Of a stretch of 34,092 nucleotides of DNA, positions 1 to 34,092 are shown one piece after another. The translations under genes were made by a program, and so were the position numbers. The notes under the pieces were generated by a model. The model was not told where the DNA came from and did not search any database. It saw nothing but the letters and a program-made list of their open reading frames with translations. Within the stretch, counting starts at the first letter, position 1; every line of letters begins with the position of its first letter. This stretch comes from Clostridiales bacterium (GTDB lineage: Bacteria > Bacillota > Dehalobacteriia > UBA4068): positions 1-34,092 of the forward strand of contig WRHF01000005.1 in the NCBI GenBank assembly GCA_009783415.1. The letters run 5' to 3'.

Positions 1-104
1 AGGATTCAGTATTCAGAAATCAGAATGCAGGTAACTTTTCGCTCCACGAAAAGTATTGAACAAAATTCTTGTTTTTTTTACGAAACGAGTTCGTAAGCTA
101 CTAA

Positions 105-2408
105 TTATGAATTGTGAATTGACTTAACCCCTGCTAATAAGGATTCCGGAGTGACCGGCATACTTGTTACCCGGTAGCCTGTAGCGTCCCTGATAGCATT
201 GAGAATAGCCGGGGCTATAGAATTGTCGGAGGGTTCGCCTACGCCCTTGGCCCCATATGGCCCCAAACCGCCGCCGGATTCCAGAATAACGGTTTCCAGA
301 TCGGGCACATCCAGGGCTGTAGGGATCAAATAGGTGGCAAAACTGTTGGCCCGGGTAATACCCTTCTCCCAGCCCAGGTTCTCGTTAACATAACCCACAT
401 TATAGACTGCGCCGCCTTCTACTTGGCCTTCACAGCTGTTGCGGTTGATTACCCTGCCTGCGTCTATCCCGGCAATCAGTTTGAGGATTTTATATTGACC
501 GGTTTCCTCATCCACCGCCACCTCTACGGCATGGGCGGTAAAAGTCAGATCCGGATGGATCCGCCCTTTGATATTGGTTAAATCAGGTACTTCGGTAAAA
601 GGAGCATTGAACTGGCCTTCGCAAAAAAGAGGCTCTCCGTCATTGGAGGCTTGGGCCACGACCTGAACAAAAGCAAGGCCCCGTTCCGGCTCTTTTGTGA
701 GAAAAATCCGCTCCCCGGCAAAAGTCAGCTCAGCCGCCAGGCAATTTAAAGCAGCGGCAGCTTTCTTGGCCAGAACTTCTTTAACCTGGCCTACAGCCAC
801 CAGGCAGGCATTGCCGGACATATAAAGCTGACGGGTAGCCGTAGTAGTACCGGCCAGAGGAGTCAAATGAGTATCCATGACAAAAGAATGGACTTTATTG
901 ATAGGCAGTCCCAGCTCCTCGGCGGCTATTTGGCATAGCACCGAGCTTTGACCGCCCCCCAGATCGGGCACCCCGGCCCGCACAGTCACACTGCCGTCCA
1001 GCTCGACCCGGATCCCGACCCGGGAGGAATCATGAAGGAAACAAAGCCGGCCATAAGGCATCATCCCGCAGGCCAAGCCCCGGCCGATTTTCCAGCCCTC
1101 CTGAGTATATTCCTGCTTGGGCCCGCTATTTACCAATTTTTCCCAGGTTTTATCCAGCAATTCCTCCAAAACTACCGAGCCTTCGGGAATATAGCCGGTG
1201 GAGATTTCATCGCCCTGGCGCAGGCAATTGATTTTGCGGATCTCATAGGGAGAAATCCCCAGTTTGGCCGCGACCTCATCCATTTGGCTTTCATAAGCGA
1301 TATTGACCTGGCAGGAGCCAAAGCCCCGGTTGGCGCTGGCAAAAGTATTGTTGGTAAAAGCGGAAACGCTGTTCACCTCCAAATTATCTATCCGATAGCA
1401 GCCCGGAGCATAAATAGTGGAGTACATCTGCACCCAGGGGGTCAAATAGGTATAACCGCCTCCGTCCATGACAATTTCCACCTGCTGGGCGATGATTGTG
1501 CCATCTTTGGCAGCCCCGGTTTTATAGCGTAAGATTTCCGGGTGGCGCTTGGCATGACACTCCAGGCTTTCTTCCCGGCTCCAGATCATTTTTACCGGGC
1601 GGCGGGTATGCCAAGCCAACAGGGCTAAAAAGGACTCCACGGTAATATCCTCTTTGCCGCCAAAACCGCCTCCCATGGGTACCCCCATATTGCGCACTTT
1701 ATTATGGGGCAGATCCATGATTTTGGCTACGGTACGGTAATGCTCCAAAACCTGAGTGCCTACCCGCAAGGTAATGACCTCATTCTCATCCACCCAGGCC
1801 ACGCCGCCTTCGGTTTCGATATAAGCATGATCCACCGCCGGGGTCCGGTATTCATTTTCTACGATAACATGGGCTTTGGCAAAAGCAGCTTCCACATCGC
1901 CTTTTTCCACCTTGGTCCGCATGATTTGATTGCTTTTATCCTCACCGGAAACCAGGTAGGCCCCGGGAAGCAAGGCTTCTTCCGGGCAAAAAACCCCCGG
2001 CTCGATTCTATAATCCACCTCGATCAAACGGCAAGCCTCTTCGCATATTTCCTCAGTATCGGCAGCCACCAAAGCTACAGCCTCGCCCTTATAGCGCACC
2101 TTACCGTCAGCCAGCACTTTATAAAGCCCTTCAAAACCGCCGCCCACATCCCGCATCTGACCGAATTTAGAAACATCGGTATTACGGGGCACATCGGCAG
2201 AAGTAAGCACCGCATGGACCCCGGGCAGGGTTTTGGCTTTTTGAGTATTGATATTTTTGATAACAGCGGCAGGATAAGCGCTGCGCAAAACCTTGCCGTA
2301 AATCATCCCCGGCAAGGCAAAATCATCAGAATAAGCTTGCTCGCCCTTGGCTTTAGCCCAAGCATCATGACGGGCAGCCCCCGTACCTATTAATTTGAAA
2401 TCAGACAT
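105..2408 (-). CDS. Xanthine dehydrogenase-family molybdenum-binding (large) subunit, set B
   Basis: ORF 105..2453; likely true start is ATG at 2408 (MSDFKLIG) after RBS-like AAGGGGTG. Motifs GGGFGGKE and AKGVGEPSDNSIAPAILNAI are typical of the molybdopterin-binding subunit. Upstream ORF residues (MSIVNRQLSI) are translated repeat. Confidence 0.93.
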   Translation of the reverse strand: MSDFKLIGTGAARHDAWAKAKGEQAYSDDFALPGMIYGKVLRSAYPAAVIKNINTQKAKTLPGVHAVLTSADVPRNTDVSKFGQMRDVGGGFEGLYKVLADGKVRYKGEAVALVAADTEEICEEACRLIEVDYRIEPGVFCPEEALLPGAYLVSGEDKSNQIMRTKVEKGDVEAAFAKAHVIVENEYRTPAVDHAYIETEGGVAWVDENEVITLRVGTQVLEHYRTVAKIMDLPHNKVRNMGVPMGGGFGGKEDITVESFLALLAWHTRRPVKMIWSREESLECHAKRHPEILRYKTGAAKDGTIIAQQVEIVMDGGGYTYLTPWVQMYSTIYAPGCYRIDNLEVNSVSAFTNNTFASANRGFGSCQVNIAYESQMDEVAAKLGISPYEIRKINCLRQGDEISTGYIPEGSVVLEELLDKTWEKLVNSGPKQEYTQEGWKIGRGLACGMMPYGRLCFLHDSSRVGIRVELDGSVTVRAGVPDLGGGQSSVLCQIAAEELGLPINKVHSFVMDTHLTPLAGTTTATRQLYMSGNACLVAVGQVKEVLAKKAAAALNCLAAELTFAGERIFLTKEPERGLAFVQVVAQASNDGEPLFCEGQFNAPFTEVPDLTNIKGRIHPDLTFTAHAVEVAVDEETGQYKILKLIAGIDAGRVINRNSCEGQVEGGAVYNVGYVNENLGWEKGITRANSFATYLIPTALDVPDLETVILESGGGLGPYGAKGVGEPSDNSIAPAILNAIRDATGYRVTSMPVTPESLLAGVKSIHNS

Positions 2409-2421
2409 AATGCACCCCTTT

Positions 2422-2578
2422 TCAATTGACAATTGACGATTGACAATGGACAATTGTTGTAAAAACAGTCCATGTTTTCTTGATTATATTAAAAGACCTT
2501 TATTTCAATAATCAAAAAATCTTTGATTTTTTTCCATAATTGTCAATTGTCAATTGTCAATTGTCAATTGTCAATTAT
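2422..2578. repeat. Inverted arrays of CAATTGA / TCAATTG short tandem repeats bracketing an AT-rich spacer
   Basis: ttcaattgacaattgacgattgacaat at 2422 and ataattgtcaattgtcaattgtcaattgtcaattgtcaattatgg ending near 2578. Confidence 0.9.
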
Positions 2579-2588
2579 GGTAAGCTCT

Positions 2589-3074
2589 CTATATTCCGCC
2601 AGTTCCCATCTCAAGCGCAACCCCATAAACCGCATCAACTATCTTAACATACCCCGTGCAGCGGCAGAGGTTGCCGGAGATGGCTTCTTTGATTTGAGAG
2701 CGGTCGGCTTTGCCTCCCTGCTCCAGGTAGTGTTTGGCGGCTATTATCATGCCGCAGGTGCAAAAGCCGCATTGGATGGCTCCGCTTTCTACGAAGGCCG
2801 CCTGTAATTTTTTGGTCAGTTCATCCGTGCGTCCTAGGCCCCGGTTGGTCCAGATTTCCCGGCCGTTGCAGGCTGCTGCCAGGGTGATGCAGGATTTTAC
2901 TGCTCTCCCGTCTAAAAGTACGGCGCAACTGCCGCAATCACCTTCTTCGCAGCCGCATTTTACATCCCAATAATTATGCTCCCGCAAAAAGCGGAGCAGG
3001 CTTTTTTCTGCTGTGGTCGGTAAAACGGCTTCCTGCCCGTTGATCCGTAAATTTATCTCAAAAGTGCCGCTCAT
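2589..3074 (-). CDS. Xanthine dehydrogenase-family [2Fe-2S] (small) subunit, set B
   Basis: CGCEEGDCGSCAVLLDG, CGFCTCGM and LCRCTGY cysteine motifs; ATGA overlap with the upstream FAD subunit gene. Confidence 0.93.
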   Translation of the reverse strand: MSGTFEINLRINGQEAVLPTTAEKSLLRFLREHNYWDVKCGCEEGDCGSCAVLLDGRAVKSCITLAAACNGREIWTNRGLGRTDELTKKLQAAFVESGAIQCGFCTCGMIIAAKHYLEQGGKADRSQIKEAISGNLCRCTGYVKIVDAVYGVALEMGTGGI

Positions 3075-3928
3075 TGCCCTACCTCCCTTCCTGCCGAAAG
3101 AATTGCCCGTTTGGCTAAAACCCCAGCCATTTCCCGGCGATACCCGGCGCCGGCCCGCAAATCATCAATGGGGTTGATATCAAGTTGTACTGCTTCTTGC
3201 AGTTGTTTTATGACTTCCGGATCAGCGAATTCAGTTCCCGTAACGGCTTTTTCTCCATTATAGGCCCGCAAGGGAGTCGGCCCTACCGAACCAAAGGCCA
3301 GGTGAAACTCCCGGACAATGCCCTCTTTATCAAGGCTAAGAGCAGCAGCGGCAGTAACTATGGAAATAGCCATGGCCTGACGTAAACCTAATTTGAGAAA
3401 ACTACTGAAAGAATTTGGCATAAATTCCACAGCCAGTACCATTTCTCCGGGGACCAGAGCTGTCTTCCCCACCCCCAGGAAAAATTCCTGCAATGGTAAA
3501 CGCCGCTCCCCAAACCGACTTGCCAAGAGCAATTCCGCATCCAGAGCCAGCAAAGGCGGGGCGGTATCGGCGGCAGGAGAGGCATTGGCCAGGTTACCGC
3601 CTATAGTAGCGCTGTTCCTGGTGAGCGGATCGGCAAAATTACAAGCCGCCTGATAAAGAGCCGGCGCTTTTTCCGCCAGCAAATCAGAGGCAGCCAGTTT
3701 ACTGATAGCGGTAAGAGCACCGATTTGGATCCGCCCGTTTTCCTGCAGGGTAATGCGGTCAAATTCCGTCAGACCCTGAATATTGACCAAGGTACGATCA
3801 TTGATTTTTCCGGCCCGGATATCCACCAGGGCATTAGTTCCCCCTGCCACCAAATAGGCATCCGGCTTAGCCAAAGCCTCCAAAGCAGAAGGCAAATCCG
3901 GGGCATTGATATAGTTAAAATTCTTCAT
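3071..3928 (-). CDS. Xanthine dehydrogenase-family FAD-binding (medium) subunit, set B
   Basis: VAGGTNALVDIRAG and TIGGNLANASPAADTAPPLLAL are typical of CoxM/XdhB-like FAD subunits. Confidence 0.92.
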   Translation of the reverse strand: MKNFNYINAPDLPSALEALAKPDAYLVAGGTNALVDIRAGKINDRTLVNIQGLTEFDRITLQENGRIQIGALTAISKLAASDLLAEKAPALYQAACNFADPLTRNSATIGGNLANASPAADTAPPLLALDAELLLASRFGERRLPLQEFFLGVGKTALVPGEMVLAVEFMPNSFSSFLKLGLRQAMAISIVTAAAALSLDKEGIVREFHLAFGSVGPTPLRAYNGEKAVTGTEFADPEVIKQLQEAVQLDINPIDDLRAGAGYRREMAGVLAKRAILSAGREVGQ

Positions 3929-3957
3929 GAGCAGATACCTTCCTCGCTTAATTCTTC

Positions 3958-3991
3958 CCTTGGCCCCCTTCTTTTTTAAGGGGGGCCAAGG
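3958..3991. other. GC-rich intercistronic hairpin
   Basis: ccttggcccccttcttttttaaggggggccaagg: about 13 bp stem with one bulge, between the set A and set B genes. Confidence 0.8.
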
Positions 3992-3998
3992 TTGTTAT

Positions 3999-4475
3999 TC
4001 AACCCTGTCTTTGTTTTTCCGCTGCTGCTTGCACTGCCTTGACGATTGCTATATATCCTGTACAGCGGCAATGGTTGCCCCGCAAATAATCCTTGATGTA
4101 TTCCTCATCCGGATCGGGGTTCTCGTTTAAGAGGGCGGTGGCTGTCATTACCATGCCTGGGGTGCAAAAACCGCATTGAATGGCGCCCTCGTCGATAAAA
4201 GCCTGCTGCAGCGGGGTAAGCTCCTCGCCTTTGGCCAGACCCTCTATGGTCGTGATTTCCCAACCGTCCGCCGCTACTGCCGGGATCAGGCAGGAAAGAT
4301 AGGAACGGCCCCCGGCCAAAATGGTGCAGGCCCCGCATTCACCGATGCCGCAGCCGTATTTGGAGCCGGTCAAAAAGAGTTTATCCCGCAGGATATTGAG
4401 CAAAATTTCATTGGGAGCAACTTCTAAATGATAAATTTTCCCGTTTACAGTCAGTTTTATTTCCTGCTTAGCCAT
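3999..4475 (-). CDS. Xanthine dehydrogenase-family [2Fe-2S] (small) subunit, set A
   Basis: GCGIGECGACTILAGG, CGFCTPGM and HCRCTGY motifs; abuts the FAD subunit gene. Confidence 0.94.
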   Translation of the reverse strand: MAKQEIKLTVNGKIYHLEVAPNEILLNILRDKLFLTGSKYGCGIGECGACTILAGGRSYLSCLIPAVAADGWEITTIEGLAKGEELTPLQQAFIDEGAIQCGFCTPGMVMTATALLNENPDPDEEYIKDYLRGNHCRCTGYIAIVKAVQAAAEKQRQG

Positions 4476-5359
4476 TACAGCTCACCTCCCGCTCTTTGCC
4501 AAGCCGCGGCCAGGACTTCTTCCACCAGCAGACCGGCAATAGCTGTGCGGTATCCGGCAGTAGTACGGTTATCATCAATCGGTTTTATAGTTTCCGCTGC
4601 CTTTCGTCCGGCTTCCCGGCGCAGATCCGGGCTCATTTCCTGCCCAATGAGGCCGGCGCTCAATTCTCCAAGGAAAAGGGGAACAGCGGCGATAGATCCC
4701 ATAGCTATCCGGCAATGAGTGATAATATTACCCTCCCGGGCCAGAACAGCCGTAGCGCTGATTTTGGCAATATCCGCCTTGACCCGGGTTTTCTTTCTAA
4801 AGGCGCCTCCGCAATTGGCAAGGGGTTGCGGTAAAAATATCTCTGTTAAGATTTCCTGAGGCGTCATCACATTAGTTTGAGGTCCGGTGAAAAAATCCTC
4901 CGCCTTGATGATACGATGATTGGTAATATTTTCCAATTTTAACTGAGCCCCATAGCATATCGCAGGCCCGGCCGTATCGGCAACCGGAGAAGCATTACAA
5001 AGATTCCCGGCCATAGTAGCCATATTTCGGACAGATACAGCAGCCATAGCCCGCAAAGCCTCGGCCAGAGCGGGATAATGCTTTTGCAGATCCGGGTCCT
5101 TTTCCAGTTGAGAAAGAGTAGCCAAGGGACCGATAAAAAGACCGCGCTGGCAATATTTAGGCAGCTTAAGCTCTTCGATCCGCTTGATATCCATCAGATA
5201 TTCCAAAGGAATATCAACGCCGGTTTTCAACTTAACAATCAAATCCGTACCCCCAGCCAAAATCTTAACCCGGGGCTTATCCGCCAAAACGGTCAAAGCC
5301 TCGGCTAGGGTCGTCGGGGCCAGATAATTATAGTTAACCGGGATGATCCGAGTATTCAT
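4475..5359 (-). CDS. Xanthine dehydrogenase-family FAD-binding (medium) subunit, set A
   Basis: LAGGTDLIVKLKTG and TMAGNLCNASPVADTAGP motifs. True start likely ATG 5359 (MNTRIIPVNYN) after AAAGGAGG; upstream ORF residues MSIVNYQLSI are translated repeat. Confidence 0.92.
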   Translation of the reverse strand: MNTRIIPVNYNYLAPTTLAEALTVLADKPRVKILAGGTDLIVKLKTGVDIPLEYLMDIKRIEELKLPKYCQRGLFIGPLATLSQLEKDPDLQKHYPALAEALRAMAAVSVRNMATMAGNLCNASPVADTAGPAICYGAQLKLENITNHRIIKAEDFFTGPQTNVMTPQEILTEIFLPQPLANCGGAFRKKTRVKADIAKISATAVLAREGNIITHCRIAMGSIAAVPLFLGELSAGLIGQEMSPDLRREAGRKAAETIKPIDDNRTTAGYRTAIAGLLVEEVLAAAWQRAGGEL

Positions 5360-5381
5360 ATGTGCCTCCTTTCGATCTGGA

Positions 5382-5510
5382 ATTGACAATTGATAATTGA
5401 CAATTGACAATTATTGAAATTTCGCTCCGCGAAATGTTTTATTAAATAAAAACTTTCGCGAAGCGAAAGCTCCATAATTGTCAATTGTCAATTGTCAATT
5501 GTCAATTGCC
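5382..5510. repeat. Quasi-palindromic repeat element: STR, nested TTTCGC hairpins, inverted STR
   Basis: aattgacaattgataattgacaattgacaatt, then atttcgctccgcgaaat and ctttcgcgaagcgaaag, then aattgtcaattgtcaattgtcaattgtcaattg. Confidence 0.9.
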
Positions 5511-7846
5511 CTAAGGGCTGCAAGCACTACCTCCGGAGTAATAGGTAACTTAGCAAACCGGATCCCTATCGCATTATAAACAGCGTTGGCCAGGGCTGCC
5601 TGGACGCTGGCTAGGGCTGCTTCGCCTATGCCTTTGGCGCCGAAAGGACCGGAGGGTTCATAGGTGTCGGTCCAGTGTACCAGGACATTTTCCGCGGCCG
5701 GCATTTCCGCTGCCGTGGGGGTTTTATAATCCACCAGCAGGCCCTTATTGGTCAGTTCGCCGGTCTTTTGATCTACATCCAGGCTTTCATAAACCGTATA
5801 GCCCAGGCCCCGGTTAAAAGAGCCTATTAGCTGGCCGTCGATTAGAACCGGATTGATCACTGTGCCGCAATCGCCGTAAAGCAGGGCTTTTGGTACCGTT
5901 ATTTCCCCTGTCAGGGTATCCACTTCCACCTCTAAAAAGTGAGTGGTGAAACAGGGGGGGCAATTGCGCTGGCGATAACTGTCCGTATAGGCTATAGTCC
6001 CCCAGCTATTGATCTGGGCGATTTTGGCTACTTCGCCGATAGTTATGCTCTTTTGATGGTAATTTTTGGCAAATATTACCCCTTGGCCCAATTCCTCATC
6101 ACAGATTATTTCCAAAGCCGCAGGATGTTCAAAAAGGATCCTGCCGGCATATTCCAAAAGTTTTTCCTTGACTTTATTAGTCACATACAGCACCGCCGCT
6201 CCGCCGCAATAGACGCCGCGGGTGGCATGAGTGCAGACATCATAGCCGGTGTTGCGGGTGTCGGTGGGAGAAAGGCCGATCATCCTCATTGGCACCTGCA
6301 GGGTTTGGGAAACGATTTTAGCCATGGCATCCCAGGTCCCGCCCCCGTGATCCATCAAAGCACTGATCAGATCCACCGAGCCGTCCTCATTTATTTTTAC
6401 CATACAGCTGGAATAATCGATAACCTCGCCTTCCTTGGGCCCGCCGGTACCGGAAGTATGGAAACCCCGGGCTACTCCGATCCCTTTGCGATAGCGGCCG
6501 CTTTTTTCCGTATGAGGCCGGCGCTCTTTCCAGGCAAATATCTCCCCGCCTTTGGTCAGGGATTCCGGTACTCCGCAGCTTTTGATGATCGAGCGGATGG
6601 TCGGTCCCTGGCCCCAGAATTCATCGCCTACGCCCCGGTGATTTTTGAGGCGGAATTCCACAGAATCCCAGCCCATTTCCTCACAGATGATATCCACCAT
6701 GCTTTCGATGGCAAAATTGATTTGCGGATTGCCATAACCCTGCATGGCGCAGCAAGGCACCTTGTTGGTATAAACCGCCGTGCCCAAAAAACGCAAGGGG
6801 CCATAGCGATACAAAGAGGCAAACCAACCTGCCACACAACCCATATAGGGTAAAGGCTGCACCTGGTGGGCGCCAAAATCCACCAGACATTTGACCTGGG
6901 CGGCAGTAAAACGGCCCTCCCCGGCCACCCCCAGTTTCACTTCAAAAACCGAGGGGTATTTTTGATGGCTGTAAAAATCCTCCTCCCGGGAGGAGATCAG
7001 TTTGACCGGACGGCCCGCTTTCAAGGCCAGGCAGGCGCAAATCGGAGTAACCGTATTGACCTGGATACTGGAGCCAAAAGCTCCGCCCAAAGGCAATTTC
7101 TTGACATTTATTTTGGAAAGAGGCAGACCCAACACCCGGCCCAAGAGCTGACGGTTGGCATGGATGGATTGGGCGGTACACCAAACGGTCAGGCTGCCGT
7201 CAGCCTCCGGAGCGCAAACAGCTCCTTTGGTTTCCAGCTGATCATGATAAACCCGGCCCAGCTCAAATGTATGCTCAAAGATGCGGTCGGCAGCGGCAAA
7301 GCCGGCTTCGACATCCCCTTCTTCAATATTGCGGATAACCCCGATATTATTCTTGACTGCTACCTTTTCCTCGCCCAGCCAAATCTGTTCATAAAGCTGA
7401 GGCGCGCCATCCGCCATTGCTTCCTGAGGAGTAAAAACGGCAGGCAAAACTTTATATTCAACTTTAAGCAGCTGCAGGGCCTGATAAGCCAATTCTTCGC
7501 TGGCAGCAGCCACAGCGGCAATAGGTTCGCCAAAATGGCGGGCTTTAGCAGGCAGCACCGTCCGGTCCCGATAGGTAGCGGCAGGTATGCTGACGCTGCG
7601 TTCATTATAAACTATCGGATTAATATCAGCATAGGTAAGACAAACAGCGCCTAGAGCTTCCGCTTCGGCAGTATCAATGCTGATTATTTCCGCATGGGCA
7701 TGGGGGCTGCGCAAAACCATACCATATAACATGCCCGGCAGCATAATATCGGAAGTATATTGCATTTTCCCCGTAACCTTAGCCGGCCCGTCGATCCTGG
7801 GGGTAGCTTTACCGATTATTTTATAGACCGTTTCTTGCTCAGACAA
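5495..7846 (-). CDS. Xanthine dehydrogenase-family molybdenum-binding (large) subunit, set A
   Basis: MSEQETVYKIIGKATPRIDGPAKVTGKMQYTSDIMLPGMLYG...GPFGAKGIGEAALASVQAAL; TTG start preceded by AAAGGAG. Confidence 0.92.
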   Translation of the reverse strand: MSEQETVYKIIGKATPRIDGPAKVTGKMQYTSDIMLPGMLYGMVLRSPHAHAEIISIDTAEAEALGAVCLTYADINPIVYNERSVSIPAATYRDRTVLPAKARHFGEPIAAVAAASEELAYQALQLLKVEYKVLPAVFTPQEAMADGAPQLYEQIWLGEEKVAVKNNIGVIRNIEEGDVEAGFAAADRIFEHTFELGRVYHDQLETKGAVCAPEADGSLTVWCTAQSIHANRQLLGRVLGLPLSKINVKKLPLGGAFGSSIQVNTVTPICACLALKAGRPVKLISSREEDFYSHQKYPSVFEVKLGVAGEGRFTAAQVKCLVDFGAHQVQPLPYMGCVAGWFASLYRYGPLRFLGTAVYTNKVPCCAMQGYGNPQINFAIESMVDIICEEMGWDSVEFRLKNHRGVGDEFWGQGPTIRSIIKSCGVPESLTKGGEIFAWKERRPHTEKSGRYRKGIGVARGFHTSGTGGPKEGEVIDYSSCMVKINEDGSVDLISALMDHGGGTWDAMAKIVSQTLQVPMRMIGLSPTDTRNTGYDVCTHATRGVYCGGAAVLYVTNKVKEKLLEYAGRILFEHPAALEIICDEELGQGVIFAKNYHQKSITIGEVAKIAQINSWGTIAYTDSYRQRNCPPCFTTHFLEVEVDTLTGEITVPKALLYGDCGTVINPVLIDGQLIGSFNRGLGYTVYESLDVDQKTGELTNKGLLVDYKTPTAAEMPAAENVLVHWTDTYEPSGPFGAKGIGEAALASVQAALANAVYNAIGIRFAKLPITPEVVLAALRAIDN

Positions 7847-7922
7847 AAATCATCAACTCCTTTTAGCAATTCACAATTCATAATTCATAATTATTAAATG
7901 ATTTGTTTCTTTCTTAACATTT

Positions 7923-8220
7923 AGGAACTAAGCTCTCAAATTCGAACAAAAAAAGTCATTATATTTACGTCATCTCTGAATTGACCTGCAAGGATGTAGA
8001 TTTAAAAGGATGCATGAAATAATTAGACGCGGATTTTAAGGATTTTAACGGATTTTCGCTGTTGCCTCTAGGATATGAGGAACTTAGGTGCTGTTGTATG
8101 AGAAAAAACAAAAAACATCTATTTTTTTATAATGAAAAAAATCCGTGTTAATCCGTTTTTAATCCGTGTAATCAGTGTCTAATTTGTTTTTAAATACTTT
8201 TCCAGTTTATCTGGGGTAGG
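7923..8220. repeat. Copy 1 of a ~300 bp noncoding repeat with an internal long imperfect inverted repeat
   Basis: From aggaactaagctctcaaattcgaa to ttttccagtttatctggggtag; closely resembles 15397-15692. Inner arms attagacgcggatttt... and ...aatccgtgtaatcagtgtctaatt. Confidence 0.9.
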
Positions 8221-8228
8221 GATTATAT

Positions 8229-9449
8229 CTATATACTTAATAGCCAGTCGGCTATGTGGATTGATTTTATTCCTTTGTAGTTTCCGGCTGCTAGGTCTTG
8301 GGTGGATAGTACGTATTTGGGGTAATTATCCTGGATTTTCAGCAGGTTTTCATATTCTCTTTCCATCGTTTTTTCATCCCGGATTTCTTGCGCCACTTGA
8401 AAATAAACCCTTTCATCTTGCTTTTCGGCGACAAAATCTATTTCCAAATCGTTATACTTCCCCACATAAACATCATATCCCCGGCGCAGCAATTCGAGAT
8501 AAACAACATTTTCCAGTAATCCCGAAAAAGCATCTTTGTCAAAACCGATAATGGCATGACGCAGCGATGTATCAGCAAGATAGTATTTCTCAAAAGTTTT
8601 CAAGATTTCCTTGCCTTTCAGGTCATATCGTGAGCATTTCTTGAGAATATGGGCGCCGGATAATTTTTCTAAGTAGGAATAGACAGTTTCCACATCTATT
8701 TTCCTCTGCTCGCTCTTGATATATTTCGAGATTGAGCTTGAGGAAAAAATACTGCCGACATTGGCAAAAGCAAATTTCACGATTCGTTCCAATAGATCCA
8801 CCTTGCGAATTTGGTTGCGTTTGACTATATCGTTAAAAATCACCGTATTATAAATATCTTTGACCATTGAATAAATATCCGGCCGTTCCATTTTGCGCAA
8901 ATGAGTGGCAGGAAAGCCGCCAAATTCGAGATAGTTATAAAGCTCATCTTTTGTTCTGCCAAGCTCCATATATCTCTTTTTAAAATCCAAATACTCGGCA
9001 AAGGATAGGGTCCAAACAGGAATTGTAATGATACGGCCTGTTAAATACGTTTCAATTTCCGTCGAAAGCATCCGGGAATTAGAACCGGAAACATAAATAT
9101 CCACATCAAATTCCCGTTTTTGATTAAGGGTATTAACCATTCGCTCCCAGCTTTTTATCTCTTGCACCTCATCCAAAAAGAGATAAGTTCTCCCGGCCGG
9201 CGCTAATTTCGCTTTCACTTCCTCAAAAACAGCAAGCATCTTCCCATCTTCCCATTCGGGTTCGGAAAAATCATAATAGACAATATTTCCCTCAGGGATT
9301 CCGCGTTTTTCCAGCTCATCCATGATCAGATAAATAATAGAAGATTTACCGCAACGCCGTATGCCCGTAAGAACCTTGATTGACGGAATATCAACAAAAC
9401 GCATAATTCTCTGAACATACACAGGCCGCTCAATAATTTCTTTACTCAT
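8229..9449 (-). CDS. DUF4143-type AAA ATPase (AAA_14/DUF4143 architecture)
   Basis: Walker A-like GIRRCGKSSIIY, YLFLDEVQEI Walker B, YLEFGGFPATHLRK, and C-terminal YDVYVGKYNDLEIDFVAEK nuclease-like motif. Preferred ATG at 9449. Confidence 0.88.
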   Translation of the reverse strand: MSKEIIERPVYVQRIMRFVDIPSIKVLTGIRRCGKSSIIYLIMDELEKRGIPEGNIVYYDFSEPEWEDGKMLAVFEEVKAKLAPAGRTYLFLDEVQEIKSWERMVNTLNQKREFDVDIYVSGSNSRMLSTEIETYLTGRIITIPVWTLSFAEYLDFKKRYMELGRTKDELYNYLEFGGFPATHLRKMERPDIYSMVKDIYNTVIFNDIVKRNQIRKVDLLERIVKFAFANVGSIFSSSSISKYIKSEQRKIDVETVYSYLEKLSGAHILKKCSRYDLKGKEILKTFEKYYLADTSLRHAIIGFDKDAFSGLLENVVYLELLRRGYDVYVGKYNDLEIDFVAEKQDERVYFQVAQEIRDEKTMEREYENLLKIQDNYPKYVLSTQDLAAGNYKGIKSIHIADWLLSI

Positions 9450-9466
9450 AACTATCACCCATAGAT

Positions 9467-9495
9467 AGTATAACCGAATAATCCTTTTCCGTCAA
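9467..9495 (-). promoter_or_regulatory. Promoter for the DUF4143-type ATPase
   Basis: On the minus strand: TTGACG (9495-9490), 17 nt spacer, TATACT (9472-9467). Confidence 0.7.
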
Positions 9496-9527
9496 TAATT
9501 TTTCGATTATAATCGAAAAATTATTGA
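9492..9527. promoter_or_regulatory. 36 bp perfect palindrome overlapping the -35 box, candidate operator
   Basis: TCAATAATTTTTCGATTATAATCGAAAAATTATTGA is exactly self-complementary. Confidence 0.7.
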
Positions 9528-9558
9528 TAAACTCTGGTTACAGTTCATACACTCAGCT

Positions 9559-9721
9559 ATACTCAACAACGGAAACATTTTCTATTCATCCAACGAGGAT
9601 TTTTGCTGTCAGGTGGTGCGGGAAAACCGCAGGAATGCTTGTTGCCTTTCAAGGTTTTACCGCGCCGCTTGGCGGCAAAAAGACCTTTGCAGGGATGGAA
9701 AATGTTTTCGTTGTTGAGTAT
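9559..9721. mobile_element. MITE-like element or structured noncoding element with ~28 bp terminal inverted repeats
   Basis: Left atactcaacaacggaaacattttctattcatcc; the right end reverse-complements to atactcaacaacgaaaacattttccatcc. Internal hairpins tgcgggaaaaccgca and gccgcttggcggc. Confidence 0.55.
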
Positions 9722-9765
9722 ATAAACCGGATTTGACCCGCAATCCCCTTATGGATGAGCAGGGG

Positions 9766-9786
9766 ATTCCGGGTCAAGCCCGGAAT
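9766..9786. repeat. Palindromic CGTCATTC..GAATCC-type intergenic element
   Basis: attccgggtcaagcccggaat followed by gacg. Confidence 0.7.
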
Positions 9787-9803
9787 GACGTTGTTTTTCT
9801 TTT

Positions 9804-9841
9804 TATAATTGTCAATTATCCATTGTCAATTGTCAATTATC
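9804..9841. repeat. Short tandem repeat (ATTGTCA)n overlapping the 3' end of the carbamate kinase gene
   Basis: ataattgtcaattatccattgtcaattgtcaattatc. Confidence 0.85.
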
Positions 9842-10767
9842 ATCGTTCCTGTTTTTCCCTCCAAAGCAGCGGCAATCTGCTCCGGGGAGGTGATCAGGGC
9901 TTCTTTGCCGCCTTGCTCCAAAAAGCCGATCACTGCCTGGATTTTGGGGCCCATACTGCCGGCGGCAAAATGTCCTTCCTTTAAATACTGTTTGGCTTCA
10001 GCCAGGCTCATCCGGGCCAGGTTTTCCTGATTTTCCTTGCCGAAATTAATGGCGACCTGATCTACGGCGGTGGAAATCAAAAGCAGATCCGCTTTGAGAA
10101 TATTGGCCAGCAGAGCAGAGGCATAGTCTTTATCGATCACTGCCGCCCGGCCCGAAAGACCGTTTTCATCCAGGGCAACAGGAATCCCGCCGCCGCCCAC
10201 ACAGATCACCAGATTACCATTATTTACCAATTGTTTAATTATATCTTTTTCCACTATATCCACCGGCAAGGGAGAGGCTACCACCCGGCGCCAGCCCCGG
10301 CCCGCGTCCTCCGCCACCTGCCAGCCATCTTCCTTTTGATGGTGTAGAGCAACCTCTTCGCTCATAAAGCTGCCCACCGGCTTGGTAGGGTTTAAAAAAG
10401 CCGGATCGTCTTTATCCACCACGACCTGGGTCACTACCGTCGCAGCCTGTTTATCCAATTTCCGCCGCAAGAGCTCGTTGTAAAGACATTGCTGTATCAT
10501 ATAGCCGATATTACCCTGGGTGCCGGCACCAATACCTTCCAGAGGCACCAAAGGCAGCTCCCCGGCAGCCAGCTCGGCCCGGCGCAAATCAAAACCTACC
10601 TGGGGACCGTTGCCGTGGGTGATGACCAAGGTCCAGCCTTTGGCTACCATATCTGCCAAGTGGACACAGGTTTGGGCCACCGCTTCCATTTGATCTGCCA
10701 TAGATGTTTTATCTTTTCTTAAAATCAGGGAATTACCGCCAATTGCCACAATAGCAATTTTACTCAT
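9826..10767 (-). CDS. arcC: Carbamate kinase
   Basis: MSKIAIVAIGGNSLI, THGNGPQVG, CVGGGGIPV, AVIDKDYASALLA, SMGPKIQAVIGFLEQGGKEALITSPEQI are characteristic. Confidence 0.95.
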   Translation of the reverse strand: MSKIAIVAIGGNSLILRKDKTSMADQMEAVAQTCVHLADMVAKGWTLVITHGNGPQVGFDLRRAELAAGELPLVPLEGIGAGTQGNIGYMIQQCLYNELLRRKLDKQAATVVTQVVVDKDDPAFLNPTKPVGSFMSEEVALHHQKEDGWQVAEDAGRGWRRVVASPLPVDIVEKDIIKQLVNNGNLVICVGGGGIPVALDENGLSGRAAVIDKDYASALLANILKADLLLISTAVDQVAINFGKENQENLARMSLAEAKQYLKEGHFAAGSMGPKIQAVIGFLEQGGKEALITSPEQIAAALEGKTGTMIIDN

Positions 10768-10825
10768 ATTCTTCCTCCTACCCTTATTTTTTAGCTTTAT
10801 TATGCGTCTGTTACCCTGAATTATA

Positions 10826-10885
10826 TCATAAAGCGGTCTTCGACCGCAAGTAGTCAGAAGTCAGAAGTCAGGATTCAGAATAGAA
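10826..10885. repeat. Hairpin (GCGGTCTTCGACCGC) plus AGTCAGA short tandem repeat, copy 1
   Basis: atcataaagcggtcttcgaccgcaagtagtcagaagtcagaagtcaggattcagaata; near-identical block at 20731-20795. Confidence 0.85.
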
Positions 10886-10910
10886 AAAATAAAAATAAAA
10901 TGGTAGGAGC

Positions 10911-11144
10911 TTACGCCTTCGCCGGATTGCGATGCTCATTTGCTTTTTGCAAAAACTCATCTAGCGCCATATCTTTGTATAAATCCTGCCGCCATTCCGT
11001 GTAGTCAAAAGGTTCACGGCGCAAAAGTACAATGAATTTTCCGGCATCAACAGGCCCAAGTCTTTCGGTAAGGATACGCATTCCCTCATTTTTTATGACT
11101 GTATTACTTCGCATCGTCACACCTCTATCAAAGTAAACCCGCAT
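10911..11144 (-). CDS. Small antitoxin-like protein, no adjacent toxin
   Basis: MRSNTVIKNEGMRILTERLGPVDAGKFIVLLRREPFDYTEWRQDLY resembles small antitoxin-like proteins paired with PIN toxins (recollection of family, not searched). Start may be internal (MRSN). Confidence 0.5.
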   Translation of the reverse strand: MRVYFDRGVTMRSNTVIKNEGMRILTERLGPVDAGKFIVLLRREPFDYTEWRQDLYKDMALDEFLQKANEHRNPAKA

Positions 11145-11223
11145 GGTAATATTCCTTTCGCTGTCTTTATTATACTCTATCGTTATAAAAAAAACAATTT
11201 TTTTTGATAGCCTAATAAAATCT

Positions 11224-14200
11224 CTACGGGACTATAATTGGCCCCCGGTTGTAATTGTAAGCCAGCCAAAGTATGGTCAAATCAGCGTCATTGATCAAGC
11301 CGTCTCCGTTTAGATCGCATAAGTGGTTTTCTGCTTCACCGGCTTTTTTGTTGTAATTACCTGCCCGCCATAAAACGGTCAAATCAGCATCATTGATCAG
11401 GCCGTCACCATTGATATCGCCGCAGCGCAAGCTCATCAGCCGAACTTCCGGACGGCTGTCTGCAGTTAGGTCGAGATCAGTATTGCCGACAATGACAGAT
11501 TGAACCGTAAAAGAGGTGTGAGCAGGTTTTTTGATAACAAGAGAATAGGTATCCGGCTCGATTGCAGGGAAAGTAAATGTCCGGTCAACTTGGCCGTAGC
11601 CGGGCTCCTCTTTGACAGTTAACTCATATTTTACGACATCCCCCTGCATAAGCCTGATAATTGCGGAGTTGAGCGGGTAAAATGATTTAATCATACCGGT
11701 AACAGCGACAGGATCGTCCATAGCTATTATTTCCAGCATCCCGGATGAAGCGTAGCTATCCAGATACTCGGTCCACCAGGAAATAGCCCCTGCCAAAGTG
11801 CTCTGGCTCCAATAGGATATCGTTATGGTATTCGCCGTGACCCTGTATATGCGCTGCCCCACAACAATAATATCACCTTTGCCTACTGATAGCTGGCCGG
11901 TTTCATGATAAAAGCCGGCAATATCAAAGATTTGTTCTCCCGTAGTCAGTGTCCTGACCGCATCGCTGACCGCAGGCGTTCCGGCGCTGTATGCGCTGTT
12001 TTCCGCACTGCGGACAAATATATAGTAGTCTGTTCCCGGAGCAAGTCCGGTAAAAACCTTGCTGCTCTGCCAGGCGCCGGGCGTCATACTGTTTGTTCCT
12101 ACGGCATATTCGATCATTTGGCCGGTCGGGGAAACCAAAGTAGCTGCGGCGATAAATCCGTTTCCGCCGATAAGGCTTGCCGCGGGTTTATTCAGCGCCG
12201 AGCCGGTTCCCTTGTAAACAGTGTAGCCGGTGATAGCCGCAGCCGCAGCCGGAGCATTGTCTATGTCGCCTGCAAAGGCGGCGCCAAAGCTGTATAGACC
12301 GGGTGCAGGATCGGCGGCGGTATAGACCGCAATACCGGAAGCGTTTGTAGACGCATTGTATAAGCTGCCATTTATATTGAAAACGACTGTTTTGCCCCCA
12401 TTATCGGGCGCCGCTCCTGACAGAGTGGCCCTTAAGACAACGTTGCCCGGATAAATCTGGGAAGTAAGTGGATCTGCCGAGAGTGTCAGCTGAGGAAACA
12501 CTAACTCATTACCCACCGCAAAGCCGAGGCTGACGGCAAGTCCCGCACCTCCGTCATTGTCCCAACGGATGATAAGGGTACCGCTATAGGAACCGGCTGC
12601 CAGGGCGTTTTTGGGCCGGACAGCAATGGTTGCCGTACCCGGCAGCAGGATGGTATTGGCGGACAGCGGTGTGCTGATCTCGAAGTCCTGGCTGTTCAAT
12701 GCTGCTGTCAGGCCAGTCAGCGGCTGAGTGCCGATATTGGTGATAGTGAAGATTTGGGCCATAGACATATTGCTGTAGCCTACTGTCGCATTCGGATATG
12801 TGTAGGGTGAGGGGCTGGCAAATGCCAGATAAGTTGGCGCCAGTTCAAAAGCATATCCCATCCCGGCGCAGAGGGGATTTGTAGTTATATAATCAGGATC
12901 AAGAACCGGATCGACCTCAATGGAACCGCTGTCGCCGCCGATATGGGATTGCCAGGCGGAAAGTCCCGCATTTGTCAGGATGCTGCCCGGCCGGTTATCG
13001 GTAAAGGTAGCATTTTTCCCGGCTATAAAATAACAGTTATTGCTCATTATCGGATTTCCATCGAGAGCGGAAAGACCGCCAAGTTCATTTGCATAACGGA
13101 TCTCTATGGTCGGACGAATATTAGCGGATGGCTGGACCACAACATTATGGTGGATAATCGGGTTGAGATTGGCAGGCCGCAGGGCCTGGGGATCCCAGTC
13201 CTGCATTGTGATCCCAAAGTAAATCGCGCTGTGATATAGTCCGCCATTGGCTACATTGACCAGGGTATTGTTATAAACCTGGCCATCCTTGGAAGCATAA
13301 AATCCAATACCTTCCCAACCTGTGTCAATAATCAGGTTATTGCGGACAATACCCCGGATATTCTCATAGTACTGCGGATTAACTGTTAGGTCAAAAAATT
13401 CCGGGCTGGCATCAAAACCAAGCATAATTCCGGCGCCGTAGGCGGTTTCGATCCGGTTATTTTCGATCAAAACATCGGTTGCGCCGCCTTTAGCGTAGAT
13501 CGCATTGGAAATTATATCGTGGATATAGTTGTTATGTACATACATATTATCGCCGTTGACATTATCAATACCTTCGGCATTATCTTCCCCGTTATGCTCA
13601 TTACCGTCAAAGGCCCGCCCGGAATTATATATTTCATTATAGCGGATGGTGACATTATTACATTTGGGTTTTACTTTGATCACATCGTACCTGGAATCAT
13701 GCAGTTTGCAATCCTCGATAATAATATTGGAAGCCCCGGTCCGGTTATTCGGATCTCCCCAATCCCATCTTGTTTCTGTCGAAACAGCATAAAACCCTCC
13801 GATTACTTCAACAGATTGCAGTTTGCCGCCTGAGGAATCAACATCGAAATATACTCCGGAGTCTTCGTCATTGCCCGAATCATAGCTGGTCAGGTCAATA
13901 ACCGCCCATTCGCCTTCTCTGGACTTTATGGTAATATTTGGCAAACGTACCCGGACATTGGCTCCTTCACGATAAGTACCTCCGCGCAGGATTATGGTAT
14001 CGCCGGACGCAGCGGCTGCCAAAGCGGTATTGATACTTTTATAAGGCGCTTCTATAGATCCGGTTGCCGTAGAATCGTTACCATCCGGAGAAACATAGAT
14101 AGCATCTGCCGGGTCGGCAGCGGAATTAATACGCGGCCCAAAATCATCAGTAGCCGCAAATACGGTCTCAAAAACGATGAGCCGTGCGGCATCGAATACA

Positions 14201-14274
14201 ATGGTAAGAACAAAGGCAGCTAAAAGCATAAGCATTAATAACTTCATTGGCTTCTTAGATATTATAGTAAACAT
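11224..14274 (-). CDS. Secreted parallel beta-helix (DUF1565-like) protein with C-terminal type I dockerin
   Basis: N-terminal signal-like segment; IYVSPDGNDSTATGSIEAPYKSINTALAAAASGDTIILRGGTYRE; repeated N-rich beta-helix turns; C-terminal GDINGDGLINDADLTVLWRAGNYN...CDLNGDGLINDADLTILWLAYNYN (about 11227-11430). Confidence 0.9.
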   Translation of the reverse strand: MFTIISKKPMKLLMLMLLAAFVLTIVFDAARLIVFETVFAATDDFGPRINSAADPADAIYVSPDGNDSTATGSIEAPYKSINTALAAAASGDTIILRGGTYREGANVRVRLPNITIKSREGEWAVIDLTSYDSGNDEDSGVYFDVDSSGGKLQSVEVIGGFYAVSTETRWDWGDPNNRTGASNIIIEDCKLHDSRYDVIKVKPKCNNVTIRYNEIYNSGRAFDGNEHNGEDNAEGIDNVNGDNMYVHNNYIHDIISNAIYAKGGATDVLIENNRIETAYGAGIMLGFDASPEFFDLTVNPQYYENIRGIVRNNLIIDTGWEGIGFYASKDGQVYNNTLVNVANGGLYHSAIYFGITMQDWDPQALRPANLNPIIHHNVVVQPSANIRPTIEIRYANELGGLSALDGNPIMSNNCYFIAGKNATFTDNRPGSILTNAGLSAWQSHIGGDSGSIEVDPVLDPDYITTNPLCAGMGYAFELAPTYLAFASPSPYTYPNATVGYSNMSMAQIFTITNIGTQPLTGLTAALNSQDFEISTPLSANTILLPGTATIAVRPKNALAAGSYSGTLIIRWDNDGGAGLAVSLGFAVGNELVFPQLTLSADPLTSQIYPGNVVLRATLSGAAPDNGGKTVVFNINGSLYNASTNASGIAVYTAADPAPGLYSFGAAFAGDIDNAPAAAAAITGYTVYKGTGSALNKPAASLIGGNGFIAAATLVSPTGQMIEYAVGTNSMTPGAWQSSKVFTGLAPGTDYYIFVRSAENSAYSAGTPAVSDAVRTLTTGEQIFDIAGFYHETGQLSVGKGDIIVVGQRIYRVTANTITISYWSQSTLAGAISWWTEYLDSYASSGMLEIIAMDDPVAVTGMIKSFYPLNSAIIRLMQGDVVKYELTVKEEPGYGQVDRTFTFPAIEPDTYSLVIKKPAHTSFTVQSVIVGNTDLDLTADSRPEVRLMSLRCGDINGDGLINDADLTVLWRAGNYNKKAGEAENHLCDLNGDGLINDADLTILWLAYNYNRGPIIVP

Positions 14275-14445
14275 ATCTTTCCCTTCTTTCTATATTCTAT
14301 AGCTTACTGATAGTCTGACACATTTAGGTTGTACTTGTCAAGAGGAAAAGTGGAAAATAGGGGGAAAAACACCGGAAAAGAGCTTTACAATTATACCCAT
14401 ATAATGATAAAATAGGTGAAGCCGTTAAAAGAAAAGGAATGAATA

Positions 14446-15336
14446 ATGACAAACTGGCAACCACCCAAACGCCGCCGCGGGGACAGGCTGGACGCCCGCT
14501 TGCTCCGCAGCGCCAGCAATTATCAAAAAAGCATGGTCCATGCCATGCCCACCCGTACGGAATCCCTGATTTATCTTAAGGAACAAATATGCCTGGATAA
14601 ATTGACCGGCTTTATCCGGGATTATAATAAAAACCTGGCGACAGACGAGCTGAAGTGCACCACTTTTGATCTTTTTCTGGCTGCCCTAATCCGCACCTTT
14701 GCCCTGCGTCCCCACCTCAACCGCTATGTGGTAGGCAGAAGGATTTATACCAGAGATCATATCACAATTGCCTTTACCATAAAAAAAGAATTTAGCGATG
14801 AGGCAGAAGAATCCACTGTCAAGCTGGCTTTTGCCCCCACCGCCACCTTGCCCCAAATCATCGGAAAAATCCGCAAGGCCACCCTTATTTGCAAAGGGGA
14901 GAGCCAGGGAGAGGACGATAAAATTCTCGCGATCATAGCCGGACTGCCTCTCTTTAGCCAAAAATTAGCCTTTTGGCTGCTGCGCCGCCTGGACAATATC
15001 AACAAGCTGCCCAAATTCATTGCCGAGGCTCATCCTCTTTTTGCCAGCGTTTTTGTCTCCAATCTGGGCAGCATCGGCCTGAACAGCGCTTTTCATCATC
15101 TTTATGAATTCGGCACAGCTTCTGTCTTTGTAGTAGTAGGCAAAATCCACAAGGCCCCGCTAATCTGCGGCGATGATCAGATTCAAGTAAAAAGAGTAAT
15201 TGACCTGGGTATAACCCTGGACGAACGCATCAGCGACGGCTACTACTTCGCCCGCTCCGTCAAGCTCCTAAGCAATCTGTTACAAAACCCGGAAAGACTA
15301 CTGACAGCACCCGAGGAAATCCCCATAGACTTATAG
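14446..15336 (+). CDS. Standalone 2-oxoacid dehydrogenase E2 / CAT-like acyltransferase-fold protein
   Basis: FVSNLGSIGLNSAFHHLYEFGTASVFVVVGKIHKAP and LGITLDERISDGYYFARSVKLL match the E2/CAT catalytic-domain pattern. Confidence 0.75.
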   Translation: MTNWQPPKRRRGDRLDARLLRSASNYQKSMVHAMPTRTESLIYLKEQICLDKLTGFIRDYNKNLATDELKCTTFDLFLAALIRTFALRPHLNRYVVGRRIYTRDHITIAFTIKKEFSDEAEESTVKLAFAPTATLPQIIGKIRKATLICKGESQGEDDKILAIIAGLPLFSQKLAFWLLRRLDNINKLPKFIAEAHPLFASVFVSNLGSIGLNSAFHHLYEFGTASVFVVVGKIHKAPLICGDDQIQVKRVIDLGITLDERISDGYYFARSVKLLSNLLQNPERLLTAPEEIPIDL

Positions 15337-15396
15337 TAATGGAAAAAGGAAAGAGGAAAAAGGAAAATGATTAAAGACCTTGCCATCTTGCTATGA

Positions 15397-15692
15397 AGGA
15401 ACTAAGCTCTCAAATTCGAATAAAAAAAGTCATAATATATGCATTATCTTGGTTTTACCTGCATGGATGTAGATATAAAAGGGTGCATGAAATAATTAGT
15501 CACGGATTTTAAGGATTTTAACGGATTTTCGCTGTTGCCTGATGATATGAGGAACTTTGGTGCTGTTGTTTGAGAAAAAAAACAAAAAACAATTCAATGT
15601 TAATATTATAAAAAAATCCGTGCCAATCCGTTTTTAATCCGCGTAAATCCGCGTCTAATTTTTAAATTCTTTTCCAGTTTATCTGGGGTAGA
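15397..15692. repeat. Copy 2 of the ~300 bp noncoding repeat
   Basis: aggaactaagctctcaaattcgaataaaaaaagtcat ... ttttccagtttatctggggtag; collinear with 7923-8220. Confidence 0.9.
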
Positions 15693-15734
15693 GATCAGGC
15701 TAAATTCGAATTATGCAATTTCATACCATCCGTC

Positions 15735-15756
15735 ATTCTGCGCGAAGCCGCAGAAT
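15735..15756. repeat. Palindromic CGTCATTC..GAATCC-type intergenic element
   Basis: attctgcgcgaagccgcagaat with preceding cgtc and following cc. Confidence 0.65.
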
Positions 15757-15765
15757 CCATTTACC

Positions 15766-15840
15766 TTTATCCATTATCCTTTATCATTTATCCTTTATCA
15801 TTTATCCTTTATCATTTATCTTTTTTCTTTATCCTTTACC
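15766..15840. repeat. Short tandem repeat of TTTATCC / TTTATCA units
   Basis: ccattatcctttatcatttatcctttatcatttatcctttatcatttatc. Confidence 0.9.
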
Positions 15841-15914
15841 AAACTCCACTCTCCACACTCCACACTTTCACAGTAGTAACCAATAGCCAACAACAAACCA
15901 GAAAGAGATATAAA

Positions 15915-17372
15915 ATGCCCACACCAACCTCCAACGCAGCACTCTACCTGCTCTATATCCTCAATGCTATCACTATCATCATCATCGTCTTTTTTCGGCG
16001 AAAAACCAGTGTCAGTACCCTGGCCTGGATTTTTGCCGTGCTTTTGCTGCCCGGATTGGGGATTTTTCTCTATTTTGTAATAGGAAACGGTCTTCATTTT
16101 CGCCGGGAAAAGACCTTTGGCGCCAAGCGTCTTTATGATGAAGGCTATTATAGCTATTTGTTAAATATTCTTAATCTTCCCAAAATCAGCCATCAAGAGT
16201 ATATTGACCCTGCCGCTCAAAACAATGAAGACTTATTGCGGATGAATCACCAGTACGGCGATAGCTTCTATTCTCAAGATAATGACATAGATATTTTTAC
16301 CGAAGGCAATACCAAAATGGCCGCCCTATTTGCCGATATCGAAGCGGCCGCCGACCATATCCATCTGCTCTATTATATTTTTCGGGACGATAATATCGGT
16401 CACAAATTGCGGGATCTGCTGATAAAAAAAGCCGGGCAAGGGGTGCAAATCCGTTTGATTTATGATAGCTGGGGCTCTTTGAAAACCTCCAAACAGTTCT
16501 TTTTGCCTTTGCTGCGGGCGGGCGCCCAAGTTCACCCGTTTTTTCCGTCCTTGTTACCTTATTTTAATATGCGGGCAAACTATCGCAACCATCGCAAAAT
16601 TGTAGTGATCGACGGTAAAACCGGCTATCTGGGTGGTATGAATATTGGCGATGAATACCTCAGCCTGGGCAAAATCAAGCCCTGGCGGGATACCCATATC
16701 CGCATCCGGGGCAGCGCTGTCTATCTGCTCCAGGCTCGTTTTTTAATGGATTGGGTTTATGCCAGCAATGCCAAAGAAAGGCCCTGGCGGGAGGAGTTTT
16801 TCCCCGACATAAGCCCGCCGCCGGGGGTTTTGGGGATGCAAATAGTTTCCAGCGGTCCGGATAATCAGGCGACTCAGGTACGCAATGCCTTTATCAAAAT
16901 AATTCAACGGGCCCAAAGGAGCATCTGTATCCAGACCCCTTATTTCGTACCGGATGAAACCCTGCTGGAATCCTTGAAAATCGCGGCGATGTCCGGGATA
17001 AAAATCACCATAATCCTGCCCAAGGTCTATGATAAATACTTTGTCTGGTGCGCCGGCAATTATTATTTGGGCCAGCTTTTGGATTATGGGGTGGATTTTT
17101 ATTATTATCCCGGTTTTATGCATGCCAAAATGATAATCATGGATGAGCAAATAGCCTCCATAGGCACCACCAATATTGACATCCGCAGCTTTTTGCTGGG
17201 TTTTGAGATCAATGCCTTTGTCTATAGCCAGGAATTTGCCAAGCGCTGCCTGGCTATTTTCGAGGAGGATCTAAGTCATTCCCAATATATCAGTTATCAG
17301 CTTTACCAAAGCAGGCCCTGGCAGCAAAAACTACTGGAACCCCTGCTCAGGCTCTTTTCGCCTTTATTGTGA
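15915..17372 (+). CDS. cls: Cardiolipin synthase (phospholipase D family)
   Basis: N-terminal hydrophobic segments plus two HxK motifs: NHRKIVVIDGKTGYLGGMNIGDEYL and MHAKMIIMDEQIASIGTTNIDIRS. Confidence 0.95.
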   Translation: MPTPTSNAALYLLYILNAITIIIIVFFRRKTSVSTLAWIFAVLLLPGLGIFLYFVIGNGLHFRREKTFGAKRLYDEGYYSYLLNILNLPKISHQEYIDPAAQNNEDLLRMNHQYGDSFYSQDNDIDIFTEGNTKMAALFADIEAAADHIHLLYYIFRDDNIGHKLRDLLIKKAGQGVQIRLIYDSWGSLKTSKQFFLPLLRAGAQVHPFFPSLLPYFNMRANYRNHRKIVVIDGKTGYLGGMNIGDEYLSLGKIKPWRDTHIRIRGSAVYLLQARFLMDWVYASNAKERPWREEFFPDISPPPGVLGMQIVSSGPDNQATQVRNAFIKIIQRAQRSICIQTPYFVPDETLLESLKIAAMSGIKITIILPKVYDKYFVWCAGNYYLGQLLDYGVDFYYYPGFMHAKMIIMDEQIASIGTTNIDIRSFLLGFEINAFVYSQEFAKRCLAIFEEDLSHSQYISYQLYQSRPWQQKLLEPLLRLFSPLL

Positions 17373-17376
17373 AGAT

Positions 17377-17475
17377 CATTCTTTGTAATATTTTTGCTTG
17401 CGGCTTTTCGGCTTATCGGGAATGGTCATTTTTAGCCTGCCGCTTTTTTCAAGTCAACCGTATTCAGCTCGCAAC
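17377..17475 (-). pseudogene. Internally deleted remnant of an AlbA_2/HATPase gene (paralog of 21042..22478)
   Basis: 17377-17446 matches 21043-21112 (3' end) and 17439-17475 matches 22393-about 22430 (5' part); junction at shared GCCGCTTT. Confidence 0.8.
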
Positions 17476-17529
17476 TGCTTTGATGTTGTTTACATTTCAA
17501 GTACCTCCATTTTTTATTATCTGATTTGC

Positions 17530-20500
17530 TTAAGCGCCAACAACCATCCTGAGAATCAGAGCGGCATCAGTGGTATCGACCAGGCCATCTCCATTGATGT
17601 CGCCCAGGAGTTGAGCTCTGGGGGTCCAATCAATCAGGCCGACAATCATTTGCAGGAGCAACATGGCATCTTCCGGGGTAACCAAACCATTACCGTCAAT
17701 ATCACCTGGAATACCAAGAATCAAGGCGCCTTTTTCGATCACAACTTCCAAATCGATCAGCTTATCCATGAAGCCGTTGTACTGCATCTTTATCGGTTCC
17801 AGATTTAATGGATATTCCGCGGTACCAGGAGCACTTGCATCTATTTGATAAGTTACGGTAAAAAGGCCATCATTATCCATAACATTATCTTGCGAAGCAA
17901 AAGCGACCCGCATCAAGCCGGGGGAATAATTGGGGTTGAAGACAAAGAAGGGTGTATTCAAGCCGCCGGAAGCCGTGACTGCAACAGGCGTATAGACGGA
18001 GCTATTGTAGGGTATCTTCAGATCCAAGTTGGAAAAACCATAATCATTACCGGTAATTGTGTAGGTAACATCCACTTTTCCATCGGGTGCTGCTGCAACA
18101 TTTCCTATTTTGATAACTACAGCATCTTCAGCTTCAGTCAATCTGAGAGGAATGTCAATATAAGAGCCGGAGCCGAGCTGCAGATCAAATTCGGCAGTAC
18201 ACTCTGAGGTCAACAGAGGGCTGTAGGAGGGGTCGCTACCATAAACCATAACGGCAATACGGTTACCTTTTTCAAAAGTATAGTTATAGGGGTTAAGCTC
18301 CACAACATAATTGTAATATTGGCCGTGATCAATTTCCGTAGTTTGGAAATAGTAGTTGGGGATATAGTTTTGCTCGGGAACATCGAACCAAGCCTTCCCA
18401 TCATAGCTGGGGTTCTGCACATCGGTATGACCCCAGGTAACGTATTTGAAGTTGTTGGTGCTGGTTCCGACGGGGTTGCCATAGCGGGAAGCGCTGATAG
18501 CGGCAGCGCCGTTAACCGCCGGGAATACTATTGTTTCGCCCGTGGTGCTGAAACTGTAACCGGCGCGGCATCCGACATAAGCTTTCCTGCCAATTTCCAG
18601 CAGGGCGACGGAAAGGTTGCCCATACCTCTATCAGGGGCAGCCAACAGGTGAGCAACAACGCTGCCGCTCAACTGCACCCTATCGGCGAGGGGCTCGGAA
18701 AGATAGAGCAAACGGCCTGTAACAGGTTTATCCACCGCATCAAGGATCGTCTCGGCAGTCAGGTTGACAGTGCGGTTGACACCGACTAAGCGATCTTCGC
18801 AATAGTTGGCTTGAGCAGATGTGATTTGCAGATTGCCTTGGATATTGTTAAAGGGGATAACCTGGGAAGGCTTGGCAGGAGCGCCTAAATGAGGGGGGGC
18901 ATCGATCTGGGCATGAATATCCAGATCCGTAAAATGCTCCTTTGCGGCTTGCGGTTGAATATAGGAAAGCCTGCCGGCTTTTCCTTCGGGGCCTTTTGTC
19001 AGATAAATCCTTTGATAGCGGCTGCCGGGTAAAATGGTACCGCGCTCTTCTTTTGAGGCGTTGTAATCATAGGTTTGCATGATACCGGTAATATTATCAG
19101 CTATGTTAATATCATACATCAGCTCATCGACCTTGTTATCAAGGCCCAGGAGAAAATGATCAAGAAACATCAGATACCATTTCACCATACCCCGTTCCAC
19201 ACCGTCTTTACCGGGAACCAAGCGGCTGTCTTGGTTGTTAAACCCGGAAACCATTTTATGAGTTCCTCCAAAACTGTCGCGCATAGCCTGCAACGTCAAA
19301 AAGCCGCTTTTAGGCATAATGTACCAGCCCTGCTGGTCATTGCTCTGAAGTATACCCACATCGGAAGGAATTTTGCTGAAGCCGCGAGTCAGATTGCGGA
19401 CATCCCATTCCGTATTATAGTCGCCTGTGGCCCGATCCTGCTTTTGTATCATATATTGCTGAGTTCCGGCATAAGCGAGCTGGGCAATATAATCGAAGTT
19501 AGGCCCAATTTCTAAGGGAAGAATATTATTACCTCCAACATCAGAATTAAAACGATGGAATTTATTGGAAGCAATCAGGTTAATGTCATCGCCGCCATAA
19601 CCGCCGGGATTGTGAAGCGAGCCGCCGGAACGGTAAAGCTCATACCAGCTGGTAATAGCGTTTCTAAGCCAAATAGCTTTAAGGCCCGAGGCTCCGGACA
19701 TAGCGGCAAGCAGCGTAGAAGCACTGGTGCCCGCTACATGACCATTGGCCCAGTCAGCTTCCACTTCTACAGAGCCAAAGCGGGTAGTGTAGCCTTTGGT
19801 TTCGCCGTTAAACCACTTGACGGCAGCCGCGGCGGAGATCCACTCTTCCACATGCATGGTACTGGTGATTCCTTCACCGTCCCGGCTGCCGAATGATTGG
19901 ATGCTGGCCAGGGCATAACCCCGGACAAATAATTGCTGATTCCGGATCTCTTGAACCCAGCTATAGGGGGTACTGGCTGTGCCGCTGCCGGTAGGGATGG
20001 TAGCGGCGGGAACCGCACCGTTATAGTCCTGGCCTGTATACCAGCTGTCCACCTTGAACGCGTCATCGGTCGACCACCAGATGGGATCCCAGGCTTCAGT
20101 ACCTTTATATTTGATATCGTCATATTCCAGGTCGGTAGTGTCAGTATTAATGCCAATGGTTAAGGGATAATTATCATGATATTTAAAGGATTGGGCCATA
20201 GTTCTGTAGAGCGGGTCAGTACTGGAGATGTAGTTGGACATCCGGGAATAATCAAGGATAGTGGTATAATTAGTGGTATCAAATTCCATCACAACAGGGC
20301 AAAGGAAGCCGTCTTTGGTCACAGGGCGGCAGGTATAAATAGAAATCCGGTCACGCTTGCCGTCACGGTCGGTATCGCAGGGAACCTCGACCCATACCCT
20401 CTCCGTGATGTAGCCGGAGGAGCCGTATGTAAAAATGGGCATAGTCGTAGGTAATCCCTGTTCATCAACCCCGATCCAGCCGGGCTCCAAAACACAGTTA

Positions 20501-20598
20501 TTCTCAAATCCTCTAACAAACTCGGCGGAAGCAACAGCAGAAGAAGCCAAAACCAAGGCCAAGAGTGTAACAAAAATAATGCCTATTCTTTTTTTCAA
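17530..20598 (-). CDS. Secreted S15 (Xaa-Pro dipeptidyl-peptidase-like) hydrolase with cohesin-like domain and C-terminal dockerin
   Basis: Signal-like LKKRIGIIFVTLLALVLASSAVASA; WVEVPCDTDRDGKRDRISIYTCRPVT and SWYELYRSGGSLHNPGGYGGDDINLIA are PepX-like; cohesin-like about 17716-18123; dockerin GDIDGNGLVTPEDAMLLLQMIVG...GDINGDGLVDTTDAALILRMVVG. Likely TTG start 20598 after GGAGG. Confidence 0.85.
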   Translation of the reverse strand: MKKRIGIIFVTLLALVLASSAVASAEFVRGFENNCVLEPGWIGVDEQGLPTTMPIFTYGSSGYITERVWVEVPCDTDRDGKRDRISIYTCRPVTKDGFLCPVVMEFDTTNYTTILDYSRMSNYISSTDPLYRTMAQSFKYHDNYPLTIGINTDTTDLEYDDIKYKGTEAWDPIWWSTDDAFKVDSWYTGQDYNGAVPAATIPTGSGTASTPYSWVQEIRNQQLFVRGYALASIQSFGSRDGEGITSTMHVEEWISAAAAVKWFNGETKGYTTRFGSVEVEADWANGHVAGTSASTLLAAMSGASGLKAIWLRNAITSWYELYRSGGSLHNPGGYGGDDINLIASNKFHRFNSDVGGNNILPLEIGPNFDYIAQLAYAGTQQYMIQKQDRATGDYNTEWDVRNLTRGFSKIPSDVGILQSNDQQGWYIMPKSGFLTLQAMRDSFGGTHKMVSGFNNQDSRLVPGKDGVERGMVKWYLMFLDHFLLGLDNKVDELMYDINIADNITGIMQTYDYNASKEERGTILPGSRYQRIYLTKGPEGKAGRLSYIQPQAAKEHFTDLDIHAQIDAPPHLGAPAKPSQVIPFNNIQGNLQITSAQANYCEDRLVGVNRTVNLTAETILDAVDKPVTGRLLYLSEPLADRVQLSGSVVAHLLAAPDRGMGNLSVALLEIGRKAYVGCRAGYSFSTTGETIVFPAVNGAAAISASRYGNPVGTSTNNFKYVTWGHTDVQNPSYDGKAWFDVPEQNYIPNYYFQTTEIDHGQYYNYVVELNPYNYTFEKGNRIAVMVYGSDPSYSPLLTSECTAEFDLQLGSGSYIDIPLRLTEAEDAVVIKIGNVAAAPDGKVDVTYTITGNDYGFSNLDLKIPYNSSVYTPVAVTASGGLNTPFFVFNPNYSPGLMRVAFASQDNVMDNDGLFTVTYQIDASAPGTAEYPLNLEPIKMQYNGFMDKLIDLEVVIEKGALILGIPGDIDGNGLVTPEDAMLLLQMIVGLIDWTPRAQLLGDINGDGLVDTTDAALILRMVVGA

Positions 20599-20632
20599 AA
20601 CAATGTCCTCCTTTATGAAATAATAATCGCAC

Positions 20633-20728
20633 CTCAATTGTAATTGTAGGCTAGCCAGAGTATGATCAAATCACCATAGTTGATTAAATTATCGCCATTT
20701 AAATCGCATTCGGGATTTTCCGCTTGCC
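20633..20728 (-). pseudogene. Dockerin 3' gene fragment
   Basis: Minus-strand translation AENPECDLNGDNLINYGDLIILWLAYNYN* matches the dockerin end AENHLCDLNGDGLINDADLTILWLAYNYN of 11224..14274; no upstream coding continuation. Confidence 0.85.
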
Positions 20729-20730
20729 AT

Positions 20731-20918
20731 ATGGCATAAAGCGGTCTTCGACCGCAAGTAGTCAGAAGTCAGGAGTCAGAATTCAGAATAAAAAACAAAA
20801 ACACCATGAGAATATGCTTCCCCAAGATATACTCTTTCTTTTGCTTTAATCGTTTTCGCAAAGCGAAAACTACCTTCATTCTGACTACTGACTCCTGGAT
20901 TCTGACTCCTTGAAAATC
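20731..20918. repeat. Composite repeat: GCGGTC hairpin, AGTCAGA STR, internal spacer, CGTTTTCGC hairpin, inverted TCTGACT STR
   Basis: gcggtcttcgaccgcaagtagtcagaagtcaggagtcagaattcag ... cgttttcgcaaagcgaaaac ... attctgactactgactcctggattctgactcctt. Confidence 0.8.
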
Positions 20919-21041
20919 ATACTCTATAGCTTGACTTAAGGCAATAATCTTGTTTTTTTTGTCAGTTTATTGGAAGCAATGGCATAAAGGGTTGTGCTAT
21001 CAAAGAAGATGTCATTTATACATTATTACAAAGCTTCATAT

Positions 21042-22478
21042 TCATTCTTTGTAATATTTTTGCTTGCGGCTTTTTGGTTTGTCGGGGATGGTCATTTTTA
21101 GCCTGCCGCTTTCCAGCAGCGGGTTGATATAGCGTGACATCATATAAGAAACAGATGACAGGTTCAGCTCCCTTGCCAGCTCCTCCCGGGTTTTGGGGTT
21201 GAGGCAAAAGCGAAGCAGCCTTTCTTCTATGTCAATACCATCCATTGTGATGTTATCCGGCATCTTGTTGTAAAGAGTAGCAGAAAAAGCGCCGCGGGAG
21301 GATTTAAATACAGGTTCCGGCAGTCCGGCAGCCTCCATTTCGTAACGAATGGTGGGAATCCCGGAAAAGCGGTTTTCGGTGTCAATCAACACTTCCAAGG
21401 CAGCAGCGATTGCCGGATTGCGGGTATCGGCGCCCGACTTTCCTAAATTATCCAGAGTAGAACGCCCATACAAGCCACCCGGATTTTCAACTTCGAGACG
21501 ATCTGTGTAAAACATAATGCGGATAGGAGAGCTTTCTGTATGACAACTATAGTCCCGGTGAATCAGGGCATTTAGAATAATTTCTCTAATTGCTTTTATT
21601 GGATACTCCGGCTTATCCGCCCGGCGGCCATTGTCAGCAATAATCGTTCTGACTTTGATATTACGGTGGACAAAAGCAAGCGCGCCTTCCAATAAATCAG
21701 GAATGGTTCCGCCAATTCTCTTATTATCCAAAAAGCGGGCGCCGTCAGCGGCGGTATTTCCTATTTTGTAGCCGGGAACCGTAACCGCAGTAATATCAAA
21801 GCCGGGGAAATTGGCCTGGGGATAGAGCCCAAAAAGAATAAGTCCGGCTAAGGTCGGCTTACTCTCCCTGAACAAACCGCAAAGGGTCAGCACATCCTGA
21901 TCAGAAAGATTGGTAAAATTTGGTTTCTCAAGGCGAATTTTTCCCAGAAAGAAATTCAACTTTGCTTGATTCAAGTTCGCCCCGATCCCTTCCGGAATCC
22001 AGCGCAGCTCATCCTGTATTTTGCGCCGGTAGACCTCATAGTTGTATATTTCATATTCGGTCATGGGAAGATCAGCATCACCAACACGGACAAATGACCC
22101 GCGCATTCTCCCTGCCCCCTTATAATAGCAGGGTTTTTCATAAACATCGCATTCACTGATTTCCGCGCTGACAACTGTTTGGCCATTGATTTGGGCAACA
22201 GTAAAAAGCGGCCGGACGACAGGTTCCATTTGATTGGCTTGCTCGGTCACTTTTGCTTGCAAATCCTGAGGATCATAGACGCCGCAGATCTCATAATTAT
22301 TTTCCTCGTCGATACCAAAAACAATTATTCCTCCGCCTGTTTGATTAGAAAAAGAAGAAAGGGTATCATACAAACGCTTCGGCGTTCCCCCCGCCGCTTT
22401 TTTCAATTCAACCGTATTCAGCTCACAACGGAGATTCAGACAATCGTCAACCAGTTTTGTCAGTTCTTCAGCAAGCAT
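21042..22478 (-). CDS. AlbA_2 / HATPase_c_4-type putative transcriptional regulator with C-terminal wHTH-like region
   Basis: ELNTVELKKAAGGTPKRLYDTLSSFSNQTGGGIIVFGIDEENNYEICGVYD; YPIKAIREIILNALIHRDYS; LEVENPGGLYGR; C-terminal TREELARELNLSSVSYMMSRYINPLLESGRLKMT. Confidence 0.9.
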   Translation of the reverse strand: MLAEELTKLVDDCLNLRCELNTVELKKAAGGTPKRLYDTLSSFSNQTGGGIIVFGIDEENNYEICGVYDPQDLQAKVTEQANQMEPVVRPLFTVAQINGQTVVSAEISECDVYEKPCYYKGAGRMRGSFVRVGDADLPMTEYEIYNYEVYRRKIQDELRWIPEGIGANLNQAKLNFFLGKIRLEKPNFTNLSDQDVLTLCGLFRESKPTLAGLILFGLYPQANFPGFDITAVTVPGYKIGNTAADGARFLDNKRIGGTIPDLLEGALAFVHRNIKVRTIIADNGRRADKPEYPIKAIREIILNALIHRDYSCHTESSPIRIMFYTDRLEVENPGGLYGRSTLDNLGKSGADTRNPAIAAALEVLIDTENRFSGIPTIRYEMEAAGLPEPVFKSSRGAFSATLYNKMPDNITMDGIDIEERLLRFCLNPKTREELARELNLSSVSYMMSRYINPLLESGRLKMTIPDKPKSRKQKYYKE

Positions 22479-22512
22479 TTTTGATCCTCCTGATTGTATC
22501 TGCTATGCTTTT

Positions 22513-22541
22513 ATAATAACAAAGAAAAACTCAAATGTCAA
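22513..22541 (-). promoter_or_regulatory. Promoter for the AlbA_2/HATPase gene
   Basis: On the minus strand: TTGACA (22541-22536), 17 nt, TATTAT (22518-22513); RBS AGGAGG at 22491-22486. Confidence 0.75.
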
Positions 22542-22578
22542 TATTAATAACTTAAATATTTGAGTTATTAATATTGAC
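22537..22578. promoter_or_regulatory. 42 nt near-perfect palindrome overlapping the -35 box, candidate operator
   Basis: GTCAATATTAATAACTTAAATATTTGAGTTATTAATATTGAC; 16 bp outer arms are perfectly complementary. Confidence 0.75.
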
Positions 22579-22608
22579 TTATTTATTCTTTTTCTAACTT
22601 TGTGTTTT

Positions 22609-24969
22609 TTAATACTGCCATATAACCCCATGCTTCGGGTCGGTGATTAATATGTTGTCCTCAAATACTACAAATTCTGTCAGCATACTGTTGGGCAAGA
22701 TAATATCCTCTGCTCTCTGGGGCTCCCTGATCAGCTCCGGGACAAAGGTAGGGCTGGCTTCTCCTGCCAAAGTTATGCACTCCAGGGCTACACCGGCTTT
22801 GACAGTGATGCGCCGCAGCACATTGAAATCCCAAACATAAAGGGCATCATTGACCCATTTAATTTTCCGGGGCATGTAAAACAGGGGGGCTGCGCCGTCA
22901 ATAAAAGCTTTTTCTCCTCCTATCCCCGCAAAATAGCTAAGCCGGCCTTCCTGCCATACCTGAATGACACCCGCCTTTTGATCTGCAAGATAAACTGCGC
23001 CGTTATCATCAAGAGTCAGCGCCGAAATACCTTCGGGTAATTCACAGATAGTATTTTTGCTTGCGCTATCGCTAATAGTCAGTGTTCTCAAAAAAAGCTT
23101 ATCTACAGCTATATTGCGGTCCAGGAAATAGATTAGGCCACCCGGAGATATGTCAAAATCTTCCACCGCAGTATAATAACCATCGGCCAGATACAAGCTT
23201 TCAGCCTCTCCCTCTCCCAACCGGATAATATTATAATAAGCGCCATCGTCATCCTCCCACTCATGGGTCAAAACAAAAACCTCGTTTTGATAACAACGGA
23301 CGATTTTTGGCGTCAGGTAATTTGGTTCGAGTATGATAGTTTCTACCCGGTCATTTTTTATTTTTCGCAAAATACCGGAATCTGCAATATAAATTGTCCC
23401 GTCTTCAGCCCTGGCAATGCTTTCCGGAGATACAAATTCCGCCCCGGATAATCTGCCATCTCTATGCTCTCTTTCCAGGGTTCCCGCAAATGGTTGAACC
23501 ATATATCCCGCCTGATAGCGTTGAGATATCTCAACTGTACCGTCCAGGGGTTCCACCACCCGGACACTAAGCTTGATGGGTTTATTGCGATAAATTCCTT
23601 TAAGCTCAGTCTCTCCTTCATTGATGCCATTTATCCGATTACCGTCTATTCGGGCAATGTTATCATCAGGAATTGTCCAATTGACCCTTGAGTTATCCAG
23701 GGCAATAATTCTCCCACCCGGCAACTGCTTTTCTAAAGATAGATCTGTTGATTCACCCATACTGATAATTACAATTTCCGGCCTAACAGTTGTATCAACA
23801 GCATTAATATAGGCGCTGCCGGCAAAACTGCTGCCGGAAAATACGATCGATAAAGCCGCTGCAAGTGCAGCTGCTTTCCGCATAAATAGGGCTTTGGCCA
23901 TCTTGATTTTGGAGACTTTGATCCTTTGGATATCAAATAACAAATCACCGGCTGATTGATAGCGCTCACCCGGATCAATAGCCAGGCATTTTTTGATAAC
24001 TTTATATAGGTCAGCGGATACTCTATTTTTAAGATCGCCGATAATTTTAAAAGTTGGACCCTCCCCCATTACAAGTTCAAACAGCATTACCCCCAAGCTA
24101 TAGATATCCGTCCTGGCATCAAGTTCCCAAGATAGCCAATCCTGGGGAAGCACCCCAAATCTACTGGCAATCAATGTCAAATCTTCTTGACGGACATTAT
24201 GCTTAAACTGTTCCGGCGCGGCATATTTGTAGGTAAGGCCATTGGTCGACATCTCATCCTGGCCAAATCGCTTGGCAATACCAAAGTCGATCAAGACCAG
24301 CTTATTGTCATGAGTCACCATAAAATTGGAAGGCTTGATATCAAGATGAAAAACAGGGGTGGGTTCAATATTATGAAGATAATTCAATACCTGAGCGATC
24401 TGCTCGGCCCAGTCCACCACAATACTTTGATTGATTTTTTGCCAGGCTTCAAACAATTTATCTAAAGAGCAGCCTTCGATATAACCTTCTATCAGATATG
24501 TTCCCTTCTCATCATGGAGTATATCAATGATTTTAGGCAGGCTGATATGGTTGAGCAGTTTGAGAATATTTTCCTCATTTGCCAGCTGACCGCAACCCTT
24601 GGGGATATGTTTTATGATCCAAAGATTTCCCAATTTGACACTTTGGGCCAGGAATACTCTGCTGCTTTTGCTGTCATGAAGCTCCTCTTTAATTATATAG
24701 CGCCCCTCCAAAGCAGGAAACTCCGTATTTTTGCTTTCGCCTTGAGCATTTTGCATAATTTCCGTAATGTCGTCCGCTTCTATCTTCCGGCTGAGATTAG
24801 AAGTTACCGTAGCTGTAAATGAAGTAATAAGCTCGGTGTCCTGCTTTAAGACCTTGCTGATCTTCCGGCTTCTTTTATGAGAAGCAATCAGGTAAATCAG
24901 CAGGGGCAAAGCAACTATTGCAAATACCCCGCTGATAATGAGTAGTATGGATATCAGGTCAAAATTCAT
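22609..24969 (-). CDS. Membrane Ser/Thr protein kinase with Ig-like/propeller-like extracellular region
   Basis: FHLDIKPSNFMVTHDNKLVLIDFGIAK, YKYAAPEQF, DARTDIYSLGVMLFELVMGEGP; TM segments LLIISGVFAIVALPLLIYLIA and KAAALAAALSIVFSGSSFAGSAYI; NHL-like VSPESIARAEDGTIYIADSGILRKI. Confidence 0.92.
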   Translation of the reverse strand: MNFDLISILLIISGVFAIVALPLLIYLIASHKRSRKISKVLKQDTELITSFTATVTSNLSRKIEADDITEIMQNAQGESKNTEFPALEGRYIIKEELHDSKSSRVFLAQSVKLGNLWIIKHIPKGCGQLANEENILKLLNHISLPKIIDILHDEKGTYLIEGYIEGCSLDKLFEAWQKINQSIVVDWAEQIAQVLNYLHNIEPTPVFHLDIKPSNFMVTHDNKLVLIDFGIAKRFGQDEMSTNGLTYKYAAPEQFKHNVRQEDLTLIASRFGVLPQDWLSWELDARTDIYSLGVMLFELVMGEGPTFKIIGDLKNRVSADLYKVIKKCLAIDPGERYQSAGDLLFDIQRIKVSKIKMAKALFMRKAAALAAALSIVFSGSSFAGSAYINAVDTTVRPEIVIISMGESTDLSLEKQLPGGRIIALDNSRVNWTIPDDNIARIDGNRINGINEGETELKGIYRNKPIKLSVRVVEPLDGTVEISQRYQAGYMVQPFAGTLEREHRDGRLSGAEFVSPESIARAEDGTIYIADSGILRKIKNDRVETIILEPNYLTPKIVRCYQNEVFVLTHEWEDDDGAYYNIIRLGEGEAESLYLADGYYTAVEDFDISPGGLIYFLDRNIAVDKLFLRTLTISDSASKNTICELPEGISALTLDDNGAVYLADQKAGVIQVWQEGRLSYFAGIGGEKAFIDGAAPLFYMPRKIKWVNDALYVWDFNVLRRITVKAGVALECITLAGEASPTFVPELIREPQRAEDIILPNSMLTEFVVFEDNILITDPKHGVIWQY

Positions 24970-24984
24970 AAAATCACATCCGAT

Positions 24985-27456
24985 CTACCAAATTTTGTTA
25001 AACATGCGGTATAGAATGATTGCTGCATCACCCCTGGTAATAGTAGTTTTAGGATTGAATTTACCGTCGCTGCGCTTAACAACCAGATTCTCCCTTGTCG
25101 CCAAAGCTATCTCTTCTCTCGACCAATCGGCCAGCGATCCGGCATCAGTATAAGTACTCAAAACTGTATTAAGATTTGACGGAGTTTTATACTTCATCTC
25201 TTTTTGCAAAACACGGGCAGCTATGGCCACCAGCTGATCCTTGAGTATATTCATTCTTGGAGCAAAGGTTTTTTTATTGAAGCCATTCACAATACCATAT
25301 TTCACAGCAGATGCTACTGCAGCATAAAACCAGTCGCTTGGCTTGACATCCTCAAAATCACATATAGCATTATCATCATATTTGGAAAGAGTTCGCACAA
25401 TCAGCGCTGCTATCTCTGCTCTATTAATATAGGAATCCGGAGAGAATCTGTAGGCACTGGTACCGCTGATTATCCCTTTGGATGCCAGGATCCGAATAGC
25501 GTTTTGCATCTCCGGGGACTTATTGGCGATATCTGTAAAATCTTTTTTATTTTCCTTTACCGTATAGTTGCCACTTTCATTGATTCTTACATCCAGGGTT
25601 TGGGTGACCGGGTTGTACTTGCCGCCTACCGCATTACCGGAAGGACCCATCACAGCCTGATAAGTAGGGTCTCCCGGAGCCGGTTGCAAAGATATTTTAA
25701 TATTTTCCTCAATGGGCTTGCTGAAAGTGATATTGTAGGTTTTACTGTTTTGGGCGCCTGCCAAAAATGCCAGGGTCAACTCGGGGTCACTAAAGGCAAA
25801 TAAACTTGGGCTGCTGCTTTCTTTAACCGTGATGATCAAGGGGAGGCCATCTTCGGTATTGGTTTTGATGGATTCGGCAGAGAATGTCAGGGCATAATCG
25901 GGAGCTTGCACCCTGACATTGCCGCTGACTTGGTCACCGGCCGAAGAATCTATCGTGATTTTTAATAAAGAACCGTCCTTTGTCTTGAAATTTACCCCGC
26001 TGGACAGCTCCCGGTGCGGGGTAATGCCGGAGGAGACAAGCGCCTCCCCAGTCGCTGTCTTTACTACTTCAGCTGTGGCTTGCAGGGCGCTTATGCTGTC
26101 CTTATCGATCAATATGTCGCCGCTTGTATCCTGACTGCTGGCCAAAGCCACTGCTTCTTCGGCATAAAGAGTGAGCATATCAATGCCCGTGGCATTAGCT
26201 TTTCCTCCAATAGAGAGGTCTGATGCAGCCGCTTTTGTGGCAGAGACAGCGCTGCTTCGATCCGTAACGGTAGCCAGCTTGTCCAAGGGCAAAAGAATCT
26301 GATCAGGCGCAAGATATGTAGTAGGTTCTGCAGCAGGGGCCGGCTTTTTTACCTCGTTCATAATTTTAACAGGCGTGTATACATCCGAACCGATTGCACT
26401 ACCCCCGATCTGCCCCCAGGAATTTGAGCCAAAAGCCCACAGGGAACCGTCTTTTTTAGTTGCCAAAGTATGATTGTAACCGGCGGTGGCAGCAGCAACA
26501 TTGTCCATTATTTTTTCCGGGGTATATCTATCAGCCGCCTGCCCATCGCCCAGCTTGCCGTAAGCATTCCTTCCCCAAGACCAAAGGCTGCCGTCATTTT
26601 TTATCGCTACCGTATGATCTTCCCCGGCAGATGCCGCTACGACACTATCCATAATTTTTTTCGGAGTATTCCTTTGAGTTGCGCTACCGTCACCAAGCTG
26701 CCCGCTATCATTCGCTCCCCAGGCCCAAAGGCTGCCGTCATCTGTTACTGCCAGAGAATAGTAATAATCACCGGCAGATATACTCGCAACATTTTCCATT
26801 ACCATTACCGGCATCGGTCTATCTGTTGTTGACCCGTCCCCGATTTGCCCATTTTTATTTGCTCCCCAAAGCCAAAGACTGCCATCTGTTCTGATTGCCA
26901 TTGAATGGGTATTTCCGGCAGCAATGGCGATAACACCGTCCATGATTTTGACCGGTTCAAGTCTTTGGGTCCTAGAGCCATCCCCAAGCTGACCGGATAA
27001 ATTCCCGCCCCAGGCCCAGAGGCTGCCATCTGTTTTGATTGCCAGAGAATGATTATATCCGGCAGATACAGCTGCTACATTATCCATAATTTTTTTCGGG
27101 GTATTTCTTTGGATGGTTGTACCATCACCGATCTGGCCGGTAGAATTCCCGCCCCAGACCCAAAGGCTGCCATCTGTTTTGATTGCCATTGAGTGATAAT
27201 AGCCGGCAGAAACAGCGGTGACACCGTCCATGATTTTGGCAGGAGCATTCCGATCCTTGCCATCACCAAGCTGCCCGGAAAAATTCCCGCCCCAAGTCCA
27301 AAGGCTATCATCCGATTTAATAGCCAGAGAATGGGCATATCCGGCAGAAACCGGATCAAGACCACTCCCGAAAGCAACCGCATCCACCGGCGCCATCACC
27401 ACTACCATAACCAGCAAAAGCAAGCCGGCCAATCCTTTTTTCAACATTTTTACCAC
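24985..27456 (-). CDS. Secreted RCC1-repeat protein with C-terminal SLH domains
   Basis: Signal peptide MLKKGLAGLLLLVMVVVMAPVDAVA; repeated VSAGYYHSMAIKTDGSLWVWGGNSTGQIGDG units; C-terminal SLH (AIRILASKGIISGTSAYRFSPDSYINRAEIAALIVRTL etc.). Confidence 0.93.
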   Translation of the reverse strand: MVKMLKKGLAGLLLLVMVVVMAPVDAVAFGSGLDPVSAGYAHSLAIKSDDSLWTWGGNFSGQLGDGKDRNAPAKIMDGVTAVSAGYYHSMAIKTDGSLWVWGGNSTGQIGDGTTIQRNTPKKIMDNVAAVSAGYNHSLAIKTDGSLWAWGGNLSGQLGDGSRTQRLEPVKIMDGVIAIAAGNTHSMAIRTDGSLWLWGANKNGQIGDGSTTDRPMPVMVMENVASISAGDYYYSLAVTDDGSLWAWGANDSGQLGDGSATQRNTPKKIMDSVVAASAGEDHTVAIKNDGSLWSWGRNAYGKLGDGQAADRYTPEKIMDNVAAATAGYNHTLATKKDGSLWAFGSNSWGQIGGSAIGSDVYTPVKIMNEVKKPAPAAEPTTYLAPDQILLPLDKLATVTDRSSAVSATKAAASDLSIGGKANATGIDMLTLYAEEAVALASSQDTSGDILIDKDSISALQATAEVVKTATGEALVSSGITPHRELSSGVNFKTKDGSLLKITIDSSAGDQVSGNVRVQAPDYALTFSAESIKTNTEDGLPLIITVKESSSPSLFAFSDPELTLAFLAGAQNSKTYNITFSKPIEENIKISLQPAPGDPTYQAVMGPSGNAVGGKYNPVTQTLDVRINESGNYTVKENKKDFTDIANKSPEMQNAIRILASKGIISGTSAYRFSPDSYINRAEIAALIVRTLSKYDDNAICDFEDVKPSDWFYAAVASAVKYGIVNGFNKKTFAPRMNILKDQLVAIAARVLQKEMKYKTPSNLNTVLSTYTDAGSLADWSREEIALATRENLVVKRSDGKFNPKTTITRGDAAIILYRMFNKIW

Positions 27457-27524
27457 CTCACAATTTTTCCATTATATTCCATTTGTTACCCGCCGCAAGT
27501 GGATACCCCCTTAAATACCTCCTT

Positions 27525-30500
27525 TTATTTCCAAATCTCCCAACCTTTAAATTGGCCATCCAAATATCGTTCAAATTCATGAGAAACAGTTGCCTCCATA
27601 ATTTCACAATAGGCCCAATGGGATTGTTTAAGATCTGTATAGCCGGGAAGATCTATCGGTAAATCAGCCAGATTGATCCCCCGCCCCAGCATCCGGTTAA
27701 TAATCTTAACAGCCTCGGCCCGGCTAATATTATTTTGGGGTTTGAATTCCCCGTCCGGGTAGCCGCTGATCCAGCCTTTAAGATTGGCGGAAATAATATA
27801 GGCATAGGCCCAGTGGCTCCCGGTGAGATCCGTAAAGGGATTAATATTACTGTTTTCCAAATCATCAAAGCGGCAGGCAATAGCCACAAACTCAGCCCGG
27901 GTAATCCCCCGGGAGGGCCGGAAGCTGCCATCCTCATAACCCTGTATAATACCCATCTGAGCCAGATATTTCACTGCCTGGGCATACGATTCGTCGCCTT
28001 TGATATCACTGAAGGCAGCGGTCACAGGATAATTCTTTTCCGGGCTCTTCAATAATCGCCAGAATATGATGGCAACTTCGGCTCGAGTAATATTGTTGTC
28101 CGGCTTGACCGAGCCATCGGGATAGCCGTTGATATAGCTGATATGCTTCTGGGTTTCCAGTACTTCTTTGATCTTATCGCTCACAGAGGATCCGCCCGGA
28201 CCAGGCGGCTCATTCTTTTTATTATAGAAAAAGTCAACCGTATTATCACCTGCTATGATCGTAACCTCCTTGGTAGGCTGGCAATCCTCAGCTAAATCAT
28301 AACCGGGAATTACCGGTGCGGGAATCTTTTTCCTTTCACCGACCAAAATTGGGGTGGTGATAACAGGCGGAATCACTGCACCGCTGGCATTGTCGATAGC
28401 CCTCACGGTCAGGGTAGCCGTTTCGGTTTTGGTATCTCCGGGAGGATTGCTAGTTTTGAGCTGATATTTTGCCACAAATGTGATATTACCTGTTATGGGC
28501 ATTTTCAAGATAGTCTCCTCGACATAAGTACTCTCATCCCCGCTTATTGACCAGCCAGGGAAGTTATAGCCACTGTTTGGATCTATATGAGGAACGATTT
28601 TGACACCATCACCGTGTCTGACAGACTCGCTATAAATACCAGGCTCTTCGGGGTTTTCTGGAGTCATTTTGCCGTTTATGCCTGCTTCGAAGGTCACGGT
28701 ATAGGTATTGGGCGTCCACTGGGCAAAATAGGTGACAGAGCTTCCCGCCTCACCAAAGGTACCGCCGGGTTCTTCAGCTCGCTCCGTCAGCCAGCTTTTA
28801 GGGGTGTCGAGGGTATATCCATCCCTGATTGGCAGCGGCGGCGGATCGTAGGGATCGCCGGGCTTGCCGCTGATAATTTTGGAGCTCTTTCCCTCATCAT
28901 CCCTGCCGCCATTGTAATCAAAGACGACTATAGCATCAGCTATTTCAACATATTTGGCCGTAAAAGTCACATGCTCCGTCACGAGATATTTTGAAACATC
29001 GCTGGAAGTAACTACACCGTCGTCCCAGCCGTCGAAGTTGTAGCCGTCCTTTATGGGATCATCCGGAATACCACCGTTTCCTGCCGCGACTGTCGTTCCG
29101 TAGGCTATTTCTTTGACCTGACCTAGTAGCGTGCTACCATCATCATCCATAAAGGTCGCCGTATACCTATTCGCTTCCCATTGGGCAAAGTAATAGATAG
29201 GATCGGCCCCTTCAGCAAAAGTACAATCAACCAGGCAGGGCAGCCAATTATTAATGCTGTTGAGAGTATGTCCAACCATTGTAGGTTCCGGCGCTATGTA
29301 TTCATCGCCGGGCTTTCCGTTGATGATCACGAAGTGCCTTCCTTCATTATCCATACCACCATTGTAATCGAAGACAACAGTAGACTTATCAGCTTCTGCA
29401 TAGAGAGCGATAAATGTAGTATGTGCCGTGATAGGCAGGTTCTTGAGCCGGCTATTCCGATAGAAGTCATGGGTTTCACTGCATTCCCAGCCAATAAAAG
29501 CAAAACCGGTCTCGGCCTCGACACTGGGGATAAGGGTTATTTTTTCGCCATACTTAACGATTTCCTGACGATCAGACGGATCTAATTTCCCATGTTCGCC
29601 TGCCTTAAAGGAGACAATATATGATTTGGCATCCCATTTTGCAGTAAGCCTTTCGGAAATTCCCTTTTCGCCATACTTGAGGCTCGGCGAAGGATCCCAA
29701 CCGGCAAAGTCATAGCCTTCTTTCGTGACTACCGGTGTTTCGTAGGCAGCACCGGGGAAATCGCTGCTGATCAAAAAACTATTCCCATCAAGATCTTTGC
29801 CGCCATTATAATCAAAAATGACTGTGGCTTTTTCGGCGTCTGCATAGCGGGCAGTAAATGCAACATCAGCACGCACCCGATATAAGCCAACCGCCTCCGA
29901 ATCATAAATCCCGCCAAGGCTGGATTCCCACCCGGCAAATATATAGCCTGTATTCTCCTTTATACTTGGCACAATAGTTACTGTTTCATCATAACCGACC
30001 TTCACAATGACAGGGGTCGTATCCATTGTGCCATGATCTCCTGCTTCGAAAGTTACTGTATACTTGATATCAACCGTCGGGCCGGCAGGAGGCATACCCC
30101 GCAGTTGAGGATATTTGTAACCCGGAACCATCTGCCAAACACTGGCAAAATCCCAATCCAGGCCTGTTTCATAGGTAAATTGATCTTCCGCCTGTTCCTG
30201 AGTTATACGGCCATTGGAGTCATCAATATGATCACCAGAAATACCTTCCAAAACCAGGTTACTAGTTTTTGTTCCACCAAGGCTGATTAGATAACCAATA
30301 CCATCGAACCCTGTAGGATATATCTGCTTGGAAACAACAGCACAATTAGCGATGGATCCATTGATATATCCGCAGATACCTCCCCCGACATAACTAGAAG
30401 TAAATATATCTCCTTCATTATAACAGTCAATGATAATAGCGTTACCATTAAAGATAAGTCCGCAGATACCTCCTGCATAAGCATAAGGAGAAATATCTCC

Positions 30501-32828
30501 TGTATTATAGCAGTTAGTGATAGAGATATCAAAAAAGGGAACTCCGCAGATACCTCCTGCCCAATAAGAAAAAAACAGATCCCCTGTGTTATAACAGTCA
30601 CTGATAGAGCCAGAGCCTCCACCGCAAATACCACCTGCAACAAAAGGAGAAGAAATTTCTCCTGTATTGTAGCAATAGGATATCATCAAATTAGCGCCGA
30701 TACCGCAGATACCGCCAGCATATTGAGAATTAGTAGAAATGTCTCCTGTGTTGTAGCAAATGGAGATAGGAACATCAGAGTAAGCACAAATACCTCCGGC
30801 ATAATCAGCAGAAGAAATATCTCCTGTATTATAGCAATTGGAGATTGATATAGTGTTAGAATCAGATGTCGTGTAGCCGCAGATACTCCCAGCATAAGAG
30901 TCAGCATCTGAACTAGAATATGGAGCATTTATGTCAGTGCTTTCAAGGCCCACATTTTTTATCTCAGCGTTATTTATATAGCCAAACAATCCTGAGTATT
31001 GATATGTATCTCCTGCTATACTAAGGTTTTTGATTACACACCCCTGTCCATCAAAAATCCCGATAAACCTTGAGCTGTCATCGTCTGTAAGATTATCCCC
31101 TATAGGCCCCCACTCACCCCAATCGGCCAAATCAATATCATTCATCAAAATATAGCTGCCACTAAGGTCGTTACGCACATTATGCAACTGCTGGGCAGTG
31201 TAGATTTTTTTAGCACTGGGATCCGGTAGCTCAATTGGCGCTAGGAATTTGCTGGGGTCGATTGGAATCTCTTCCAGACGGGTGATTGTTATAGTATAGA
31301 TTTTAACCGTATCGCCATCTTCAGCGGTCACTTTCACCTCAAAGCTATACTCACCCACCTCAGATAATTTTTGTTCACCTATACCGGAAATACTGGCGCC
31401 CGGATGATTGGCCTTTGCCGCAATGATTACTTTATCAATGCCATAGGGAACCGTAACGTGGTGACTGGTTACGTTTATGCCAAATTCTGGAAATAACATA
31501 CTTTCGTCAACATCTAAGATTGATAAACTGGCCAGAGTCGCATCAGTGGAAAGCCCGGCAGGTGGTAACCCTCTCAATTGCGGATAAGCATAACCGTCCA
31601 CCATCTGCCAAACATCCTCAAAATCCCATTCCAACTCTTCTTCATAGGTTATTTGATCTTTGGCCTCATCCGGAGAAATCCGTCTGTCCGAGTCATCATA
31701 AGGATCACCCTCAACATCCTCCTTAAGAGCCAAGTTATTACTTCCTCTTCCGCCATGGCTAATTAGATAGCTGTAGGTATAGGGTGCCTCCGCATATATT
31801 CGCTTTGATAGAGTAATACAGTTATTGATAAACTCATGATCTGTACCGTTATTATACCCACAGATACCCCCAGCATGAGCAGAGTTGGATGAGATAGCAG
31901 AAATATCTCCGGTGCTATAGCAATTGTTGATAGAACCTAAACCGGTGTTATATCCGCAAATACCCCCAGCATACGAATTAGGATTAGTTATGGCAACAGA
32001 AACACCTCAAGTATTATAACTATTTGAGATGGCGCCAGCGCTAGTGCCACAAATTCCCCCAGCCATGCAAGCAGTAGAAGAAGAGCTAGAGTATGAGTAG
32101 ATATCCCCAAGGTTATAACAATTTGAAATAGAAGCATTGTCAGAAATTGAACCGCAGATTCCTCCAGCAAAATCAGAAGTGGAAACATATCCTGTGTTAT
32201 AGCAATTGAAGATACTGCTACTACCCACGATAATACCACATATACCTCCAGCATGAGGACGGCCAAATGAAGGTGTATAAGAATCGTTTATATGAGTATC
32301 CTCTAATCCAACATTCCTAATTGTACCAATATTTGCATAGCCAAATAAACCAGCATACTGATATATATTACCTGCTATAGTAAGGTTCCTGATTACGTAC
32401 CCTTGGCCATCAAAAGTCCCGGTAAAGCTTGTGTTATAACTTCCAATAGGTGCCCAACCCGATCCACCAAGATCTATGTCATTTATGAGGTGATATTTAC
32501 CACCAAGGCTGGTAGCATCATTTCCAATCGCCTCCAGCTGGGCTCTGGTGGAAATAGGGAGAGAGTCGTCATCCGGGGCTCCAATTGGCGCTAGGAACTT
32601 GCCATTACTGCCATATCCTGGGGCAAAGTCCTCCTCAAAAGCAACAATCTCTACCAACTCCAATGAATTCTCCTCAATAACAAAATCAAGGTCAGGTATT
32701 GCGCTGAGTAATTCTGCTTGTCCAATTGCTCCCGTTGCTGCAGAGAAACTTGTCACCGGCAGCATTCCCAGAAGCATTACTACCACCAGAACCGCACTAA
32801 GAACCCTTTTGTAATTTGATTTGTACAT
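27525..32828 (-). pseudogene. Giant SLH-anchored surface adhesin (GLUG repeats, cadherin-like domain, InlB/Listeria-Bacteroides repeats, MucBP-like, three SLH) interrupted by one in-frame TGA at 32007-32009
   Basis: ORFs 32007..32882 and 27525..31733 are in the same frame. I translated 31734-32006 and found it open and coding GLUG repeats (GVSVAITNPNSYAGGICGYNTGLGSINNCYSTGDIS...). Start ATG 32828 (MYKSNYKRVLSAVLVVVMLLGMLPVTSFSA) after GGAGGAGG. Confidence 0.85.
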
Positions 32829-32925
32829 TATTTTGCCTCCTCCGAATAAATATTTTTGATAATTAACCAAATCTCCAATCAATTATCTGATAACAGCCTC
32901 TGATAGATTCCGTCAAAAAAGCTAC

Positions 32926-32954
32926 TTGTAGTTTTATGAAATGTTTGGTATAAT
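32926..32954 (+). promoter_or_regulatory. Promoter for the PIN toxin/antitoxin pair
   Basis: TTGTAG (32926), 17 nt spacer, TATAAT (32949), then AAAGGG and GTG start at 32975. Confidence 0.65.
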
Positions 32955-32974
32955 ACTAGTGCAAAGAAAGGGCG

Positions 32975-33463
32975 GTGTTTACTCTGGCAAAATTGCGAAT
33001 ATACTTGGAGACAACATTGTTCAATTACTATTTTGATGCTGACAGGGACGGGCACGCTGACACTATTCGTATGTTTGAAGCGATAGGAAAAGGCGAATAT
33101 GAGGGATATACTTCCCGATATGTTACCTTTGAATTACTAAAAACAGAAGAACCAAAACGAGCAAATATGATGAAATTAATTGAGAAATACAACATTACTG
33201 TTTTGGATTTTCACGACGAAGCCAATAGGTTGGCAAATATCTATGTGAGAAATAAGGTTATACCCGAAAAATTTCTACTTGATGGGGCTCATATTGCTAT
33301 TTCCTCAATACACGAGCTTGACTGTATTTTATCATTTAATTATCAACACATTAATAAACTGAAGACAAAAAGGATGACTGAGCTTATCAATCTTAGCGAG
33401 GGCTACAAAAGAATTGCAATTTGTACCCCTATGGAGGTGCTTGATTATGAAGAAGCTGAATGA
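32975..33463 (+). CDS. PIN-domain (VapC-like) putative toxin
   Basis: RIYLETTLFNYYFDADRDG, TSRYVTFELLKTE, LLDGAHIAISSIHELDCILSFNYQHINKL fit the PIN-domain pattern. Confidence 0.75.
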   Translation: MFTLAKLRIYLETTLFNYYFDADRDGHADTIRMFEAIGKGEYEGYTSRYVTFELLKTEEPKRANMMKLIEKYNITVLDFHDEANRLANIYVRNKVIPEKFLLDGAHIAISSIHELDCILSFNYQHINKLKTKRMTELINLSEGYKRIAICTPMEVLDYEEAE

Positions 33464-33644
33464 TATTGAAAAAGAAATTAACGCAATAAGAGTGAGTTTG
33501 TACGAGGAAATCAAAGGAATGTCTCCGTCTGAAATGACCGCTTATATGAAAGCACAAGTAACTCCCATCGAAAAAAAATACGGTATATACCCTGTAAAAG
33601 CACTAAAGGTTAGTGAGCATAGAGAGAAATATTATGATGCTTGA
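33447..33644 (+). CDS. Small putative antitoxin partner
   Basis: ATG 33447 overlaps the toxin 3' end; RBS GGAGG at 33433; MKKLNDIEKEINAIRVSLYEEIKGMSPSEMTAYMKAQ... Confidence 0.65.
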   Translation: MKKLNDIEKEINAIRVSLYEEIKGMSPSEMTAYMKAQVTPIEKKYGIYPVKALKVSEHREKYYDA

Positions 33645-33703
33645 AATAACACATACTAGAAACCCTTGTTGCTCATCCTGACTTTGCATCCAGCTGTTGA
33701 TTT

Positions 33704-33738
33704 GTGCTGATGGTCATTTTGACCATCAGCACTTTTTT
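33704..33738 (+). terminator. Rho-independent terminator
   Basis: gtgctgatggtc-atttt-gaccatcagcac followed by ttttttt; perfect 12 bp stem. Confidence 0.85.
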
Positions 33739-33772
33739 TGATGGTTTGTATATGTGCCCTTAGAAAACAAAG

Positions 33773-34092
33773 CTATTTCCAAATCTCCCAACCGTCCTCT
33801 TGACGTTTAAATTCATGGGAAACAGTCGCCTCCATAATTTCACAATAAGCCCAATGAGATTGTTTAAGATCTGTATAGCTGGGAAGATCCTTCGGCAAAT
33901 CGGCCAGCTTGATCCCCCTCCCAAGCATACAATTGACAATCTTAACAACCTCGGCCCGGCTGATCCCGTTTTGCGGCTTGAATTCCCCGTCCGGATAACC
34001 GCTGATCCAACCTTTCACATAAGCTGAAATTATGTAGGAATAGGCCCAATGGCTCCCGGTCAGATCTGTAAAAGGATTGCTATTGCTGTTTT
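33773..34092 (-). CDS. C-terminus of a second SLH-domain surface protein (partial, runs off the right edge)
   Basis: GSHWAY...VKGWISGYPDGEFKPQNGISRAEVVKIVNCMLGRGIKLADLPKDLPSYTDLKQSHWAYCEIMEATVSHEFKRQEDGWEIWK is near-identical to the end of the 27525 adhesin. Confidence 0.9.
   Translation of the reverse strand, partial: NSNSNPFTDLTGSHWAYSYIISAYVKGWISGYPDGEFKPQNGISRAEVVKIVNCMLGRGIKLADLPKDLPSYTDLKQSHWAYCEIMEATVSHEFKRQEDGWEIWK

Follow-up and report, generated by a model that had tools for sequence, protein, structure and literature searches.

The gene at 17530..20598 (minus strand) of the window, by which we mean the whole stretch of 34,092 nucleotides analysed here, encodes a secreted protein of 1022 residues (open reading frame and Pfam) that resembles the X-prolyl dipeptidyl peptidase PepX, is probably a pseudoenzyme judging from its sequence, and ends in a cassette made of a cohesin and a dockerin. 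Our preferred reading, held tentatively and at slightly less than even confidence, is that the protein belongs, as a catalytically dead copy, to a PepX-like family of 23 and is brought by its cohesin–dockerin (Coh–Doc) cassette into an extracellular assembly that is dominated by peptidases, resembles a cellulosome, and has interlinked components.

The reading frame starts with TTG at 20598, preceded by the ribosome-binding site AAAGGAGG, and stops at 17530; its first part (20524..20598, minus strand), just downstream of that site, encodes a signal-peptide-like N-terminus, MKKRIGIIFVTLLALVLASSAVASA. Pfam assigned four domains in the order Peptidase_S15 (the alpha/beta-hydrolase of PepX; 19351..20013, minus strand, 3.4e-16), PepX_C (a noncatalytic jelly roll; 18217..18732, minus strand, 1.5e-16), Cohesin, and Dockerin_1, each of them exceeding its curated cut-off. 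The solved structures closest to the enzyme part, both by sequence search and by Foldseek fold search, were 1lns and 6nff, both X-prolyl dipeptidyl aminopeptidases, and the protein has the complete fold of the S15 X-Pro dipeptidyl peptidases, with alpha/beta-hydrolase and PepX_C domain. The alternative of a CocE-type esterase was ruled out, as the nearest structures and the NCBIfam matches were PepX. Directly 3' of the gene, positions 17376-17475 hold a remnant, shortened by deletion, of the gene at 21042..22478, matching the two ends of the latter over 71 nt at 94% and over 40 nt at 93% identity. Directly 5' of it, at 20630-20720 (minus strand), lies a remnant of the second repeat of a class-B dockerin (AENPECDLNGDNLINYGDLIILWLAYNYN and a stop; classes defined below), and farther on the window contains a membrane Ser/Thr kinase with NHL-like repeats (22609-24969) that adjoins an RCC1-repeat protein with SLH domains (24985-27456).

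That a cohesin and a dockerin stand together at the C-terminus of a secreted PepX-like protein had been proposed in a preliminary description, and Pfam, AlphaFold2, and Foldseek agree on it. The profile search suggested there gave scores above the curated cut-offs for the cohesin (PF00963; 17713..18126, minus strand, 3.8e-8; 34.1 versus 24.1 bits) as well as for the type I dockerin that forms the chain end (PF00404; 17533..17706, minus strand, 5.4e-7; 30.2 versus 22.9 bits). In the AlphaFold2 model of the C-terminal 201 residues (pLDDT 93.1), the nine-strand sandwich of the cohesin is complete, and its final strand (residues 136-140) passes into the dockerin (from residue 144) without a linker. 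All 50 of the 50 best PDB matches that Foldseek returned for this model were cohesins, which rules out the PKD- or BIG-type fold named beforehand as the alternative, and a profile search with the C-terminal module also recovered solved cohesins and dockerins. By profile and predicted fold, the two modules are thus a genuine cohesin, for which dockerin binding is putative, and a genuine type I dockerin. In a by-eye alignment, the cohesin retains N36 and D38, the counterparts of N37 and D39 of CipA, and the dockerin has two F-hand calcium repeats, GDIDGNGLVTPED and GDINGDGLVDTTD, with the ligands D1, N/D3, D/N5, and D12. With one dockerin and a single cohesin per chain, the protein matches, in this respect, the definition of a monovalent adaptor scaffoldin (PMC11557425). 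Pairing between the cohesin and the dockerin of one and the same chain is unlikely, because in the model the two abut without a linker.

The dockerins of the source genome fall into two classes at positions 10-11, 17-18, and 22, which we take to be the recognition positions of type I dockerins. Class A, that of the cassettes, shows PE/LQ/G in the first repeat and mostly TT/LR/G in the second, both of which are found in the window protein; in class B, 21 of 22 first repeats and most of the second ones read DA/WR/Y and DA/WL/Y. The window holds both classes, as a beta-helix/Ig-like surface protein at 11224..14274 (minus strand) carries a class-B dockerin (DA/WR/Y, DA/WL/Y). This protein had been put forward as a candidate for recruitment by the window cohesin; its dockerin is real (Pfam, 1.1e-7) but of a different class from those of the cassettes, and with such class-specific recognition residues it is an unlikely partner.

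Across the source genome (2.8 Mb in 240 contigs, 85% complete), we found 55 matches to PF00963 and 77 to PF00404, with both families present in 46 open frames. A cassette profile built from 39 Coh–Doc modules and run over the genome likewise gave 46 ORFs with a complete module, 45 of which end with it, and a further three that are cut by contig ends (C86_9505, C22_21626, and C87). The preliminary description had considered the joint presence of a cohesin and a dockerin on a peptidase unusual, a view that does not fit a genome with at least 46 copies of the cassette. The unit measures about 200 residues, lacks a linker, and ends in a nearly invariant MVVGG; a simple hydrophobicity count indicates a signal-peptide-like start in all 39 cassette ORFs with an intact 5' end. 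Mean identity across the cassettes is 79% in the dockerin and 46% in the cohesin part, with alignment entropies of 0.55 and 1.61 bits, respectively. The PE/LQ of the dockerin is invariant in the cassette alignment and LR is found in 38 of 39 copies, while D38 of the cohesin is Asp in 32 of 39. Identical residues are encoded by different codons in 47% (dockerin) and 49% (cohesin) of cases, and the conservation therefore reflects selection at the protein level and not recent copying; recent gene conversion is ruled out as the general cause of the similarity. In a few pairs (C12/C58, the C105 pair, and the C140 pair), the cassettes are much closer than the catalytic domains, indicating that local exchange does occur.

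The cargo of the cassettes consists mostly of peptidases. Of the 27 S15 domains of the genome, 21 are on proteins with the cassette, and the PepX-like set rises to 23 when two copies cut at contig ends are counted. Other cassette proteins carry M6 (C86, C210, and, with a variant dockerin, C82), M28 (C133), and M64 (C131) peptidases or have an HExxH motif and no Pfam name (such as C157 and C222). The remainder includes phosphoesterase-type proteins (the metallophosphoesterase C22_18073 and the GDPD protein C22_21626, which is cut) and surface-type proteins (C80, C94, C107, C164, and C17). C27_12486 (L070:2795-5680), which is secreted and joins four rubrerythrin-like domains to the cassette, is apparently an oxygen-defence protein tagged into the same extracellular system. 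C14_156 (L065:156-3767), an S15–Coh–Doc protein, extends 201 residues past its dockerin in what looks by eye like a hydrolase of the metallo-beta-lactamase fold. Two S15 proteins on C59 (L180) end in SLH repeats in place of the cassette, so the S15 family is displayed on the surface in at least two ways. Two features that define a cellulosome were not seen: the cargo of the cassette proteins scanned, a subset of all, is not dominated by plant-polysaccharide enzymes, no glycoside hydrolase being seen among them, and no multi-cohesin scaffoldin was found in the 85% complete assembly.

In the assembly that we envisage, the pseudopeptidase would first be secreted and then be seated by class-A cohesin–dockerin binding in an extracellular, peptidase-rich complex. 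From the sequences we infer that class-A dockerins bind, in trans, to the cohesin in the cassette of another protein. As each protein offers both a socket and a plug, they could link mutually, as a daisy chain or a network, and not only to a central scaffoldin; linking in trans through the two modules is plausible and has been suggested before for Amy4 of Ruminococcus bromii (PMC5814915). Four ORFs with two cohesins and a class-A dockerin (C12_20822, C80_6060, C107_3, and C164_1871) would serve as branch points, and the pseudopeptidase itself might act as a structural or peptide-binding link. A possible tether is C100_3643 (L089:3643-4560), a protein of 305 residues with a signal peptide, one cohesin, a Pro/Thr-rich linker, and a transmembrane helix, which from its sequence could anchor dockerins in the membrane; the strand-3 motif of its cohesin differs from that of the cassette cohesins, which counts against such a role. 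The genome also contains an adaptor-like protein, C83_3583 (L085:3583-8124), in which two cohesins are combined with two dockerins of different types (Coh–Doc–Coh followed by class B). In the 85% complete assembly, two was the highest number of PF00963 or cassette cohesins found in any ORF, and a scaffoldin may lie outside the assembly: repeated cohesin genes break assemblies, and this one is in 240 contigs, so such a gene may be missing. The stronger version of the model, a peptidase-dominated, cellulosome-like machine that works without a central scaffoldin, its components chained by rigid socket-and-plug cassettes and its dead members acting as links, is conceivable, but we are doubtful of it.

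The main competing explanation is that the cassette cohesin is a structural spacer, playing the part of an X-module and binding no dockerin, while the class-A dockerin has a single, dedicated receptor, such as a membrane-anchored single-cohesin protein or a scaffoldin absent from the fragmented assembly. We lean against it but regard it as a serious contender. The missing linker agrees with it, as AlphaFold2 shows cohesin and dockerin as one rigid unit (pTM 0.84), and so does the much stronger conservation of the dockerin, which is what one shared receptor would be expected to produce. X–Doc dyads are common, the class-B dockerins of the source genome likewise follow a fixed beta-domain, and a membrane-anchored cohesin does exist in C100_3643. 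On the other hand, the cohesin has a canonical fold and mostly keeps its Asp at D38, and for about 50 dockerins the assembly offers few noncassette cohesins and no multi-cohesin scaffoldin.

Mutual linking of the cassette proteins, the reading that we prefer, would give a role to a protein that has probably lost its activity. The preliminary description had assumed a working peptidase, but the alignment with the paralogues and 1lns, whose triad we take to be S348/D468/H498, shows that the catalytic Asp and His are gone. The codon at the position of the Asp (D468 of 1lns, within QDWNV; 19327..19329, minus strand) is GGC for Gly, and the His was removed by a 9-nt in-frame deletion with its junction at 19236..19237 (minus strand), where the paralogues have LSxHASQ and the window copy FN---NQ. 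The Gly-x-Ser-Tyr-x-Gly nucleophile elbow (19714..19731, minus strand) is damaged by losses of 6 and 9 nt, both in frame, that turn the MDGTSYPGTTP of the paralogues into --GTS---AST. The alignment still allows a serine at the position of the nucleophile, but catalysis is not expected with Asp and His lost. The other 20 of the 21 S15 cassette proteins keep all three catalytic residues.

These losses would also be expected of a decaying and functionless pseudogene of an active PepX paralogue; the S15 score of the window copy is the lowest among the full-length members, and remnants of other genes lie on both flanks. We nevertheless consider this explanation unlikely. The frame runs through 1022 codons without a stop or frameshift, every indel is in frame, and the ribosome-binding site, signal peptide, and cassette are intact. 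Pairwise dN/dS to the two nearest full-length paralogues is 0.17-0.19, and the ratio of changes at first and second positions to those at third positions on the gene's own branch, 0.32, falls within the range of the intact, active paralogues (0.17-0.36). Both comparisons are saturated (dS above 1); they rule out unconstrained decay for most of the branch and leave room for a recent loss. As far as the sequence tells, the constraint on the gene resembles that on the active paralogues and does not fit simple decay.

It is also improbable that the cassette serves as a C-terminal tag for sorting or secretion by an export or cell-surface system, with no cohesin–dockerin pairing involved. Such a tag could account for 45 of 46 cassettes ending the chain at the same terminus, but neither the calcium-binding repeats nor the cohesin fold is damaged, ordinary cellulosomal enzymes also have C-terminal dockerins, and C14_156 continues beyond its cassette. 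The original idea, in which the dipeptidyl peptidase is active, forms head-to-tail polymers with itself, and recruits the dockerin protein next to it, can draw on the presence of both modules and on the self-aggregation proposed for Amy4 (PMC5814915), but we give it hardly any credence given the lost catalytic residues, the other class of the neighbour's dockerin, and at least 45 other cassette proteins with an invariant dockerin that offers no specificity for a pure homopolymer.

Enzymes with both modules are already known singly; in the literature searched, we met no account of a single cassette carried by dozens of mainly peptidase proteins with no visible scaffoldin. Amy4 (Sca1) of the R. 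bromii amylosome is likewise one secreted enzyme with a cohesin and a dockerin, for which aggregation through its own pair has been proposed (PMC5814915); it is, however, a single amylase amid ordinary dockerin enzymes and scaffoldins, whereas here at least 46 proteins, mostly peptidases, have the pair and the window copy is predicted to be catalytically dead. ScaO and ScaP of Pseudobacteroides cellulosolvens and Acetivibrio cellulolyticus join a peptidase-like module, a single cohesin, and a dockerin, as does the window protein, and a ScaO-like protein of A. mesophilus has a C-terminal Coh1–Doc1 bi-domain (PMC5590126, PMC11557425); those are one or two proteins within large scaffoldin-based cellulosomes, without a comparable expansion. 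Monovalent adaptor scaffoldins, which switch type or extend the chain through one dockerin and one cohesin (PMC11557425), are scaffolding proteins, whereas here the pair is borne by enzymes. The N-terminal 800 residues of the window protein are closest in fold and sequence to PepX (1lns, 6nff; MEROPS S15); whereas all of Ser, Asp, and His are present in PepX, Asp and His are missing from the window copy, which also carries a signal peptide and the cassette. Dockerin peptidases are common in cellulosomes, with 71 in P. cellulosolvens (PMC5590126), and archaeal and ANME genomes are rich in cohesin and dockerin proteins unconnected with cellulose degradation (PMC9012536). The Limousia mucinolysome is a cellulosome-like complex that does not act on cellulose and includes dockerin peptidases (PMC12997984), as does the system described here from sequence; unlike the source genome, it has multi-cohesin scaffoldins and mostly CAZyme cargo. 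In the open literature searched, we found no published expansion of Coh–Doc on peptidases, though one may exist elsewhere.

Within the genomes sampled, in which the source genome alone represents its genus, the expansion looks specific to the source lineage. The rpoB of the source genome, whose assembly has no 16S gene, shares 84% identity with that of two genomes of the class, 81% with that of a Dethiobacter MAG, and 79% with that of Acetivibrio, which places the genome in Bacillota in the broad sense. The profile search found the full cassette in none of 42 other genomes of the class; among these, G041 (L150/L117) has an M6-like peptidase with a divergent Coh–Doc unit near its N-terminus, and G004 an M28-like peptidase with a cohesin but no dockerin. 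In a phylum-wide sample of 399 genomes, none of the 398 others had a comparable full module, the best being a weak match (1.5e-16) in G304. Six named genomes were also compared, among them Acetivibrio alkalicellulosi, a classical producer of cellulosomes, and a Christensenella MAG rich in dockerins; most matches there span the dockerin half only, and single divergent Coh–Doc proteins occur in two of the six, an Oscillospiraceae MAG and a Dethiobacter MAG.

Cohesin–dockerin systems are known mainly from scaffoldin-based complexes that degrade polysaccharides. A set of at least 46 secreted, mostly peptidase cassette proteins without a multi-cohesin scaffoldin would represent another way to build such complexes, and the peptidase-rich cargo points to protein, not plant fibre, as the substrate. 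With so little variation in the dockerin, binding assays on a small number of purified modules could separate self-linking from attachment to a single receptor, and the probably dead PepX copy offers a way to test what noncatalytic subunits do in such complexes. Taken genome wide, the cassette suggests a relative of the cellulosome that degrades protein and whose parts may each be able to attach to the next one.
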